Assembly: GCF_900112415.1 (NCBI RefSeq)
Contig: NZ_FOLV01000008.1
Coordinates: forward strand, 1-64,000
Length of the DNA: 64,000 nt
Source: Bacillus sp. 491mf
GTDB lineage: Bacteria; Bacillota; Bacilli; Bacillales; Bacillaceae_G
Reading direction: 5' to 3'
Part shown: positions 1 to 64,000 of the stretch, piece after piece
Layout: every line of letters starts with the position of its first letter
Numbering within the stretch: the stretch's first letter is position 1
Notes under the pieces: generated by a model
What the model was told of the DNA's origin: nothing
Database searches by the model: none
What the model saw: the letters and a program-made list of their open reading frames with translations, nothing else
Program-made: the position numbers and the translations under genes

Positions 1-315
1 AAAAAAGACGTAGCTGAAGCCGTTCTCCATTCGGATCAAGGCTATCAGTATACGTCTTATGCATACAACAAGCGATTAGAAGCATATGGCATAAAAGGCA
101 GCCACTCTCGCAAAGGAAACTGCCTAGATAACGCCTGTGTAGAATCCTTCTTTTCGCACCTCAAGACAGAGAAGTTGTATCTATACCAGTGTAAATCGGA
201 AAGTGAATTAAGACAAGCCGTTGAAGATTATATTTACTATTATAATTATCAACGATTTCAATCTAAACTCAATCAGCGTGCGCCGATTGAGTTTAGACAC
301 GCACTAGCTGCATAG
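1..315 (+). CDS. IS3-family transposase (OrfB), C-terminal fragment
   Basis: The reading frame is open from the first base and stops at TAG 313-315, so only the last 104 residues are in the window. It shows the end of an rve-type DDE integrase: HSDQGYQYTS holds the second catalytic Asp, and NCLDNACVESFF ends with the catalytic Glu. The tail NYQRFQSKLNQRAPIEF is typical of the IS150 branch of IS3. In this family OrfB is normally made by frameshifting from OrfA, which would lie to the left of the window. Whether the element is intact cannot be judged. Confidence 0.9.
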   Translation, partial: KKDVAEAVLHSDQGYQYTSYAYNKRLEAYGIKGSHSRKGNCLDNACVESFFSHLKTEKLYLYQCKSESELRQAVEDYIYYYNYQRFQSKLNQRAPIEFRHALAA

Positions 316-339
316 TTTTTTTATATTGTCTACTTGACA
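1..339 (+). mobile_element. Right end of an IS3-family insertion sequence
   Basis: The transposase tail is followed by 24 bp ending in TGTCTACTTGACA at 327-339. Read inward from the right this is TGTCAAGTAGACA, with the terminal TG...CA expected for IS3-family ends. The left end and the target duplication are outside the window, so the boundary at 339 is an inference. Confidence 0.6.
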
Positions 340-344
340 GGGAT

Positions 345-367
345 AAGACCATAGTTACGGTCTTTTT
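345..367. terminator. Hairpin terminator after IS end / ABC operon
   Basis: AAGACC and GGTCTT pair around an 8-nt loop and are followed by a T-run on the + strand. It lies just past the stop of the minus-strand permease gene, so it could also end that operon. Confidence 0.5.
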
Positions 368-368
368 A

Positions 369-1166
369 CTAAACATTCAAGTCTCTTTTTTTATAATAAA
401 CATAGGTTACGATCAAAAGTGATAGAATCAATACTAGTGAAATTACTACAAAAATCACATCTAAACCACCGCCATACATGACATTTTTCGCTTCGAAATA
501 TTTAAAGGGTGTAAAATATCTTAAGCCTTTAATGTTCTCATTTAAGTCGATAATGATTGATAACATATACATAAGTAATAGGATTCCAGTAGATACTGAT
601 GCAGCCGTTTTTGGTTTCTTTTTTACAGCAGCGAGTGCGCTGCCAATAACCATGAACAAGACCTGCAAAATAAACATTGCCGCCATTAAGATGGCGATTT
701 CACTATTAACCTCTTCACCATTGCTATATTTCCCTAAAAGGATAATAGAAGAAACGAATGTTACGAGATTAAAGATCACGATATTTGTGAATGCTGCCAT
801 TAACTTTGCTGTAATAACTTTACTTCTAGATACTGGTTTTACGAATAAAAACTCAGATGTTTTATCCCGTTCTTCTTTGGCAATTATGGTTGCTCCGATC
901 ATTACCGCATGAATAGTTGCCATTAATAATAAATAGAGAAAAAGCATACCATAGTAACCGCTGGCCTTCGTTAAGTCTAAATCACTAAAACCTAATACAG
1001 CCCGCAGCGACTTTGGAATATCTGCCATCAAATCATTTATCGATTGGCCCGATGACGAATACGCTTCATATTTAGTCATTCCTGATGCCACCATTAGGAA
1101 GACACCGATGCTCCAAAATATGAGCGATTTCCGATGAGATTTCAATTCTTTTATAAATATATTCAT
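369..1166 (-). CDS. ABC-2 type transporter permease (distal)
   Basis: A 265-residue membrane protein with about six hydrophobic segments and no signal peptide, the usual layout of an ABC-2 permease subunit. It is a clear paralogue of the next gene: both carry a cytoplasmic loop of the form K-T-x-[ED]-F-L-x-x-K-P-V-[ST]-R-[ST]-K after the second membrane segment. The two probably form a heterodimer with the ATPase at 2010-2894. It is the last gene of a TetR-ATPase-permease-permease unit, 45 bp after its partner. The substrate is unknown; units of this design often export lipids, drugs or antimicrobial peptides. Confidence 0.85.
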   Translation of the reverse strand: MNIFIKELKSHRKSLIFWSIGVFLMVASGMTKYEAYSSSGQSINDLMADIPKSLRAVLGFSDLDLTKASGYYGMLFLYLLLMATIHAVMIGATIIAKEERDKTSEFLFVKPVSRSKVITAKLMAAFTNIVIFNLVTFVSSIILLGKYSNGEEVNSEIAILMAAMFILQVLFMVIGSALAAVKKKPKTAASVSTGILLLMYMLSIIIDLNENIKGLRYFTPFKYFEAKNVMYGGGLDVIFVVISLVLILSLLIVTYVYYKKRDLNV

Positions 1167-1211
1167 GACCGAACCCCTCCATTTAGCTTTCCGTAAGTAA
1201 AGCTATCATTC

Positions 1212-2003
1212 TTAAACAGAATGGATATCCTTCTTGATATAGACAACATAACTAGTCGCAATGGCAAGAATAATAATAACTGCACCAACAATTAAAAATG
1301 TTGCTTCATAGCTAGAATGTTTAATGATATAGGAAGTGTCGAAATATTTAAACGGTGAAAAATAACGTTTTACTTCATCACTATCACTGAACATTCCCAC
1401 AAAATAAAAAGCAAAGACAGTAGCAAGCGAGACGGTCAACACAGATTTGATTTTTTGGACCATAACGGAAATGATAATTCCTAAAGAAAGGAATATTAGC
1501 TGCGTGAAAAAAATTGTAAGCGAAAGCAAAAAGAAAATTTTCAAGCTAAAATCATCAGTCTTAACTTGTAATGCTATAAAGCTAGCTGCAGCGAAATAAA
1601 CGATATTCGTCATGACAATCGAAACTAGCGCTGCCAATAACTTTGCTGTCAAAATTTTAGTACGAGTAACAGGCTTCGTTAGCAAAAAATCCGCTGTTTT
1701 TTCACGTACTTCCTTGTTAACAATGGAAATACCGAGATTCATGGCCTGGATTGCTGCGCAAAGAGTAATAAATGATAATGGGAAGCTATAGAACCCTAGA
1801 ATCGTAAAGAAATTTTCTTGATTAAACCCAAGTGCATTTCTTATCGCCTCTGGATAATTTTCTAATATTTTCATGAAATCCTCTGCATCCTTAGCAAATG
1901 AAGAGTACATCGACATATAAATAGCAATGATCACAATTAACGATAGCGACCATATAATCGTAGACTTTCGATAAGCCTTCAATTCATGCATAAAGATATT
2001 CAT
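1212..2003 (-). CDS. ABC-2 type transporter permease (proximal)
   Basis: A 263-residue polytopic membrane protein, paralogous to 369-1166 (shared loop ADFLLTKPVTRTKILTAKLL). The start is 6 bp after the stop of the ATPase gene, so the two are probably translationally coupled. Family knowledge says one ATPase dimer serves such a permease pair. Expression should follow the TetR-type operators upstream of the operon. The substrate cannot be inferred from sequence. Confidence 0.85.
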   Translation of the reverse strand: MNIFMHELKAYRKSTIIWSLSLIVIIAIYMSMYSSFAKDAEDFMKILENYPEAIRNALGFNQENFFTILGFYSFPLSFITLCAAIQAMNLGISIVNKEVREKTADFLLTKPVTRTKILTAKLLAALVSIVMTNIVYFAAASFIALQVKTDDFSLKIFFLLSLTIFFTQLIFLSLGIIISVMVQKIKSVLTVSLATVFAFYFVGMFSDSDEVKRYFSPFKYFDTSYIIKHSSYEATFLIVGAVIIILAIATSYVVYIKKDIHSV

Positions 2004-2009
2004 CGTTTC

Positions 2010-2894
2010 TTAAGCCTCCTTTTCGTAATAATGTATAAAGATCTCCTCAAGGTCCGGTTCTTCGATCCACAGATTCGCAATTTCAATTTCAGCGATTTTT
2101 TTCATCACCGTATTGATATTTCCTTTAAATATAAAGCTGGTTACGTTATTGTTAACTTCTAATTTATTGACCCCGTCGATTTGGAAGTAATTCTTGTCTA
2201 GAGCTGATTTCGTCTCAATTTTAAATTTTTTATAGTTATTTTCTTGTAACGTGCTAATCTTTTCTACCGTTACGATTTTACCTTCTTTAATAATGGCAAC
2301 ACGATTACATAATCTTTGAACCTCACTGAGGATGTGCGACGAAAATAAAATCGTAGCACCTTTTTTATTCTCTTCCTCTAATAGTTCAAAGAATTTTTGC
2401 TGCATTAATGGATCGAGCCCGCTCGTCGGTTCATCTAAAATAATAAGTTTAGGTTCATGGAGTAGCCCTTGAACAATCCCAACCTTCTTTTTGTTTCCTA
2501 AAGAAAGGTCATCAATTTTTTTATTTAAATCCAAATCCATAATTTCTGCTAACTCTTTGATTCTCTTACTGCAATCCTTTTTATAAAAGCTGGCTGAGTA
2601 TTTTAAAAGGTCCTTTACTTTCATATTGTCATAATAAAAAATTTCTGATGGTAAATAGCCAATTTCCTTTTTTATTTCTGGAGCAAATTGAATACAGTCT
2701 TTCCCAAAAATTGTGGCGCTGCCACTTGTGGGGTAAATAATCGATAATAATGTACGAATCGTTGTTGACTTCCCGGCACCATTAGGCCCAATAAAACCGA
2801 AAATTTCACCTTGTTCAACATTAAAACTAATATCGGATATTCCTCTTACCTTGCCATAAGTTTTAGTTAGATTTTTAATTTCTATTACGTTCAT
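2010..2894 (-). CDS. ABC transporter ATP-binding protein
   Basis: A 294-residue ATPase of the CcmA/YhaQ type. Walker A is GPNGAGKST, the signature is LSLGNKKKV (a variant of LSGGQ), Walker B with the following D-loop is LIILDEPTSGLD, and the switch His is in SSHIL. The C-terminal 90 residues form the extra domain common in drug and antimicrobial peptide exporters. The ATG at 2894 is chosen over one at 2915 because AAGGAGGT lies 7-8 bp before it and the longer form would overlap the TetR stop. It energises the two permeases that follow. Confidence 0.92.
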   Translation of the reverse strand: MNVIEIKNLTKTYGKVRGISDISFNVEQGEIFGFIGPNGAGKSTTIRTLLSIIYPTSGSATIFGKDCIQFAPEIKKEIGYLPSEIFYYDNMKVKDLLKYSASFYKKDCSKRIKELAEIMDLDLNKKIDDLSLGNKKKVGIVQGLLHEPKLIILDEPTSGLDPLMQQKFFELLEEENKKGATILFSSHILSEVQRLCNRVAIIKEGKIVTVEKISTLQENNYKKFKIETKSALDKNYFQIDGVNKLEVNNNVTSFIFKGNINTVMKKIAEIEIANLWIEEPDLEEIFIHYYEKEA

Positions 2895-2907
2895 TTTTAA
2901 TACCTCC

Positions 2908-3531
2908 TTATTCATATAAAGAAATTCTTAGTATTTCTAAGTATTCTTCCATTTCGGCCATTGTCCCCTCGATATCGATTTGATCCAAGGATAGTGACAA
3001 TGCTTTTTCTTGCACTTGATAGGCGAACCCTTCTATTGTCCAATTAATAATGTTGATCGCCTTTTTTATATCAATTCCTTTTTTAAATTTAGAAAAGTCA
3101 ATATCAGAAAATAATTGATTATAGGATCGTTCGAGTATTTCTTTCGCCTTGCAGTTTATATCAATTTTTATTGCGGAGGAAGAATCTGTATAAGCCGACT
3201 TAGCAAAGTTCAACATTTCTGGATAAATTTTATATATTTCGATTTTCAGCAATGAGATTTGTCGATAGCGGGCAAAAATGTCTTTTTCATCCCAATTTAT
3301 CTTTTCTGTTATTTTTTTCAGTAGAGTATCGATCATATGTTCATATAAGAATATATATAATTGTTTTTTATTTTGAAAATAATGGAATAACAAACCCTTT
3401 GATATCCCCGCTTCTTTAACGATTTCATTAGTCGACGCCTTATCATATCCTTTCTGGGCAAATTCCTTCATCGCTGCATTTATTATGCGGTCTTGTTTGT
3501 CCTGATCCAGGTTCAAAAATTTTGAATACAT
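2908..3531 (-). CDS. TetR-family transcriptional regulator
   Basis: A 207-residue regulator. The N-terminal TetR domain runs through RIINAAMKEFAQKGYDKAST and the recognition helix GISKGLLFHYFQNKKQL; the rest is a helical ligand-binding domain. The ATG at 3531 has a GAGG site; a longer frame to 3579 would begin inside a probable operator. It is the first gene of the ABC operon, 13 bp ahead of the ATPase, so it likely represses its own operon until an effector (perhaps the exported compound) binds. The ligand is unknown. Confidence 0.88.
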   Translation of the reverse strand: MYSKFLNLDQDKQDRIINAAMKEFAQKGYDKASTNEIVKEAGISKGLLFHYFQNKKQLYIFLYEHMIDTLLKKITEKINWDEKDIFARYRQISLLKIEIYKIYPEMLNFAKSAYTDSSSAIKIDINCKAKEILERSYNQLFSDIDFSKFKKGIDIKKAINIINWTIEGFAYQVQEKALSLSLDQIDIEGTMAEMEEYLEILRISLYE

Positions 3532-3569
3532 TGGAGAAACCCTCTTTTCTTTCATTCTAAAAATTGCAA

Positions 3570-3586
3570 TTGACCACATCAGTCAA
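3570..3586. promoter_or_regulatory. Candidate TetR operator 1
   Basis: TTGACCACATCAGTCAA, a near-perfect inverted repeat (TTGAC-N7-GTCAA), lies 39 bp ahead of the TetR start. It matches operator 2 in 13-14 of 17 positions. Confidence 0.6.
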
Positions 3587-3602
3587 TCACATTGTACCCC
3601 TG

Positions 3603-3619
3603 TTGACCACAGCGGTCAA
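3603..3619. promoter_or_regulatory. Candidate TetR operator 2
   Basis: TTGACCACAGCGGTCAA is a perfect 6-bp inverted repeat around 5 bp. Its centre is 33 bp (three helical turns) from that of operator 1, so two dimers would sit on the same face. Both sites lie where the operon promoter should be. Confidence 0.65.
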
Positions 3620-3722
3620 TAGTGTTCAAGTTGTATTTTTACAAAAAAATGAATTTTTAGAATTTGTAGTTTTAAAATAGTATTTGATCAAATTTATACT
3701 CATAACCTTAATGAATGAACAA

Positions 3723-3763
3723 AAAAAGAGCGTGTTTAAAAAAACTGCTTCACACACACTCTT
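3723..3763 (-). terminator. Terminator after the HAD phosphatase gene
   Basis: AAGAGTGTGT pairs (with G-T wobbles) with ACACGCTCTT, followed on the minus strand by seven T. It lies 45 bp past the stop of 3808-4614. Confidence 0.6.
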
Positions 3764-3807
3764 AGTATTTTTAATTTCATTCTTCTTTTATAAAAAGTTT
3801 AATCATA

Positions 3808-4614
3808 TTAAGCATTATTGCCGGTACAAATTAACCTTTCTAATACTTGTGCTACTCCGTCTTCATCATTGGACTTTGTAACGAAATATGCAATTTCTTT
3901 TAGTTCAGGTATTGCATTTTCCATAGCGATTGGGAAACCGCAGGCGTGGAAAAGATCTAAATCGTTCCAATCATCACCAAATGCCATTATGTTGTTTATA
4001 TTTAACTGAATTTGAACACAAAGATCCATTATAGCTTGTTTTTTAGAAACACCTTTGGCCATAATTTGAATTAAAGTTCCCGAATCAGTACATACAGTGT
4101 TTACTTTATGTTCAAATTGCTTTTGTAATTTTTCGTAATATGGATATTGTGTGATTAATAATTTCGAAGCTTTAATTTCTTTCAATTCATCTAACGAAAC
4201 TACAATTGGATTTACAATTGCATTCATAGCTTTACTATAATCTAGCGTCTTGTTGCTATACCATGTATCTTCAGATTCGATAGAAAGACAAGCACCTGAA
4301 TGATGAGTAATTACATATTCAATAATTTCATTTTTGATAGCTGATTCAACTGGATAATGTTGTCTGTACTCTGATGTATAATCAATGATTAAAGCGCCGT
4401 TGTAATACACAATCGGTCCCATTTCTTGAAGTTCCCAAGGAAGAAAGTCTTTTACTGAACGCGGGGGTCTTGCAGTCGCGAAAATAACAGTTATTCCTTG
4501 TCTATAACATTCGAGGATAGCTTGTAAGTTTCTATTAGAAATTTCTTTTTGTGAATTTAGTAGTGTACCATCTAAGTCTAAAACAATTCCTTTAACATTC
4601 GATATAAGGTCCAT
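3808..4614 (-). CDS. Cof-type HAD superfamily hydrolase
   Basis: A 268-residue soluble phosphatase. Motif I is LDLDGTLL (nucleophile and acid Asp near residues 13 and 15), motif II lies in VIFATARPP, motif III Lys is in ASKLLITQ, and motif IV is GDDWNDLDLF. The large C2B cap between motifs II and III marks the Cof/YkrA group, which acts on small sugar phosphates, FMN or similar metabolites. It is monocistronic, divergent from the MBL gene at 4838. The exact substrate is not predictable. Confidence 0.88.
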   Translation of the reverse strand: MDLISNVKGIVLDLDGTLLNSQKEISNRNLQAILECYRQGITVIFATARPPRSVKDFLPWELQEMGPIVYYNGALIIDYTSEYRQHYPVESAIKNEIIEYVITHHSGACLSIESEDTWYSNKTLDYSKAMNAIVNPIVVSLDELKEIKASKLLITQYPYYEKLQKQFEHKVNTVCTDSGTLIQIMAKGVSKKQAIMDLCVQIQLNINNIMAFGDDWNDLDLFHACGFPIAMENAIPELKEIAYFVTKSNDEDGVAQVLERLICTGNNA

Positions 4615-4710
4615 GTGAGCATCTCCTTGTTTGAAAATATCTTTTTCATATTCTATATATAGTTCGGAAATCCTCTTTGTTTAAACTTAATCATAAAAAC
4701 AAACAAAAAC

Positions 4711-4739
4711 TTGACAAAAAATTTTATTTATGTTATGAT
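4711..4739 (+). promoter_or_regulatory. Sigma-A type promoter for the MBL hydrolase gene
   Basis: TTGACA at 4711-4716 and TATGAT at 4734-4739 are separated by exactly 17 bp. The start codon at 4838 is about 95 bp downstream, leaving a long leader that contains a palindrome. Confidence 0.7.
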
Positions 4740-4790
4740 TATTATTTTATTTGTTGATCAGAATCGTAAGGCGTGGTAAATTATCATATG

Positions 4791-4806
4791 TAGTAGTTAA
4801 CTACTA
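4791..4806. promoter_or_regulatory. Perfect 16-bp palindrome in the MBL gene leader
   Basis: TAGTAGTTAACTACTA is fully self-complementary. It lies between the predicted promoter and the ribosome site AGGAGG, a good place for a roadblock operator of a MarR- or TetR-type regulator. Confidence 0.5.
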
Positions 4807-4837
4807 TACAAACACATTTCCTAAGGAGGCTTAATCA

Positions 4838-5563
4838 ATGAAGATTTCAAATGGAGTTGCTGCACTTGAATTAAACATACAAGGTTTCGTCTTACATCCT
4901 ACACTTATCTGGAATGATGAAGAAGCTGTTTTGATTGATACCGGTATGCCTGGTCAGTTAGAACATATACGTACTGCAATGAATAATCTAGGAGTTCCTT
5001 TTGAAAAATTAAAGGCAGTCATTGTAACACATCAAGATATAGACCATATCGGAAGCCTTCCAGAAATACTACAAGCATCCTCTAAGCAAATTGATGTGTA
5101 TGCACACGAGCTTGATAAACCATATATCGAGGGAAAATTCCCACTTATAAAAACAGACCCTGAGCGTATGGATAAAGAAGCATGGGCATCTCTTCCGAAA
5201 GAAATGCAATTGTTATATACGAACCCTCCTAAATGTAATGTAAATCAGATTTTAGAAGATGGACAAGAACTTCCGTATTGCGGAGGCATTCAAGTGATTC
5301 ATACACCAGGACATACTCCGGGACATGTTAGCCTGTATGTAAAGAAAAGCAAAACTCTTGTTGCTGGTGATGCGATGATATGTACAGACGGTTCTTTACA
5401 AGGACCTGTTCAGAGAACAACGTTAGACATGAATACAGCCCTTGCTTCTCTGCAAAAATATTTAAATTTTGATATCGAATCGGTCATTTGTTATCACGGA
5501 GGCGTATGTATGAATACTCCAAAAGAACAAATTCATAATCTTGTAGAGCAAGTTGAGATATAA
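4838..5563 (+). CDS. MBL-fold metallo-hydrolase
   Basis: A 241-residue soluble metallo-beta-lactamase-fold protein. The metal motif is THQDIDHIG (HxDxDH form), with HTPGHTPGHVSLY supplying the next His, GDAM the bridging Asp and CYHGG the last His, so all zinc ligands are present. It resembles the glyoxalase II/YqjP/YflN group, which hydrolyses thioesters or lactones. CTAAGGAGGC gives a strong ribosome site. It has its own promoter and terminator. No neighbour points to a substrate. Confidence 0.88.
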   Translation: MKISNGVAALELNIQGFVLHPTLIWNDEEAVLIDTGMPGQLEHIRTAMNNLGVPFEKLKAVIVTHQDIDHIGSLPEILQASSKQIDVYAHELDKPYIEGKFPLIKTDPERMDKEAWASLPKEMQLLYTNPPKCNVNQILEDGQELPYCGGIQVIHTPGHTPGHVSLYVKKSKTLVAGDAMICTDGSLQGPVQRTTLDMNTALASLQKYLNFDIESVICYHGGVCMNTPKEQIHNLVEQVEI

Positions 5564-5634
5564 AACTCGATAATTAAGTATAAGATGTGTGACTTATTAT
5601 ACTTAAAAAATTAGTAAAATAAATGTTTTATATA

Positions 5635-5677
5635 GCGAACGCCTCTTTAAGATTCAACTAAAGAGGCGTTCGCTTTT
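5635..5677 (+). terminator. Strong terminator after the MBL gene
   Basis: A 15-bp perfect stem (GCGAACGCCTCTTTA with its complement) around a 9-nt loop, followed by TTTT. A smaller stem TAAGTATAA/TTATACTTA lies just before it. Confidence 0.8.
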
Positions 5678-5954
5678 CATTTAAACTTCCTTTTCTTTTG
5701 CTACGATTCATAATCCTGTTACACCACAAAACATAAAGACCGTTTAGGAACAGTTATATCAGATCTTGTACTACAAATCCTGTCATGCCTCCATGGGCCT
5801 TTATCACTAATCCTTTTGTATCTTATGGAATATCGAAAATTCATTACTGCATTTTCTGTAAGTTATTTTGCACTTTATGGCACGATTGTTCCTTCTCCCT
5901 CTAACATCGAATTTTGAGAATCTCTTAGCGTATAAAAACATTAAAATGTGTGTG
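5678..5954. other. Non-coding gap with possible gene relic
   Basis: No intact gene. On the minus strand about 5754-5813 can be read as GLVIKAHGGMTGFVVQDLI followed by a stop, which looks protein-like but has no start and is interrupted upstream. It may be the tail of a decayed gene; I cannot name it. Confidence 0.25.
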
Positions 5955-7763
5955 CTATTCCTGATAATCCTCAAATTCTTTATCATCTACTACGTAAGGG
6001 TGAGGATCCTCACGGATAAATCGTACCGCATTTAAACCAATCATCTGAGCAGCGATGGAAGTGTTTCCATCTGGTAAAATAGGCGAAACGGAAAGATCAG
6101 CAACTTTAAGATTTTTTGTACCAAAGACGTTGAGGAATCCATCTACTACTCCTTCTTGAATCGTCCTTCCCATCTTACATTGCCCTCCAAAATGAAAGAA
6201 GTTCGAATAAGACGCCCTAACATAATTCTCAAGTTGCTTTCGTGTGCCTGTCTTGAAGATATTTTCCGGAGGGTATACAACCTCACCTATGCCGTTATTA
6301 AGAGTTCGAGCATGCTGAATAATATTGTAAGTATTGATATATTGATCTACAAGAAAATCTAGATCATCACGATTTTGCAACGGATTGAAAGTAAGCGATG
6401 GAGGAGCTTCAAGATTGCTATGTGCTGCCATAATCGTACCCTTACTTTTCGGGTTAAGATCTAAAATGCCGAAACTCATGATATTGGTATCACTGGATCC
6501 ATCAAAATTCCAACCATTACTGATCACCTCTTGAATAGGAAGAAATAAAGGTACGGGGGCCCCTAACATTTGGAGACGACGACCCTCCAGACTCGCTGAA
6601 TTCTCTGCTTTAAAAGCACCTAGGGCAATAGGCTGGTCAGGATCAGCCGATAATATCGATACAAGTTGAGATGTCTCCACTCTAACTCCCAGTCCAACAT
6701 AAGCATGAGTTTGTAGATTGTAACCCACATTTGGACTCTCTATTAATGTTGATATACCTGCTTTAGCCAAATCGCACGATCTGCCGATTCCTGAACGTTG
6801 TAGAATGACTGAGGAAGAAAATCCTGCAGAGACGATAACGCCTTTTCTTGCAAACCTTCTTTGTGAAATACCGTTCTTGACAAATTCAACACCAACCGCA
6901 ATGTTCAGTCCCTGAATTTCTTTAAATAAGATTTTATTAACAGTTGTTTCAGCTAAAATAACCAACTTTCTTCCATCAACTCCAAACCCATCTGGACGAA
7001 ACGGGTCTCCTTGACTAACAATATTGTCATTTAAATATCCTGTTGCTGTCGATGAACGAACAAATTGACTATTTTTTTCCTGTTGGGTATATTGTGATTT
7101 GTAAAATGTACAATCTCTTACACCTGTATTATAGTCCTCAACAATGTCGATACCCAAAACCTTTGCGGTTGCGTTAGTCAAGGTTTCTATCAGCCCATGA
7201 GGAGGAATAAGTTGCTGTCTAACAAAAATAGGACCTTCCGTTCCCCTCTCGTTAGAGCATTGTGTTCCCCCTATATAGGTCTCATTTTTCATAAATAAGG
7301 AACGAATCTTGTTGTAACTCCATTGATCACCAACAAGTTCTCCCCATTTATCATAAAGTTCTTTACTCCCGCGCACTGCATACATGTTATTAATATTTGA
7401 GCTTCCCCCAATTCCCCGACCATTTTGTGAAAAAAGCGGGCGTTCAATGATTTTCTCTAGATTAGAAGTAACATTAAATGTAAACTTATTATCGCTGGCT
7501 AAATGAATTGCATCTGTAATGGAAGCACTGCTTAGCTCATTCGTCATATTTGCTCCTGCATCAAGCACTAATACAGAAGTACTTTTGTCATCCGTTAATT
7601 CTTTGGCGATTACTCCTCCGGCAGTTCCGGCACCAATCACGATATAATCAAATCCGGTCTGCTCGGTCGGTTGTATAGGTTCTGAAATAGGTTCTGGAAT
7701 GAGTTCTGGAATCTGAATAGGAAATGCCACAGGAATAAAGAAGCCTCTATTTTTTAATGGCAT
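5955..7763 (-). CDS. GMC-family FAD oxidoreductase
   Basis: A 602-residue flavoprotein of the glucose-methanol-choline family. The Rossmann FAD motif IVIGAGTAGGVIAKEL begins near residue 41, GRGIGGSSNINNMY is the second FAD signature, and FFHFGGQCKMG with DGNTSIAAQM provides the C-terminal His/Asn active-site pair. Before the Rossmann fold lies an unusual 35-residue Pro/Glu-rich leader (IPELIPEPISEPIQP). It has no signal peptide or twin-arginine motif. Family members oxidise alcohols such as choline or sugars. It stands alone, so the substrate is unknown. Confidence 0.88.
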   Translation of the reverse strand: MPLKNRGFFIPVAFPIQIPELIPEPISEPIQPTEQTGFDYIVIGAGTAGGVIAKELTDDKSTSVLVLDAGANMTNELSSASITDAIHLASDNKFTFNVTSNLEKIIERPLFSQNGRGIGGSSNINNMYAVRGSKELYDKWGELVGDQWSYNKIRSLFMKNETYIGGTQCSNERGTEGPIFVRQQLIPPHGLIETLTNATAKVLGIDIVEDYNTGVRDCTFYKSQYTQQEKNSQFVRSSTATGYLNDNIVSQGDPFRPDGFGVDGRKLVILAETTVNKILFKEIQGLNIAVGVEFVKNGISQRRFARKGVIVSAGFSSSVILQRSGIGRSCDLAKAGISTLIESPNVGYNLQTHAYVGLGVRVETSQLVSILSADPDQPIALGAFKAENSASLEGRRLQMLGAPVPLFLPIQEVISNGWNFDGSSDTNIMSFGILDLNPKSKGTIMAAHSNLEAPPSLTFNPLQNRDDLDFLVDQYINTYNIIQHARTLNNGIGEVVYPPENIFKTGTRKQLENYVRASYSNFFHFGGQCKMGRTIQEGVVDGFLNVFGTKNLKVADLSVSPILPDGNTSIAAQMIGLNAVRFIREDPHPYVVDDKEFEDYQE

Positions 7764-8039
7764 GAATAATCAAGCTCCTTTTTTGTATTTAGTATATTAA
7801 ATGTAAAAAGAGCATGTTTTCTTGTGCTATTGTCTTTATTTACCCAAAAATATAAGCTCTATACATTTTCAGTTAACATAATATATCATTATTAAAATTA
7901 CCTACTTTCAAAAATCCTTTTGTATCAAGGATTTTTCTGATTCTCGGACATTCTGAAATATGCAGGATTTTATATATCGCTGCAGTGGCGCGGCTTTCAG
8001 TGTTCAGGTTGTGTGTCGGATATGCTGAAAAATTATATA
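7764..8039. other. Upstream region of the GMC gene, no gene seen
   Basis: AT-rich near the GMC start, then a stretch at 7935-8035 with TCGGACATTCTGAAATATGC and a related TCGGATATGCTGAAAAA 85 bp later. No convincing open frame. The GMC promoter should lie in the first 100 bp. Confidence 0.3.
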
Positions 8040-8074
8040 AAAAAACGCTGATGATAAAAAATCAGCGTTTTTTT
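8040..8074. terminator. Bidirectional terminator
   Basis: AAAAACGCTGAT and ATCAGCGTTTTTTT form a 12-bp stem with A/T runs on both sides. On the minus strand it would end the DUF2515 unit that stops at 8261. Confidence 0.75.
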
Positions 8075-8128
8075 ATGTATCCTTTATACATGTAAAATCA
8101 ACATAATGCGCGTTATTGAAATTGAACT

Positions 8129-8184
8129 ACCCCCACCTACCGTTGCACGCTTGAGGTAGGGGTCTTCTCGCCAGATATGATAAA
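8129..8184. repeat. Hairpin fragment of a repeat (bcr1-like or IS200/IS605-like relic)
   Basis: CCCCCACCTACC pairs with GAGGTAGGGGTC around the loop, then TCTTCTCGCC leads to ATAAA at 8180-8184. The arm and spacing resemble the inner hairpin and right end of the bcr1 copy at 10243-10397. On the minus strand the same hairpin followed by GTTCAA also resembles the right end of IS200/IS605 elements. No tnpA or tnpB is present. I cannot tell which origin is correct. Confidence 0.4.
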
Positions 8185-8260
8185 TCTTATTTAAATTTCA
8201 ATACAGGATTCCGAACAATCTATTTGTTTATTTTTTAGATCTCTTTAACGCAATTTCCTG

Positions 8261-8737
8261 TTATTGAAACCAACGATAAAACTTCCATATAAAAAGCAGG
8301 AAAATCATATATCCAAAAAAGGAATATGAATGATGCCATGCTTCGCTATGAATAAACCATCCTAGCTGCTCCGCAAACCGTTCAGAAATACTCATACAAA
8401 GTCCAATCAAAATGATAAATATGATTTTTGAAAATGTAGGTAACATTTTCATAATCCACACAAAAAGAGCAGTAGAAGTAGGTAATATGAATAACGTAAA
8501 TGCGATATTAATTGTAAATATATGCGGGAAGGGTCTCACTGGAAAGGCATACATTTGTTTATGGACAAATAGTAAGTCTAAATATGTTCCGATTAAACAA
8601 GAGACAATGATCGTGGCTACAATAGCTTTCAGGTTATTCCTCCCCTGCTTCTTCTCGGAGCAAGACATTTTTTTTGACCAAGATGGCAAGCTCAATTTTT
8701 TCAAGCGTTTTGCAGTATTCGTTATAAATCCTTCCAT
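8261..8737 (-). CDS. Small four-helix membrane protein
   Basis: A 158-residue protein with four predicted membrane helices (starting near AIVATIIVSCLIG, HIFTINIAFTLFI, FSKIIFIILIGLC and YSFFGYMIFLLF) and a Trp/Tyr-rich end. The SERFAEQLGW...YSFF pattern recalls the CBO0543 family, but that is tentative. The start at 8737 has AAGGGAG 9 bp ahead and gives a 104-bp overlap with the DUF2515 gene; an ATG at 8668 would cut the overlap to 35 bp but lacks a clear ribosome site. The overlap implies co-expression with DUF2515. Function unknown. Confidence 0.65.
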   Translation of the reverse strand: MEGFITNTAKRLKKLSLPSWSKKMSCSEKKQGRNNLKAIVATIIVSCLIGTYLDLLFVHKQMYAFPVRPFPHIFTINIAFTLFILPTSTALFVWIMKMLPTFSKIIFIILIGLCMSISERFAEQLGWFIHSEAWHHSYSFFGYMIFLLFIWKFYRWFQ

Positions 8738-9824
8738 CTGTACTTTCTCCCTTATCGATTAAATAATCCATAATGCGCCAGTCTTCAAACCAGTCTTCAC
8801 TTTCCGCTTCTTCATGATTAAGGTCTTTCCATGCGTATATTAATCGTGGGCTATATAAGCGATTCGCACCTTTTCTTAATTGGCAGTTTTTTATTCTGCG
8901 CTCATAAAAGGCACGAGAGAATGATTCGTTTACATCATAAAACAAATGCGGCCAGTAGTCTTTTCTTGAGCCAGTATGTGGATGATCATGAGTCCAGTTT
9001 ATTACCCTTTGTAAGATGTTCTCGCGGCGAAATAATAGTGAGTATAATCGTTTTCCAAGTAGAATTCGTTCATGGAGAGAGGTAAAATGTTTCATCGTAT
9101 CACCGAATAGCAGTGTTTTTTGTTTAGTCTCATCTTTATAAAATGGAAAGAGAATATGATTAAAGCGGAAAAAATCGTAAAGTTTGAATACAATACTATT
9201 CAGTACAGTCTTTTTAAAATGTTCATTTTGAATAACCCTTTTTTCTAAATAGCTTTGTTCATTAATGACGGTGGCAATGGCTAATGTATAGCGGTCACCT
9301 GTTCTCCAAAAATAGTTCCATATCGTTTCCATAAACGTTGATACATGAAAAAAGGGTAGAAGATAGAATAAATTTTTTGATCTTTTTACACTTTGTTCGT
9401 ACAACAAAAATTGCGGATATACATCCTTGAAGATTAACCAGTTACCTCGTTCTAAAAAAGAAAAGAAGGTGAGTTGATCTTTCTCTGACAATAGTCTAGT
9501 ATATAACTCCCCTTTTAAATCGGTCATATTCCAACCGCCATTACGCGATACCATATGTCCAAGCAATGCCCATTGTATTTCTGGGTATCGAAGGTAAAAA
9601 CGATAATAAGCGTGCGTTCGCGTCACGTTATTTTTGTTGTGCCCAATTGTTTGTTCTTTAATTTTATGAATTAGCATTGTTTCTTCTTCTGTTAACTTCC
9701 ATGTTTTAACGGGAAGCTGTTTGTTTTCGCATTTTTTCTGTAGTTCATTTTTTACATCTAAAAGAGAATGCGGCATTGGTTTGGAAAAGTCGTTCCATTT
9801 CTTTTTCCGATCGTTTTGGTGCAT
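8634..9824 (-). CDS. DUF2515 family protein (YppC-like)
   Basis: A 396-residue soluble protein with many aromatic and basic residues (for example FFLERGNWLIFKD-like segments and TGDRYTLAIATVINEQSYLE). The N-terminal part LTEEETMLIHKIKEQTIGHNKNNVTRT and overall length fit DUF2515, the family of B. subtilis YppC, whose role is unknown. No catalytic motif is evident. Its 3' end overlaps a small membrane protein gene, so the pair may act together at the membrane. Confidence 0.7.
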   Translation of the reverse strand: MHQNDRKKKWNDFSKPMPHSLLDVKNELQKKCENKQLPVKTWKLTEEETMLIHKIKEQTIGHNKNNVTRTHAYYRFYLRYPEIQWALLGHMVSRNGGWNMTDLKGELYTRLLSEKDQLTFFSFLERGNWLIFKDVYPQFLLYEQSVKRSKNLFYLLPFFHVSTFMETIWNYFWRTGDRYTLAIATVINEQSYLEKRVIQNEHFKKTVLNSIVFKLYDFFRFNHILFPFYKDETKQKTLLFGDTMKHFTSLHERILLGKRLYSLLFRRENILQRVINWTHDHPHTGSRKDYWPHLFYDVNESFSRAFYERRIKNCQLRKGANRLYSPRLIYAWKDLNHEEAESEDWFEDWRIMDYLIDKGESTDGRIYNEYCKTLEKIELAILVKKNVLLREEAGEE

Positions 9825-10010
9825 TCCTCATCCTCCCGTTAACATGAATGTTCTTGTATCATTTTATTACAAACGTGGAGAATAAATGATGATTGTTTCT
9901 TATTATTATCACTATTAAACCAATGGAGTAAAATATAATTTTCATCCTAAGGCTAAGATTATTTTTGGGTTTGCTGTTTGTTTCATGTAGTTTTGAAATA
10001 AAGTTTGATA
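9825..10010. other. Upstream region of DUF2515, no gene seen
   Basis: AT-rich sequence between the DUF2515 start and an orphan hairpin. No supported open frame on either strand. Confidence 0.3.
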
Positions 10011-10055
10011 AAAAATATCCTCTTCGGTAGTATATCTGTAAGAGGGTATTTTTTA
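10011..10055 (+). terminator. Orphan terminator hairpin
   Basis: AATATCCTCTT pairs with AAGAGGGTATT and is followed by TTTT on the + strand, yet no + strand gene precedes it. It may be left over from a lost gene. Confidence 0.5.
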
Positions 10056-10108
10056 CTTTTCTGAATTTTCTTAGGTGTTATATTTTATAAATCCAAAGTT
10101 AGGTATGT

Positions 10109-10251
10109 GAAGAATATGCAAAAGAAAATCCGGATGTGAAAGGAGTGGCGAAAGAAAATTTATTTATTTAAGTGATACGATTACCAGGAGAAAATATATA
10201 GTTGCAGAGGTTTATTCAGCGAATGGAAAAAGAGTCAATATTATAAAGTGA
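10109..10251 (+). pseudogene. Possible gene relic ending in bcr1
   Basis: Two adjacent frames look like protein: EEYAKENPDVKGVAKENLFI followed by a stop, then DTITRRKYIVAEVYSANGKR... in another frame, ending at a TGA that lies inside the bcr1 end (ATAAAGTGA). No start codon or intact frame remains. It is best read as the frameshifted tail of a lost gene, not identified. Confidence 0.35.
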
Positions 10252-10397
10252 AACTTTAATCAGTGGGGGTTCCTCATCCCCCACTGATTATTAGTTGAAC
10301 CAATCGGGCTTTTACGGACAGTTATCCTCCACCTATCTTCTTCGCTTCTCTCTCAATCTTGAGGTGGGGGTCTTACTGTCCGTTAATGCGGGATAAA
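10243..10397. repeat. bcr1-type repeat, full length (155 bp)
   Basis: Bounded by ATAAA at 10243-10247 and 10393-10397. It begins GTGAAACTTTAATCAGTGGG and ends TGTCCGTTAATGCGGG, with an inner hairpin (CCACCT.../AGGTGGGGG) and an outer one (AATCAGTGGGGG/CCCCCACTGATT). The 155-bp length and the ATAAA (TTTAT) flanks agree with the bcr1 element described in the B. cereus group. Confidence 0.85.
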
Positions 10398-10469
10398 GGT
10401 TGAAAGAGAGAATCTTTAGATATGTAAGGGCAGATAAAAAGATATTCCACCAACTAAAGGGGTGAAGGT

Positions 10470-11159
10470 ATGGCTAAAAAAACACATATTTTAGTAGTTG
10501 AAGATGACAATGAGATTAATCAATTACTATGCAATATTATTAGGAAAAATGGATATTCCCCCCAACCTGTTTTCTCCGGAACTGAAGCAGTTATTTATAT
10601 TGAAAAACAAGATTGGCAATTAATACTCTTGGATTTAATGCTCCCAGGTATGGATGGGGAAAGGATATTAGAAAAAATAAGTGACACAAAGCAAACACCT
10701 GTAATTATTATTTCAGCTAAAGGAGAGCTACAAACAAAAATATCAGCTTTACGAGGGGGAGCCGACGATTTTATCACTAAGCCTTTTGATATTGAAGAGG
10801 TTTCTGCAAGAATTGACTCACACTTACGAAGATACAATCGTTTAAAAGAACCTATGTTCACTAACCGTTTACAATATAAAGATATTTATTTAGACATGGA
10901 TACGAAGACTGTATATGTTAATCATTCATTACTCTCTTTAACAGCTAAAGAATATGCCATTTTAGAACTCCTCATGTCTTATCCTAAAAAGGTCTTTACA
11001 AAAATGAACCTATTTGAAAATGTATGGGGAGAGGAATTTTTAGGGGATGACAATGCGATTAATGTTCATTTGAGTCATTTAAGAAAGAAACTACTGGAGG
11101 CTAATCCAGATGGAGAATATATTGAAACGATTTGGGGTATGGGATATCGATTGAAATAA
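10470..11159 (+). CDS. OmpR/PhoB-family response regulator
   Basis: A 229-residue two-component regulator. The receiver domain has the acidic pocket VVEDDN, the phospho-acceptor Asp55 in LILLDLMLPGMDG, and the conserved Lys in DFITKPFD. The C-terminal winged helix includes LTAKEYAILELLMSYPKKVFTK and ends GMGYRLK. Its probable partner is the kinase at 13087-14001, separated from it by an ABC exporter pair, an arrangement typical of peptide-antibiotic sensing and resistance systems in Firmicutes. It probably activates the promoter at 11213-11260. Confidence 0.93.
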   Translation: MAKKTHILVVEDDNEINQLLCNIIRKNGYSPQPVFSGTEAVIYIEKQDWQLILLDLMLPGMDGERILEKISDTKQTPVIIISAKGELQTKISALRGGADDFITKPFDIEEVSARIDSHLRRYNRLKEPMFTNRLQYKDIYLDMDTKTVYVNHSLLSLTAKEYAILELLMSYPKKVFTKMNLFENVWGEEFLGDDNAINVHLSHLRKKLLEANPDGEYIETIWGMGYRLK

Positions 11160-11212
11160 AGTTGGATTTTCACTTAAACATACATCTGTCTTTGTCATAA
11201 AAAACTTAAGTC

Positions 11213-11260
11213 TTTCTTAAGGGATTTCTTTATTATTTCTTATGTGTTCCTCCCTATACT
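11213..11260 (+). promoter_or_regulatory. Promoter with three TTTCTTW direct repeats
   Basis: TTTCTTA, TTTCTTT and TTTCTTA begin at 11213, 11225 and 11236, that is 12 and 11 bp apart. They lead into a possible -10 TATACT at 11255-11260. OmpR-family regulators bind direct repeats spaced about 10-11 bp overlapping or just ahead of the -35 box. This is the likely target of the regulator encoded upstream. Confidence 0.55.
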
Positions 11261-11295
11261 AGAATTATCCTATAAGAAAGGCGGTACATTACGCT

Positions 11296-12219
11296 ATGAA
11301 TGAGTTTGTGTTAAAGACTCGTAATCTTTCTAAAAAATATCAGGGGGATTTTGCCATTAAAGATGTCAATCTTACCGTTAGAAAAGGTGAAATTTATGGA
11401 TTTATTGGACAAAATGGCGCCGGTAAATCAACATTCCTTCGTTTAGCAACGGGGCTTTCCTTTCCCACAAATGGAACAGTAGAATTATTTGGGATCAGTG
11501 ATCAGAAAGAAATGACGAAAGCGCTAAAACGTGTAGGAGCCATCATTGAATCTCCTGCCCTCTATCCACAAATGACTGCGTTTCAAAATTTAGAGGTACA
11601 CCGCTTGCAAAAGGGCATTCCTGGAAAAGAGTGTATAAAGAAGACACTGGAATTGGTTGGCCTCCAACATACTGGAAAGAAAAAGACTAAAAACTTTTCC
11701 TTAGGTATGAAACAACGACTAGGTTTAGCTATAGCCTTACTTGGTGAACCAGAGTTTTTAATTTTAGATGAACCAACCAATGGATTAGATCCAACTGGTA
11801 TTATTGAACTTAGGGAACTTCTAAAAAGACTAAATAAAGAAAAAGGACTAACCATTTTAATTTCTAGTCACATTTTGAATGAGCTCCATCAATTAGCTAC
11901 TCATTATGGCATTATTCACAAAGGGAAATTGTTAGAACAACTATCATCCAGGGAAATGAACGACAAGTGTAGAAAATATATTCATATTAAGGTTGATAGC
12001 CCCCAGCAAGCTGCCGTAATCATTGAATCAAAGCTTGAAACAACAAATTTTGAAGTCATGCCAGATGATACAATTAAGTTGTATGAACATATAGATACTT
12101 CAGCAAAAGTATCTAAAGTTTTATCAATGAACGGCCTTACCATTGAACAATTTGCTCTAATGGGTGACACATTAGAAAATTACTTTACAAAGTTAATTGG
12201 TGGTGAGGATCGTGAATAA
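11296..12219 (+). CDS. ABC transporter ATP-binding protein (BcrA-type)
   Basis: A 307-residue ATPase. Walker A is GQNGAGKST, the signature is FSLGMKQRL, Walker B with D-loop is FLILDEPTNGLD and the switch His is in SSHIL. The signature and the C-terminal extension resemble the bacitracin/lantibiotic exporter ATPases (BcrA, LanF). Its stop overlaps the permease start by 8 bp, so translation is coupled. With the flanking regulator and kinase it likely gives resistance to a cell-envelope-active peptide. Confidence 0.92.
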   Translation: MNEFVLKTRNLSKKYQGDFAIKDVNLTVRKGEIYGFIGQNGAGKSTFLRLATGLSFPTNGTVELFGISDQKEMTKALKRVGAIIESPALYPQMTAFQNLEVHRLQKGIPGKECIKKTLELVGLQHTGKKKTKNFSLGMKQRLGLAIALLGEPEFLILDEPTNGLDPTGIIELRELLKRLNKEKGLTILISSHILNELHQLATHYGIIHKGKLLEQLSSREMNDKCRKYIHIKVDSPQQAAVIIESKLETTNFEVMPDDTIKLYEHIDTSAKVSKVLSMNGLTIEQFALMGDTLENYFTKLIGGEDRE

Positions 12220-13015
12220 TTTAATCCAAGCAGAGTTGTTTAAACTAAGAAGAAATAAGGTATTTTGGACACTAATTGTTTTACTCTCTATAGGAGGGAT
12301 CGGCTATACAACCTTATTGTATTTGGCCTCAAAAGGAATCATCTACCTTATCATTGGCAAGGGGCTTTTTATAGGTGGACCAGATAAGGGGCCCGCACTT
12401 AAAACTTCTGGATCAGAAATATTAATGATAACACTGTTTCAGAATCCGTTCTCTCTAACACTAATTATGAGTACGTTGGCGGGTTTTTTCATCTCTAATG
12501 ATTATGCAACAGGAGTAATGAAGAACACTGCTTTAAGTGGAAATAACAGGATGCAAATATTTATTGCAAAATTCATTACCTATGCCTTGGGTATCACTAT
12601 TATTTGCTGCATTTGGCCAACTATTGCTACAGTAGGTTCTACTATACTATTTGGTTTTTGGAAAGTATCCGACCATTCTATATTCATTTATATCATGAAA
12701 ACGGTTTGTTTATATCTTTTACAACTCATTGCATTTTCTTCCATTATCTTGTTTGTTGCAATTGTAGTGGAAGAGAGCGGTAAAGCTATTATTATTTCAA
12801 TAGGGGTTATATTATTTGTTTATTTTGGTAGTTTACTTTTAGGACAATCTTTTTCCATTGTAAGCAAATTATATCAATATACAGTATTCTACCAACTGTA
12901 TGAAATAGGAAATCTAAGCATTAATATAATGAAATCTATCCTAACTGCAATCGGTACGGCTCTCGTATTTTTTCTTTTAGGAAGTATAGCCTTCAAAAAG
13001 AAAGAAATAAAGTGA
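12212..13015 (+). CDS. ABC-2 type permease (BcrB/LanE-like)
   Basis: A membrane protein of about 267 residues with six hydrophobic segments; the N-terminal AELFKLRRNKVFW is typical of lantibiotic-immunity permeases. The GTG at 12212 is preferred to an ATG at 12197 because of the upstream GGTGAGG and the short overlap with the ATPase. Its stop TGA (13013-13015) lies inside a short bcr1 repeat, so the last codons (ATA AAG TGA) match the repeat end. It probably pairs with the ATPase before it. Confidence 0.85.
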   Translation: MNNLIQAELFKLRRNKVFWTLIVLLSIGGIGYTTLLYLASKGIIYLIIGKGLFIGGPDKGPALKTSGSEILMITLFQNPFSLTLIMSTLAGFFISNDYATGVMKNTALSGNNRMQIFIAKFITYALGITIICCIWPTIATVGSTILFGFWKVSDHSIFIYIMKTVCLYLLQLIAFSSIILFVAIVVEESGKAIIISIGVILFVYFGSLLLGQSFSIVSKLYQYTVFYQLYEIGNLSINIMKSILTAIGTALVFFLLGSIAFKKKEIK

Positions 13016-13060
13016 AACTTCCATCAGTGGGGGGCTTACTGCACGTTAATGCGGGATAAA
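13007..13060. repeat. Short bcr1-type repeat (54 bp) at the permease stop codon
   Basis: ATAAA at 13007-13011 and 13056-13060 enclose GTGAAACTTCCATCAGTGG and the right end ACGTTAATGCGGG. It keeps both ends of the 155-bp form but lacks the centre. It sits between the permease and kinase genes and supplies the permease stop codon. Confidence 0.75.
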
Positions 13061-13086
13061 ATAATTAAGGTAGTAGGTGAGGAAAA

Positions 13087-14001
13087 TTGCTTTTCATAAT
13101 GCTTTTTATAACGATTCTATCTATCATACTGGCAGTAATTTTTCTCACACGTTTATTTTTAATAAAAAAAGAGTTACGGAGTATGACAAGTACACTTAAA
13201 AACTATGCTAATCAAAGAAGCAACCATAAATTAGATATACAACTAATAGATAAGAATATTGAAGAACTTGCTTTTGAAATCAATCATTTAATTGAACATA
13301 TAGCACAAGCAAACATTGATAAAGCACGTACCGAAAATGAATTAAAACAAGCTATCTCTAACATATCCCATGATTTAAGAACGCCACTTACGTCCATTAT
13401 AGGGTATATTCAATTTTTAGAATTGCGTGGAATTACCACGGAAGAAAGAGAACATTATTTAGCTATTGTAAAAAATAAAACGAAACGTTTACAAACTTTA
13501 ATAAATGATTTTTTCGAACTGTCTGTCATAGATTCTAATGATTATCACTTAAGCCCTCAATTAGTAAAAATGAACCATTTAACATGGGAGATCTTAGTTG
13601 GTTTTTATGATCAATTTAACAAGAAGAAAATGGAACCAACGATTTGTATACAGCGCGAGGAAATACAAATAATGGATGATGAAGCGGCAATTAAACGTGT
13701 CATGGAAAATCTTATTAACAATGCACTTAATCATGCTAGTGGAAATATATCAATCACCCTAAAAAGGGAAACTTCATCAGTCATATTCATGATTAGTAAT
13801 GACGTTGCAAATGTAAGTCAACAAGACATACCTTTGCTTTTTGACCGATTTTATACGATCAATCATCATCGATCTGAAAAAGGGACTGGATTAGGTTTAT
13901 CTATTGCGAAAACTCTGATGTTAAAAATGGGTGGGTCTCTTCAAGCAGAATTAAAAGAAGGGCGACTTCATATGATATGTAGGTGGAAAGTTCAAGATTA
14001 A
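13087..14001 (+). CDS. Sensor histidine kinase
   Basis: A 304-residue membrane kinase. One N-terminal membrane helix (residues 1-25) and no sizeable extracellular loop are seen. The H-box is ISNISHDLRTPLTSIIGY (His95), the N-box LINNALNHA, F-box LLFDRFY and G-box GTGLGLSIA. The start is a TTG with AGGTGAGG only 4 bp away; an ATG at 13099 is possible. Kinases without an outer sensor often sense through their ABC transporter, fitting the operon. It should phosphorylate the regulator at 10470-11159. Confidence 0.9.
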   Translation: MLFIMLFITILSIILAVIFLTRLFLIKKELRSMTSTLKNYANQRSNHKLDIQLIDKNIEELAFEINHLIEHIAQANIDKARTENELKQAISNISHDLRTPLTSIIGYIQFLELRGITTEEREHYLAIVKNKTKRLQTLINDFFELSVIDSNDYHLSPQLVKMNHLTWEILVGFYDQFNKKKMEPTICIQREEIQIMDDEAAIKRVMENLINNALNHASGNISITLKRETSSVIFMISNDVANVSQQDIPLLFDRFYTINHHRSEKGTGLGLSIAKTLMLKMGGSLQAELKEGRLHMICRWKVQD

Positions 14002-14011
14002 ACGGTAATTT

Positions 14012-14028
14012 ATAAAGTGAAACTTTAT
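14012..14028. repeat. bcr1 end fragment
   Basis: ATAAAGTGAAACTTTAT is identical to the first 16 bases of the bcr1 copies and lies 11 bp after the kinase stop. No other part of the element is present. Confidence 0.5.
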
Positions 14029-14046
14029 ATTGTTGTTATTTAATGT

Positions 14047-14077
14047 AAAAAAAGATCTTCATTAACGAAGATCTTTT
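14047..14077. terminator. Bidirectional terminator between kinase and GNAT genes
   Basis: AAAAGATCTTC pairs with GAAGATCTTTT around six bases. It can end the + strand kinase operon and the - strand acetyltransferase operon. Confidence 0.8.
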
Positions 14078-14112
14078 ACTTGTTTTGCCGAGGTATTATA
14101 AATTTGTCTATA

Positions 14113-14679
14113 TCATTTATAATCTTCTTGAAGAACACTATATATTTCTAAATCAACAATTCCCTTCCCAGACCATAAAGTAGCTTGTCTTAATACTCCT
14201 TCTTTTGTGAATCCGTTCTTTAAAAGTACCTTCTTTGATATGTCATTTTCCGGCATAACCTCAGCTTGTATTCTATTTATATGGACATCCTCGAATAAAA
14301 ACTTTACAACTGCATAAACTGCTTCAGATGCAATCCCTTTTCCCCAGTATTCTTCCGCTAAAAAGTATCCGATTGTGACCATATTTACCTTTCGATTAAA
14401 ATCCATCGCTTCAATAATTCCAACCAATGTATCACTATTATTCTTTTGAAAAATCCCCCACTTAATTCTACTTTGTTTGTTGTAGTCTCTCTCAAAGTGT
14501 TGAATCATTTTACTTACCGTCTTCAAATTATGTTTCGGGATAATTCCGCAGTATTCAAATACTTTATCGTTACTATAGATTGCATATACGTCCTGTAAAT
14601 GAACATCTTCAATCTTCTTTAATACTAAATTCGTAGATTCCAAAATCGGAAATTCTTCAAAAGCTATTTCAAGATCCAT
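14113..14679 (-). CDS. GNAT acetyltransferase, RimJ/RimL type
   Basis: A 188-residue GNAT protein. The acetyl-CoA loop is in FLAEEYWGKGIASEAV, and the N-terminal strand pattern LVLKKIEDVHLQDVYAIYSN is that of the RimJ/RimL/YdaF group, which acetylates amino-terminal residues or small amines. It is the last gene of a minus-strand run with the PP2C-like and HIT genes, 30 bp after the former. The substrate is unknown. Confidence 0.85.
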   Translation of the reverse strand: MDLEIAFEEFPILESTNLVLKKIEDVHLQDVYAIYSNDKVFEYCGIIPKHNLKTVSKMIQHFERDYNKQSRIKWGIFQKNNSDTLVGIIEAMDFNRKVNMVTIGYFLAEEYWGKGIASEAVYAVVKFLFEDVHINRIQAEVMPENDISKKVLLKNGFTKEGVLRQATLWSGKGIVDLEIYSVLQEDYK

Positions 14680-14709
14680 GTTACTCCCCTTCTTTATAAG
14701 TATTAAGCT

Positions 14710-15549
14710 TTACTTTTGAAATATTTGATCGCTTGGATAAGTAGATGGTAAAGAATTTATATAATCCCAACTTATAATCGTCGCACTATCTCTCCCATGC
14801 TGCTGATGTACATGCTGTAATACTGTTTCGATACAATTAGCTAGTTGTATGTTCTTTTTATCTGCATAGAGATCTGTATATAAATTGAATGGTTTTTCGT
14901 AATATTGTTCCCCGCATTCTAATAGACCATCTGTTACCATTACAATACGGTTATGCCCTGTTCGCAACTCTCGAACTCCAGATGAATAACAAGGAACTGG
15001 TAATGAAAATGTATTGATAAAGCCAATCCATTCATAGAAGTTTCGTTGATTCAGAGTGTACTGACCTAATTTATGCAATTCATCATGCAAAAGATATACT
15101 AAACAATCCCCAACGGATAACCACCAGAGATAGTTTGCTTTTCGTACACAAATTAAACAAGCCGTCTCTCCTTTTATCCGCTGACAAGATTGTTGAAATG
15201 ATTCAGATGAAAAAATAGATAATATATGTCTTTCCACAGATTTAAATATCGTTTCTATCGGTTCATCTAACAAGATTTTTAGATTAGAAAACTCATTTTG
15301 CATCGTTTGTACTAATAATGCTGTACTTTCCGCACTATAATGAGCATCTAGAATCATAGCGAGTTCCCAGTCGTTATGTGCCCATACTAATGCCCCGTCT
15401 TCGTTCTTTTTAGCACCAGCAGTTTTGTTTCCGCCATATCTCCCGATGATTACATCGCCGCATTGATCAATTTTCACTTGATCGATACACATCTCTTCAT
15501 TCCCTACCCATGAAAATTGCAGAACTTTATCCGTTATATTCATATTCAT
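14710..15549 (-). CDS. PP2C-like protein phosphatase
   Basis: A 279-residue soluble protein with PPM/PP2C motifs: GRYGGNKTAGAKKNEDGALV near the N-terminus, LAMILDAH (metal Asp), MVTDGLLE and GRDSATIISWDY near the end. Some motifs are weaker than in PrpC or SpoIIE, so activity is likely but not certain. The start overlaps the HIT gene by 23 bp (ATG 15549, or 15543), pointing to coupled translation. It may dephosphorylate Ser/Thr residues or act as a metabolite phosphatase. Confidence 0.75.
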   Translation of the reverse strand: MNMNITDKVLQFSWVGNEEMCIDQVKIDQCGDVIIGRYGGNKTAGAKKNEDGALVWAHNDWELAMILDAHYSAESTALLVQTMQNEFSNLKILLDEPIETIFKSVERHILSIFSSESFQQSCQRIKGETACLICVRKANYLWWLSVGDCLVYLLHDELHKLGQYTLNQRNFYEWIGFINTFSLPVPCYSSGVRELRTGHNRIVMVTDGLLECGEQYYEKPFNLYTDLYADKKNIQLANCIETVLQHVHQQHGRDSATIISWDYINSLPSTYPSDQIFQK

Positions 15550-15997
15550 TCACCAAATACATTTTGATCCTTTCGCATAATTGTTCGATTTCTTTTTCTC
15601 TTCCTAGAGGCGCCCCTGGCCAAGTTGCAATTTTTGCTGGAGACCAAAACTCTTGCGGTGTGTTCGGATAACGCGGGATAAGATGCATATGCATATGTGG
15701 TACGCCATTTCCAGATACAAATGCATAAATATGTTCCGCATCTTCGCATTTTTTTAAAGCCCGGCTCACTTTACTAACAATGAGCCCGAATGCTTGCGCT
15801 TCCTTTTCACTCATTTCCGCTAATCCTGGTATATGTCTTTTCGTATCGATCATCAGATAGCCTAAATATGTTTCCTCTTCTTCCCAATAAACATGTCCAA
15901 CATAGACAAAGTCATCTTCATAAATGACATCGCCTGGTACGGATATCCTACCTTCGTGTTTCTGACAAATAAAACAGTTTTGATCATGAGAAAACAT
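15527..15997 (-). CDS. HIT family hydrolase
   Basis: A 156-residue histidine-triad protein; the active site is PHMHMHLIPRYP (His-x-His-x-His). CFICQKH at the N-terminus, with a later paired residue, may bind zinc. The ATG at 15997 is used because GGGAGG lies 7 bp upstream, not the ATG at 16012. HIT proteins hydrolyse nucleotide phosphoramidates or dinucleoside polyphosphates. It overlaps the PP2C-like gene, so the two probably act in the same condition. Confidence 0.88.
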   Translation of the reverse strand: MFSHDQNCFICQKHEGRISVPGDVIYEDDFVYVGHVYWEEEETYLGYLMIDTKRHIPGLAEMSEKEAQAFGLIVSKVSRALKKCEDAEHIYAFVSGNGVPHMHMHLIPRYPNTPQEFWSPAKIATWPGAPLGREKEIEQLCERIKMYLVNEYEYNG

Positions 15998-16062
15998 ACA
16001 TGTACCTCCCATTTTTAAAATAGAAAAACGTATACATCTAAAGGTACTTCCCTGTTCATATG

Positions 16063-16410
16063 TTACACATTGCCCATTACAGTTGATTCTAAAGCTTCGT
16101 TTCTCATTTCCAATATATATCCCTTTAACACATGGTCTCTCCCGCCATTTTTTTCGTACCAGTCTTCAATACGTTTAAGATGAGCCTCGTCACTTCTAAT
16201 TTTGGATTCAATTTCTACATAATCCTCGTAACTGTCATATTCCCATATAGCGAAAATTTCTATGGTATCATCACCATTATCCTTCATCCATCGACCTATA
16301 AGCCGTGAACCATATTTCAGTTGATTCGGTAAATTTGTTTCATTAAAATGCCTGTTAAAAATCTCGACAAACTCGCTTTTTACAATATAAAACTTTCTTC
16401 TATAAAACAT
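16063..16410 (-). CDS. NIPSNAP family protein
   Basis: A 115-residue protein starting MFYRRKFYIV after a GGGGGG ribosome site (an upstream ATG at 16443 is less likely). The strand-helix pattern, RLIGRWMKD...IFAIWEYDSYEDY, is that of the NIPSNAP dimeric alpha-beta barrel group, small proteins of unclear function. It lies 34 bp after the P1 peptidase gene on the same strand and is likely co-transcribed with it. Confidence 0.75.
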   Translation of the reverse strand: MFYRRKFYIVKSEFVEIFNRHFNETNLPNQLKYGSRLIGRWMKDNGDDTIEIFAIWEYDSYEDYVEIESKIRSDEAHLKRIEDWYEKNGGRDHVLKGYILEMRNEALESTVMGNV

Positions 16411-16444
16411 AAAGCCCCCCTGTCGATGACAATACATTGCCAAT

Positions 16445-17497
16445 TTAAGATTTTAAAATTTCTACTAACCGCTCTAACGGCAATGCATGTACTTGTCTCT
16501 CTTTTTGTCCAGTTATCGTTTCTGCCATACACATAGAATTAACAATTGCTTCTTGAACAGATTCAATCGCCGCTTCAAAAATAAAATCTAACTGTTCTGA
16601 TGGAAACATATTGATAGGATAAGGTGTTTCATTATCGTAAGAATAGCAATTCCCCGTTGAAAAAGTAAGGAAGAAATCCCCGCTTCCTTCTTCTCCGATA
16701 CCGCCTAATTTAGCCATTGCTAGCGATGCTCTTTTTGATATCCTTTCACATTGTGAAGGTAATAACGGTGCATCCGTTGCTACTGTAACGAGAAGAGAAC
16801 CTGCATTTTCCGGGGTACTCCACGGTAATGCCACTTCCATTTCATTTAATATACTGCCAACGGGTTTATGATTCATAATAAAATCTTCTCTTCTACCAAA
16901 ATTGGTTTGTACAAGAGCACCGACTGTGTAAGTCCCAGATTCACATTCAATAATGCGAGAAGAAGTACCGATACCGCCTTTAAATTCAAAACAAATCATT
17001 CCTGTACCGCCGCCAACATTTCCTTCTTCGATTACGCCAGATTTAGCATGAAGGATTGCTTCTTCTAAATCTTCGTATGTCATGGATGTTTTTTCTAAAT
17101 CACTTAACCATCCATCCCACGTCTCTGCTACTATTCCATTTGAGAAAGGTTCTAAATTTTCAATTCTTCTTGTAGCACGCGAAAGAAAATGATGTGCTAA
17201 TCCAAGTAAATGACTGCCAGTGAAAACAATCGGAGTTACTAAAGTACCTGTTTCATCAATCCAATGACTTCCTGTGAATTCACCCGTTCCATTAAAAGAA
17301 AAAAAGCCTGCTGGAAAATGCGATCCAGCTAGATTCCCGTTGTTAGGTAGAATAACGGTAAGTCCGGAACAAACATCCTTATCTAAAATCGTTTTGTGAC
17401 CGACGATTACACCTTCTACATCTGTAATCGCATTACATATTCCTGGTTTTAATTTTCCGATATGAATATCTAAATCTCTTAGTCTTTTTCTTTGCAT
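16445..17497 (-). CDS. P1 family peptidase (DmpA-like aminopeptidase)
   Basis: A 350-residue protein of the DmpA/BapA family. It has GNVGGGTGMICFEFKGGIGTSS around residues 159-180; in this family the chain cuts itself just before a Ser in this segment, which becomes the N-terminal nucleophile. The start DLDIHIGKLKPGICNAITDVEGV is also typical. No signal peptide is present, so it should work in the cytoplasm as an aminopeptidase or beta-peptidyl amidase. It starts a minus-strand unit with the NIPSNAP gene. Confidence 0.88.
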   Translation of the reverse strand: MQRKRLRDLDIHIGKLKPGICNAITDVEGVIVGHKTILDKDVCSGLTVILPNNGNLAGSHFPAGFFSFNGTGEFTGSHWIDETGTLVTPIVFTGSHLLGLAHHFLSRATRRIENLEPFSNGIVAETWDGWLSDLEKTSMTYEDLEEAILHAKSGVIEEGNVGGGTGMICFEFKGGIGTSSRIIECESGTYTVGALVQTNFGRREDFIMNHKPVGSILNEMEVALPWSTPENAGSLLVTVATDAPLLPSQCERISKRASLAMAKLGGIGEEGSGDFFLTFSTGNCYSYDNETPYPINMFPSEQLDFIFEAAIESVQEAIVNSMCMAETITGQKERQVHALPLERLVEILKS

Positions 17498-17593
17498 TGT
17501 AGACCCCTTAAATAATATGTATTTTATATATTAGTAACGAAGAATATATAATATTTTCATTCTATTCCATTAATTAGGAAAATTCAATTGTTT

Positions 17594-17646
17594 ATAGAGC
17601 AAAACTTCTAATGATGGAATTTTACTGTCTGTTAATACATGATAAA
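17594..17646. repeat. Degenerate short bcr1-type repeat (53 bp)
   Basis: ATAGAGCAAAACTTCTAATG ... TACTGTCTGTTAATACATG-ATAAA aligns along its length with the 54-bp copy at 13007-13060, with about one third of bases changed. It looks like an old copy. Confidence 0.5.
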
Positions 17647-17647
17647 C

Positions 17648-17695
17648 ACAAAAAAGAGGTTATTGAGCGTTATATTCAACAACCTCTTTTTAAAA
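17648..17695. terminator. Bidirectional hairpin, copy of the clpP-side hairpin
   Basis: AAAAAAGAGGTTATTGA pairs with TCAACAACCTCTTTTT. The arm resembles the hairpin next to clpP at 24826-24859 (AGAGGTCATTGAAC), and both lie a few bases after a clpP stop codon. Confidence 0.7.
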
Positions 17696-17697
17696 AA

Positions 17698-17787
17698 TTA
17701 ACTGATAATTCCGTCTGCAACACCATTCACTTTTGCCTCTTCTGCTGCTAGAGATAATAACTGCACAACAACATTGCTAGGATCATT
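17698..17787 (-). pseudogene. clpP relic with internal deletion
   Basis: The minus strand reads NDPSNVVVQLLSLAAEEAK then VNGVADGIIS and a stop. It matches the intact ClpP at 24868-25443 in two blocks: residues 38-55 ([20 protein letters not shown]) and 176-191 ([16 protein letters not shown]). The join falls at the similar motifs SAEDA and SAEEA, so about 124 codons are missing. No start codon is in frame; a stop lies directly upstream. It is dead, but it records an extra clpP copy. Confidence 0.7.
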
Positions 17788-17814
17788 TTATCCCCTTCAC
17801 GATAATCAATAAAT

Positions 17815-18660
17815 CTACATAGATTTTCCTTTCAAAATAAGTTCTGTTTTCAAACTATCCTTCGGTAACAACCAACCTTGCTTTTGCAAGGCTTGAATAA
17901 ATAATTCCCTTTGTTTCCTAGCTGTTTTTTCATCATTAACTTTAAAAGAGACTTCAACAATATAATCCTCTTCTTTATTTCCGGTATGATCTAGCGGCCA
18001 AACTTCTATATCTGTATTCAATTTATTATATTTTCCTTGATATCGATCAACTAACACAGGTCCAAAAATATGAGATTGATTCAATATATTTTTAGCCCAA
18101 TTTTTATATAGCCAATTATTCATTTTGTCTGGAAGCTTATCAATCATCATTTTCCTTGCTTCCTTTTCCCCTGGTAACTGAAGCAGACCATATCCTTTTG
18201 CTTGGTGACTCTTTTTATTAGAAATGCTTAATGTTTTCTTTTCAAATCCCCAATCAATTTGCGCTTCATAGTTATTAGATTTTTGGTCAAAGCCTACCTT
18301 TTTTGCTAGTACTAATGCCTCTTGAATATCATCATTTTGAATTGGATATCTTTTCTTATATGTTAGTTCGAAGTCTTGTTCTGACTCTTTCTTCCGAATC
18401 CTTGCTGTCCACCCTGCATCATATAAATCTTTTTCATTCGTATCTAAAAATTGTACATTTATCTTTTCCGAACTTGAACTAGCTTGAAAATATTCTAGTA
18501 CAGATTTGTTTAATTTTCCTTTATCGTTTATTACTTGTTCCGGTTTTAATAGTAGCTTTACTTCAAAATTTGGCTCCATTACACTTGCTGCCCCTACTCC
18601 GTTCATGCCATATAAATATAAAGAAAAGAAACTGATACAAATACAAATAAGCTTTTTCAC
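17815..18660 (-). CDS. Exported CYTH-like domain protein
   Basis: A 281-residue protein with a signal peptide (MKKLICICISFFSLYLYG, probable cleavage after GVGAA). The mature part has the pattern of the CYTH/triphosphate tunnel fold: FEVKLLL near residue 33, WTARIRKK near 84 and FELTYKKRYP near 97, then YIVEVSFKV late in the chain. CYTH proteins (CyaB, thiamine triphosphatase, YgiF, bacillary YjbK) bind triphosphates or polyphosphate and are normally cytoplasmic, so a secreted one is unusual. It closes the ABC-transporter operon, 18 bp after the MBL gene. The fold call is by eye and needs structure prediction. Confidence 0.6.
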   Translation of the reverse strand: MKKLICICISFFSLYLYGMNGVGAASVMEPNFEVKLLLKPEQVINDKGKLNKSVLEYFQASSSSEKINVQFLDTNEKDLYDAGWTARIRKKESEQDFELTYKKRYPIQNDDIQEALVLAKKVGFDQKSNNYEAQIDWGFEKKTLSISNKKSHQAKGYGLLQLPGEKEARKMMIDKLPDKMNNWLYKNWAKNILNQSHIFGPVLVDRYQGKYNKLNTDIEVWPLDHTGNKEEDYIVEVSFKVNDEKTARKQRELFIQALQKQGWLLPKDSLKTELILKGKSM

Positions 18661-18678
18661 AAAATCCTCCCCCTTATA

Positions 18679-19932
18679 TTATTTAAAACTTATTTCTTCA
18701 GCTAAAGTAGCCGAATAGATGTGTTTAAATCCACATTCCATTAATTTCTGTTGTAATTGATCAGTATCGTTTTTAGATGCATGAACGAGTAAAGTATATT
18801 GGGGCGATATATTTTGAAGCATTCCCTTAACTTCTTCTATGCCTTGGTGAACTTTATATGGAATATATTGAGTATTAAGTCCTCGTCCATTTTTTATTTT
18901 TTCTGCGAAACTTCCTTTTGCGATATTCCCTGTAAAAATAATGGTATTACGATTGTCCGTTTTTAATTGTTTGTACAAAATCTTCGCATCATCTGTCTGC
19001 ATATTTGCATCCCGTATAAGAATGATTTGTGCACAATTATTCTTTTGCAGTTTTATCCTTCCGTTTATTAGGAATATATTCCGTACCTCTGTATCTTTTT
19101 TGGGAAACACATTTTCTTTTAGCCATTCTGTATATTGTTTCATTTTTTCTAAACCATTTTTTATTTCGCTATCTACGAGTATAGGGATCTCATGATATCG
19201 TTTTTGTAAGAGCATTAATAAATCTTGAGCTCTGCCTAATGGAGGAACGGGTAATAAAACTGTACCATTCTTTCTTAATGTTTCGTCTATTTCATCAAAT
19301 AGCTGGAAAATTCGTTCCTTCTGAGACGTACAATCTGTATGATATCCAGCGTCCAGAATCGCTAATTTTATAGATTTTTTTAAATTCGTAGGTAAATCAG
19401 CTCGTAATAAACATGATTCTGGTGTATAGTCTCCAGAATAAAAAACATACGCTCCGTTCATATCCACTAAAAACCACACAGCCCCTAACACATGCCCACT
19501 ATATCCCCATTGAAAACGTAAGCTAGATGTAACATCAATCCACTCATTTGGGCGACTCATTTGATCAATACATATATAATCTAAATTTTCTATATCATAT
19601 TGATTATATGGTAAGTCTTCTCCTTTTTCTTTATTGTAGCTTTTCCATTTTTCAAAATATAATGGGAGCTGCTGCAGTGTATAACTAGTGATCCAAATTT
19701 TTTTCTTATATCCATATTTAGTTAAAAGCGGAAGCCCCATTGTATGATCTTCGTGAATATGGGATATGAAAACTGCTTGTAAAAATGGGATGGTTTCTTT
19801 TTCTATTTTGGGATAACAATCTGTACAAGAGCGATGAATGCCACAATCAAACAGAAGCGTTTCCGCTTTATTCTCTATAAAGTAGCAGGACCGTCCATAT
19901 TCTCCAGCTCCTCCCCACACTTTCACTCTCAT
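18679..19932 (-). CDS. MBL-fold protein with beta-CASP-like domain
   Basis: A 417-residue cytoplasmic protein. The metal site is SHIHEDHTMG (residues 57-66), with YSGHVLGAVWFL and YSGDYTPE supplying further ligands. A second domain follows with PVPPLGRAQDLLMLL, and the end has YKVHQGIEEVK and YTLLVHAS, the layout of the beta-CASP family (CPSF73, RNase J and related nucleases). Its ATG at 19932 overlaps the permease stop as ATGA, so it is translated with the transporter. It could cut nucleic acid or a phosphodiester; why it sits in an uptake operon is unclear. Confidence 0.75.
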   Translation of the reverse strand: MRVKVWGGAGEYGRSCYFIENKAETLLFDCGIHRSCTDCYPKIEKETIPFLQAVFISHIHEDHTMGLPLLTKYGYKKKIWITSYTLQQLPLYFEKWKSYNKEKGEDLPYNQYDIENLDYICIDQMSRPNEWIDVTSSLRFQWGYSGHVLGAVWFLVDMNGAYVFYSGDYTPESCLLRADLPTNLKKSIKLAILDAGYHTDCTSQKERIFQLFDEIDETLRKNGTVLLPVPPLGRAQDLLMLLQKRYHEIPILVDSEIKNGLEKMKQYTEWLKENVFPKKDTEVRNIFLINGRIKLQKNNCAQIILIRDANMQTDDAKILYKQLKTDNRNTIIFTGNIAKGSFAEKIKNGRGLNTQYIPYKVHQGIEEVKGMLQNISPQYTLLVHASKNDTDQLQQKLMECGFKHIYSATLAEEISFK

Positions 19933-21608
19933 GAACTTATTCCTTTCTTTTTTTCTTGTAAATATTGAAGAAGTAACAAACAAAGTGTAGTTAGCCCTAC
20001 TGAAGCGACAGCCATAGCCATGCCTACCGAAACATTACCTTGTTCAAACTGGGCAAAAATAAATGTTGCTGATGTTTCCACAGATGGTGGTACTACAAGA
20101 AGTGATGCGACCAATTCTCGTATCGAAATAATAAATGTCATGGCCCACCCAGCAAGAATACCCGGAACAATAAGTGGCATGATAATCTTCCGAAATATAT
20201 ATAATGGGCTTCCAGAAAATATATTTCCAGCATATAGAAGCGAATCATCAATTTGTCCTAATGAAGCTTTCACATATTGCACCGTGTATGGTAAAAAGAG
20301 TACAACATATGTAACGATAACCATAACCGATGTATTATAAATTGGAAGCGGCATAAATGGTGCGTTCCAAAATAAAATGAGCCCTACAACCATAACAATA
20401 CTCGGAACTGTATTGGGTAAAATACCGCAAATATCAATAAATTTTTCTGATACTTTCTTTCCCTTTCGAATTATGAGTGCTAAAAATACACCGATAATTG
20501 TTGCTATAAATGCTGTTATAAACGAAAAGATGAAACTATTCCATAACGCTTTCATTCCTGGAGATCCATTTGCAAATAATGCTTTATAATGAACTAGGGA
20601 GAAATTATCAAAGTGTAAGCCCCCGCCTCTCAATTTGGAGAAAGAGGCAATCAAAATTGAAAAATATGGTATACCGATTGCAACGACGAGTAAACATACA
20701 ACATATCCCCATGCTAAAATGCGAGAAGTACGAGAAAGAGCGTACGTTTTGGACCTTACTCCTTTCCCGCTTACCATTGAATAGGAATACTTTTGACTTA
20801 GCACATTTTGTATGTACCAAATCACCATACAAGCGCTTAATAATAAAGAAGATAAGGCTGTCGCACTTCCGAAATCAATAGGCCAGCTTGATATGAATTT
20901 ATGAATCTCTGATGTTAATACGTGAAAACCGATTCTTTTCCCAAAGGTTGCTGGTGTTCCAAATTCCGCGATCGTTTTTACAAAAATAAGGAGCGCTCCC
21001 ATCGCATAACTTGATAACAGTAATGGAAAGACAATCTTCCTTAACCAATATGCAAAATTCCCCCCATGAACAGCAGCAGCTTCCTCTTTACTGCTGCCAA
21101 TTTGAAGTAACGTATTTTTTAACATAAAGTATAAGAATGGAAATAAGTGCAAACTCATAATGAGAACCATACCACCTAAACTAAAAAAGGAAGCTGACAC
21201 TGTTTTCAAAGATGGAAAGAACTGCTCAAAGTATCCATTAGGTTGCATAAACAAAATCCAACCCATCGATCCAATATAAGGAGGTGTCATAAATGGAATC
21301 ATAAAAATAATGTCAAGTTTACGATACTTTCCTATTTCTGTTTTACTCATAATAAACGCAAGTGGCAGTGCAAATAGTGTTGCTTCCATCACAACAAGCA
21401 CACCAAGAAGCATAGAATTCATAAAGACTTCTACTAATCCGCCACTACCAATCACTTCGAATGGTTTCAAAAGATTCCATACACCATCTTCATATACACT
21501 AGACAATAAGATAAGGACAATCGGAATGACAATTAACATTGTCACAAGTAGCAACGCAATCGCCATTCCCAGTTGTTTAACTGATATCATTCGACTTAAC
21601 ATATACAT
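19929..21608 (-). CDS. Double-domain ABC permease (AfuB/PhnU-V/ThiP type)
   Basis: A 559-residue permease with about 12 membrane helices in two similar halves, each with a binding-protein-dependent transport EAA-type loop (IGSSKEEAAAVHGGNFAYWL and IDDSLLYAGNIFSG). This fused form is used for Fe3+, 2-aminoethylphosphonate, thiamine and hexose-phosphate uptake systems. The start is 8 bp after the binding-protein stop; the stop overlaps the MBL gene. It is the membrane channel of the operon. Confidence 0.9.
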   Translation of the reverse strand: MYMLSRMISVKQLGMAIALLLVTMLIVIPIVLILLSSVYEDGVWNLLKPFEVIGSGGLVEVFMNSMLLGVLVVMEATLFALPLAFIMSKTEIGKYRKLDIIFMIPFMTPPYIGSMGWILFMQPNGYFEQFFPSLKTVSASFFSLGGMVLIMSLHLFPFLYFMLKNTLLQIGSSKEEAAAVHGGNFAYWLRKIVFPLLLSSYAMGALLIFVKTIAEFGTPATFGKRIGFHVLTSEIHKFISSWPIDFGSATALSSLLLSACMVIWYIQNVLSQKYSYSMVSGKGVRSKTYALSRTSRILAWGYVVCLLVVAIGIPYFSILIASFSKLRGGGLHFDNFSLVHYKALFANGSPGMKALWNSFIFSFITAFIATIIGVFLALIIRKGKKVSEKFIDICGILPNTVPSIVMVVGLILFWNAPFMPLPIYNTSVMVIVTYVVLFLPYTVQYVKASLGQIDDSLLYAGNIFSGSPLYIFRKIIMPLIVPGILAGWAMTFIISIRELVASLLVVPPSVETSATFIFAQFEQGNVSVGMAMAVASVGLTTLCLLLLQYLQEKKKGISS

Positions 21609-21616
21609 TCACCATC

Positions 21617-22642
21617 TTACTGGAACATTTTTTTAAATTTTTTACTGTCCTCTTCTTGTTCTTTTTGGATTGTTTTCCAATCAATTTGGATTGTTGGAAT
21701 TTCGTCTGTATTTGGCCGTTTCCCAGCTTTCAGATCCTTTCTACCCGGTAACAAATAAGCATCTGAAACAAGCTTTTGTGCTTCATCAGACAATAAATAA
21801 TCAATAAATTGCTTAGCAGATTCCACATTTTTAGCATCTTTCATAATCCCAGCTACACGCGGGCTGATAACTGTTCCGCTTTTTGGATATACAATGTCTA
21901 TTGGTTCACCTTTTTCTTTTGCACTATAAACCATATAATCTACACCAGCTAAGACTATATCCTTTGCACCTGTTATAACTGGGTCTAATGCCTCTTGATT
22001 TGCACCTGATACTGTAGCTTTGTTTTTCTTAATTTGTTCAAATAAATTCCATCCAGCTTCTCCATTCTTTTTTACATAACCTGTTACAAAATCGAGCGCT
22101 GAACCTGATAAAGTTGGATCTGGGATATTTACTTTTCCTTCCCACTCACTCTTCGTCACGTCAGTCCAATCACTAGGCGCTGTTTTTACATTTTTTGTAT
22201 TATAAACAATACCTAGTGCTGAGGCACTATATCCAAAATAATGTCCATTTTCATCAGACCATTCTGGACGAAGTTGATTTACTTGTTTCGCATCTTTATA
22301 CGCCATTGTTTGTCCATCCTTTTTTAATCCTTCCATCGCTGGTAAAGATGCTAAGACAACAACATCAACAACTGGCTTCTTCTTTTCTGCTTCTATCCTC
22401 GCTAAAATCTTTCCAGTTGTTCCTTGAAACATTTCTACTTTTATTCCTGTTTTTTTCTCGAATTCTTTTTGAATTTTTTCTGCCAATTCTTTTGGACCTG
22501 CGCTATACACAACAATTTTCTTTTCATTGTTCTTCTTGCCTTTTGCATTGGTACTGTTCGTTTTCGTGTTACATCCAGTCATTAAAATGGTAATGAGTAA
22601 TGTGCATATGACTACAAACTTATGCCAACTGACTTGTTTCAT
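21617..22642 (-). CDS. ABC transporter substrate-binding lipoprotein
   Basis: A 341-residue binding protein with a lipoprotein signal peptide (lipobox LMTGC, Cys near residue 24). KKIVVYSAGPKELAEKI and FEKKTGIKVEMFQGTTGKIL are typical of the AfuA/FutA/PhnS/ThiB cluster that binds ferric iron, aminoethylphosphonate, thiamine or sugar phosphates. The ATG at 22642 has GGAGGGG and overlaps the ATPase gene by 23 bp. There is no conserved tyrosine pair of the iron binders that I can place with certainty, so an organic phosphate ligand is as likely as iron. Confidence 0.87.
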   Translation of the reverse strand: MKQVSWHKFVVICTLLITILMTGCNTKTNSTNAKGKKNNEKKIVVYSAGPKELAEKIQKEFEKKTGIKVEMFQGTTGKILARIEAEKKKPVVDVVVLASLPAMEGLKKDGQTMAYKDAKQVNQLRPEWSDENGHYFGYSASALGIVYNTKNVKTAPSDWTDVTKSEWEGKVNIPDPTLSGSALDFVTGYVKKNGEAGWNLFEQIKKNKATVSGANQEALDPVITGAKDIVLAGVDYMVYSAKEKGEPIDIVYPKSGTVISPRVAGIMKDAKNVESAKQFIDYLLSDEAQKLVSDAYLLPGRKDLKAGKRPNTDEIPTIQIDWKTIQKEQEEDSKKFKKMFQ

Positions 22643-23612
22643 GTGTTTCCCCTCCAATTGTATGAATACGATTTAACGGTACATATAATGACACCGCTTT
22701 TCCGATACTTAACTTCGTGTTGTGATAGGCAGTCCATATCCCAAGATGCCCCATGTCTACTTTTACTTCATAATGTCCGCCAAGATATGTAACATGTTTG
22801 ATTTGCCCTAAATATGATTGACATACATCGCTTTTCGTCCAACTAATATGTTCTGGACGAATCATTTGTTTATTCTTTACAAGCCAGTTTGTTTTCCCAA
22901 CAAACTGAGCAACGAATTCATGAGAAGGTCGTTCATAAATTTCTTCCGGTCTTCCCTTTTGCAGTACTTCCCCCTGTTTCATTACGATAACTTGATTGGA
23001 CATCGACATCGCTTCTGTCTGATCATGAGTTACATATAATGCCGTTAATCCGATTGATTGTACAATGTCCATGAGCTCCCATCTCATTTCCTCTCGTAAA
23101 ATTGCATCCAAAGCACTTAGCGGTTCATCGAATAAAATAAAATGGGGTTTTGTCACAATCGCCCTTGCAAAAGCGACCCGTTGTTGTTGTCCACCCGATA
23201 ACTCATGAGGATATCTTTTTTCTAATCCTTCTAATCGAACACGTTTAATCGCATCCATCACGTTTTCTTGTAAGCGTTCAGTTTGTTTGGAAGCTCGCAA
23301 GCCAAATGCGACATTTTCAAATACTGTCATATGGGGCCATAAAGCAAAATCTTGAAAAACCATACCAATTCTTCGTTTATGAGGAGATATTTTTACTTTT
23401 TGAAAAGAAGAATATACACATTTATCTCCAAAGTAAATTTCTCCTCCATCTGGTTCCTCCAGTCCCGCAATCATTCTGAGCAGTGTTGTCTTACCACATC
23501 CTGATGGTCCAAGTAATGTTGTGAATTGACCATGTTTCATTACAATATCAAGTGGTTTCAATACTTGAGTTGTTCCATATGTTTTTTCTAATCCACGAAT
23601 ACAAATATCCAT
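22620..23612 (-). CDS. ABC transporter ATP-binding protein (PotA/FbpC type)
   Basis: A 330-residue importer ATPase. Walker A is GPSGCGKTT, the Q-loop lies in MVFQDFALWP, the signature is LSGGQQQR, Walker B and D-loop are ILFDEPLSALD and the switch is VTHDQTEAMS. A C-terminal TOBE-like domain follows. It is the first gene of the five-gene operon and faces the LysR gene across 217 bp. It energises the permease at 19929-21608. Confidence 0.92.
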   Translation of the reverse strand: MDICIRGLEKTYGTTQVLKPLDIVMKHGQFTTLLGPSGCGKTTLLRMIAGLEEPDGGEIYFGDKCVYSSFQKVKISPHKRRIGMVFQDFALWPHMTVFENVAFGLRASKQTERLQENVMDAIKRVRLEGLEKRYPHELSGGQQQRVAFARAIVTKPHFILFDEPLSALDAILREEMRWELMDIVQSIGLTALYVTHDQTEAMSMSNQVIVMKQGEVLQKGRPEEIYERPSHEFVAQFVGKTNWLVKNKQMIRPEHISWTKSDVCQSYLGQIKHVTYLGGHYEVKVDMGHLGIWTAYHNTKLSIGKAVSLYVPLNRIHTIGGETHETSQLA

Positions 23613-23829
23613 TTCCCCACCCTCTTTTTATTCCACTTTTATGACATTGAAAGTTCAAATAAACAATTTCAATTCTATAAATTACACTTTTTGGAACTTT
23701 CTTTCATTTTAACTAAGAAGATTATATACAATGTTAATCCTTCGTAAAGATTGAGTTAAAAAAACTATAAACAACTGTTTATTTCTATAGATTTTTTCTA
23801 TAGTTAAAATAAAAAAGGGAGACTGCTTA
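23613..23829. promoter_or_regulatory. Divergent control region between ABC operon and LysR gene
   Basis: It holds several inverted repeats that could bind the LysR protein: ATAAACA-AC-TGTTTAT at 23767-23782, CTATAGATTTTTTCTATAG at 23785-23803, and a distant pair GAAAGTTC (23649-23656) and GAACTTTC (23694-23701). LysR proteins usually bind dyads of T-N11-A type between divergent genes. Which repeat is used cannot be decided here. Confidence 0.45.
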
Positions 23830-24717
23830 ATGAATCACTTAAAATTAAAAATTATTATACTTGTAAAAAAATACCAGAAACTAACTATCGTAGCTGATAA
23901 ACTGGGTGTTAAGCAGCCGACCATTTCATTTCATATAAAAAGTTTGGAAAAAGAATTCGGAGTCCCTTTATTTGAAGTGAGATTAGGTCGATATTTTTTA
24001 ACAGGAGCAGGTGAAGCATTGTATCATTATGCTTGTAAAATAGATGCGCTTATGAAAGAAGCAAAACGTGTAGTTGCAGAATTTGCGGAGTTTAATAGAG
24101 GTTCTCTCACAATTGGGGCAAGCTATGTTCCAGCAACATATGTGCTGCCACAAATTTTTTATCACTTTCATCATGAGTTTCCAAATGTAAACGTATCACT
24201 TATCGTAAAACCTGCCCCAGAGATCCGTACATTATTACGGAACCATGAAATTGATATTGGTGTTCTTTCAACCGAACCATTTGAAGAAGATACATTAAAA
24301 CAAACAGTTATATTAGAAGATGCGCTTGTACTTGCTTTTTCTCCCAATCATGTATTCACAAAAAAATTGAACATATCACTGCAAGACATTTCGAAAGAAC
24401 AAATTTTGCTTCATCGTCAGTCATCTACAACAAGACGTCTACTCACACAGTGGATGACAGAGCATAATATCGTGTTTCAATCTGAAATTGAACTCGATTC
24501 ACTTGAAACAATGAAACAAATCTTAAAATACGGAAATGGAATTGCATTTATTTCGAAACTGGCCATTGAACAAGAAGTAGAAAGAAATGAACTCTGTTAT
24601 TTGCCCATTCCCGATTTCGAATTACAACGGCATATTTATGCGATTTATCATGAAGACCGCTGGAATTCAAAATTAGTGACCTACTGGTTAGAAGCACTTG
24701 CATCTTTTCCAAAATAA
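23830..24717 (+). CDS. LysR-family transcriptional regulator
   Basis: A 295-residue regulator. The N-terminal winged helix has LTIVADKLGVKQPTISFHIK and LEKEFGVPLFEV; the rest is a periplasmic-binding-like effector domain beginning RGSLTIGASYVPATYVLPQI. Ribosome site GGGAG lies 8 bp before the ATG. The position, divergent from the five-gene operon, implies that it controls that operon in response to the transported compound. The CysB/CysL-like effector domain would bind a small acid or phosphate. Confidence 0.9.
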   Translation: MNHLKLKIIILVKKYQKLTIVADKLGVKQPTISFHIKSLEKEFGVPLFEVRLGRYFLTGAGEALYHYACKIDALMKEAKRVVAEFAEFNRGSLTIGASYVPATYVLPQIFYHFHHEFPNVNVSLIVKPAPEIRTLLRNHEIDIGVLSTEPFEEDTLKQTVILEDALVLAFSPNHVFTKKLNISLQDISKEQILLHRQSSTTRRLLTQWMTEHNIVFQSEIELDSLETMKQILKYGNGIAFISKLAIEQEVERNELCYLPIPDFELQRHIYAIYHEDRWNSKLVTYWLEALASFPK

Positions 24718-24765
24718 AAAAATCAACCAACATTGTACAATAGCAATGTTTAGTTGATTCTTTCT
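24716..24765 (+). terminator. Terminator after the LysR gene
   Basis: AATCAACCAACATTG pairs with CAATGTTTAGTTGATT (one bulge), then TCTTTC. It starts right after the LysR stop. Confidence 0.7.
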
Positions 24766-24825
24766 ACTCTTTATATAAGGTGAAACTTATTCAAAATATT
24801 GACTAGATTGTTTTTCAACAGCATG

Positions 24826-24859
24826 AGAGGTCATTGAACGATATGGTTCAATAACCTCT
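24826..24859. terminator. Hairpin after clpP
   Basis: AGAGGTCATTGAAC pairs with GTTCAATAACCTCT around GATATG. The T-run is on the + strand. A related hairpin follows the clpP relic at 17648. Confidence 0.6.
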
Positions 24860-24867
24860 TTTCAGTT

Positions 24868-25443
24868 TTAACCGATAATCCCATCTACAATACCATATGT
24901 TTTCGCCTCTTCTGCGCTCATAAAGTAATCCCGTTCTGTATCTTTTGCTACTTTCTCAACTGGCTGCCCTGTTTTATCGGCAATAATTTGATTGATATGC
25001 TCTTTTAATTTCAAAATCCGTCTTGCTGAAATCTCAATTTCAGTTGCTTGCCCTTGCGTTCCACCGAGTGGCTGATGAATCATGATTTCACTATTTGGTA
25101 AAGCAAACCGCTTTCCTTCCGCTCCCGATAATAACAATAATGCTCCGAATGAAGCGGCTAAACCAATGCAAATGGTTTGTACATCCGGTTTGATATAATT
25201 CATCGTATCTAAAATAGCAAAACCTGCAGAAGTTGAACCTCCGGGACTGTTAATATAAATAGATATGTCTTTATTTGCATCTTCTGCTGATAAGAATAAT
25301 AATTGGGCCACAACACTACTGGCAACTTGATCATTAATCTCTTGCCCAATCATAATAATTCTATCTTTTAGTAACCGAGAATAAATATCATACGAACGTT
25401 CGCCAAGTTTCGTTTGTTCTATTACATAAGGAATTACATTCAT
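24868..25443 (-). CDS. clpP: ATP-dependent Clp protease proteolytic subunit (paralogue)
   Basis: A 191-residue ClpP with a complete triad at the family positions: Ser98 (GLAASFGA), His123 (MIHQPLGG) and Asp172 ([11 protein letters not shown]). The usual Met after the active Ser is Phe here. The ATG at 25443 has GGAGGG 7 bp before it. B. cereus group genomes have a main clpP and one or more extra copies; this is likely an extra one, since it lies 24 bp behind a sigma factor gene rather than alone. It may degrade targets linked to that sigma factor. Confidence 0.9.
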
Positions 25444-25467
25444 GAAAAATCCCTCCACTATTTTAGT

Positions 25468-26163
25468 TTAAGCAGCACATAAGAAGCAGTTGTAAGAAGA
25501 TTTTTTGTGTAATAAAAGTAACGGTTGTTGTAGTGAGATTTTTGAAAATTGCAGTGCTGGTATGAGTTTTATTAATAATTCTGGTCTTTGTTGTTGAATT
25601 GATTTTACGAGTATTTCCATATCTTCTTCCATTTCTTTTGAAGTTACAAAACGTTCCTCTTCTTTTATCGTTTTCAGTTTGTTACGTGTTCGAAACAAGG
25701 ATGCTTTCACTGCTCCTTCTGACATAGATGTAATAGTTGCAATATCAGCTAAGCTATATTCAAACACATCCTTTAATAAAAAAATTACAGTTTGCATTTC
25801 ATTTAAGCAAGATAGCATCCTTTCGATTAAATCATATAATTCAGCGACGTTTTCATGTGGTTCATAAGACGCTTCTTTATTACCTTCTTTTTCAAATGCT
25901 TTTGTCCGCATTTGATCCAGCCATTGATTACGAGCTACTTTGTACAGCAACGTTAAACAAATACTTTGGTTCCATTCTGCATTCATATATTTTTTTAATA
26001 CTTTACATATCGTTTCTTGCGCCAAATCTTCTCCATCCCATGTACTTTTTGTTAAAAATGTACAATAACGCTTCAGTTCCGCATAATGTTTAATAATGAT
26101 AGATCTATTTAATTGTTGCATTTCTACATTAGATTGTGAAATCATCTTTCCTTCCATATTCAA
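25468..26163 (-). CDS. ECF-like sigma-70 factor with C-terminal extension
   Basis: About 231 residues. Region 2 is RYCTFLTKSTWDGEDLAQET...LLYKVARNQWLDQMR and region 4 is FEYSLADIATITSMSEGAVK, the ECF layout. About 75 residues follow region 4, ending in a Leu-rich stretch and CFLCAA, which is more than most ECF factors have. The start is unclear (TTG 26163 has AAGGAG; ATGs lie at 26157 and 26145). No anti-sigma gene is adjacent; instead clpP follows, so control by proteolysis or by the extension is possible. Confidence 0.82.
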   Translation of the reverse strand: MNMEGKMISQSNVEMQQLNRSIIIKHYAELKRYCTFLTKSTWDGEDLAQETICKVLKKYMNAEWNQSICLTLLYKVARNQWLDQMRTKAFEKEGNKEASYEPHENVAELYDLIERMLSCLNEMQTVIFLLKDVFEYSLADIATITSMSEGAVKASLFRTRNKLKTIKEEERFVTSKEMEEDMEILVKSIQQQRPELLIKLIPALQFSKISLQQPLLLLHKKSSYNCFLCAA

Positions 26164-26177
26164 AGTGATCACTCCTT

Positions 26178-26189
26178 TTAAGCGCGCTT
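26178..26189. promoter_or_regulatory. 12-bp palindrome ahead of the sigma factor gene
   Basis: TAAGCGCGCTTA is fully self-complementary and lies 15 bp before the TTG start, next to the ribosome site. It may be a protein-binding site. Confidence 0.3.
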
Positions 26190-26337
26190 ATTTAATAAAC
26201 GATTCAATAAAGAAAAAAGTTACGGGAGTTATGAATTTTTTATAATACATTTTATTTAGATTGCTACTCTTATGTTTACCTTTGACAGAGCACGGTGATA
26301 ATTATGTTATTCATATTCTATCGAAGGAGAGTATAAA

Positions 26338-26658
26338 ATGCCAAAAATAACTGTTTCAGGAAAAGGAACTTTTGAAGTGGTGGCAGGAACAAAATTAGTA
26401 TTGGCGCTTGAAGATAATGGCGTGAACATTCTTCATCGCTGTGGTGGAAAAGTAAAATGTACAACTTGCCGTGTGGAAATTTTAGAGGGTGATTTTTGTG
26501 AACCTAATAATATTGAAAAATTTGTATGTGCGGAAAAAGGTGTAGAAGATCACTTACGTCTATCATGTCAAGTATACGTAAATACAGATATGACAGTTCG
26601 TCCTATTTTAACAGTAGAGACATCAGGGCTGGACGCTGGACCAAGACCGGTTGAGTAA
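26338..26658 (+). CDS. Plant-type 2Fe-2S ferredoxin
   Basis: A 106-residue ferredoxin. Cys35, Cys41, Cys44 (HRCGGKVKCTTC) and Cys77 (RLSCQ) match the 2Fe-2S ligand pattern; Cys54 and Cys64 are extra. CGGKVKCTTCRVEILEG is typical of the YfhF/Fdx-like small soluble ferredoxins of bacilli. Ribosome site GAAGGAG. It stands alone with its own terminator. The electron partner is not evident. Confidence 0.92.
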   Translation: MPKITVSGKGTFEVVAGTKLVLALEDNGVNILHRCGGKVKCTTCRVEILEGDFCEPNNIEKFVCAEKGVEDHLRLSCQVYVNTDMTVRPILTVETSGLDAGPRPVE

Positions 26659-26697
26659 ACTTATTATTCATGTTGTTGTCGAAACGAAAAGCTTATG

Positions 26698-26760
26698 AAA
26701 AATAGCTATAACCCTAAAAGTACCATTAAACATAACGTACTTTCAGAGATATAGCTTTTT
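26698..26760. terminator. Bidirectional terminator between ferredoxin and helicase genes
   Basis: AAAAATAGCTATA...AGTAC pairs with GTACT...TATAGCTTTTT, a long imperfect stem with T-runs on both strands. Confidence 0.7.
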
Positions 26761-26779
26761 AATTTCATTTCCCTCTTAA

Positions 26780-28888
26780 TTAATCATCGATCCTTTCTTC
26801 ATACAGTTCTTTTGGAATTTGTTGAATTAAAGGAGAACATGTCCCCGAATAAAAAATCCATAAATCATGTAGGGAGCGAGTACAACCGACATATAACAAT
26901 TTGGCATCTTGCTTTGTTTGTTGATAATGAGCTGCATCTACATCCATAAGCAGTACTGCGTCGAATTCTAATCCTTTCGCTAAATAAACAGGAACGACTG
27001 AAATACCGCCTTCATATTTACTTTGATTCGCTTCTATTATATTTGTTGAAATACCAGCTTCTATAAGTTTTCCATATATCTCACGGCATTCTTCCTCTGT
27101 ACGTCCGATAATCGCGATCGTTTTTACATTTTGTTCTTGCATAGTCTTTACAGTCGATAAAATCGATTGCAATTGATCATTTGTTGAGACAACTTTTACA
27201 CTTTCACCGCTACGAAACACAGGATTAGCAAGTCCTACTGGAATATTTGCTGTTTGAATCACTTCATTTGCAAAATAAATAATCTCTTTTGTTGAGCGAT
27301 AACTTCTCGTTAATTCAAAGTACTGCGCATTGTGATCAAATACATCTTGAAACTGTTTCCAATCATCAATACCTTGATACTCATGAATAGCTTGTGATAA
27401 ATCACCTAAAATAGTGAAAGAATTTCCAAGTGTTATTTCCTTTAAAATGGAAAGTTGAAATGGTGAGAAATCTTGCGCTTCATCAATTACGACATGATGA
27501 AATTTTTGCCCAATCTTTATACCTTCTAGATAGTGATGTATATAAATGAGCGGTGCTAAATCTTCTAGCGCCACTTCTTTTTTTCGGCAGTTTTTTGCTG
27601 TTTCTTTTACAAGCTCGGTTGGCAACACACTGCAAATGTCATCTTGTTTCATTAAATTACTGTAGTAGGATAGTGCAGTCAACTTTGGCCAACTTTTTAA
27701 ATAACTATTCAGCCTTTGCGTCGCTTGTTTTTTTAGTTGTTTCTTTTTATTTGTATCAGAAACTATCTTGAGTTCCATTTCAATCCAACGCTTCATGCGT
27801 GCTACGATTCGCTCTCTTCGTCTTCCAACTGGATATTGTTTATATTCTGTTTCAAACCATTGCTGAATTACCTTTCCTTGTAAAAGTGAACCATCCCAAG
27901 GTTCAAAATCTTTCGTTAGTACTATACTTTTCTCATAGTCAGACAGACTTTTCTTTATAAATTGTTGAAACTCGATCGAGCCTTTTAATTTACCAGCCAT
28001 GATATCATCTTTATTTTTATGAATGGAGAATGCTTGTTGTAGTTGTGTATCCGTATTTTTTGCAAAAACAGTATTTTCTAAAGTATGTAATGCCCAGTCT
28101 TGAAACGTAGTTTGATGAATATCCCCAACGCCAAGCTCTGGTAACACACTAGAAATATAATCGAGAAATATACTGTTTGGTGCAAAAACGATCATTTTCT
28201 CAGCCTTGAGCTGCTCATGATATTGATAAATTAAAAAAGCAAGACGATGCAAAGCAATCGTTGTTTTTCCACTCCCTGCAACACCTTGAATAATAAGAGG
28301 AACATTCTTCTCAGCACGGATAATATCATTTTGTTCTGCTTGGATCGTTGAAACAATATCTTTTAACTTGTTATCTTTATTTTCACCTAAACGATAGAGA
28401 AGAAAATCATCGGCTAATGAAAGATCCTCATTTCCCCTTACATATGTATCGACAACTCGTTCGAGAGTTTGCTTTCGAATAGCAATGTTTCGTTTTAAAT
28501 GAACAATTCCTTCAACGATTCCTTCTGGAGAATCATAAAAAGCTGCATCTTCTCCTCCTGTAAATGAATAAAACATACTGGCAACAGGTGCCCGCCAATC
28601 AACAACGATCGGTTGCTGCGTTTCTTCATCAGAAGCACCCACTTTACCAATATAAACAGGTGCTGGCTGCGCGTGTCCCTCTTCTTGAAAATCTAATCGT
28701 CCAAAATAAGGTTCTTCACTGGCAATGCGAAGTCTTTGACGACTAGATTCTCGCATCGTTTCAAGCACTTGTTCTGTAAAATTTTCCCCATGATAAACCG
28801 GAATACTCTCTAACTTCTTCAATTGGTGATTAATTTGTGAAAGCGTATGATTTAATTTCTCTAGCTCTAGCTCATAAATGCCTTTCAT
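26780..28888 (-). CDS. helD: UvrD/HelD-like superfamily I helicase
   Basis: A 702-residue ATPase. Walker A is GVAGSGKTTIALHRLAFL near residue 205, Walker B is VVIDEAQDFSPFQ, the SF1 motif LTRSYRSTKEI and late motif VLLMDVDAAHY...YVGCTRSL are present. The N-terminal coiled region (LEKLNHTLSQINHQLKKLE) before a GKVG...QPIVVDWRAPVA segment is the HelD arm that enters RNA polymerase. HelD frees stalled RNA polymerase. It is shorter than the 774-residue B. subtilis HelD, so it may be a second, smaller paralogue. GGGAGGGG precedes the ATG. Confidence 0.85.
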   Translation of the reverse strand: MKGIYELELEKLNHTLSQINHQLKKLESIPVYHGENFTEQVLETMRESSRQRLRIASEEPYFGRLDFQEEGHAQPAPVYIGKVGASDEETQQPIVVDWRAPVASMFYSFTGGEDAAFYDSPEGIVEGIVHLKRNIAIRKQTLERVVDTYVRGNEDLSLADDFLLYRLGENKDNKLKDIVSTIQAEQNDIIRAEKNVPLIIQGVAGSGKTTIALHRLAFLIYQYHEQLKAEKMIVFAPNSIFLDYISSVLPELGVGDIHQTTFQDWALHTLENTVFAKNTDTQLQQAFSIHKNKDDIMAGKLKGSIEFQQFIKKSLSDYEKSIVLTKDFEPWDGSLLQGKVIQQWFETEYKQYPVGRRRERIVARMKRWIEMELKIVSDTNKKKQLKKQATQRLNSYLKSWPKLTALSYYSNLMKQDDICSVLPTELVKETAKNCRKKEVALEDLAPLIYIHHYLEGIKIGQKFHHVVIDEAQDFSPFQLSILKEITLGNSFTILGDLSQAIHEYQGIDDWKQFQDVFDHNAQYFELTRSYRSTKEIIYFANEVIQTANIPVGLANPVFRSGESVKVVSTNDQLQSILSTVKTMQEQNVKTIAIIGRTEEECREIYGKLIEAGISTNIIEANQSKYEGGISVVPVYLAKGLEFDAVLLMDVDAAHYQQTKQDAKLLYVGCTRSLHDLWIFYSGTCSPLIQQIPKELYEERIDD

Positions 28889-29284
28889 TTTTGGAATCCC
28901 CTCCCATTCGTTGGAATTTTCAGTCGAAGTTTAATTGTATTAAAAATAAAGCTTATAAGTCAAGGGTTTAGAGGGGATTTTCTAAAAAATTCATATTAAC
29001 TCCTTAATCCATGCTGATGAAGGAAATTGTTCTTTTAATGATCACCTTACATGCCCATCAACTAAAAAAATAGAAGGTCCCTTAAACGGTAAAAGTAAGC
29101 ATTCCTCCATCAAAATGGAAACAAAATTTTCGTTATGGAAATGCCTCGAAATATTAGCTTGAATACCTTCCTATAAACTTGATAGTTATGGGATGGCAAG
29201 AAAAATTAGCTCTAGCTTTTCAGAAAATGTTTGAACTTAGGTTTTATGTCATTCGATCAGCAGGACCCTATCGTTATCAAGATA
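28889..29284. other. Gap with gene relics upstream of a bcr1 copy
   Basis: No intact gene. Around 29160-29250 two overlapping + strand frames look protein-like: IPSYKLDSYGMARKISSSF and, from an ATG at 29188, MGWQEKLALAFQKMFELRFY and on into bcr1. They may be pieces of a lost gene. Confidence 0.3.
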
Positions 29285-29301
29285 ATAAAGTGAAACTTTA
29301 A
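29188..29301 (+). pseudogene. Short open frame ending inside bcr1
   Basis: Thirty-seven codons from ATG 29188 (MGWQEKLALAFQ...) to TAA 29299-29301. The last five codons are the bcr1 end itself. There is no ribosome site. It is best read as the truncated remains of a gene cut by the repeat. Confidence 0.3.
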
Positions 29302-29533
29302 TCAGTGGGGGTTTTCTTCAGCCCTCACCAATCGGGCTTTTACGGGCAGTTTATCTCCCGCCTAACTTCTTAAGAAAAGCGGAAGCAGCTCGTTCAGAAT
29401 CGCAGGACGTTGGAGCCCCTTTTTTGCCTCGTCCGAGGGGGCGAAACGGCCGAAGATTCTAGCCGCTAGAGCTGGACAATGCTTTCGCTGAATTTTGAGG
29501 TGGGAGTATTACTGCCCGTTAATGCGGGATAAA
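29285..29533. repeat. bcr1-type repeat with nested insert (249 bp)
   Basis: ATAAA at 29285 and 29529 bound the element. It starts GTGAAACTTTAATCAGTGGG and ends ACTGCCCGTTAATGCGGG. About 120 bp of GC-richer sequence (from AAGAAAAGCGGAAGC to GCTGAATTTTGAGG) replace the small inner loop of the 155-bp copy. One arm of the outer hairpin (CCCCCACTGATTA) is missing. Confidence 0.8.
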
Positions 29534-29859
29534 ACAAAATCCACATTATCCAACACCTTAATCATTTTATGGGACAATTCCTGTCATAATAAATTAAATC
29601 TAATAGATACTCACGATATTTGAATACTTAAAAGTTTTAGACGTAAGGAAGAATTATATGATAATATATCTATATAAATTCCTATTTTTTGTATTTGTGT
29701 TTAATTTTGGGTGTTGTTTGTAAGAATATATAGCATCATTTAGTTAGAAATTAATGTTTTCTCCTTACAGGGTATACACCACACTATTTTATAATAAGAA
29801 AAAGTATAAATCTCTAAAATAAATTTACTCATAATTTAAAAATATTGGGGGATTCTTTT
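29534..29859. other. AT-rich leader region, no gene seen
   Basis: No supported open frame. It probably holds the promoter of the small membrane protein gene that starts at 29860. Confidence 0.3.
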
Positions 29860-30078
29860 ATGACTAATAATACGTATGATAATTCAATTTACAAAAAGCA
29901 CTTTTATAATACTATTTGGTCAATTCCTTTAGTGGTTGTAGCTTTATTTATATTATCCTCTATAGAATTAGAATTATCTAATTTTTTACTAATTACTTTT
30001 GTTTCTATTGTTATATTACTTTTTCAATTAGTTTATTTTTACAAGAAGTGGAAATCGGATAGAAACCAGAAAAGATAA
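29860..30078 (+). CDS. Small two-helix membrane protein
   Basis: Seventy-two residues with two membrane helices (IWSIPLVVVALFILSSI and FLLITFVSIVILLFQLVYFY) and a basic end KKWKSDRNQKR. ATG 29860 is chosen over TTG 29845 because GGGGG lies 8 bp before it. No family is recognised. The gene after it encodes a soluble acidic protein; the pair might be an accessory unit, but there is no evidence for a function. Confidence 0.6.
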   Translation: MTNNTYDNSIYKKHFYNTIWSIPLVVVALFILSSIELELSNFLLITFVSIVILLFQLVYFYKKWKSDRNQKR

Positions 30079-30196
30079 CGTTAATTTTGATAAATCAATA
30101 GGGTAATTGTAATTTTATGTTAAAACGAATGTGGAAATTGAGAAGAAATGTACTTAGATTAATGAGGCAGTTATCTTGAACAAAGGGAGTGAGGAA

Positions 30197-30598
30197 TTGG
30201 ACGAAAAGAAACTATTAAAATTAGTTTTAGAAATTCAAGAGCTACAAGATTTTGGGAAAGATTTTGAACATAAACTTACTGTATTTGAAAATAGTGTTCC
30301 CTATCCATATGCAAAAGAATTATTTTTTGCTGACTACGGTGCAGAATACATTGTAAAAAGAGCTATTAACCATAAAACTATAAAGTTAGGTGAGTTAAAT
30401 AAAGACGAGTTAGTTACCTTGGTTCAAAAACTTATGGATGGGGAAGGAGAAGAATGGGAGCTGACAATTTGGTTGGACATGGTTGAATCGTCTGTTGTTG
30501 ACCCTAAAATAAGTGATTATATTTTCTGGAGTGATGAAGAATTAACCGCCAGAGAAATTATAGACAAAGCATTGGCTTATAAACCATTACAATTATAA
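30197..30598 (+). CDS. Hypothetical soluble acidic protein
   Basis: About 133 residues from TTG 30197, which has GGGAG 7 bp ahead (a TTG at 30176 is less likely). It is acidic and mainly helical, with ELFFADYGAEYIVKRAINHK in the middle and DYIFWSDEELTAREIIDKAL at the end. Its size, charge and orphan location recall immunity proteins of contact or secreted toxins, but no toxin gene is nearby and no family is recognised. Confidence 0.6.
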   Translation: MDEKKLLKLVLEIQELQDFGKDFEHKLTVFENSVPYPYAKELFFADYGAEYIVKRAINHKTIKLGELNKDELVTLVQKLMDGEGEEWELTIWLDMVESSVVDPKISDYIFWSDEELTAREIIDKALAYKPLQL

Positions 30599-30732
30599 AG
30601 TGTGTTGCTCCAAGTAGAGTTAACTCTCTTTTTTAAGAATGAATTGTGTAAAATCAATATGTTTAGAACTTTGTTTGAATTTGGTCTTTAATTTTAATTA
30701 AGCTAAAGGGTACTTTAATTGAATAAGACAAT

Positions 30733-30769
30733 AAAAGACGCTCAGAGTTTTTTTAACTCTGGGCGTTTT
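30733..30769 (+). terminator. Terminator after the orphan gene pair
   Basis: AAAAGACGCTCAGAGTT pairs with AACTCTGGGCGTTTT around five T. It is 135 bp after the 30598 stop. Confidence 0.75.
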
Positions 30770-30934
30770 CATATGCTAATTATAATGTGATTTTACAGGT
30801 CAATTCGGTTTCTAATTTTATTGTGAATTTATCTTCTAAATATAATTTTGTACTTCAAAACTGAACCCGTTACTCTAACCAGGATACGCCTTTTTTTATT
30901 CCATTGTGTATATAACATAAACAATTCCTTATCA

Positions 30935-31145
30935 TTAATTACATTTAGAAAGCGCGAATTTAGTTGTAACATTCATTCTCTTCGTAAATGAAGAATTCAC
31001 TATTGCTTGAAATTGTACAAAAATATTACCGTTTTTTTGTACTTTGAATACGCGTCCATAAGGTGAATTAGCATTGTATGTGCCAATTACTTGGTTGTCT
31101 GCATCAAAGACTGTATAAGAAATCGGGAATCTTAAATTTTCAAGG
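30935..31145 (-). pseudogene. C-terminal relic of a lost gene
   Basis: The minus strand stays open for about 70 codons: FPISYTVFDADNQVIGTYNA, then YGRVFKVQKNGNIFVQFQ and KFALSKCN, stop at 30935-30937. A stop (TAG) lies at its upstream edge, while the other frame there reads PENNVAP, so one frameshift separates them. It was a beta-rich, probably secreted protein whose 5' part is gone, replaced by the DinB gene end. The family is not recognised. Confidence 0.5.
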
Positions 31146-31169
31146 AGCTACGTTATTTTCAGGAGTTTA

Positions 31170-31640
31170 CTAATTCTTTACTCCTGTATGTTCAATAATG
31201 CGCTTCATCGCTTGAATTTGTCCTAAGTGATTTGCTTCATGCATTAACGTGAGACCTGCTAATTCTCCAAAGGTTTCAAGTCCCATAAATGGTTTTTCCA
31301 GTGTTTCATTTAACCTTTCGGCAGGAATTTGTTGAAGACGAGCTAATTGATCTTTCAACTCTATAATGAGTTTATCCATGGTAGGTACATCATTTTTCCA
31401 GTCAGCCGGTTTTGTACCGTTTCCAAATAATTCGATATAATTTGCGGGAAGATGGGTTGTTTTATGCGGAAAGCCAAGCATAAACTGTTCAGCAACCGTT
31501 AATACATGGCCAATATGCCATTTGATCGTGTTGTTAAAACCATCTGGCTGCACATTTACTATTTCCTTCGAAAGTGATTCTACGTTTTTAATAAAATAAC
31601 TTCTTGTCATCTTAAATTGTTTAAATAGTAGTTTATTCAT
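31170..31640 (-). CDS. DinB family protein
   Basis: A 156-residue four-helix protein of the DinB/YfiT group. The metal His residues are in KWHIGHVL and LMHEANHLGQIQAM. DinB proteins bind a divalent metal and several act as thiol-dependent transferases (bacillithiol S-transferases in bacilli). A GGGGAATAAGG site precedes the ATG. It appears monocistronic. The substrate is unknown. Confidence 0.85.
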   Translation of the reverse strand: MNKLLFKQFKMTRSYFIKNVESLSKEIVNVQPDGFNNTIKWHIGHVLTVAEQFMLGFPHKTTHLPANYIELFGNGTKPADWKNDVPTMDKLIIELKDQLARLQQIPAERLNETLEKPFMGLETFGELAGLTLMHEANHLGQIQAMKRIIEHTGVKN

Positions 31641-31800
31641 ACCTTATTCCCCTTTCAAATTCCTCTCATTCCTTTATATATGAAAAATCATGATACATTA
31701 GAATACACATAAAACAAATATTGATTCTATATAAAACCATTTTAATTTTCCGACCTATAAGGCAGAATACAACATGATCACTACTTGCTTTCTTATATTG

Positions 31801-31863
31801 TTTCCAAGGACGTGACCGCTTCTAAGCATGGCCAGATGCTCTCGTCCGCCTAAAAAGAAAGAG
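31801..31863 (-). repeat. Second repeat family, copy 1 (minus orientation)
   Basis: On the minus strand it reads TTTCTTTTTAGGCGGACGAG then AGCATCTGGCCATGC and a short tail. The first 40 bases match the copies at 45589 and 56931 closely. This copy lacks the GGTTTAAAACAAAG end. Confidence 0.6.
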
Positions 31864-31918
31864 GGTTTTTATATCGATTTTTTAATTTGTATTTATATAC
31901 CCCCCTACTATCACACTA

Positions 31919-34036
31919 CTATTTCTTCATTTGAAAATAAGCACGAATCATAAAGTAACTTATATGATCAGGAAGTTGTTCTTTTATAGCTTTCAATCCA
32001 CCTTCAGCTTTCTCAATTGCAGCTCTGATCATAGATTCATATTCTTTCGGAACAAAACCTGGCCAATCTACTTCCATTCCTTCTTCAAAACAACGAATTA
32101 AATGATTTTCTACCGTTTGCATAGACAACTCACGTGATTCAGCAATTTGAGAAAGTTCTTTCCCTTGCTTATACATTTCATATGTAGCATGATGAGAATT
32201 TTTCATTGTCTTTTTTGACTGCTTTCGTTCTGTTATAACTTCGGTCGTTATCATCGCTTCTATATCGGGATGCTGTTCGAGGAAGTTTGTGACAACTTGT
32301 AAAAATATACTACCGTATTTTTCAAGCTTATGTTCACCAATTCCCTTTACTCCTAGCATTTCCTCTCGTGTTTTCGGCAATTTTGCACACATATCTTTCA
32401 ATGTTTGATCAGAGAAAATAACAAATGGCGGCACTCCTTCTCCTTGGGCGATTTCTTTACGCACATGACGCAACTCTTCAAATAGTGGATGATCTTTCAC
32501 TATTTGTTTTGTTTCTACTCTTTCTTTCCGAAAAATTAGTTGGTTCCCGAGTAAAACATCTTTTCCTTTTGCTGTTACTTTTAATGTCGGATATGTGCCA
32601 TGTTCAACTGCAATAAGTTCTTCTGAAATTAAAAACTCAATGAACTCACTTATTTCTTTAACACTCTGATTTGAAAGCAATCCGTACGTTGGTAACGTGT
32701 GAAAATTAAATTCCATCACCTTTTTATTTTTTGATCCTGATAATACTTGGGCAATCATTTGTTTTCCGAACCGTTGATTTGTTCGAATCATGCATGACAG
32801 CACCATTTGTGCTTCTTTTGTAACATTGACACTATTTCGATCGTCTGTACAATTGCCGCAGCGGCCACAATCTTGTTTTGGCTCTTCACCAAAATATTGT
32901 AGAATGAATGATTGTAAGCAATTCTCAGTATGGCAATAATCTGTCATATGTTGCAATTTTTCTAGTTCATTAGAAAATCGCGATGCTCCAGTTGACTGAT
33001 CAATTAAATATCTCTGTACTTGTACATCTTGCGGTGAATATAACAAGATACATTCACTATCTAATCCGTCACGACCAGCACGCCCTGCTTCTTGATAGTA
33101 ACTTTCCATGTTTTTTGGAAGCTGATAATGCACCACATACCGAATGTTTGATTTGTCGATTCCCATACCAAATGCAGATGTCGCAATCATTACATTTACT
33201 TCGTCCCGTAAAAAACGTTCTTGCTGTTCATTTCGGTCGTTATCATTCATACCAGCATGATAACGTGCGACAGAAACGTCTTCTTTATTCAATTTTTCAT
33301 ACAGCTGATCAACAACTTTGCGCGTCGCTGCATAAATAATTCCCGCTTCTTTTTTATTTTGACGAATATAACCTGATAAATAGGCGTCGCGGTCCTGTCC
33401 CTTCACTACAGAAAACGATAAATTTTCTCGTTCAAATGTCGTCATTATTGTATTCTGCTTTGCAATTCCTAAAGTGTCACAAATATCTTGTCGCACTTGC
33501 GGCGTTGCTGTTGCTGTCAATGCAAGTACAATTGGCTGAACTGGAAGATAATCAAGTACACGATGAATATGTAAATAACTCGGACGAAAATCATGCCCCC
33601 ATTGCGATATACAGTGGGCTTCATCAATTGCAATTAACGGGATTTTCATATCAATGAGTTGATCAACGAAATCAATCGAATCAAGACGCTCTGGGGCAAT
33701 ATATAACAATTTATAATGCCCCTGTTTCGCTAACTGAATGCGCTGATTTGCTTCTGCAATTGAAATAGAACTGTTAATATATGTAGCTGGAATACCATTT
33801 TGGGTTAAAGTATCAACTTGATCTTTCATGAGAGAAATGAGCGGAGAAATAACTAATGTTGTTCCCTCTAACACTAATGCTGGAATTTGATAACATAAAG
33901 ATTTCCCGCCGCCAGTTGGCATAATACAAACCGTATCCTTACCGTCCAATACATTTTTTATCGTTTCCTCTTGGCCGCGTCTAAATGACGTATATCCGAA
34001 AAAAGAAGATAACATTTGTTCTGCTTTTGTAAACAA
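31919..34036 (-). CDS. recQ: ATP-dependent DNA helicase RecQ
   Basis: A 705-residue 3'-5' DNA helicase. TFKRGQ-like start (FGYTSFRRGQEETI), Walker A MPTGGGKSLCYQ, box IAIDEAHCISQWGHDFRPSY, and YYQEAGRAGRDG are RecQ motifs. Four Cys (HTENCLQSF...CGRCGNC with one more) form the zinc site, then winged helix, HRDC domain and a C-terminal helical extension. The TTG at 34036 (MFTKAEQ) is used because AGGTGA lies ahead of it; an ATG further upstream gives extra residues without a ribosome site. Confidence 0.9.
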   Translation of the reverse strand: MFTKAEQMLSSFFGYTSFRRGQEETIKNVLDGKDTVCIMPTGGGKSLCYQIPALVLEGTTLVISPLISLMKDQVDTLTQNGIPATYINSSISIAEANQRIQLAKQGHYKLLYIAPERLDSIDFVDQLIDMKIPLIAIDEAHCISQWGHDFRPSYLHIHRVLDYLPVQPIVLALTATATPQVRQDICDTLGIAKQNTIMTTFERENLSFSVVKGQDRDAYLSGYIRQNKKEAGIIYAATRKVVDQLYEKLNKEDVSVARYHAGMNDNDRNEQQERFLRDEVNVMIATSAFGMGIDKSNIRYVVHYQLPKNMESYYQEAGRAGRDGLDSECILLYSPQDVQVQRYLIDQSTGASRFSNELEKLQHMTDYCHTENCLQSFILQYFGEEPKQDCGRCGNCTDDRNSVNVTKEAQMVLSCMIRTNQRFGKQMIAQVLSGSKNKKVMEFNFHTLPTYGLLSNQSVKEISEFIEFLISEELIAVEHGTYPTLKVTAKGKDVLLGNQLIFRKERVETKQIVKDHPLFEELRHVRKEIAQGEGVPPFVIFSDQTLKDMCAKLPKTREEMLGVKGIGEHKLEKYGSIFLQVVTNFLEQHPDIEAMITTEVITERKQSKKTMKNSHHATYEMYKQGKELSQIAESRELSMQTVENHLIRCFEEGMEVDWPGFVPKEYESMIRAAIEKAEGGLKAIKEQLPDHISYFMIRAYFQMKK

Positions 34037-34390
34037 AAAAGTTTCACCTGCTTTTCTTAGTATTTCATCTATTCGTATTATACCATTAGTCAAAAGTCAT
34101 TGTACTCTCTACTTCTCTAATGCTTACGAATAATTATTACAACTCATATGATAGAGAAAACCGGTTTTAGAAATAAAATTAATAAAAAAATGACTAATAA
34201 CAAAATAATCATTTGCTATTTGACATGATTATTTCCATTGTGATTTAAGTAATAACCATAACTTTTCAAAACAGATTACATGTATATAACCCAACATAAT
34301 TAACAGATTCTTCTCTAAATCCACCTTACCTCTTTACATTTAACATATATCGATATATTTTATTAGTATCTTTTTTTATACTGGACTAAT
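34037..34390. other. Upstream region of recQ, no gene seen
   Basis: AT-rich. No intact open frame on either strand. It should contain the recQ promoter. Confidence 0.3.
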
Positions 34391-34427
34391 AGGCAGTAAG
34401 CCCCCACTGATGGAAGTTTTACTTTAT
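34391..34427 (-). repeat. Truncated bcr1-type end
   Basis: GGCAGTAAGCCCCCACTGAT then GGAAGTTTTACTTTAT matches the short bcr1 form in minus orientation, but the TTTATCCCGCATTAAC part is missing. It ends 6 bp before the AGGAGG of the next gene. Confidence 0.55.
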
Positions 34428-34446
34428 ATTTATAGGAGGCAATATA

Positions 34447-34806
34447 TTGATTAACGCAATAGGTATCGCTTTTATTCTTTCTAATAAGCCTGAGAAGAAG
34501 AAAAAAGTTTATCTTAATGATAGATTTACACTAATAGACGTTTTTGAATCTAAAGATGTATATGATTCTGAAGGTAACCCACTTGTAGAGCTAACATGTA
34601 AATATAGCATTTATTTGGATGAAAAATATTATTGTAAATCTCTCGAAGACTATACTGGACAAATATTCCCTTTCCTAAAGGAAAAAATCGGAAAAGGCCT
34701 TGTTAGAAATTTAAATTATTACTCTTCACATATTGATGTATACGATAAAAAACCACCAGTGAAAGAGATAAGAAATCTAATGGAGCAGGTAATTAACTAT
34801 TACTAA
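34447..34806 (+). CDS. Hypothetical protein
   Basis: A 119-residue protein from TTG 34447, with AGGAGG 7 bp ahead. It has an N-terminal short hydrophobic stretch (INAIGIAFILSN), then charged strands (VYLNDRFTLIDVFESKDVY) and a helical end. No family is recognised. A truncated bcr1 repeat lies immediately upstream, so its original promoter region may have been replaced. Followed by its own terminator. Confidence 0.6.
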   Translation: MINAIGIAFILSNKPEKKKKVYLNDRFTLIDVFESKDVYDSEGNPLVELTCKYSIYLDEKYYCKSLEDYTGQIFPFLKEKIGKGLVRNLNYYSSHIDVYDKKPPVKEIRNLMEQVINYY

Positions 34807-34825
34807 CATTTAGAATGATAAAATA

Positions 34826-34850
34826 AAGGGGTATCGAAAATGCCCCTTTA
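34826..34850 (+). terminator. Terminator after 34447-34806
   Basis: AAAGGGG pairs with CCCCTTT around TATCGAAAATG and is followed by ATTTTTC. Confidence 0.6.
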
Positions 34851-34868
34851 TTTTTCAATAACGAATTA

Positions 34869-35342
34869 TTACTTTTCCTCATAAATCAGTTCCTGAATCT
34901 CGTTATGATTTTCAACTGCCTTCTTCAGCCTCTGTAACATATATCCAATCCCTTTACAGCCTTCTAATGGATAAGAAATGCACTCTCCTGGATATAACTT
35001 TGTCACTACATTTTTATGCTTCTTTCCTGCAAGCAGCACAATTTCATCAAAGTCTAGCAAGTCTTTATCCATCATCTGCTTTTTTAGTTGTTCTATATTA
35101 ATAATCTCACTACTTTTCGAATGAAAAGCAAGATCATAGTTTTCTTCCACTATATCGGTTGGTAGTAAAAATCCATGCTTCGCGGATAAAATAACCCAGT
35201 GTGTAAAAAATTGAGAAGCATATGTTTGGCATGCTTTTCCGAATGGACTAATGTATACATCCTTTGCTTCTGTTGCTCCCTTATCAGGGTACGTATCCCA
35301 AATCTTCTTTTTCCCACATGGAATTATGCATAGTCTTTTCAT
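34869..35342 (-). CDS. DUF6884-like protein
   Basis: A 157-residue soluble protein. LCIIPCGKKKIWD at the start, VYISPFGKACQTYASQFF and VILSAKHGFLLPTDIVEENYD are the motifs of DUF6884-type proteins, which resemble the catalytic fold of queuine-type base exchange and YaaA-like proteins; their role is unproven. Ribosome site AGAGGT is 13 bp away. It lies between an orphan gene and ppaC and shares no operon with them. Confidence 0.65.
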   Translation of the reverse strand: MKRLCIIPCGKKKIWDTYPDKGATEAKDVYISPFGKACQTYASQFFTHWVILSAKHGFLLPTDIVEENYDLAFHSKSSEIINIEQLKKQMMDKDLLDFDEIVLLAGKKHKNVVTKLYPGECISYPLEGCKGIGYMLQRLKKAVENHNEIQELIYEEK

Positions 35343-35530
35343 TGTTACGTTCTTACCTCTTTTCTATTTCAATCCCATAACATCTACTTCATAAAAAAAT
35401 CATACCAGTTTTCATCCATAAATAAAAATGTTAGTTTTTACTTTTCTTTCTATCCAAGTTTTATTTTTCCTAAATGAAATATGATAAGAACTGACCTTAA
35501 TATTCGAAGTTTTATCTTTCCTAAAAACAA

Positions 35531-35567
35531 AAAAGAACAAGCAGACTATATATCTGCTTGTCCTTTT
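35531..35567 (-). terminator. Terminator after ppaC
   Basis: On the minus strand GGACAAGCAGA pairs with TCTGCTTGTTC around TATATAG, then TTTTTT. Confidence 0.8.
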
Positions 35568-35583
35568 ACATCCAAAGTCACTC

Positions 35584-36516
35584 TTATAGAGCTTGGAACG
35601 TTTCTGTTAATACAGGAACAATTTGTTTTTTACGAGATACAACACCTTTTAAAGTAGCTGTATTGTTTTCTAACGTTACGTTGTATGCTTTCTCAACAAC
35701 TTGTGCTGCTTTACCGATTGCAAGGCCCACAGAGTCGTTTGTTAAAATGTCTGTTACAACGAATAAGAATAGGTCTAAACCTTTTTCTTCTACTACTGCA
35801 GAGATTACTTTTTCTAATTCTGCTTGGTGTACAAGAACGTCATTTGTATCAACAGCGTTTACTTGTGCGATTTCAACTTTTGCATCTCCCATTTGGAACT
35901 CTTTTGCATCAAGGGAAATTAATTGTTCCATTGTTTTACCGCTTAAATCTGCACCTGCTTTTAACATGTCTAAGCCGTAGCTTTCAGCATCTACACCAGC
36001 GATTTCAGCTAATTCACGAGCTGCTGCTACGTCTTGGTCTGTGCAAGTTGGAGATTTAAATAGTAACGAATCGGAAATGATTGCAGATAACATTAATCCT
36101 GCAACTTCTTTACGAATTGCAACGCCGTTTTCTTTGTACATTTTATTTAAAATTGTAGCTGTACAACCAACAGGCTCACAACGGTAGTATAAAGGATCGC
36201 TCGTTTCAAAGTTAGCAATACGATGGTGATCGATTACTTCCAATACACGAACAGATTCGATATCATTCGCACTTTGTTGACGCTCGTTATGGTCAACTAA
36301 AATAACATGGCCCACTTCGTTTGCTACTGTCTCAACAAAACGTGGTCCTTCTACTTTAAAATAATTTAAAGCAAATTGTGTTTCACCGCTGATTTCGCCT
36401 AAACGAACAGGCTCAGCGTTCATTCCTAATTCTTTTTTTAGCTCTGCATATGCAATTGCAGAACAAATTGCATCTGTATCTGGGTTTTTATGCCCGAAAA
36501 TAAGTACTTTTTCCAT
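35584..36516 (-). CDS. ppaC: Manganese-dependent inorganic pyrophosphatase
   Basis: A 310-residue family II pyrophosphatase of the DHH superfamily. [20 protein letters not shown] and [10 protein letters not shown] hold the metal ligands; the C-terminal DHHA2 domain has [14 protein letters not shown]. It hydrolyses PPi made by biosynthesis, in the cytoplasm, with Mn2+. The length equals that of B. subtilis PpaC. GAGAGGTG precedes the ATG. It is monocistronic with its own terminator. Confidence 0.96.
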
Positions 36517-36681
36517 GATTTCACCTCTCTACAAAAGGATATCTTAAAGAACAGGATATGACAATATTTTAGGCGAATTTTTTTAGAAATAATCAAAGTT
36601 TCTTTTAGATTTACGTGAAAAATAGAGACTTTGTACCGATGCTCCGTTTAAAAATGTCCCATATGAAAGATAGTATTGGAT

Positions 36682-36961
36682 TTTATCCCACTATTCGTGG
36701 GCAGTAATACTCCCACCTCAAAATTCGGCGAAAACATTGTCCAGCTCCAGCGGCTAGAGTCTCCGGTCGTTTCGCCCCCTCGGACAAGGCAAAAAGCGCC
36801 TCTCTGTCAGGGGCGTGGGCGTCCTGCGATTCTGAGCGAGCCGCTTCCGCTTTTCTTAAGAAGTTAGGTGGGAGATAAACTGCCCGTAAAAGCCCGATTG
36901 GTGAGGGCTGATAATCAGTGGGGGATGAAGAAAACCCCCACTGATTAAAGTTTCACTTTAT
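36682..36961 (-). repeat. bcr1-type repeat with nested insert (280 bp)
   Basis: TTTAT at 36682-36686 and 36957-36961 bound the element, in minus orientation. It carries the same GC-richer insert as the 249-bp copy (about 85% similar by eye) and has both arms of the outer hairpin (CAGTGGGGGATGAAG / CCCCCACTGATT). The region 36517-36681 before it holds no gene. Confidence 0.82.
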
Positions 36962-37045
36962 AAGAAGTTTTGAATACATAGTCGCAATAAAGCATATTTT
37001 CGAATATATAAACTTATTTTTTCTGTGAAAAGGAGGTTTATTTGC

Positions 37046-37870
37046 ATGTCTTATATAAAACTTGATAATGACGTAAATATATATTATGAAGATCAAGGAC
37101 AAGGAACCCCAATTATATTCGTACATGGGGTTTGGATGAGCAGCCGCTTTTTTCATAAACAACTACCGTATTTTAGTGAAAATTACCGCGCGATTTCACT
37201 GGATTTACGAGGTCATGGCCGTTCTTCACACGTTCAATCTGGGCATACCATTGCAAACTATGCTCGTGATTTACACGCTTTTATCGAAAAATTATCTCTT
37301 GAGAAGGTTGTATTAGTTGGCTGGTCTATGGGGGCATTTGTTGTTTGGGAATATTTAAAACAATTTGGTGAAAGTAACGTGAAAGCTTCTGTTATCGTAG
37401 ATGAACTCGCTTCTGATTTTAAATGGGTTGACTTCCCAATTGGAGCTTTTGATTTTCCGGCCCTTATTCATATTATGCGAGAAATACAAATGAATCGAGT
37501 CGACTTCCTAAAAGAATTTATATCATTAATGTTCAAAAACCCTCTTTCTGAAGATGATTTTGAGTGGATATTAAAAGAAGTGACAACTATCCCAGAGTCT
37601 ATCGCAAGTGCTATTTTGTTCGACCAGTCTGTTGTGGATTATCGAGACTACCTAGATCAAATTATCATCCCTACTTTACTTTGTTTCGGCAGAGAAGAGA
37701 AGCTCATTCCTGTTGCAGCAGGCGAACATTTACACAAGCATCTTCAAGACTCTCAGCTTATCACTTTTGAAGATAGCTGCCATTGTCCATTTTTAGAAGA
37801 AGCGGACCGTTTTAATAAAATAGTAGATACCTTTATTCAATCTATAGATAGTAATCAAACACCTTCTTGA
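37046..37870 (+). CDS. Alpha/beta hydrolase
   Basis: A 274-residue serine hydrolase. IIFVHGVW forms the oxyanion hole, LVGWSMGAF holds the nucleophile Ser, and DSCHCPFLEEADRF the catalytic His. It resembles the non-haem peroxidase/carboxylesterase branch. ATG 37046 is set by AAGGAGG; an upstream ATG at 37025 would make an odd basic leader. Its 5' region abuts the bcr1 element, so its promoter may lie within or near the repeat. Confidence 0.87.
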   Translation: MSYIKLDNDVNIYYEDQGQGTPIIFVHGVWMSSRFFHKQLPYFSENYRAISLDLRGHGRSSHVQSGHTIANYARDLHAFIEKLSLEKVVLVGWSMGAFVVWEYLKQFGESNVKASVIVDELASDFKWVDFPIGAFDFPALIHIMREIQMNRVDFLKEFISLMFKNPLSEDDFEWILKEVTTIPESIASAILFDQSVVDYRDYLDQIIIPTLLCFGREEKLIPVAAGEHLHKHLQDSQLITFEDSCHCPFLEEADRFNKIVDTFIQSIDSNQTPS

Positions 37871-37882
37871 TGAAGGTGTTTG
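37856..37882 (+). terminator. Hairpin overlapping the hydrolase stop
   Basis: CAAACACCTTC pairs with GAAGGTGTTTG around TTGAT; the hydrolase TGA lies in the loop. No T-run follows, so it may protect the transcript end rather than terminate. Confidence 0.45.
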
Positions 37883-37901
37883 ATTAACATGTTTGTTAAC
37901 G

Positions 37902-38012
37902 CTATTCTTCCATGCATTGCTGCACAAGTGTAACAGCTTGACTCATCGCAACTCCGCCAGCAAATGCTGCTGCAACGCCACATACTTTTAAGAGCTCCTT
38001 ATCAAAGCACCC
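37902..38012 (-). pseudogene. C-terminal relic of a lost gene
   Basis: The minus strand reads KELLKVCGVAAAFAGGVAMS then QAVTLVQQCMEE and a stop, 37 codons with a stop just upstream and no start. The Ala/Gly-rich helix looks like the end of an enzyme. It cannot be assigned. Confidence 0.4.
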
Positions 38013-38048
38013 TTAATCAATGCAACCTTTATACTCTTTTACAAACAT

Positions 38049-38092
38049 AAAAAACAGCTGCTGAGATTGTTACATCTCAACAGCTGTTTTTT
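38049..38092 (-). terminator. Terminator after the DUF2653 gene
   Basis: AAAAAACAGCTG...TGAGAT pairs with ATCTCA...CAGCTGTTTTTTT, symmetrical with T-runs on both strands. It directly follows the 38095 stop. Confidence 0.8.
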
Positions 38093-38094
38093 TA

Positions 38095-38403
38095 TTACTC
38101 ATATGATTTATTTATATTCGCAAATGCGATAATACCTTCTTCATCATGTAACTCAAGCTGTAATCTTGCAGCAAATGGATCAATGTTATATTCCATATCA
38201 AGCCATAAACGAAGGGCCTCGATTAAATTTGCTTGAATTAAAATTTGCTGACGACCGTTTACTTCTACTTCAGCTGAGAAACCGTAATCGTCATCGTACA
38301 TCAATTCCACCAAGACTTGTTCCGGAGTAACTTGACGTTTTTGTGCAATATATACACAAAGTGCATTGATCAGCTCTTGTTCAGAGATTTTTATCGTTTC
38401 CAT
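38095..38403 (-). CDS. DUF2653 family protein (YxcD-like)
   Basis: A 102-residue soluble acidic protein: ISEQELINALCVYIAQKRQV, then VLVELMYDDDYGFSAEVEVN and a helical end. Length and pattern match DUF2653 (B. subtilis YxcD). Its start overlaps the preceding gene by 13 bp, indicating coupling with the membrane protein 38391-38849. No function is known. Confidence 0.75.
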   Translation of the reverse strand: METIKISEQELINALCVYIAQKRQVTPEQVLVELMYDDDYGFSAEVEVNGRQQILIQANLIEALRLWLDMEYNIDPFAARLQLELHDEEGIIAFANINKSYE

Positions 38404-38849
38404 GCAGCCTCTTCCACCTGTTTCTTACGTTGATTTTTAAAATATTTGAATGCGCGAACCACTAGCATTACTATACCAGCCATTACTAGCATATTCACCA
38501 TAAATGCTAATACAGAGCCAAGCGCTCCCATGTTAGCAAATAAACTTCCCATTAGCAAACCGCCAAGACCACCAAGTAAAAGACCTTTCATAAAGCTTCC
38601 TTTATTACTTTTTGGTGCTGTATTTGTTGCTTTTGTTTTTGAATCTGTTGTTTTATTTGCATTAACATTCGAATCTTTTTTATTCAAATCTACTTTTGAT
38701 TTTTGTGTTTGACCTGAACTTGGAGTAAATGATTTTTTACCAGATTTGTAGCCTTTTGCATAAGCACTATCTACTGAAACGAAACTACCTGCAGCGAAGA
38801 CAAACATAAATGCTGTCAATATTGTAATCATTTTTTTTAACATATTCAA
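38391..38849 (-). CDS. Exported membrane protein with Gly-rich helix
   Basis: A 152-residue protein. A signal peptide (ITILTAFMFVFAAGSFVSV, cleavage near AYA), a Ser/Lys/Thr-rich low-complexity stretch of about 60 residues, a Gly-rich segment LLLGGLGGLLMGSLFA and a membrane helix near VLAFMVNMLVMAGIVMLVV. This resembles Tim44-domain-like membrane proteins. The start may be TTG 38849 (AAGGAG at 6 bp) or ATG 38843. It is the first gene of a pair with DUF2653 and faces the DUF1836 gene. Confidence 0.7.
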   Translation of the reverse strand: MNMLKKMITILTAFMFVFAAGSFVSVDSAYAKGYKSGKKSFTPSSGQTQKSKVDLNKKDSNVNANKTTDSKTKATNTAPKSNKGSFMKGLLLGGLGGLLMGSLFANMGALGSVLAFMVNMLVMAGIVMLVVRAFKYFKNQRKKQVEEAAWKR

Positions 38850-38933
38850 TTCATTCTCCTTCTACAATAAATATATCATCTCTATCTTTCTCTTAAATGA
38901 TGAAAAGATAGATGATTTTTAAAGCGAATCAAA

Positions 38934-38949
38934 AAGTTCTTATGAACCT
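38934..38949. promoter_or_regulatory. Candidate DUF1836 operator, left copy
   Basis: AAGTTCTTATGAACCT, an almost perfect inverted repeat (AAGTTC-N4-GAACCT), 85 bp before the minus-strand start at 38849. It matches the right copy except for the spacer and one base. Confidence 0.5.
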
Positions 38950-39065
38950 ATTATATGAACTTTCTTAAGAATAATCAAGAATTATTTCTTAAGATTATTA
39001 ACTTCTTCGACTACGGCAGAAATCATGAAAATACAATTGACTTTATATAGAACAATGCATAATAT

Positions 39066-39081
39066 AAGTTCATAAGAACTT
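39066..39081. promoter_or_regulatory. Candidate DUF1836 operator, right copy
   Basis: AAGTTCATAAGAACTT is a perfect 6-bp inverted repeat around 4 bp, 22 bp before the DUF1836 start. Together with the left copy, 132 bp away, it could allow autoregulation and control of the divergent pair. Confidence 0.55.
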
Positions 39082-39103
39082 TTATATTATTGGAGGTGAA
39101 AAG

Positions 39104-39865
39104 ATGGAAACATTTCATCTCACACGAAACGAAATGGCGATGCTCCTTCTCTCTCTTAGAGGATGGGATACAAAAAAGCCTCTTGCAATTTTACAAGAAG
39201 CCTGGGCAAAGTCACATAAAAAAGATATTGAGAGCGGTCAAAGTTTTACAGCTATTATTACAACAGCACTAGCACCTATTTTTGAAAAGTTGATTAAAAT
39301 AGAAGAAACGGATATTGGATTCTCTTTAAATGAAATTGTAGCGCTTGGGAATCAAATTGAAAATACTAACTTTACTATTACGGCACTGCAAAATTGGGTG
39401 AAACGTGATATAAAAGAAATGATTGGTTCTCCGCAAAAAGGAAAAAAATATTCAATTGAACAAGCCGCCTTATTATTTATTGTAGAAGATTTAAAAACAG
39501 CGCTCGATTTTGACTCCATTCGAAAGTTGTTAAAACTTATCGTAAATGACCCAGCAGATCGTACTGATGATTTAATTAATCCGATTCAATTATATGTTTT
39601 TTACTCTTCTCTATTTGAAAAATTGAATCAACGAGGTTTCATTCAATTCACTGCAACGAATACGATTTATACAATTGAACAAACAATTAAAGAAAATGCC
39701 GATCAGTTGGCAGCTAAAATTGAACATATAAACAATGAACAACGCGAAGCTATTCGCAATGCCATTGTAATCGCAACCTTATCTGTTCATACTGCTTATG
39801 TACAAAGATTAGCGAAGCGCTACGTATCAGCTACGTTGTTTTTACAGCATTTAAATGTGAATTAA
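39104..39865 (+). CDS. DUF1836 domain protein
   Basis: A 253-residue protein. The central part, TITALQNWVKRDIKE...GKKYSIEQAALLFIVEDLKTAL and FDSIRKLLKLI, is the DUF1836 helix-turn-helix-like region related to MerR-type DNA-binding domains. No membrane segments are seen. GGAGGTG precedes the ATG. Twin palindromes in the intergenic region suggest that it binds DNA there and regulates the DUF2653/membrane protein pair. Confidence 0.7.
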   Translation: METFHLTRNEMAMLLLSLRGWDTKKPLAILQEAWAKSHKKDIESGQSFTAIITTALAPIFEKLIKIEETDIGFSLNEIVALGNQIENTNFTITALQNWVKRDIKEMIGSPQKGKKYSIEQAALLFIVEDLKTALDFDSIRKLLKLIVNDPADRTDDLINPIQLYVFYSSLFEKLNQRGFIQFTATNTIYTIEQTIKENADQLAAKIEHINNEQREAIRNAIVIATLSVHTAYVQRLAKRYVSATLFLQHLNVN

Positions 39866-39873
39866 ACGTTCGC

Positions 39874-39919
39874 AAACCACATATAACCGATAACAATTGT
39901 TATCGGTTATATGTGGTTT
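39874..39919. terminator. Perfect 46-bp palindrome, bidirectional terminator
   Basis: The two 23-base halves (AAACCACATATAACCGATAAC plus AA and the complement) match without a mismatch or spacer. It lies between converging genes; the MFS stop at 39900-39902 is inside it. Confidence 0.75.
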
Positions 39920-40451
39920 CGTTGTTTGTCCTGCAAAGTACAATACCACTTATCATATATAGTATAGAAGCGACATAAAAAATCGTTCCAATCGTTAAAA
40001 AATCAACTAAATACCCTGTTAAAATAATAGCGATTGCTGCCCCTAAAGATGTCCAAACGTGATATTTTCCAATTTCATACCCAGCTTCTTGACGTTCTAC
40101 TTTTCGTGCTAGTGATGTTTTTTCTGCATTTTTCTGCATAGCCCCTAACAATCCCATTAAAATTTGCAAAATATATACATGCCAAACTTCTGTAGCGATT
40201 GGAAAACATAACATTAAAATAGCCATTGACCATGAATATATGATTAACAGTTTTTTATCACCAAACCGATCAGAAATTTTACCGATTAGAGGATAGACAA
40301 GCGCTGATGTTAATGCAAACAAACCATATGCCCAGCCAAATTGTGAAAAGCTGTTTCCTACGTTTCTTAGTAATAATACATAAAAAGGAAATACCATACT
40401 TCCTGCCATCATAATGAGACTTTGTGAAACTACAAATCTTGTATATGTCAT
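39900..40451 (-). CDS. Half-length MFS transporter-like protein
   Basis: A 183-residue protein with about six membrane helices, equal to one half of a major facilitator. The motif A loop GKISDRFGDKK lies between helices 2 and 3. The missing second half is not found nearby. Either it works as a dimer or it is a truncated gene that is still read. Its ATG overlaps the oxidase stop (ATGA), so it is translated with that gene. Its stop lies within a perfect palindrome. Confidence 0.75.
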   Translation of the reverse strand: MTYTRFVVSQSLIMMAGSMVFPFYVLLLRNVGNSFSQFGWAYGLFALTSALVYPLIGKISDRFGDKKLLIIYSWSMAILMLCFPIATEVWHVYILQILMGLLGAMQKNAEKTSLARKVERQEAGYEIGKYHVWTSLGAAIAIILTGYLVDFLTIGTIFYVASILYMISGIVLCRTNNETTYNR

Positions 40452-41884
40452 TGACCATACTCCTTATAAAATAAATTAACAAACCGTTCTTGCGGGTCAT
40501 ACTCCCTCTTTTTTTGAAAAAACTCATCTGAACGAGAGTAAGCATTTTGAAACTGCTGTTTGTCTGGATAATGATAATACGGCAAATAGTAGCTTCCATC
40601 ATGTTGTAAAGTAACGTTTATCATCTTCTGAATCACTTTTTTTGTTTTTTCTATCTCTTCTTCAGAACGTCCTTGATTGATAAGAAAGACAAGAGCAAAC
40701 ATATCCTCTTTCGCATAGGATAAAACCGCATTTTCATTTTTTGTCACATATCGAATGGTGATATTTAGTAGATTCAGTTCTTCTTGATTTAGTACGTTTC
40801 TCAGGTCATCTATATAAGGAGAAAAGCGATCAACTGGAATAAAGTACTCTTGTAAAATTTCTGTTTGATTCGGATTTTCATATTCCATAAATGCACTATC
40901 TGATCTCATGACGTTATTACGAGTTTCATGAGATCCATCTGTACGTTCAAAATACTTCTTTTGGATATTCCAAAACATTGTTTTTCCCCAATCACTGTAC
41001 CTAGATAACCCAAGAAAAAACTTTGGCAGAGCAACATTTGTTTCTTCTTTTAAAGTACTATATTGCTCTCGCTTTTCTTGATTTGTAGCAAGAACGTAAT
41101 TTGTCACATACATCTCCCGTAAAAATGAATTAGGTGCGACAGAAATACGCGCTAAATGCATACGCACGCCTTCATCACCTTCAACATGTTTCTTAAAATA
41201 AGAAGTATAATCATGATAATCTATAGTTTTAGTTCGTATTTGATATAATTCATCATCTGTTAATTTTAATGTTACATCTAGAATGACTCCAAATAGACCG
41301 TATCCACCTATAACAAGAGAGAATAACTCCGCATTTTCATTTCGACTTACATTTTTAATATTGCCGTCTGCCATTAATAATCGAAATGAATCAACTGTAT
41401 CTATTAGTGCATCATGCCGAATATCTCGTCCGTGTACATTTGCACTTAATGAACCACCAATCGTAAAGATATTTTGTGATTGCATAACTTGAATCGCAAG
41501 ACCATATGGATTAATTACTTTTTGAATATCATTCCACGTCGCACCACTCTGCACCCTAATTCTCTTTTGCTTTGGATTGAACTCCACTATTTTATTGTAA
41601 CTTTTCATATCTAAAACAGTACCATTTGGATAATATGTATGGCCCCCTTGCGTATGCTGCATCCCAGCAATAGATAGCTTTTCATTTGAAACGTTTGCGT
41701 CCCGAACCAATTGTTGTAACTCTTTTTCATCTTCAACGCTCTCTATTCGTTTAACTTTTACCGGAAGTAACCGCCCTGCATCTGCTATAACAGGTTGAGC
41801 TAGTTGTTTTGTATAAGTATGTATAGATACAGTTAGTAAACTTGTGTATATTACTACAGAAACTATTATCTTACCAATTTTCAA
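40448..41884 (-). CDS. FAD-binding oxidoreductase, membrane-anchored
   Basis: A 478-residue flavoprotein of the FAD_binding_4 (VAO/PCMH) family with a single N-terminal membrane helix ([18 protein letters not shown]). [20 protein letters not shown] and [19 protein letters not shown] are the FAD site; the C-terminal part is like sugar or berberine-type oxidases. TTG 41884 with GGAGAGGG 4-5 bp ahead is chosen. The catalytic domain should lie outside the membrane. It probably works with the MFS-like protein that overlaps it. Confidence 0.85.
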   Translation of the reverse strand: [478 protein letters not shown]

Positions 41885-41899
41885 TATACCCTCTCCTTT

Positions 41900-41929
41900 C
41901 AACTGAAGTGTAATAATACACTTTAGTTG
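41900..41929. promoter_or_regulatory. 30-bp inverted repeat at the oxidase promoter
   Basis: CAACTGAAGTGTA-ATAA-TACACTTTAGTTG, two 13-base arms with one mismatch. On the minus strand TATAAT lies just upstream at 41934-41939, so the repeat covers the probable transcription start and would block it when bound. Confidence 0.55.
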
Positions 41930-42297
41930 AAATTATATCATTTGTTTTCAAGTGTGAAAAGCTATATTTTCGTACTTAAAGGCAGCATTTTCGTTTTTTT
42001 ATAATTTTGTAGTCGATTAATAGCTGAATAAATAGAAAATCAGCACTTATTATAAAGTACTGATTTTCCATAAATTTCATTTAGTTCTTCTCCATACCGT
42101 ACATCTTTTTTCATACTCCAGTCTTTTTTCAACAGAATATGATAGATCCTTGTTTATAAAATAATGTTATTTGCTCTTTTATCACATAGATTTATAACAA
42201 CAATAATTAATTATTGTTGTCGAATTCTCATACAGGATTTTAGTCAATCAATACCGAATTTTTAAAGGGCTATATTTTTGTTAAGGAGGAATTTATC
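41930..42297. other. Gap with hairpin and gene relic
   Basis: A hairpin GAAAATCAGCACTT/AAGTACTGATTTTC lies at 42035-42068. On the minus strand 42040-42129 reads KKDWSMKKDVRYGEELNEIY then GKSVLYNKC and a stop, a probable tail of a lost gene. The rest is AT-rich with no gene. Confidence 0.35.
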
Positions 42298-42856
42298 ATG
42301 ATGAACTATTATTCTACAATTAGTGATTTAATTTTTATAGACCGTAAGCACTTGTTTACAGAAACAGACATTATGCTATATCATCCCGGTCATTTCCCAG
42401 AATTAAACGAACTTGTTGCAAAGCATTACCATCAAGAAGTTGTAAAATATATTTTCATTCCTTCTATTTTTAATACGTTTCTACAGGCGAATGAATTTGA
42501 ATATCATAGAGAAAGATTAATTCAATTAGGTGTTCCTCACGAGAACATCCAACCGATTACGGGAGATTTTTCTAATGTAGAAGGTGTAGTTTAACATGAT
42601 AAATAAACAAGAAGTAACGAATGTATTACTCGCTGGAAAAAGTTTTTTCTGTCGAAGATTTTTATTACTTGCTTCACTATATGCGGCTGAAGATAAAATA
42701 TTAGATGTTCTTCCACTGCAAGATTTGCGACAAATTAATCGCGATACTTGGCATACAAGTGAACAAGGAAGACAAAGGATCACGAATGAACTTAAACAAT
42801 ATTACGAAATTACGGAAAGACACTCTATGCTTTTTATTCGAAATTCTAATACATAA
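42298..42856 (+). pseudogene. YdcF/DUF218-like gene split by a frameshift
   Basis: Two frames, 42298-42594 (98 residues) and 42596-42856 (86 residues), join if one T is removed from TTT at 42590-42592; the sequence then reads NVEGVVNMINKQEVTNVLLAGK without a stop. The whole matches the size and order of YdcF/SanA proteins: an N-terminal PG site, ANEFEYHRERLIQLGVPHENI, VLLAGKSFFCRRFLL and INRDTWHTSEQGRQRI. The usual GG after the first strand is HPG here, so it may have diverged before breaking. AAGGAGG precedes the ATG. A sequencing error remains possible. Confidence 0.65.
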
Positions 42857-42981
42857 AATTATTATGTAAACTATATACAGAGAAATAACATACTAAATAT
42901 ATCCAAATCAATTTAAACCTCCTATCTATCTTTATATAAAGCTTTGTACATTATAGGTATAATATCATTATTACTTATATA

Positions 42982-43027
42982 AAACCCTCTAATAAAGGAA
43001 TCTGAAAGGTCGTTTTTTAGAGGGTTT
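42982..43027 (+). terminator. Hairpin after the YdcF-like gene
   Basis: AAACCCTCTAA pairs with TTAGAGGGTTT around a 24-base loop; a short T-rich stretch follows. Confidence 0.45.
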
Positions 43028-43041
43028 GGATATTTTTGTAT

Positions 43042-43081
43042 ATTAAAAGACTTATCTGCCTACAGAATAAGTCTTTTAATA
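43042..43081 (-). terminator. Terminator of the HTH protein gene
   Basis: ATTAAAAGACTTAT pairs with ATAAGTCTTTTAAT. It overlaps the 43076 stop and has T-rich flanks. Confidence 0.65.
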
Positions 43082-44059
43082 TTTCATTATATACCGATCT
43101 AATTTTTCTTGAATTGCAGAAGTTATAAAATCCTCTATCGACATCTTTTCTTCATTTACTATATTTGAGATAGATTGATACTCTGATGAAGTTAGTATAA
43201 TGCTTTTCGTAACACTATTGCTATCTAAGTAAATACTATTATTAGGGCGTTTTGCTAATTTCCCTTCTATTATATATGGTATAAGAGAATCGATCCACTC
43301 TTGTTGAATTTGTATGGGAACTTGAATAAGCGATTGACGAATTTCAATTATCCAGAAATTATGTTCTTCTGAAATTCGAATGTTTCTAGGTGATACATAT
43401 TGCAATAAGGAATCCATCCGCTGAAAAATATCGCTTCGTAAATTGTGTGCTTTCAAAAAGCGAAACATCACAAATTTTTGATGGTGGCTTCTTGGTTTAT
43501 CTGATAGTTGATATGCTGCAAAAAAGCCCGCTTCTTTCGCCTGTTGCAATGTCATCTCATTTCCAAATTCATCTGTTACGATAATATCTCCTCTTTTTGG
43601 AATAGAGGTTATTCGTGCAATTGTATTCCCTTGTATAAATTTTTGAAATAAAACTACATTATACTTTCGAGAATATGTATAAAGACTATTTGCATCATCT
43701 AAATTTTCGGCAAGATTCTTTACATCATCTTCTCTTACAAACTTTGTTTCTTTATTTCTATGCATTTGAATTGTATAGGATAACTCCCCTTCTTCAATCC
43801 ATTTCAATAATTGATACATACTAATATGAAACTGTTTACTTGCTTGGTTTAAAGTCATTCCTTCTATATGTAACTGTGATTGTAATGAAATAACCTCATT
43901 TTTTCGAAACAAAAAACTTCCATCTAATCGCCACGTATCTTTATTAATTGGCGATAACTTATTTTCTTTCATCAATTTCTTAAATGTGAAACTTGAAATA
44001 CGTAAAAATTCTTTAGCCGCATTTGTATCCATATATTGTTCGTATGTATGATCGTTCAT
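43076..44059 (-). CDS. Multi-HTH DNA-binding protein next to a recombinase
   Basis: A 327-residue protein. Two MerR/excisionase-like helix-turn-helix units lie at the N-terminus (DTNAAKEFLRISSFTFKKLM and GMTLNQASKQFHISMYQLLK). A middle part of unknown fold follows, then a C-terminal segment TSSEYQSISNIVNEEKMSIE like a ribbon-helix-helix accessory. AAAGGA precedes the ATG. It is divergent from the tyrosine recombinase gene, with a hairpin between them. It may direct or repress the recombinase. No named family is recognised. Confidence 0.6.
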   Translation of the reverse strand: MNDHTYEQYMDTNAAKEFLRISSFTFKKLMKENKLSPINKDTWRLDGSFLFRKNEVISLQSQLHIEGMTLNQASKQFHISMYQLLKWIEEGELSYTIQMHRNKETKFVREDDVKNLAENLDDANSLYTYSRKYNVVLFQKFIQGNTIARITSIPKRGDIIVTDEFGNEMTLQQAKEAGFFAAYQLSDKPRSHHQKFVMFRFLKAHNLRSDIFQRMDSLLQYVSPRNIRISEEHNFWIIEIRQSLIQVPIQIQQEWIDSLIPYIIEGKLAKRPNNSIYLDSNSVTKSIILTSSEYQSISNIVNEEKMSIEDFITSAIQEKLDRYIMKY

Positions 44060-44271
44060 AAAAATAAATCCTTTCTAATTAAAACTAAATATAATTTATA
44101 TAAAAATAGAATTTAAAAAATAAGTAATATACATTATAAATTTATTATAGCACATATAATTACGAAACTATAATTATATTAGATACATACGTGATTTCTA
44201 TTTGTTTTTAAATTAAATTTTATATTATTTTAATTCAACTAATAAAAACTTAAATTTATAAATAGATTCTA
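44060..44271. other. AT-rich divergent intergenic region
   Basis: More than 80% A+T. It must carry promoters for both flanking genes; no clear boxes can be singled out. Confidence 0.35.
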
Positions 44272-44302
44272 AACCATAGAAAATGCGTGATTTTCTATGG
44301 TT
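44272..44302. promoter_or_regulatory. Perfect 13-bp hairpin ahead of the recombinase gene
   Basis: AACCATAGAAAAT and ATTTTCTATGGTT around GCGTG. There is no T-run and no gene ends here, so it is not a terminator. The arms and short core resemble a tyrosine recombinase crossover site or an operator. Confidence 0.5.
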
Positions 44303-44410
44303 CACAATTCTTATTGTATTTTATGTACATGCACTTTAAAATAAATAGTAGATATAATTCATCTTCTTTTATTCATACTATAAAAGAAATTAATAAGGAT
44401 TTGATATAAC

Positions 44411-45556
44411 ATGAAAATTAATTTAATGCCAATTCATAATTCGTTATTAAAGAATAAAGAAAAATTAGCAAATGCGATTGCGATATGGAACGAAGATTTT
44501 TTAAAGGAAGCTGAGAATCGAAAAGAACAAAATGAACGTCAACATACATATTCGTATGAAGGTTTTTCTGATGAAGAGATTTTGTACTATTATTTAAATC
44601 GACAAACGCATTTTGATAAAGAAAAACGAGTGAAAGATACATCTCGTCTTCTCTATGCTAGAGATTTATCACAATTTTATCTTTTTATTAAAGAGCATAT
44701 TGAATTTTTACAAATGGATGTGGAACATTTCGTAGAAGGTAAAGTTTGGATAAATTTACGAAAACGACACATTCGTAATTATCAAAAGTGGCTCGCTGAA
44801 GAAGCTATTTCCTATCAATCAAATGAAACTTATAAGCCAGCAACAATAAGTAGAAAGTTACGCATTACACGTTCTTTTTTAAAGTGGTTATATGAAATTG
44901 AATATATTAAAGAGCCTTTATACATTGAGATACTAAGTACAACGATAACGAAAAAACATAAACCAAGAAGAGAGTTATCTTACGAAGAAGTAAAACAATT
45001 GCTTTCTTATTATAAAAATAATCCTATTAATTATGCCATGCTTTCCATATTAGCAACTACCGGGTTACGTGTTGCCGAAGTTGCTAATGCAAAATGGGAA
45101 GATTTAGAATACGACGCATTACGCGATCGTTATTATCTTTATGTAAATACAAAAGGAGATTCTGAGCGAATCGTCCCCATTAATAAAGCTGTCTTTGAAC
45201 GGATCATTGGTTTTCGAATACGGCGCCGTTTACCAATTGAGTTAGGAATCAAAAATGGTGGTACAATTTTTCAAACAAAAAATCATACGGCATATAAAGA
45301 AAATTACCTGTCACAATACATTACCAAAATTATAAAAGAAACCGGTTTATCGTTTACAAAAAATGAAAAAATAACCCCGCACTTCTTTCGGCATTTTTAT
45401 GTTCAATATTTATATGATTATAAGCAATTACCACCGCACATCATTGCAGCAGCTGTTGGGCATAAAGATGATAGAACGACAAAAGAAAATTATTTGAAGC
45501 AACGATTAATGAAAGATCATGACGCTGGGAATTTAATTCACGAGGATGAATTTTAA
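44411..45556 (+). CDS. Tyrosine recombinase/integrase (XerS-like)
   Basis: A 381-residue recombinase. The N-terminal SAM-like core-binding domain includes LYARDLSQFYLFIKEHIEFL; the catalytic domain has Arg in ATTGLRVAEVANAKW, Lys in TKGDSERIVPI, HFFRHFYV (HxxR), VGHKDD and the nucleophile Tyr in ENYLKQRL. Its general layout resembles XerS of Firmicutes but it is longer and has no sign of a dif site. It may be a domestic recombinase or the remains of an integrated element. No attachment repeats were found. Confidence 0.85.
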   Translation: MKINLMPIHNSLLKNKEKLANAIAIWNEDFLKEAENRKEQNERQHTYSYEGFSDEEILYYYLNRQTHFDKEKRVKDTSRLLYARDLSQFYLFIKEHIEFLQMDVEHFVEGKVWINLRKRHIRNYQKWLAEEAISYQSNETYKPATISRKLRITRSFLKWLYEIEYIKEPLYIEILSTTITKKHKPRRELSYEEVKQLLSYYKNNPINYAMLSILATTGLRVAEVANAKWEDLEYDALRDRYYLYVNTKGDSERIVPINKAVFERIIGFRIRRRLPIELGIKNGGTIFQTKNHTAYKENYLSQYITKIIKETGLSFTKNEKITPHFFRHFYVQYLYDYKQLPPHIIAAAVGHKDDRTTKENYLKQRLMKDHDAGNLIHEDEF

Positions 45557-45588
45557 TTCTAACAAGTTAAAAAACAGCATAAAAAACC

Positions 45589-45689
45589 TTTTCTTTTAGA
45601 GAAGGACGAGAGTATCTGGCTATGCATAAACACAGTCAGTTCCTTTTTCTGACACATGTGAGGTTTAAAACAAAGAGAGAAAATAATTC
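45589..45689 (+). repeat. Second repeat family, copy 2
   Basis: Starts TTTTCTTTTAGAGAAGGACG, contains ATCTGGCTATGC and CCTTTTTCTGACAC, and ends GGTTTAAAACAAAGAGAGAA. It aligns along about 100 bp with the copy at 56931-57025. Confidence 0.65.
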
Positions 45690-45766
45690 GCGGTTATGCT
45701 GTATTTTGCATAGCAGTGAATTATATAAAAGAGGAAGAGCTATCCAATATACTCTCCCTCTTTTAG
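45690..45766. terminator. Two hairpins after the repeat
   Basis: AATTCGCGGTTATGC pairs imperfectly with GCATAGCAGTGAATT, then AAAAGAGGAAGAG pairs with CTCTCCCTCTTTT (45731-45766). The second may end transcription of the recombinase gene or of the winged-helix gene on the other strand. Confidence 0.4.
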
Positions 45767-45781
45767 TTTACGATAATCAAA

Positions 45782-46012
45782 TTACATTAAACTATATCTA
45801 TTTTGTCTGCGGCCTTTTCCACTCTCTTTGCTGACATACGACTTCATAACGAGTGTTGTTAGTGAATCTACTAATGTTTTATACGATAAATTCGATAATA
45901 CTAGTAAATCATTTGTATATAGTATTCTATGTTTTTCTAATAGTAATAAAATAAGCCGTTCTGATGGCTTTAATATCTCATCACTTTCAAGTATAAAATC
46001 AACGTTTTTCAT
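45782..46012 (-). CDS. Small winged-helix DNA-binding protein
   Basis: Seventy-six residues. LKPSERLILLLLEKHRILYT and NDLLVLSNLSYKTLVDSLTTL form a MarR-like helix-turn-helix, and VSKESGKGRRQNRYSL the wing. AAGGATG precedes the ATG by 9 bp. It is too short to hold the dimer helices of classic MarR proteins, so it may be a compact or anti-repressor type. The target is unknown. Confidence 0.6.
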   Translation of the reverse strand: MKNVDFILESDEILKPSERLILLLLEKHRILYTNDLLVLSNLSYKTLVDSLTTLVMKSYVSKESGKGRRQNRYSLM

Positions 46013-46187
46013 GAATATACATCCTTAACATGTTTTTTAAATGATCAAATATTAATATTTATTATGTGAAAATTATATAATAAAATCATTATTTTGTCCT
46101 GAAAAATATTACTTCTAGATACTATGCCACTTATTTTCTTTTTCAAAAGTACAGACGAAACAGTTGTATTCGTAATTTTATTAACGA

Positions 46188-46227
46188 AAAAAACAAGCCT
46201 CTTATTTTTCAAGAGACTTGTTTTTTT
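46188..46227. terminator. Terminator after the DegV gene
   Basis: AAAAAACAAGCCTCTT pairs with AAGAGACTTGTTTTTTT; T-runs on both strands. It touches the stop at 46226. Confidence 0.8.
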
Positions 46228-47083
46228 ATATTTCATTTAAGAAAAAGACAGCTAAAGTTCCTGGACCAGCATGCGCTCCTACAGCCGCACCAATTGAATT
46301 TACTACAAATACTTTGCATCCAAATCTTTCGGTAATCATTTCTGATAATATGTTAACACTTTCTAAATCATCGCCATGTGAAATTCCAATTGTCTGATTT
46401 CCAAGGTCTTTACCCCTTGTTTCCATAATATCTAGTATACGTTGAAATACTTTCTTGCGGCCGCGAATTTTTTCGAGCGGAATAAGTTTTCCATCTTCTA
46501 CATTTAAAATAGGCTTTATATTTAATAAGCCTCCTATAAAGCCCGCTACTTTACTTAACCGTCCGCCACGAACTAAATATTGTAAATCTGCAACCGTAAA
46601 GATGTGTTCCATATGCTTAGCCATAAAAGCAATACGGCTTAATATTTCCTCTTTTGTTGCTCCGCTTTGCGCCATTTTGGCAGCTTCTACTACGAGTAAT
46701 CCTTGACCAGTTGATATGCATTTTGTATCAATGATTTCCAAAGAGGAATTAGGGTAGATTTCTTTTACTTCCTCTTTTACAATAACAGAGGATTGATATG
46801 TGCCAGAGAGTTCAGAAGAAAAAGCTAAATAAATACAGGTAACATCTTGTTTTGCGTATGTAGTAAATACTTCTTGGATTTTTTCTAAAGAAGGTAAAGA
46901 TGTTTTATATACTTTTCCCTCTCTCATATTTCGTAGTAAGTCAATCGGATCTAGTGTTACCCCATCAATAAATTCATTTTCTTGTTCATCATATACACGA
47001 AGAGGAATAACCTCTATATCATAAGTATGAAGCAGCTCTTTCGGTAAATCTGCTGCACTATCTGTAATAATTTTTATTGTCAT
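46226..47083 (-). CDS. DegV family fatty acid-binding protein
   Basis: A 285-residue soluble protein of the DegV/FakB family. IKIITDSAADLPKELL, SLPSLEKIQEVF, LAFSSELSGTYQSS and the C-terminal IGAAVGAHAGPGTLAVFF are the family motifs. Proteins of this type hold a fatty acid so that the FakA kinase can phosphorylate it for membrane lipid synthesis. GAGG precedes the ATG. No fakA is nearby; the gene is single. Confidence 0.92.
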   Translation of the reverse strand: MTIKIITDSAADLPKELLHTYDIEVIPLRVYDEQENEFIDGVTLDPIDLLRNMREGKVYKTSLPSLEKIQEVFTTYAKQDVTCIYLAFSSELSGTYQSSVIVKEEVKEIYPNSSLEIIDTKCISTGQGLLVVEAAKMAQSGATKEEILSRIAFMAKHMEHIFTVADLQYLVRGGRLSKVAGFIGGLLNIKPILNVEDGKLIPLEKIRGRKKVFQRILDIMETRGKDLGNQTIGISHGDDLESVNILSEMITERFGCKVFVVNSIGAAVGAHAGPGTLAVFFLNEI

Positions 47084-47380
47084 AGTTTGTTAAACCTCAA
47101 TTCTTTTATAAATAAACAGTCTGATTCGTCTCTTCTAAATTATATAGCCAATACAAAGATTAAGAAAGTGAAAAAATTTTATACATCACATTACTACCAT
47201 ATTATATTCGCACAAAGATACAACAATGACTTTTTTCTCAATCATAACTAGAAAATCGATAAAAACTTAAAAAATATATCATTTTTTTCATTTACGGTGA
47301 TGTTACTGTTTCATGTTTTTCATAAAAAAAGTTATAATAATATATAGCCTCTTAGAATAAGAAATAAAGGAGAATAAAAC
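47084..47380. other. Divergent promoter region, no gene seen
   Basis: AT-rich sequence between the DegV start and the next + strand gene. TATAATA near 47334-47340 (gttataataatatat) is a candidate -10 for the + strand gene. No other structure noted. Confidence 0.3.
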
Positions 47381-47701
47381 ATGGCTAAAATTAAAGTATA
47401 TCAACCGAAAGAAGAACATGTAGATGCTGTAAAAAATATCATTGATGTTGAGGAATTAAATCCATCAGCTATTGATTTACAAAATTTATATGCGTGTGTA
47501 CTAGAAACTGAAGATATGTCTTTGCCTGAAACTTACATTGAAGAAGATATTTTAATCGACTCTGTTGAAGGAATGGTAAATGCTTCACCGAATAAAGTGA
47601 AAAACTTAGGAACATATGATGTAATTGAAGTACATAATAAAGGTAAGAAACTTCAAATTTTACTTTTAGCAGATGAAGAATACGAAATTATTGAAGAATA
47701 A
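47381..47701 (+). CDS. Conserved hypothetical acidic protein
   Basis: A 106-residue acidic soluble protein (IKVYQPKEEHVDAVKNIIDV..., ending LLADEEYEIIEE) with a mixed strand-helix pattern. AAAGGAG precedes the ATG. It has its own promoter and terminator, so it is a real gene, but no family is recognised and the neighbours give no clue. Confidence 0.7.
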   Translation: MAKIKVYQPKEEHVDAVKNIIDVEELNPSAIDLQNLYACVLETEDMSLPETYIEEDILIDSVEGMVNASPNKVKNLGTYDVIEVHNKGKKLQILLLADEEYEIIEE

Positions 47702-47731
47702 TTTCTGTAAAAGTTTCTCAATCATTAAAAC

Positions 47732-47766
47732 AAAAGCACTCTCTTCATTTGAAGGGAGTGTTTTTC
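47732..47766 (+). terminator. Terminator after 47381-47701
   Basis: AAAAGCACTCTCTTC pairs with GAAGGGAGTGTTTTT around ATTT. Confidence 0.8.
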
Positions 47767-47831
47767 ATCAATTTCTTTATTGAGGTAATCCGCTTAAAAG
47801 CGGCTCTTAAATCATGGTTTTCAGTATTCCT

Positions 47832-48539
47832 CTATATTTGTTTAAATTCTTTCACAATTGATTGATTGTCATTTTTATAAGTTTCGTGATATTCCAATAC
47901 TCCTATTTCACACTCTGGACCAATCGTTACATTTTTCCCCCGAACAATATCAGCTTTTGTATATTCAAGATAAATTTCATCCCCTTCAATTACATTAGCA
48001 TGGAGATAACCACAATGTTTCAAAAAAGGAACAAACGATGATTTTTTTCGAACAGTAATTTTGTCTCCTCCTATTTCTTCTACATTACTGTGCTCATATC
48101 TTAGATTAATATTAATATTTCCAGCGTTCAGCATACCTGCAATCGTAAAACCGCCATTTATTGTGAATTTTTCTGCTTCTAAGTTTCCTTTTGCGTTTAT
48201 TCCACCTGTTATGTTGACCTCTTCACCAGTAAAACTTCCGCCTATATCAAACATCCCTCGCACTTTTGTATGTTTCACTTCTGCTGTACCACCAACTTCA
48301 AGACTACCGTTAACTTTTACATTCTCTGAATGCAAATCACCACGAAATTTTGTTTCGCCAAACACAGTTACCATTTGTGCTTTTATATTTCCTTGTACTT
48401 CACTCGCCCCATACGTTTTAAACACATCACAATCAATATCTTCCAAAATCGTTCCTTCACCGCGAATGTTAACATTTTTGTATATACCACCTGATGAATT
48501 ACCAGATCCATTTAAACTAAGATTATACTGTTCTTTCAC
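47832..48539 (-). CDS. bacF: Bactofilin-like polymer-forming protein (YhbF/BacF type)
   Basis: A 235-residue repeat protein. A right-handed beta-helix is shown by regular Gly-containing units (SGNSSGGIYKNVNIRGEG, VQGNIKAQMVTVFGETKFRG, GGTAEVKHTKVRGMFDIGG). It follows a second such gene and a YhbD gene, the same order as yhbD-yhbE-yhbF in B. subtilis, where the bactofilins BacE and BacF are needed for flagellar assembly. It should form filaments or patches at the membrane. Confidence 0.85.
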   Translation of the reverse strand: MKEQYNLSLNGSGNSSGGIYKNVNIRGEGTILEDIDCDVFKTYGASEVQGNIKAQMVTVFGETKFRGDLHSENVKVNGSLEVGGTAEVKHTKVRGMFDIGGSFTGEEVNITGGINAKGNLEAEKFTINGGFTIAGMLNAGNININLRYEHSNVEEIGGDKITVRKKSSFVPFLKHCGYLHANVIEGDEIYLEYTKADIVRGKNVTIGPECEIGVLEYHETYKNDNQSIVKEFKQI

Positions 48540-48564
48540 ACCATTTGCCCCTTCCTATAAAAAT

Positions 48565-49275
48565 TTAAATTTTTCGGATATCTTTTACGTTTGCATTTTT
48601 ATCGATTTTACAAACTCCAGTATATTCAATAAGATTAATTTCACAATTAGGTCCAACTGTAACATTGTTACCTCGAATCGTATTCGTAATTGTATACTCA
48701 ACTATAATATTGTCTCCTTCTATTAATTCCGTTTTCATTCGAGGAGGAAACATTGTTTCAAAAAGCCAACTTAAAGTGGATTTCTTATGTTTTATGTTAA
48801 TCGTTTGACCGCCTATTTCTTTTACATTACATTCTCCGTGTATTTCAATGAAAATATCATCTGCACTCAATAAGCCACCCACGGTAAATTGTCCTTCTGA
48901 TTTGAATGTATCTACTTCACAATTCCCATCAATAATTGCTTTACCGCAAATGTTCATGTCTTCACCAGATACATTTCCTCCGATTGTTCCTTTACCTGAA
49001 ATTTTTATTTTCTTTACAACCGCATCCTGTTGTATATTGCCACTGCCTTCAATGCTCATTTGCTCGGCATCAATTTTTCCACTTATCTTTCCGGATCCAC
49101 TTATTTTTACTTTCTCCGCTTTTAAATCCCCATTTATATGACCAGAGCCGTTACACTCGAAATCATCACATTCTACATCACCATTTACAGTCCCACTTCC
49201 ATTTAATTGTACATTGTGAAACTGCCCTCCGTTCGACGTTCCATGTCCATTAATTAATAAGTCATTAGTTTTCAC
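48565..49275 (-). CDS. bacE: Bactofilin-like polymer-forming protein (YhbE/BacE type)
   Basis: A 236-residue beta-helix protein with repeats such as NGHGTSNGGQFHNVQLNGSG and VNGDVECDDFECNGSGHING, each turn about 17 residues. It is paralogous to the next gene (25 bp apart), sharing the C-terminal VEGDNIIVEYT-like segment and GPNCEI motif. By position it equals YhbE (BacE) of B. subtilis. It probably co-assembles with BacF. Confidence 0.85.
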   Translation of the reverse strand: MKTNDLLINGHGTSNGGQFHNVQLNGSGTVNGDVECDDFECNGSGHINGDLKAEKVKISGSGKISGKIDAEQMSIEGSGNIQQDAVVKKIKISGKGTIGGNVSGEDMNICGKAIIDGNCEVDTFKSEGQFTVGGLLSADDIFIEIHGECNVKEIGGQTINIKHKKSTLSWLFETMFPPRMKTELIEGDNIIVEYTITNTIRGNNVTVGPNCEINLIEYTGVCKIDKNANVKDIRKI

Positions 49276-49288
49276 TACTTTCCCTCCA

Positions 49289-49912
49289 TCATAATAACTT
49301 TGTTTTTAGTTCTTCTGTACAAATCATTAAAGGTAAACGTATCACGATTTTCGTACCTTGATCAAAATATAAATCCTCTACACTTGATAGTAAAAAACAT
49401 GTTGAAATCCCTAGTTTTCGAATAAAAATAAGCTCAGCATGTTTATTCTTCATCGATTCATAGTGTTCATTTAAAACAAGTAACATCATCTTTCCTTCTT
49501 CAAGGCTAATCTCTCCAGACTGAAGTGCTTTTTCTAAAATATAAATAAAAAGGATTTTTCCAAACCGAAATTCAGTCATTTCTTGATTTTGCTCTATAAA
49601 AAAATTGACCACTGACTCTGAAGCAATTCCGCGTTGTATAATTCCTTCTTTTGATAAACTAATCTCATTCACATTTGGTGAGAACATATTCGCCAAATCA
49701 TCAAGTGACAAATTTTCTTTCATCGTTTGAATTTTTTCGATTCTATCTAAAATCTTTTCTTTTGGAAAAAACGTCTCCTGCCCTGTAAACGTTGATTTTC
49801 GCACAAACCAATCTTCTGGTATTAAGTTTTTTCTTTTCCATCTGTATAACTGACCATAGGAGATTCCAGTAAGATCTAACAAATCTTTTTTCGAAATTAA
49901 GTCCTGACTCAA
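49289..49912 (-). CDS. yhbD: YhbD family MerR-like protein
   Basis: A 207-residue protein. The N-terminal MerR-like helix-turn-helix is ISKKDLLDLTGISYGQLYRW followed by KRKNLIPEDWFVRKS; the C-terminal part contains VNFFIEQNQEMTEFRFGKIL. Family DUF4004/YhbD. It is the first gene of the operon with the two bactofilins, 13 bp before bacE, and likely controls them. Confidence 0.85.
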   Translation of the reverse strand: MSQDLISKKDLLDLTGISYGQLYRWKRKNLIPEDWFVRKSTFTGQETFFPKEKILDRIEKIQTMKENLSLDDLANMFSPNVNEISLSKEGIIQRGIASESVVNFFIEQNQEMTEFRFGKILFIYILEKALQSGEISLEEGKMMLLVLNEHYESMKNKHAELIFIRKLGISTCFLLSSVEDLYFDQGTKIVIRLPLMICTEELKTKLL

Positions 49913-50026
49913 AATTTTGCTCTCCCTTCTTTTTATTCAATGTAACATAACATTGTTACGCTGTAAAGGTATGTTTTCCTGTTTTTATGAAAAATATACT
50001 AATATCATTACTAGGAATAGTGTAGC

Positions 50027-50036
50027 TTTATCCCGC
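50027..50036 (-). repeat. Possible bcr1 end relic
   Basis: TTTATCCCGC, followed by CTATCTAGTGAGTAA, equals the end of a minus-orientation bcr1 copy for ten bases only. Weak. Confidence 0.25.
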
Positions 50037-50050
50037 CTATCTAGTGAGTA

Positions 50051-50093
50051 AACCCATCATTTCATTATATTACAATCAAAGAAATGATGGGTT
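50051..50093. terminator. Hairpin downstream of the SgrR-like gene
   Basis: AACCCATCATTTC pairs perfectly with GAAATGATGGGTT around 17 bases. It lies 18 bp past the stop at 50111 but has no clear T-run. Confidence 0.5.
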
Positions 50094-50110
50094 ATATGCA
50101 CCCTGTTTTA

Positions 50111-51886
50111 CTACTTTGTTACGTTAAGTAGTCGCTTAAACCATATGTGATAAAAATCAATCCAGCCCTGTGAGTTAATAGCTACATTTTGTATTGTCTC
50201 ATGCGTATGTACCGTCATATTGTTACGATACAAAGGAATGATATGAATATTTTCTAAAAGCTCCTGTTCTGTTTCCCCTAACAATCGCATTCGCACACTC
50301 TGATTTTCTTCCTTAAATACTCGTTTCAGCTTTTCATTTAAATGAAAGGAACTATGCTGATGAAGAAAACTATTTGTCGTTAGTAATAAATACAGATAAC
50401 TTAACTCTGCATTTTCGCTTATTGTAGCACTATCATGAATCAAATCCGCTTCTTGTATAACTCGAGGTGTAAGAAGCTCCTGTGCATCTAAAAAAGATAG
50501 TTCTATCTGAATACCGTACTTGGCACATTCATTTTGAATCCAATGTGAATCCTCAACATGATCCTGCTCTTGAAAGGTATATAAATATAATGTTTCTCCT
50601 TTATATCCGCTAATTTTCAATAACTCTTTCATTGAACTTTCTTTCTTGATTTCGATTGTTTTTCCTAATAACAGATTCGTTGCTACTTCTCCTCGTTCCC
50701 CTTTTAAATCATTTACTATTTTTTGGCCACTAATAATTTGTTGTAAAGCTTGCCGAAAAGCTATATGTTGCATCGGACCTTGCTTTTTTATATTAAGTGT
50801 TATGTATGTTACATTCGCTTCTAATTGAGATGTTTCTTTTTGAACGCTTTTTTTATCATGCTGTAAAGAGCCAGCTAATACTTCATAACCACTATAACTG
50901 CTTAAATATTGCGCATACCATAGCTCAATACGATCAAGAAATGGGCGCTCACGAAAATATATCGGATTAACTTCTAAAATAAGGACGGTATCATCATTTT
51001 TAACAAGTTTAAATGGACCTGTTCCATTTAATAAGCATTGATAATCCTCTGTTACAGGTGACTCAGAAATGATAGAACAATGTTCCCCTCCTAATATGTG
51101 TAAAAATAATTCATTTTCACTTTGTAAGTAAATTTCGATTGTATATTCATTTACGATATGTATTCTTTTAATATCTTGTAGCATCCAGCGATACGGATTG
51201 TCCTCTGTGCTTAAAAAACGGGTGAAAGTATATTTGACATCGTCTGCAGTAAACGATTTTTGATTATGAAAGTATACTCCTTTGCGAAGATAAAATGTCC
51301 ATATTTTATGTGTATGATTGTATTCCCAATAAAAAGCGAGACGAGGCTCGATTTCATTTGTCAGTTCATTATAATGAACGAGCGTATCACAAACGTGTTT
51401 AACAATGTGACACTCAGAACGGAGTGTCACATACATAGGATCTAGACACGTAATTGGACGTATGCGCATGTTTAAACGTAAAATATCGATTCTTCCTTGC
51501 GGTGACTGTTCAATGTGGTATCCAAAAAGTGTGTCAATCCACGTTTGGAATTGTTCTAATATGTAGGGAAAATGTTTTGCATATGTTTGAATAAAAGTTT
51601 TTCCACTTTTGATTTCGCCTTGTTTTACTAGTGCTTTTCCTTTTTCATAAATAATCGCTGCGGGATCTTGTAAAAAAGCAATTTTCGAGCGATTACCTCT
51701 TCCCCGCCCTGGTATCCAACAAATCCATTGCATTTCTTCTAGTTTTTTTATTGTGAATTTACTATTTCGATCTGTACAATATAATGATTTTGAAATGTCT
51801 TGCAGCGATATTTCTATGTTTTCACCAAGATTTCTCCCATTTGCATACTGAAGCCAAAGCTGTATGTAATGATCCAAAATTATCAT
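50111..51886 (-). CDS. SgrR-like regulator with solute-binding domain
   Basis: A 591-residue protein. The N-terminal 110 residues resemble the SgrR winged helix (SLQDISKSLYCTDRNSKFTI and MQWICWIPGRGRGNRSKI); the rest is an SBP_bac_5 solute-binding domain (VYFHNQKSFTADDVKYTFTR, LNGTGPFKLVKND). No signal peptide, so it is cytoplasmic. ATG 51886 is chosen for GGGGG. In E. coli SgrR senses sugar-phosphate stress and sits beside the setA exporter gene; here it is divergent from an MFS exporter. The effector is probably a small molecule it binds. Confidence 0.82.
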   Translation of the reverse strand: MIILDHYIQLWLQYANGRNLGENIEISLQDISKSLYCTDRNSKFTIKKLEEMQWICWIPGRGRGNRSKIAFLQDPAAIIYEKGKALVKQGEIKSGKTFIQTYAKHFPYILEQFQTWIDTLFGYHIEQSPQGRIDILRLNMRIRPITCLDPMYVTLRSECHIVKHVCDTLVHYNELTNEIEPRLAFYWEYNHTHKIWTFYLRKGVYFHNQKSFTADDVKYTFTRFLSTEDNPYRWMLQDIKRIHIVNEYTIEIYLQSENELFLHILGGEHCSIISESPVTEDYQCLLNGTGPFKLVKNDDTVLILEVNPIYFRERPFLDRIELWYAQYLSSYSGYEVLAGSLQHDKKSVQKETSQLEANVTYITLNIKKQGPMQHIAFRQALQQIISGQKIVNDLKGERGEVATNLLLGKTIEIKKESSMKELLKISGYKGETLYLYTFQEQDHVEDSHWIQNECAKYGIQIELSFLDAQELLTPRVIQEADLIHDSATISENAELSYLYLLLTTNSFLHQHSSFHLNEKLKRVFKEENQSVRMRLLGETEQELLENIHIIPLYRNNMTVHTHETIQNVAINSQGWIDFYHIWFKRLLNVTK

Positions 51887-51986
51887 GCCTATCCCCCTAA
51901 AAGATGAAAAATTTCTTTGCTTCATTCTACTCTTTTTCCTCTTCCCTTTCCATCATAAAATTTCCATATAGAAAGGAGAGAATAAA

Positions 51987-53198
51987 ATGATGACATTTGC
52001 AAAACGTTACAGTAAACCTATTTGGATTCGGTTATTTGGAGAACTATTAACTAGTATAACCGGAGCGATGCTCGCACTTATTTTTATCATATATGTAAAC
52101 AAAGCATTAAATGGAAACGCCTTGTTTACTATGTTACTTTTTGGGCTACAACCGCTTAGTGAAATTCTCTTTACACTTTTCGGCGGTACTATTACAGATC
52201 GATATGGACGAAAAAGAATTATTTTAATTGGACTACTCTTACAAGCATGCGCTATGACTGGTTTCATTTTTGCCAAATCGGTTATACTGTTCGCTCTCTT
52301 CTACATTATGAATGGTCTAGGGCGTTCTCTTTATATTCCTGCACAACGAGCACAAATTGTAGATGTAACGGAGAAAGAAAAGCAGGCCGAAGTATTTGCT
52401 CTTATTCAAACAGTTGGAGCTATTGGGGCAATCATTGGCCCAGCCATTGGATACCTTTTTTATAATGATAATCCAACCATACTTTTTATCTTAGAAGCCG
52501 CTGCTTTATTTCTTTATTCGTTTATTGTATGGACACAACTTCCAGAAACAGCTCCAATCCTTCAACATGATGAACAAAAAAACACTTCAATAAAATGGAG
52601 AAATTTTCTCACGCAACATTATAGCGTGTTTGGACTTATGATTTTTATGTTACCAATTAGTTTTTTCTATGCACAAATAGAAACAAACTATCGACTATAT
52701 GCCGAAAAGGAATTATTCACGAATTTTATGTTTGTTTTTACATTTATGGCTACTTGTAAAGGTATTATGGAGATTGTTTTGCAAGTGGGAGTCGTAAAAT
52801 GGGCGGAGAAATTTTCTATGCAAAAAATTATTGTAATCTCTTATGTTTGTTATACGATTGCTGCAATTGGTTATGGCTACTCTAATACATTATGGTTACT
52901 ATTTTTCACACTATTAATCTTAACAATTGGAGAAAGTATCGCTTTAAATCATCTGTTACGTTTTGTTTCAGAATTAGCGCCAACACATATGCGAGGAATT
53001 TATTTCTCCATTTACGGTACCCACTGGGATATCTCACGAATGCTCGGTCCAGCAGCCGGAGCGTTATTATTACAACACTTCAGCGGGAGTTTCTTATTTA
53101 ATATGTGCGCCGTTATTCTGATCATTGGCGGCACGTGTCAATATCTGTTTATAAATTATATTCTTAAACAAGACAAATCAAAAAGGCTGTCCGCATAA
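51987..53198 (+). CDS. MFS exporter
   Basis: A 403-residue protein with 12 membrane helices. Motif A is GGTITDRYGRKRI in loop 2-3; GPAIGYLFYN is in helix 5. The type is that of drug or sugar efflux MFS proteins such as YfmO/MdtG or SetA. AAAGGAGAG precedes ATGATG. It faces the SgrR-like gene across 100 bp and is presumably under its control. The substrate is unknown. Confidence 0.87.
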   Translation: MMTFAKRYSKPIWIRLFGELLTSITGAMLALIFIIYVNKALNGNALFTMLLFGLQPLSEILFTLFGGTITDRYGRKRIILIGLLLQACAMTGFIFAKSVILFALFYIMNGLGRSLYIPAQRAQIVDVTEKEKQAEVFALIQTVGAIGAIIGPAIGYLFYNDNPTILFILEAAALFLYSFIVWTQLPETAPILQHDEQKNTSIKWRNFLTQHYSVFGLMIFMLPISFFYAQIETNYRLYAEKELFTNFMFVFTFMATCKGIMEIVLQVGVVKWAEKFSMQKIIVISYVCYTIAAIGYGYSNTLWLLFFTLLILTIGESIALNHLLRFVSELAPTHMRGIYFSIYGTHWDISRMLGPAAGALLLQHFSGSFLFNMCAVILIIGGTCQYLFINYILKQDKSKRLSA

Positions 53199-53211
53199 GG
53201 AGCAGCCTTTC
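53182..53211 (+). terminator. Terminator overlapping the MFS gene end
   Basis: AAAGGCTG pairs with CAGCCTTT; the MFS stop lies in the loop side. TCTTATG follows. Confidence 0.65.
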
Positions 53212-53219
53212 TTATGTAA

Positions 53220-53615
53220 TTAAGCTTCAATAGCTTTACCATCTTCTACGATATGATATAGTAAATGTGCTAAATGATGAATTGGACCATATTCTTCCTC
53301 TTCTTCATCCGTTTCACCTTGGAATTCAAGATCATTTAAATACAAGGCTACAAATTGATAAAATAGTTTTAAATCAAAACCGTAGCACGCGCTTGGCTCT
53401 TCATGATCTCCTTCATATTGAAGCATTAAATATTGCTCATTACCTTCAGCATCTTCAGCATCGAAGAAGACAAAGAAACCTACGTTTGTATCTAAATCAA
53501 ACAGATGACGTGTACCGCCTTCTGTTGCTTTATTAAAATCATCTTCATTTAATTTATAAACTGTCGTTGCTTTTGCATTATCTTCTTGATGGAAATTGAC
53601 TGTAAATTCTTTCAT
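53220..53615 (-). CDS. Conserved hypothetical cytosolic protein
   Basis: A 131-residue acidic protein with TVNFHQEDNAKATTVYKLNE at the start, FFVFFDAEDAEGNEQYLMLQ in the middle and a very acidic stretch ETDEEEEEYG before HHLAHLLYHIVEDG. GGAGGTG precedes the ATG. No family is recognised with certainty. Single gene. Confidence 0.7.
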   Translation of the reverse strand: MKEFTVNFHQEDNAKATTVYKLNEDDFNKATEGGTRHLFDLDTNVGFFVFFDAEDAEGNEQYLMLQYEGDHEEPSACYGFDLKLFYQFVALYLNDLEFQGETDEEEEEYGPIHHLAHLLYHIVEDGKAIEA

Positions 53616-53630
53616 GTTGACACCTCCAAA

Positions 53631-53651
53631 TGTTATGTCTCTAGCATAACA
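53631..53651. promoter_or_regulatory. Inverted repeat ahead of 53220-53615
   Basis: TGTTATG and CATAACA around TCTCTAG, 16 bp before the start codon. It could be an operator or a leader hairpin. Confidence 0.4.
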
Positions 53652-53684
53652 GATTTATAAATATAACACAAAATTAACGAAAAA

Positions 53685-53710
53685 GGACTGCTTACGCGAG
53701 TAAACAGTCC
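53685..53710 (-). terminator. Terminator after the GlsB-like gene
   Basis: GGACTGCTTAC pairs with GTAAACAGTCC; on the minus strand TTTTTCG follows. Confidence 0.65.
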
Positions 53711-53717
53711 AAATAAT

Positions 53718-53966
53718 TTACTTTTTCATCAACCGAAGTAAAAAGCTAACGATAAATATAAGAATAATGGAACCAATTAAAGCTGGGATAATCGAAAATC
53801 CACCAATCACAGGACCGAAACTTCCAAGAAGCGATGTACCAATCCAAGATCCAATAACCCCCGCAATAATATTACCAATTACACCACCAGGAACATCTCT
53901 TCCGATAATTAAGCTAGCAAACCAGCCTAAAATGCCCCCAACAATTAATGACCATATAAATACCAT
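53718..53966 (-). CDS. GlsB/YeaQ/YmgE family stress response membrane protein
   Basis: An 82-residue protein with three short membrane helices rich in Gly (LIVGGILGWFASLIIGRDVP, GNIIAGVIGSWIGTSLLG, IPALIGSIILIFIVSFLL). The family (transglycosylase-associated proteins) is induced by general or envelope stress. Ribosome site AGGAGG. Single gene. Confidence 0.9.
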   Translation of the reverse strand: MVFIWSLIVGGILGWFASLIIGRDVPGGVIGNIIAGVIGSWIGTSLLGSFGPVIGGFSIIPALIGSIILIFIVSFLLRLMKK

Positions 53967-54073
53967 TCATTATTCCTCCTTAAAAATGTAAACATATCAA
54001 AATGTGTAATTACTTATCTTTAGTTATGTTACATTTTTATGAAAAAATACACTAAAACGTTCATAGAATATTG

Positions 54074-55174
54074 CTATTTCGTTAAATCAATAACAATATT
54101 GTCTAAATCAAAATTTTTCTCACCACCAGATTTTTCTGGCACTGAAATCTTCTTCTCTTTCCCTCCTGTCATTTCTACTCCGCCGTGATTATTAGGAGTA
54201 TGAATTCGCAAATTAATATGAGGGGTTATGATTAGTTTTGTTGCATTTTTATCAAGCTTTTGAAAAGTTTTACTCCAGCTAATATTATAAGGATCTTTTC
54301 CTGTCCCTCCGTTTCCTTCTCCTGAATACTGATTTCCTAAGTCATCTTTAATTTCTAACTCTACGTTCACGTCATCCCATTTCTTTCTAACTTCCTTATT
54401 AACCTCCTGGTTGTAGTAAACAATGAATGACATCGGTGTTACTGTTAACCTTTCCATATTTACTTTGACACCATCTTTTTCTGCACTACCGTTAATCGAT
54501 TTTTCATTACTATCTATTGCTTTTAAAGTAAACGCGAAATTCCAATTTCCTTTAATCTCTTTTTTCTGATTTGGAATTGTAATACTTTCTATGTCACATC
54601 TTACCTTTATAGATTCTTTTTTCTTTGGACCTTGATGAGTAGCTGTCATCAACCCTACATACTTCCTATCAGCAACTTTTGATATTTGAGAGCTTCCTGT
54701 CATTCCATCTGGTCCTAAAAAATTTAAATTACCTAATACATCAGGTTTATCCCCCAAGTCTTGTTCACTTTCTATAGAATATGTTACTGATACTGTTTTC
54801 CCATCAAAAATCGCATCATTTATAGTAACCTTAATGCCATTACTTTCTTTTGTCATATTCATTTCGGTAGAAAACTCTTTATAACGATCATAAAGACCTG
54901 TTCTCCCATTATCTAAAAATCGAAAAATATCACCCATTATAGGTAAACTCCCCGCATAAGTGGGAAACGCTAATCCCAAAGTGGTAGCTGATAAACCAAC
55001 AATAACTGTAGATGCCACAACTTTCATTTTCCAATTTTTCGTTTTTTTCTTTTTATGCATTGATTGTTTTAAAGAACGTTTCACCTTTGCCTTTTCTAGT
55101 TCACTTACTTCCATTTCTTTATATTCCGTTTCATCCATATCTACATCATTTAATAACTCATAAATATCTTTCAT
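54074..55174 (-). CDS. DUF4179 protein, probable anti-sigma factor
   Basis: A 366-residue protein with a 50-residue cytoplasmic part (acidic then very basic, KQSMHKKKKTKNWKMK), one membrane helix (VVASTVIVGLSATTLGLAF) and a large extracellular beta-rich domain starting with DUF4179 (GLYDRYKEFSTEMNMTKESN). The ATG overlaps the ECF sigma stop as ATGA. This is the standard sigma/anti-sigma pair of bacilli: the N-terminal part holds the sigma factor and the outer domain senses a signal. Confidence 0.87.
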   Translation of the reverse strand: MKDIYELLNDVDMDETEYKEMEVSELEKAKVKRSLKQSMHKKKKTKNWKMKVVASTVIVGLSATTLGLAFPTYAGSLPIMGDIFRFLDNGRTGLYDRYKEFSTEMNMTKESNGIKVTINDAIFDGKTVSVTYSIESEQDLGDKPDVLGNLNFLGPDGMTGSSQISKVADRKYVGLMTATHQGPKKKESIKVRCDIESITIPNQKKEIKGNWNFAFTLKAIDSNEKSINGSAEKDGVKVNMERLTVTPMSFIVYYNQEVNKEVRKKWDDVNVELEIKDDLGNQYSGEGNGGTGKDPYNISWSKTFQKLDKNATKLIITPHINLRIHTPNNHGGVEMTGGKEKKISVPEKSGGEKNFDLDNIVIDLTK

Positions 55175-55737
55175 ACTACACTACCTCCCAAATTAAGATT
55201 TGTAGCAGTTTTTTGCAGTTTCTTTTTCCCCCTATAAATCCGATTATCTACAGCTGCTCTAGTTAAACCAAATTTTTGTGCAATATCTTCCGTCTTTAAA
55301 CCTAGAAAAAACTTCATAATAAAAATCTCTCTATCGACAGGCTCTAACTGATTAATTAACTTTATAAGTTCATTTCGGTCTTCTATTAAAATCAATTCAT
55401 CTTCAGGTGATTTTTCTGCATTCAAATCCATATGATTTTGAGGAAGTTCTATATTATTAGTGGCCTTTCGGTAATAATCAATCGCTTTAAATTTCGCAAT
55501 CGCACAAATCCATTTCTTAAAATCGGTTTGATCTCCATGAAACTTTCTCGAATTATTCCAAATGGATAAAAAAACATCATTTATACATTCTTCTATAACT
55601 CCTTTGTTTTCAATTGGAGCAAGGATTTTATAAGTAATTCCTTTTATTAATGGCAAATACATATCGACTATGAATTCCAGCGCGTCTTCTTTTTGCCGCT
55701 GTAATCGCCGAATAAAGTTTGTATCATTACACTTCAT
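55171..55737 (-). CDS. ECF RNA polymerase sigma factor
   Basis: A 188-residue ECF sigma factor. Region 2 includes FIVDMYLPLIKGITYKILAP and KKWICAIAKFKAIDYYRKA; region 4 is PVDREIFIMKFFLGLKTEDI followed by FGLTRAAVDNRIYRGKKKL. It is coupled with the DUF4179 gene. A 16-bp palindrome lies just ahead of it, and a TGTAAA / CGTA pair on the minus strand could be its own ECF promoter. Confidence 0.92.
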   Translation of the reverse strand: MKCNDTNFIRRLQRQKEDALEFIVDMYLPLIKGITYKILAPIENKGVIEECINDVFLSIWNNSRKFHGDQTDFKKWICAIAKFKAIDYYRKATNNIELPQNHMDLNAEKSPEDELILIEDRNELIKLINQLEPVDREIFIMKFFLGLKTEDIAQKFGLTRAAVDNRIYRGKKKLQKTATNLNLGGSVV

Positions 55738-55758
55738 GTGACAACTCCCCTTACGTTT

Positions 55759-55774
55759 TGTAAAAGCTTTTACA
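55759..55774. promoter_or_regulatory. 16-bp perfect palindrome before the ECF operon
   Basis: TGTAAAAGCTTTTACA, 21 bp upstream of the sigma ATG. It may be an operator, or its TGTAAA half may serve as an ECF -35 box with CGTA at 55752-55755. Confidence 0.45.
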
Positions 55775-55920
55775 CTTTATATAACGTGTGAAAAAATTTT
55801 TTCTCTCACAATTATTAAAGATTTCAAATATAAATTTCATAGTAGTTTACAAAAAAAAATATATAAATACGGTATGTTAATGTTGCTCACTTGCTTTATC
55901 GTAAAATGTATGATGAAAGA

Positions 55921-55953
55921 AAAAGATCGCTAACATTAAACGTTAAGCGATCT
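55921..55953 (-). terminator. Terminator after the TrmB gene
   Basis: AGATCGCT...AAGCGATCT with TTTTTC after it on the minus strand. Confidence 0.65.
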
Positions 55954-56003
55954 CTGTATCCATTTCTATAGGATTTTCAAATTTTATAAGGAGTATATTG
56001 AGA

Positions 56004-56786
56004 TTATTTATTAAAAAACTTCTCTCTTTCTGCAGAAATCCAAGGTTGTAAATTCTCCTCACTTTCCTGCATTAATCGATTTACTAATACATCATGCCAT
56101 ACGTAATTTTCTAATAGAGATACATGTACAGGATCGTCAGTATAAAAGGTGTTTCCATTTTGTTCTACAGGATGGCCGTAAATCATTTCTTTGCCATCAA
56201 TAGAAATAATAAACCACTTTTTTTCACCGATGTTATCTACGTAATCGGTCTTACGATGAATCACTAAATTTGGTAATGGATTCTCAACTTGAAAGACAAT
56301 TCCCTTTAGATTACAAGTTTTTTGCATCTCTTGTAAATCATCTTCAAGCTTTTCATACATTGTCCCCCACATCGATATAATAATTCTGCTTTGAGCTCGG
56401 CGAAGTAGAATTCGACAAAATGAAAGTATCGTTTCTTCCCCCTTTATCGTTGTAACACACGGAGCAGCTTTTGGTCTTTGACTCTCAAATATTTTTAATT
56501 CTTGTTGTACAGATGTATATGTATCTTCCCATTTTTGTTTAATTGATTCTAGAAATACATCAACAGGTAAAGGAGAATATTGTGTGGCCTCATTTATTTC
56601 TTCTTTCATCACTACACCCATTTTTTCTAATCCTTCTAACACTTCATAAATCCGCGCACGAGGAACACCCGATTGTTTACTTACTTGATAAGCGCTCGAT
56701 GTCCCTAAATATACGAGGGCTACATACGCTTTCGCTTCGTATTGATTAAAACCTAACGACTGAATTTTTTGTAAGATTTCTTCCAT
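56004..56786 (-). CDS. TrmB-family transcriptional regulator
   Basis: A 260-residue regulator. The N-terminal winged helix (LGFNQYEAKAYVALVYLGTS, SKQSGVPRARIYEVLEGLEK) is TrmB type, followed by a coiled linker and a TrmB C-terminal domain (VTTIKGEETILSFCRILLRR, IIISMWGTMY). In archaea and bacteria TrmB proteins sense sugars; the ligand here is unknown. It is single, divergent from the TSUP gene but 460 bp away, with a repeat between them. Confidence 0.85.
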   Translation of the reverse strand: MEEILQKIQSLGFNQYEAKAYVALVYLGTSSAYQVSKQSGVPRARIYEVLEGLEKMGVVMKEEINEATQYSPLPVDVFLESIKQKWEDTYTSVQQELKIFESQRPKAAPCVTTIKGEETILSFCRILLRRAQSRIIISMWGTMYEKLEDDLQEMQKTCNLKGIVFQVENPLPNLVIHRKTDYVDNIGEKKWFIISIDGKEMIYGHPVEQNGNTFYTDDPVHVSLLENYVWHDVLVNRLMQESEENLQPWISAEREKFFNK

Positions 56787-56930
56787 ATTAACCTTCCTAT
56801 ATAAGCGTTTAATAAAACTGTAAACATTTAACTACTAAAGCTAATAGTATCGTTAAACAACAGTTTAGTAAATGGTTTCTATGGTGTTATCAATTATATT
56901 AATATGAGTTGAAACACTGAAATAAAAAAA

Positions 56931-57025
56931 CTTTCTTTTTAGATGGGCGAGTGCATCTGGCCATGCATGGGAGCGTTCAGTGCCTTTTTCTGCCACGGGC
57001 AAAGGTTAAAACAAAGGGAGAAAAC
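56931..57025 (+). repeat. Second repeat family, copy 3
   Basis: CTTTCTTTTTAGATGGGCGA, then TGCATCTGGCCATGCATGG, CCTTTTTCTGCCACGG and AAAGGTTAAAACAAAGGGAG. It matches the copy at 45589-45689 over its length and the first 40 bases of that at 31801. Confidence 0.65.
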
Positions 57026-57169
57026 AAGAGTCCTGCACCTCTTTTCTCCTTATCAGCGAATTATTTATTAAAAGTCAAGATGGGTTTAAATAATTAAATT
57101 TATTAACTTTCCTTATTAGTCGTTATTTTCGAATTTTTCATTCACAAATACTTATAATTTTGCTAACAT

Positions 57170-57203
57170 ATAATTAGTCACTACTAAGATAGTGACTAAT
57201 TAT
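57170..57203. promoter_or_regulatory. 14-bp perfect inverted repeat before the TSUP gene
   Basis: ATAATTAGTCACTA and TAGTGACTAATTAT around CTAAGA, ending 46 bp before the ATG. No T-run follows. It may be an operator for a dimeric repressor or a leader hairpin. Confidence 0.55.
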
Positions 57204-57249
57204 CAAACCGTTTTGCTAGAAATTAATTTACATTATAGGGGTTGTTATT

Positions 57250-58020
57250 ATGGAAGATATAAACATTTACACATTAGTTTTTTTAGTACTCTCTGGTTTT
57301 TTAGCTGCATTCATCGATTCAGTAGTTGGAGGAGGCGGTTTGATTTCTATCCCAGCCTTACTGTTTACCGGGCTTCCACCTTCAACAGCAATTGCTACAA
57401 ATAAATTGGCAAGTTCAATGGGAGCTTTAACAAGTACAATTTCGTTTATTAAATCAGGAAAAGTAAATTTTCGACTTGTATCTAAATTGTTCCCATTGAC
57501 TGTCATCGGTTCGTTTTTTGGTGCATATGTAGTAAAACACATTTCCTCACAAGTATTAAAACCATTAGTACTAGTATTACTAATTACAGTTGCGATCTAT
57601 ACCATTTTCAAAAAGGATTGGGGTAAGGATTCTAAATATGAAGGGATGGGATTGAAAAAAGGAGCCGCCTTTGCGGTAACAGTATTTATAATTGGATTTT
57701 ATGATGGTTTCTTTGGAGCTGGAACTGGTTCGTTTTTGCTATTTTCCTTTTTAATAATTGGGTTTGATTTTATTCAGTCAGCCGGCAATGCAAAAGTCCT
57801 TAATTTTGGTAGTAACATTGCCGCTCTCATCATGTTTTTATACTTAGATATCGTGAATTTTTCATATGGAATTCCAATGGGGATTGCTATGATTTTAGGA
57901 GCTTTTGTAGGATCAAATTTTGCAATTAAAAAAGGGGTCTCGTACGTGAGAATATTGTTTATTGTGGTTACTCTTTTTTTAATTGGAAAAAATATTTTTG
58001 ATTATGTACATCTCATTTAA
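57250..58020 (+). CDS. TSUP (TauE/SafE) family anion permease
   Basis: A 256-residue membrane protein with about eight helices in two similar halves. DSVVGGGGLISIPALLFTGL and the second-half GFYDGFFGAGTGSFLLF are the TauE/SafE repeats. Members export or import sulfite, sulfonates or similar anions. GGGG precedes the ATG. It is single, with a strong inverted repeat in the leader. The substrate is unknown. Confidence 0.9.
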   Translation: MEDINIYTLVFLVLSGFLAAFIDSVVGGGGLISIPALLFTGLPPSTAIATNKLASSMGALTSTISFIKSGKVNFRLVSKLFPLTVIGSFFGAYVVKHISSQVLKPLVLVLLITVAIYTIFKKDWGKDSKYEGMGLKKGAAFAVTVFIIGFYDGFFGAGTGSFLLFSFLIIGFDFIQSAGNAKVLNFGSNIAALIMFLYLDIVNFSYGIPMGIAMILGAFVGSNFAIKKGVSYVRILFIVVTLFLIGKNIFDYVHLI

Positions 58021-58059
58021 TTGAATCAAAAAAATCGCTGCCTCTCTCTTATTCAAAAT

Positions 58060-58094
58060 AAAATAACCAAACCTAAATAGGCTTGGTTATTTTA
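58060..58094. terminator. Bidirectional terminator
   Basis: AAAATAACCAAACCTA pairs with TAGGCTTGGTTATTTT. It ends both the TSUP gene and the small gene whose stop lies within it. Confidence 0.75.
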
Positions 58095-58272
58095 TTTCTT
58101 CTTTTTGCTTATATGTGAGATATGCTAAAACACTCTTGCTATTTGTATACTTCGGGTTATTGCCCTTTCGCGGTTCACGTGCATATGCTCTTTCATATCC
58201 AGGTACCTCAGGCATATCTTTTAAAAATTGCATAACTTCCGTTTCTGTTCCTTCAATACGTACACGAATCAT
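58087..58272 (-). CDS. DUF3970 family small protein
   Basis: A 61-residue protein: MIRVRIEGTETEVMQFLKDM, then YERAYAREPRKGNNPKY and a helical end. The pattern fits DUF3970 (YvzF-like), small cytosolic proteins of unknown function in bacilli. Single gene; its stop is inside the terminator shared with TSUP. Confidence 0.75.
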   Translation of the reverse strand: MIRVRIEGTETEVMQFLKDMPEVPGYERAYAREPRKGNNPKYTNSKSVLAYLTYKQKEEIK

Positions 58273-58344
58273 TGTTATTGCTCCCTACTAAATATTCTAT
58301 ACTCTATCAAGTATATCGATTACTATGAAACTCACAAGTATAAA

Positions 58345-59130
58345 TTATCGTTTTAACGTAGATGTTTTTCTTACAACAAACAATGCTACTTCTGTATTAA
58401 AAGACTTTACTTCATTGTTTTCGATTGTAATATGAAACCATTCTTGTATATTCTTAGAAGCATTTATCATATATTGAGTTAATTCATCCCTAACATTTTT
58501 AGGAACATCCATCATATCACACCACCAGCCAAAATTAAATTCTTTATCAAATGTGATATATGACTGTACCTGTAAACCATTTCGTTCTAATAAAGAGATC
58601 CATTCTGTTTTTTTATAAGCACGATAATGACTTGGATCTCGCTTCTTTTCTACGAAATTATAAAAATCATCATATTCTTCAAGTTCTGGAGCAACATTAT
58701 CAACAAGAAAAAAGAATCCATCTCTCTCTAATGTACGATGCACCTCTGCAACAAACTGCTTAACATTTGTAAAATGATGTGCAGCGATGCGGCACGTAAT
58801 TGTATCAAATGATTCATTTGGAAATGGTAATCTTTCTGCGTTTCCTTGTACAAACGAAGCATTTGAATGTCCATTTGATCGAATAAATTGCTCAGCTTTC
58901 TTTAACATGTTCTCCGTTAAATCAAATGCAACAATATCCTGAAATAAAGGCGCTAATGTATTTGCAACGTGACCTCCGCCCGTTGCTATATCAAGAAGCC
59001 GTTCGTTCTTTTTACCTCGAACAAATTCAATAAGACTGCGTAAATCTTTTCCATCTGCATGAATTTTACTCATTACATATTTCGCAGCATTTTGACCAAA
59101 TTGATTTACAATTAACTCTTCATTATTCAC
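58345..59130 (-). CDS. Class I SAM-dependent methyltransferase
   Basis: A 261-residue enzyme of the UbiE/YcgJ type. Motif I is LLDIATGGGHVANTLAP, then VAFDLTENMLKKAE and FPNESFDTITCRIAAHHFTN. No extra domain. It starts at a GTG without a clear ribosome site. The methyl acceptor is unknown. The next minus-strand genes are 180 bp or more away, so it is probably single. Confidence 0.85.
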   Translation of the reverse strand: MNNEELIVNQFGQNAAKYVMSKIHADGKDLRSLIEFVRGKKNERLLDIATGGGHVANTLAPLFQDIVAFDLTENMLKKAEQFIRSNGHSNASFVQGNAERLPFPNESFDTITCRIAAHHFTNVKQFVAEVHRTLERDGFFFLVDNVAPELEEYDDFYNFVEKKRDPSHYRAYKKTEWISLLERNGLQVQSYITFDKEFNFGWWCDMMDVPKNVRDELTQYMINASKNIQEWFHITIENNEVKSFNTEVALFVVRKTSTLKR

Positions 59131-59309
59131 TTCTATCCGCTTCTTTCATTACCATTTTATATTAATCTTATGATCAAGTTTAGGCTGTCTTCTTCATCAA
59201 CAACCCCGTTGAAGTATAAAACTAGCATCATCTCACAACTATTTACTTCATTTTTAAAAAATAAAACCAGCACCTCAATTGGTGAACTTTTGATACCATC
59301 AGCTTATTA

Positions 59310-59954
59310 CTAATTTGTCCTAACAGTTTCTTGAAGCTTTTCCATTACCTTTGATAAAGCTAAAATTGAATTTGTCGTTTCAAATTCTTCAGCATCTAAG
59401 GAGTGGTTTGCATTTTGGACAACATCAATCTTTAAATTTGATTTACTTAATTGGTCAATTTGATTTGAATTGTAATGAGGGTCTTTATTCCCGATAACTA
59501 AAAGCCCCTGATGATGACTATTCAAGATTGAGTCAAAAATCGAATCAAGCTTTAGCAAAGGGGTGAGTAAAATCATTTTTGAGTTTAAGAATTCCTCTCT
59601 CTTCATTAAGTCATTCACAATTGGAATTGTTCCGAGTGATTTTCCTAAAAAAATCGAATTGTTGTATTGCCCATTTTTTAAAACATCAAAAATCACTGGA
59701 TTAATATCATCCATCATTATTTTCGTTAGTTCTTCAATCGGTTTTTTCATTGTTTGTTCATCATAGGAATAATGGATTTGCACAATATCGATTTTGTTTT
59801 GGAGCATTACCATCTTCGAATAATAAAACAAGGGTTTATCGTAATTGTAACCTGAACCTGAAAACATAAAGCAAATCATTTCAGAACCCTTTTCTAAATG
59901 TGTATAACGAATTGCTTTGTCGTTTGTTTGTATCTCCTTTATATTCCCTTTCAT
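59310..59954 (-). CDS. Alpha/beta hydrolase-like protein
   Basis: About 214 residues. FMFSGSGYNYDKPLFYYSKM forms the oxyanion region, FLGKSLGTIPIVND the nucleophile elbow (GKSLG), HHQGLLVIGNKDPHY supplies an Asp and QNANHSLDAEEF the His, so the triad appears complete. The elbow with Lys and Leu is unusual. ATG 59954 (or 59957) is chosen for GGGGGG; upstream start 59990 is unlikely. Substrate unknown. Confidence 0.7.
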   Translation of the reverse strand: MKGNIKEIQTNDKAIRYTHLEKGSEMICFMFSGSGYNYDKPLFYYSKMVMLQNKIDIVQIHYSYDEQTMKKPIEELTKIMMDDINPVIFDVLKNGQYNNSIFLGKSLGTIPIVNDLMKREEFLNSKMILLTPLLKLDSIFDSILNSHHQGLLVIGNKDPHYNSNQIDQLSKSNLKIDVVQNANHSLDAEEFETTNSILALSKVMEKLQETVRTN

Positions 59955-60118
59955 CATTTTCCCCCCGTTACTTTTATAACACCATAACATAAATCACCAA
60001 TTTTTTATAAGGCTATGTTTGAAAAGATTGTTTCTATAAGTATTAAAAAAGGGTCTTCACAAGGAAGTCCTTTTTCTTCATTTCGTTATCCTATTCCATT
60101 AGTTGAAACGATTCTAAC

Positions 60119-60487
60119 TTATATTTTCAAATTTTGAATCATTTCTACTCTATTGCCAAACGGGTCTCTAAATTCAAAACGTTCGAAGTTGGGAATCGGA
60201 ACGGCATCTAGTATCTTTATATTTTCTTGCGATAATCTTAGTTTCCAATATGAGATATCTTCTACTTCATAAGCGATATGTGCTTTAGTTTTCATTCTGT
60301 CAAAATCATCTTCTGTTCCTATATGAACCTCTTTATCACCAATTTTCATCCAAAAACCTCCACGTCCTTTAAGGGATTCAGGTTTTTCAACTTCTTGTAA
60401 ACCTAAAACACCACAGTAGAATTTTTTTCCTTCTTCTTCCTTCCCTTTTGGAATAGTTATCTGAACGTGATGTAATCCTTTAATCAT
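60119..60487 (-). CDS. VOC family protein (glyoxalase-like)
   Basis: A 122-residue single-domain protein of the vicinal oxygen chelate fold. LHHVQITIPKGKEEEGKKFY starts the first beta-alpha-beta unit, EVHIGTEDDF and HIAYEVEDI the second, ending RFEFRDPFGNRVEMIQ with the metal Glu. It could be a dioxygenase, a lyase or an antibiotic-binding protein. AAGGGG precedes the ATG. Single gene. Confidence 0.87.
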   Translation of the reverse strand: MIKGLHHVQITIPKGKEEEGKKFYCGVLGLQEVEKPESLKGRGGFWMKIGDKEVHIGTEDDFDRMKTKAHIAYEVEDISYWKLRLSQENIKILDAVPIPNFERFEFRDPFGNRVEMIQNLKI

Positions 60488-60780
60488 ATTATCGCCCCTT
60501 AAATATAAAATTTTACCAATTCATCTTCTAATCTAAGAATATCACACTTGTTTTATAAGTAAATTTTATATTTTTTATGAATAAAGATAAGCATCACTTA
60601 TCAATGATTCGTGTTGTTATATCATTCCTTTTTACACTGACTTTGCAATTGGATTCATGTAGTTATCTCTTCACTTTACCCCTCCAAACTACTATCTATT
60701 TAAGTTCACTTCCATACCCATTTTAGATTTACTTTTGATTTACTTTCGGTATAAAATTCCATTTTACTTTCAAAAAAATA
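60488..60780. other. AT-rich gap, no gene seen
   Basis: No open frame with a ribosome site on either strand. Several stretches such as TTTAGATTTACTTTTGATTT are near-repeats, but no hairpin or known element is visible. Confidence 0.3.
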
Positions 60781-60802
60781 AGTCCGCTTAATATTTAGCG
60801 AA
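60781..60802 (-). terminator. Terminator after the GNAT gene
   Basis: On the minus strand GTTCGCT pairs with AGCGGAC and is followed by TTATTTTTTT. Confidence 0.6.
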
Positions 60803-60829
60803 CATTTCAATAACCTAATTTTCACAATT

Positions 60830-61366
60830 TCACTTAACTAATTTATACATAAGAATATCATCAACATATTCATTTTCATTAAATTTAAATTCTTTAATTT
60901 TACGACCTTCTTCAATGAACCCCATCTTTTTGTACAATGCTATTGCCTTATGATTGGTTGAAAAAACTCCTAAGCATACCCTTTCGATAAATGGATTGTT
61001 CTTTGCCCACTCTAATAAAGTTTTTAGTAGCATTTTTCCAATCCCCAGTTCTCTATAACCTTTTCTAATCAATATTCCAAAGGAACCTGTATGAGACAAT
61101 CGTTTTCTATTTTTAGTAGTTTCAAATACGATCCAACCAACAACTTCGCCATCTTTTTCAGCTACAAATAATGTTTCATTTTCACTCTCTAATATGCCCT
61201 GTACCCATTCTTTTTGTTGAGATGACGTTTTATTAAACTCTTCAGGTACCGAAATTAAGAACTGGCCTTCGGAAACAACTGATTTCTGTATGTCTAAAAT
61301 CGCTTCAGCATCTTCTATTTTTCCCGTCCGAACATTGTAACAATCATTATTTTTTGAATTTGACAT
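60830..61366 (-). CDS. GNAT N-acetyltransferase
   Basis: A 178-residue GNAT protein: NVRTGKIEDAEAILDIQKS, then LFVAEKDGEVVGWIVFE, the acetyl-CoA loop RKGYRELGIGKMLLKTL and IERVCLGVFSTNHKAIALYK. Similar to the PhnO/YhhY branch. GAGGG precedes the ATG. Single gene; the acceptor is unknown. Confidence 0.87.
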   Translation of the reverse strand: MSNSKNNDCYNVRTGKIEDAEAILDIQKSVVSEGQFLISVPEEFNKTSSQQKEWVQGILESENETLFVAEKDGEVVGWIVFETTKNRKRLSHTGSFGILIRKGYRELGIGKMLLKTLLEWAKNNPFIERVCLGVFSTNHKAIALYKKMGFIEEGRKIKEFKFNENEYVDDILMYKLVK

Positions 61367-61597
61367 CTATATTCCCTCTAATTAAATAATGTATGTATAT
61401 TCAATAGCCCATAATAATATCCTTCATGAATTAACTTGCCTTCGTTATGTCAATAATCTCTAAATCAAATAAATTGAAAATCCTCTTTTAAACCTTTAAT
61501 ATAAACTCTGAATTAAAACATGAAGTTTATACTAGAGCATGAAAAGGGAGGTTTCATATACAGCTTTTACTACAATTAGAGACTGAGAGGTTATTGT

Positions 61598-62800
61598 ATG
61601 TGGCGTAATAAAAATGTATGGGTTGTTCTCACCGGTGAATTTATTGCTGGGGTCGGATTATGGCTGGGGATTTTAGGGAATTTGGAATTCATGCAAAAGC
61701 ATGTTCCATCTGATTTTATGAAGTCTGTTATTATGTTTATTGGCCTATTAGCTGGCGTACTTGTAGGGCCCATGGCTGGAAAGTGTATTGATCAATATTC
61801 CAAGAAAAAAGTACTTTTGTTTGCAGGATTGGGCCGTGTCGTAAGCGTTATTTTTATGTTTTTTGCTATTCATTACGAAAGCATTTCATTTATGATTTTA
61901 TTTATGATTGCCATTCAAATTTCTGCGGCTTTTTACTTCCCTGCACTGCAATCTATTATCCCGCTTATCGTTCTGGAACATGAACTTTTACAAATGAACG
62001 GAATTCATATGAATATCGCTACCATCGCTCGTATTGTTGGTACATCGCTCGGCGGTGTTCTTCTCGTTATCATGAGTTTACAATATATGTACGCTGTTTC
62101 GATGGCTGCATATGCACTATTATTCTCTTCTACTTTTTTCTTGAAATTTGAAGATACAAAAACAAATGTAACAAATGAAAAAAAACGTCAAAACACAAGT
62201 TTTATGGAGGTATTTCGCATTTTAAAAGAAGTACCAATTGCGTTTCGCGCTTTAATTTTAAGTATAATTCCACTTATATTTATTGGTGGTTTTAATTTAA
62301 TGGTAATTAATATTAGTGAAATGCAGCATGATACAACAATTAAAGGGTTTATTTATACAATTGAAGGTTTATCTTTTATGCTTGGAGCATTTGTTATTAA
62401 ACGTTTATCCGAACGTGTTTCATCATATAAGTTACTGTATATCTTTTCATTTTGTATTGCTTTCTCCCACTTATCTCTCTTTTTCAGCGATATAAAATGG
62501 ATGACACTTGTCTCTTTTGGAATGTTCGGTTTTAATGTTGGCTGCTTCTTTCCTGTTATGTCAACAATTTTCCAAACGAAAATTGATAAAAGCTACCATG
62601 GACGTATATTCTCATTCCGTAATATGTTTGAACGTGTAATGTTCCAAATTGTCTTACTCGGAACTGGATTTTTCTTGGATACAATTGGATTGCAATATAT
62701 GGTGCTTATCTTTGGTGTTATTTCCTTATTTATTATTTTCATTTCAGTTTTACAGCAAAAACAAGTAAGCAAAAATACTTCTCAAACACCAAATATGTAG
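61598..62800 (+). CDS. MFS transporter (MdtG/enterobactin exporter type)
   Basis: A 400-residue protein with about 12 membrane helices. Loop 2-3 has MAGKCIDQYSKKKVLL, a relaxed motif A. The second half starts after a basic loop (NVTNEKKRQNTS) with VFRILKEVPIAFRALILSII. The layout is that of the MFS_3/EntS group of exporters in Firmicutes. GAGAGG precedes the ATG. It is single and shares a terminator with pduL. Confidence 0.85.
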   Translation: MWRNKNVWVVLTGEFIAGVGLWLGILGNLEFMQKHVPSDFMKSVIMFIGLLAGVLVGPMAGKCIDQYSKKKVLLFAGLGRVVSVIFMFFAIHYESISFMILFMIAIQISAAFYFPALQSIIPLIVLEHELLQMNGIHMNIATIARIVGTSLGGVLLVIMSLQYMYAVSMAAYALLFSSTFFLKFEDTKTNVTNEKKRQNTSFMEVFRILKEVPIAFRALILSIIPLIFIGGFNLMVINISEMQHDTTIKGFIYTIEGLSFMLGAFVIKRLSERVSSYKLLYIFSFCIAFSHLSLFFSDIKWMTLVSFGMFGFNVGCFFPVMSTIFQTKIDKSYHGRIFSFRNMFERVMFQIVLLGTGFFLDTIGLQYMVLIFGVISLFIIFISVLQQKQVSKNTSQTPNM

Positions 62801-62828
62801 GAGCCATCTCATTTTTGAGATGGCTTTC
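62801..62828. terminator. Terminator between MFS and pduL
   Basis: GAGCCATCTCA pairs with TGAGATGGCTTTC around TTTT. Converging genes. Confidence 0.75.
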
Positions 62829-62832
62829 ATTA

Positions 62833-63402
62833 TTATAAAATCAATTCACCGAAATCTCCTGTTTTTATATTTCCACTGTTTGCTTCATCAGTATCAATGT
62901 GCATGTCTAAAGCGTATGTATCCTTCACTCGGACTAACACTTGATTAAAAGTCAACCCTCTATCACCTTTAACTTTAACACTCACATATTGTCCATCACT
63001 CACTTGAAACTGAGCTGCATCTTGTGGTGTCATATGAATGTGCCGCTCAGCGACAATTACCCCTTTATTAATTTGAATTTCACCATTTGGACCAATTAAG
63101 GTAATACCAGGTGTTCCATCAATGTTTCCTGATGAGCGAAGCGGGGCATTTATACCAAGATTACGAGCATCTGTTTTCGAAATCTCTACTTGTGTAAATT
63201 TGCGAACAGGTCCAAGAATTCGTACTCTCACAATTTCTGCTTTATCTGTTTTGATTGTAAGTGTTTCTTCTGCTGCGAATTCTCCTGGCTGAGAAAGCTC
63301 TTTTGCTACCGTTAATTCATGACCATTTCCAAAAAGCTTTTCTAAATCTTCTTTTGTCACATGGATATGACGATTTGATACACCAATAGGAATTTGCTTC
63401 AT
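62833..63402 (-). CDS. pduL: Phosphate propanoyltransferase (PduL family)
   Basis: A 189-residue enzyme with two PduL domains. IGVSNRHIHVTKEDLEKLFG and VIVAERHIHMTPQDAAQFQV each carry the zinc-binding His pair. It converts acyl-CoA and phosphate to acyl phosphate. ATG 63402 has AAAGGAG; an ATG at 63483 would add a leader absent in the family. No pdu microcompartment genes are nearby, so it probably acts as a stand-alone phosphotransacylase. Confidence 0.92.
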   Translation of the reverse strand: MKQIPIGVSNRHIHVTKEDLEKLFGNGHELTVAKELSQPGEFAAEETLTIKTDKAEIVRVRILGPVRKFTQVEISKTDARNLGINAPLRSSGNIDGTPGITLIGPNGEIQINKGVIVAERHIHMTPQDAAQFQVSDGQYVSVKVKGDRGLTFNQVLVRVKDTYALDMHIDTDEANSGNIKTGDFGELIL

Positions 63403-63626
63403 TTTTATTTCTCCTTTTGTCAATATACACTCTCTATTATTTCCTGCTTTTTTTAAATTAGTTATAAAAATAGCAGATAACAAATATGCTTACAGCTTAA
63501 GTTTTTTGTATATGTATTGTTTATATTTTTTAAATACGGTAAGGGAAATTTTATAATTATCGCTATTTTTATAACATCACAAAAATGATAAAATGAATTT
63601 GTGTGAGTTTTCATAAAAACAAAATA
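63403..63626. other. Divergent promoter region
   Basis: AT-rich sequence between pduL and the aminotransferase gene. No gene is seen; a possible promoter (TTATAAC ... GATAAAAT near 63565-63595) points to the + strand. Confidence 0.3.
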
Positions 63627-63652
63627 ATTCAAACACCAAGACGTGTTTGAAT
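63627..63652. promoter_or_regulatory. 10-bp inverted repeat in the aminotransferase leader
   Basis: ATTCAAACAC and GTGTTTGAAT around CAAGAC, 32 bp before the ATG. No T-run; an operator or leader hairpin. Confidence 0.45.
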
Positions 63653-63683
63653 AACAACAATCGTATTTAAGGAGGCGTTATTC

Positions 63684-64000
63684 ATGAATTACATGCTAGC
63701 AAATCGCATGGAAGCATTTCAATCATCAATTTTTAGTGAACTAGCAGCATATAAAAAGAAGAAAATGGCGGAAGGTCATGAAATTATTGATTTAAGCATC
63801 GGAAATCCAGATATGCCACCAGCTGATGTTGTAATAGAAACACTAGTAAGTGCGGCAAATGAAAAAAATAATTATGGATATACATTAACAGGTACACAAG
63901 AATTTCATGAAGCTGTAGCAGAATATTATGAGATGAATCACAATGTTACTTTAAATGCTGATAAAGAAATCTTATTATTAATGGGATCACAAGACGGAAT
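63684..64000 (+). CDS. PLP-dependent aminotransferase, class I/II (5' part)
   Basis: The first 105 residues of a fold-type I aminotransferase; the gene runs off the window. LANRMEAFQSSIFSELAAYK, IDLSIGNPDMPPADVVIETL and YGYTLTGTQEFHEAVAEYY fit the DapL/PatA/aspartate aminotransferase group. AAGGAGG precedes the ATG. The catalytic Lys is outside the window, so the exact subfamily is open. Confidence 0.88.
   Translation, partial: MNYMLANRMEAFQSSIFSELAAYKKKKMAEGHEIIDLSIGNPDMPPADVVIETLVSAANEKNNYGYTLTGTQEFHEAVAEYYEMNHNVTLNADKEILLLMGSQDG

Follow-up and report, generated by a model that had tools for sequence, protein, structure and literature searches.

A conserved gene set of Bacilli combining an ABC transporter, a beta-CASP hydrolase and an exported CYTH-like protein: a candidate phosphoester-scavenging system

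Results

Organization of the operon and its divergent regulator

The window analyzed here, a stretch of 64,000 nucleotides from contig NZ_FOLV01000008.1 of Bacillus sp. 491mf, harbors five minus-strand genes facing a divergently transcribed lysR gene. In the direction of transcription, the operon encodes an ABC transporter ATPase of the PotA/UgpC-like type with a TOBE_2 domain (22620..23612), a solute-binding lipoprotein (SBP; 21617..22657), a fused double permease with two BPD_transp_1 stretches (19929..21608), an MBL-fold beta-CASP hydrolase with an RMMBL domain (18679..19932) and a CYTH, or triphosphate-tunnel, protein with a GTG start (17815..18660) that presumably carries an N-terminal signal sequence. 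The LysR-type regulator lies on the plus strand at 23830..24717, and the gap between lysR and the ATPase gene contains, at 23787..23801, the palindrome ATAGATTTTTTCTAT (ATAGA-N5-TCTAT), a proposed LysR operator. Pfam placement was clear for all of these products except the CYTH protein, which scored below the cut-off and was assigned on the basis of its predicted fold. The SBP gene has a probable ATG start at 22642 and encodes a lipobox cysteine judged by eye to be Cys29, and the MBL gene starts with ATG at 19932 within an ORF reaching back to a TTG at 19983. The compact layout described in the initial annotation, with a 23-bp overlap, an 8-bp gap, an ATGA overlap and an 18-bp gap between successive genes, was confirmed in the sequence. 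A search of plasmids for near copies of the 17000-25000 region found none. A T-box-like Rfam match at 16664-16911 (21.5 bits versus 93) was dismissed as chance.

Conservation of the gene set in Bacilli

A contig scan with three CYTH proteins as queries returned 20 loci. In four Paenibacillus loci (L005, L006, L008, L009) the transporter, MBL and LysR genes adjoin the CYTH gene, and in a Tissierellia locus (L022) the CYTH gene, in two frames, is followed by the ATPase, SBP and permease genes and then by a metallophosphoesterase gene. No transporter set was seen at the other 15 loci, some of which end at a contig edge (L019, L020, L021). In L016-L018 the exported CYTH gene adjoins a phytase-like gene, the domain scan covering L016 only.

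Next, 398 Bacilli genomes were searched with a profile built from 18 CYTH proteins. At a limiting e-value of 1e-8, matches were obtained in 31 genomes, including a partial one of 71 positions (G136) and one with internal stops (G318). Inspection of all 31 neighborhoods revealed that the ATPase, SBP, permease and LysR genes adjoin the CYTH gene in 26 of them, 25 of which also carry the MBL gene; in the remaining one (L064, genome G220) a metallophosphoesterase gene takes its place. The CYTH gene occurs without the transporter in five neighborhoods (L055, L056, L057, L065 in G318 and L068 in G136). When the genes of 34 loci were clustered, the six cassette genes were each present in 28 to 33 loci, and the next gene cluster in 12.

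In the reverse search, an SBP profile with an orthologue threshold of E 1e-90 or better identified SBP orthologues in 39 of the same 398 genomes, 26 of which are the CYTH carriers. The 13 SBP loci lacking CYTH comprise 11 with an MBL gene and two with a metallophosphoesterase gene (L122, L123); the MBL gene of L126 was a tblastn match, free of stops and 31% identical to the window protein. Neighbors at loci without CYTH, such as Fic, chlorite dismutase and CAAX protease genes, looked unrelated. An ATPase orthologue accompanies the SBP at all 39 transporter loci, LysR was detected at all of them except L123, and every locus has a phosphoesterase gene beside the transporter, which is of the MBL type in 36 cases and of the calcineurin type in three. 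The CYTH gene is found in 26 of the 39 SBP carriers versus five of the 359 other genomes (Fisher p about 3e-26, uncorrected for kinship among genomes). Its position relative to the transporter varies: it is last in the operon in the window and in L058, L060, L062, L063, L066 and L067, lies behind lysR on the opposite side in L005, L006, L008, L009, L059 and L069-L084, is tail-to-tail with the operon in L061, convergent with lysR in L064 and first in the gene order in L022. The persistence of this linkage despite rearranged gene orders is evidence for joint function.

The gene set is therefore real and conserved. The expectation that the accessory genes would stay next to the transporter in related genomes was borne out (MBL at 36 of 39 loci, CYTH at 26 of 39), with a difference in rank between the two: the MBL gene belongs to the core, the other three loci having a substitute phosphoesterase, and the CYTH gene is an accessory component. 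A phage origin of the CYTH gene was rejected, as a phage collection contained no match to it. A limited literature search found no paper on this gene combination, which apparently is undescribed to date.

A palindrome in the lysR/ATPase gaps

The gap between lysR and the ATPase gene was compared in the window and 21 further loci, with significance assessed through mononucleotide shuffles; L022, L069, L071-L084, L117, L120, L121, L123, L125 and L127 were left out of this comparison. The ATAGA-N5-TCTAT palindrome is exact in 13 of the 22 gaps and has one mismatch in two more; the remaining seven (L059, L062, L063, L066, L067, L122, L126) match it at chance level only. Since L005 and L006 are closely related, the 13 exact palindromes are not all independent events. 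LysR sites follow a T-N11-A rule, with which the spacing of the palindrome would be compatible, and we propose that LysR regulates the operon through this element.

Upstream of 30 CYTH genes the palindrome was exact once, 122 bp upstream of the separately transcribed CYTH gene of L061 (0/200 shuffles), and had one mismatch twice, 108 bp upstream of the gene in L058 (2/200 shuffles) and upstream of that in L019 (4/200 shuffles). The best matches in the remaining 27 regions had two to four mismatches, both at stand-alone CYTH genes (including L007, L010-L018, L020, L055-L057) and at those behind lysR (including L005, L006, L008, L009, L059, L069-L072, L075, L078). Hence, most CYTH genes lack a site of their own, the case for their co-regulation draws mostly on position, and those located behind lysR or at the operon end may be transcribed by read-through.

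Proteobacterial relatives and substitute hydrolases

Nine loci, eight annotated and one (L147) without annotation, were opened from lists with 268, 12 and 58 records; many entries in the longest list belong to other beta-CASP proteins such as aCPSF1. The SBP-permease-ATPase-MBL set recurs on proteobacterial plasmids, with the same genes in a different order in L137. It is followed by a SurE 5'/3'-nucleotidase gene in Nitratireductor (L004), Aminobacter (L136) and Phyllobacterium (L138), and by a histidine phosphatase gene in Enterobacter (L003), Paracoccus (L137, L146), Pacificitalea (L144) and Phaeobacter (L145). An additional HAD phosphatase is encoded in L144 and L145, the latter matching the PNKP phosphatase domain, and Na/Pi cotransporter genes come next in L004 and L138. 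The regulators are of the Sugar-bind type in L004, L136 and L138 and of the DeoR type in L144 and L145, which suggests a sugar-phosphate signal in some Proteobacteria.

The hydrolase at three of the 39 transporter loci of Bacilli is an ApaH-like calcineurin phosphoesterase. For the substitute enzymes of L022, L064, L122 and L123 the top model is symmetrical bis(5'-nucleosyl)-tetraphosphatase, scored below its cut-off, and those of L022, L064 and L123 also score, more weakly and again below cut-off, against polynucleotide kinase-phosphatase.

The solute-binding protein and its probable ligand class

The closest solved relatives of the SBP are the binding proteins P5PA (pyridoxal phosphate) and AfuA (sugar phosphates), with iron-binding proteins next; phmmer scores against the AfuABC and P5PA binding proteins were 88.8 and 88.1 bits. 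We know of no AfuABC or P5PA system with beta-CASP, LysR or exported CYTH partners, all of which are found as extra components in the window operon. The importers of Pasteurellaceae and Enterobacteriaceae nevertheless share with it the binding protein family, the transporter type and a phosphate-holding motif, although the window SBP is distantly related. PMC8427247 describes Thr37 of P5PA (Ser37 in AfuA) and Ser147-Gly148-Thr149 as holding the phosphate. In the alignment, with residue numbering matched by our own count and Thr and Ser treated as equivalent, these residues correspond to Thr81 and Ser184-Gly185-Ser186 of the window protein, and all 13 distant SBPs compared keep Thr81, Ser184 and Gly185. 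The essential hexose contacts of AfuA, given as His205, Asp206 and Glu229 in PMC4546632, align instead with Val243, a gap and Ser265. Since the phosphate motif is kept and the hexose contacts are absent, the SBP is likely to bind a phosphate group and unlikely to bind hexose phosphates in the manner of AfuA. Structure prediction for this protein was poor (pLDDT 57.5).

As to the ligand, nucleotides or short products of RNA degradation seem the best candidates, because SurE, the PNKP-type phosphatase, the Np4N-hydrolase-like substitutes and beta-CASP proteins all come from nucleotide-acting families. Each of these families also includes members with other substrates. Import and internal hydrolysis might also operate as proposed on a sugar phosphate, glycerophosphodiester, inositol phosphate or vitamin phosphate, an alternative that deserves serious but minority weight. 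It is consistent with the sugar phosphate and pyridoxal phosphate ligands of the nearest characterized binding proteins, with the Sugar-bind and DeoR type regulators of some Proteobacteria and with the phytase-like neighbor of CYTH in L016-L018, and is countered by the replaced AfuA contacts and by the company of SurE, PNKP-type HAD, Np4N-hydrolase-like and RMMBL-containing beta-CASP enzymes, which lean to nucleotides.

The exported CYTH protein

The window CYTH protein scored 16.6 bits against the Pfam CYTH model, below the gathering cut-off of 23.2, and yet its predicted structure is a full CYTH, or triphosphate-tunnel, fold, so that the initial assignment of the last gene product to this fold is upheld by the model. 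E33, K35, R87, R89, K102, E219, E236, S238 and K240 are invariant in 17 diverse members, R87 aligning with the catalytic Arg. The ExExK motif, which has both Glu residues in hydrolytic tunnel enzymes, reads Asn31-x-Glu33-x-Lys35 in the window, and its first position is Glu in just one of the 17 members and Asp in five. A short profile comparison with two YjbK-like proteins was uninformative; a deeper profile alignment was full-length but weak (E 3e-4, 38% probability) and aligns E236 and S238 with the first and second Glu, respectively, of the C-terminal ExE. Two acids of the second metal site thus seem to be missing from the subfamily (replaced by Asn31 and Ser238 in the window), which, together with its export and its sub-threshold Pfam score, sets the window protein apart from AtTTM3, ygiF and the YjbK-like proteins (3sy3, 2gfg).

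With these acids replaced, binding is more likely than hydrolysis, and the exported protein may bind phosphate chains while hydrolyzing them poorly or not at all. Of the two roles suggested beforehand for the secreted protein, processing or binding a phosphate-containing molecule, the apparent changes at the second metal site favor the second. That it is instead an active extracellular triphosphatase, trimming NTPs, tripolyphosphate or RNA 5' ends to suit the importer, we regard as rather unlikely: the full predicted tunnel fold and the invariant R87, K102, E33 and E236 would fit such an enzyme, and the scarcity of Glu at the first ExExK position and the apparent invariant Ser at the second position of the C-terminal ExE argue against it. 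This activity would be compatible with a nucleotide or a non-nucleotide ligand.

The MBL/beta-CASP hydrolase

Both the Beta-Casp and RMMBL domains score above the Pfam cut-off in the window MBL protein. Residues H58, H60, D62, H63, H147, D168, D194, H362 and H384, which we take to represent the HxHxDH motif, the motif 3 His, the motif 4 Asp and the beta-CASP motifs A, B and C, show no variation across 14 Bacilli sequences; with the exception of H384, they are also invariant in a set of ten that includes six proteobacterial ones. Judging from these alignments, the metal ligands and beta-CASP motifs are intact. The closest relatives by sequence are the RNases CPSF73, aCPSF1 and TTHA0252, which share the HxHxDH, His147, Asp168, Asp194, His362 and His384 motifs and both domains; the window protein differs in being encoded within an uptake operon and in scoring far under the cut-off of the aCPSF1 (FttA) NCBIfam equivalog (142 versus 580 bits). 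Given these relatives and the motif C His kept in the 14 Bacilli sequences, the protein could be a true RNase that tunes the mRNA of its own operon, but the calcineurin-type substitutes at three of 39 loci and the extra phosphatases of Proteobacteria point to small-molecule dephosphorylation and make this improbable.

Equivalog models of the transporter

The window proteins share a transporter superfamily with the putative 2-aminoethylphosphonate importer models PhnS2, PhnT2 and PhnU2 and score below the curated cut-off of all three NCBIfam equivalogs (128 of 393, 307 of 458 and 127 of 593 bits, respectively). Scores were likewise below the curated cut-offs for the thiamine model TIGR01254 (68 of 93 bits) and the ferric ATPase model, and assignments to iron, 2-aminoethylphosphonate and thiamine were therefore set aside. 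An ordinary Fe3+ or 2-aminoethylphosphonate importer lying beside unrelated genes, as the iron ABC transporter permease label given automatically to relatives, the top-ranking PhnU2 and PhnS2 models for permease and SBP and the several iron-binding PDB relatives of the SBP might suggest, is very improbable in light of PhnS2, PhnU2 and PhnT2 scores far under cut-off, the hydrolase gene kept or replaced at 39 of 39 loci and the lack of any annotated phosphonate-cleavage gene in the eight proteobacterial neighborhoods that carry annotation.

Discussion

The anatomy of the cassette lends good support to a generic model of phosphate-ester uptake followed by internal hydrolysis. On balance, we consider that the cassette probably constitutes a phosphoester-scavenging system of this kind, with a nucleotide or short RNA fragment as the likeliest ligand. 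From the gene content and the residues described above we infer the direction of transport, the ligand, the enzymatic activity, the regulation by LysR and the role of CYTH. The lipoprotein would capture a small phosphorylated organic molecule via its phosphate group, the ABC permease and ATPase would import it, and the cytosolic beta-CASP metallohydrolase would hydrolyze the phosphate ester, with release of phosphate and the organic moiety; the ApaH-like calcineurin phosphoesterase would assume the hydrolase role at three of the 39 loci. Outside the cell, the exported CYTH protein, found at most of the Bacilli loci (26 of 39), might hold or present polyphosphorylated, triphosphate-like forms, for which a binding role is more likely than a hydrolytic one. 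The originally proposed division of labor among outside handling, import and inside hydrolysis fits the gene set, with the amendment, suggested by the second-site acids, that the outside step is more likely binding than hydrolysis. A bolder and distinctly speculative version would see here a hitherto undescribed nucleotide- or RNA-fragment-scavenging system of Gram-positives, in which a catalytically disarmed exported tunnel protein catches triphosphate-bearing molecules outside the cell for a dedicated ABC importer, and an RNase-like beta-CASP enzyme, turned into a phosphodiesterase for small molecules, breaks down the cargo inside.

Phosphorus scavenging is mostly viewed as the work of extracellular enzymes that remove phosphate ahead of uptake. 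If the proposed phosphoester-scavenging function holds, this conserved operon would take up a phosphorylated molecule intact and cleave it within the cell, and would include an exported tunnel protein that resembles a binder. It would also assign a function to a transporter group whose relatives carry iron or phosphonate importer annotations, and would provide what is, to our knowledge, the first setting for an exported non-canonical CYTH protein.

CYTH genes in other loci

Genes for exported CYTH proteins are also found away from the transporter. In L016-L018, from Undibacterium and a Burkholderiales MAG, an exported CYTH protein encoded at about 9900-10800 is 44-46% identical to the CYTH protein of the window, and the transporter is missing; the gene adjoining it is phytase-like, as determined by a PF13449 match in L016 and by membership of the same gene cluster in L017 and L018. 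Five Paenibacillus loci (L011, L012, L014, L015 and L021) present a conserved series of ATP-grasp, pentapeptide and HAD 5'-nucleotidase (NT5C) genes followed by a stand-alone exported CYTH gene, with domains scanned in L011. A protein with a CYTH-like N-terminus, annotated as a histidine phosphatase, is encoded on a Paenibacillus plasmid (L002, 10001-11284) next to serine peptidases, and a relative in Priestia (L001), which carries no signal sequence, is likewise surrounded by peptidase genes. In the transporter-linked locus of a Tissierellia MAG (L022, 9947-10836), the CYTH gene is divided over two frames.

Cassette edge and palindrome-like sites in the window

Directly downstream of the CYTH stop codon, a short minus-strand stretch (17704-17790; LAAEEAKVNGVADGII) resembles the C-terminus of ClpP (10/16 identical, E 0.1), and an intact clpP lies at 24868-25458, on the opposite side of the cassette. 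This stretch is possibly a trace of the route by which the cassette was inserted, as judged from a weak sequence match. The window also holds two further ATAG-N7-CTAT sites, at 52677 and 54063, neither of which has the full ATAGA-N5-TCTAT form.

Proteobacterial versions of the operon

A proteobacterial version, as seen in L003 (5201-10610), comprises genes for the solute-binding protein, permease, ATPase, MBL protein and a histidine phosphatase. Versions of this type were found in four Enterobacter plasmid records from human or hospital sources, the gene neighbourhood having been read in one of them, the record named as a VIM plasmid (L003). Na/Pi cotransporter genes adjoin proteobacterial operons in two further loci (L004, 11156-12820; L138, 7981-9645), and these cotransporters could provide an exit route for phosphate, if the cargo loses phosphate inside the cell.
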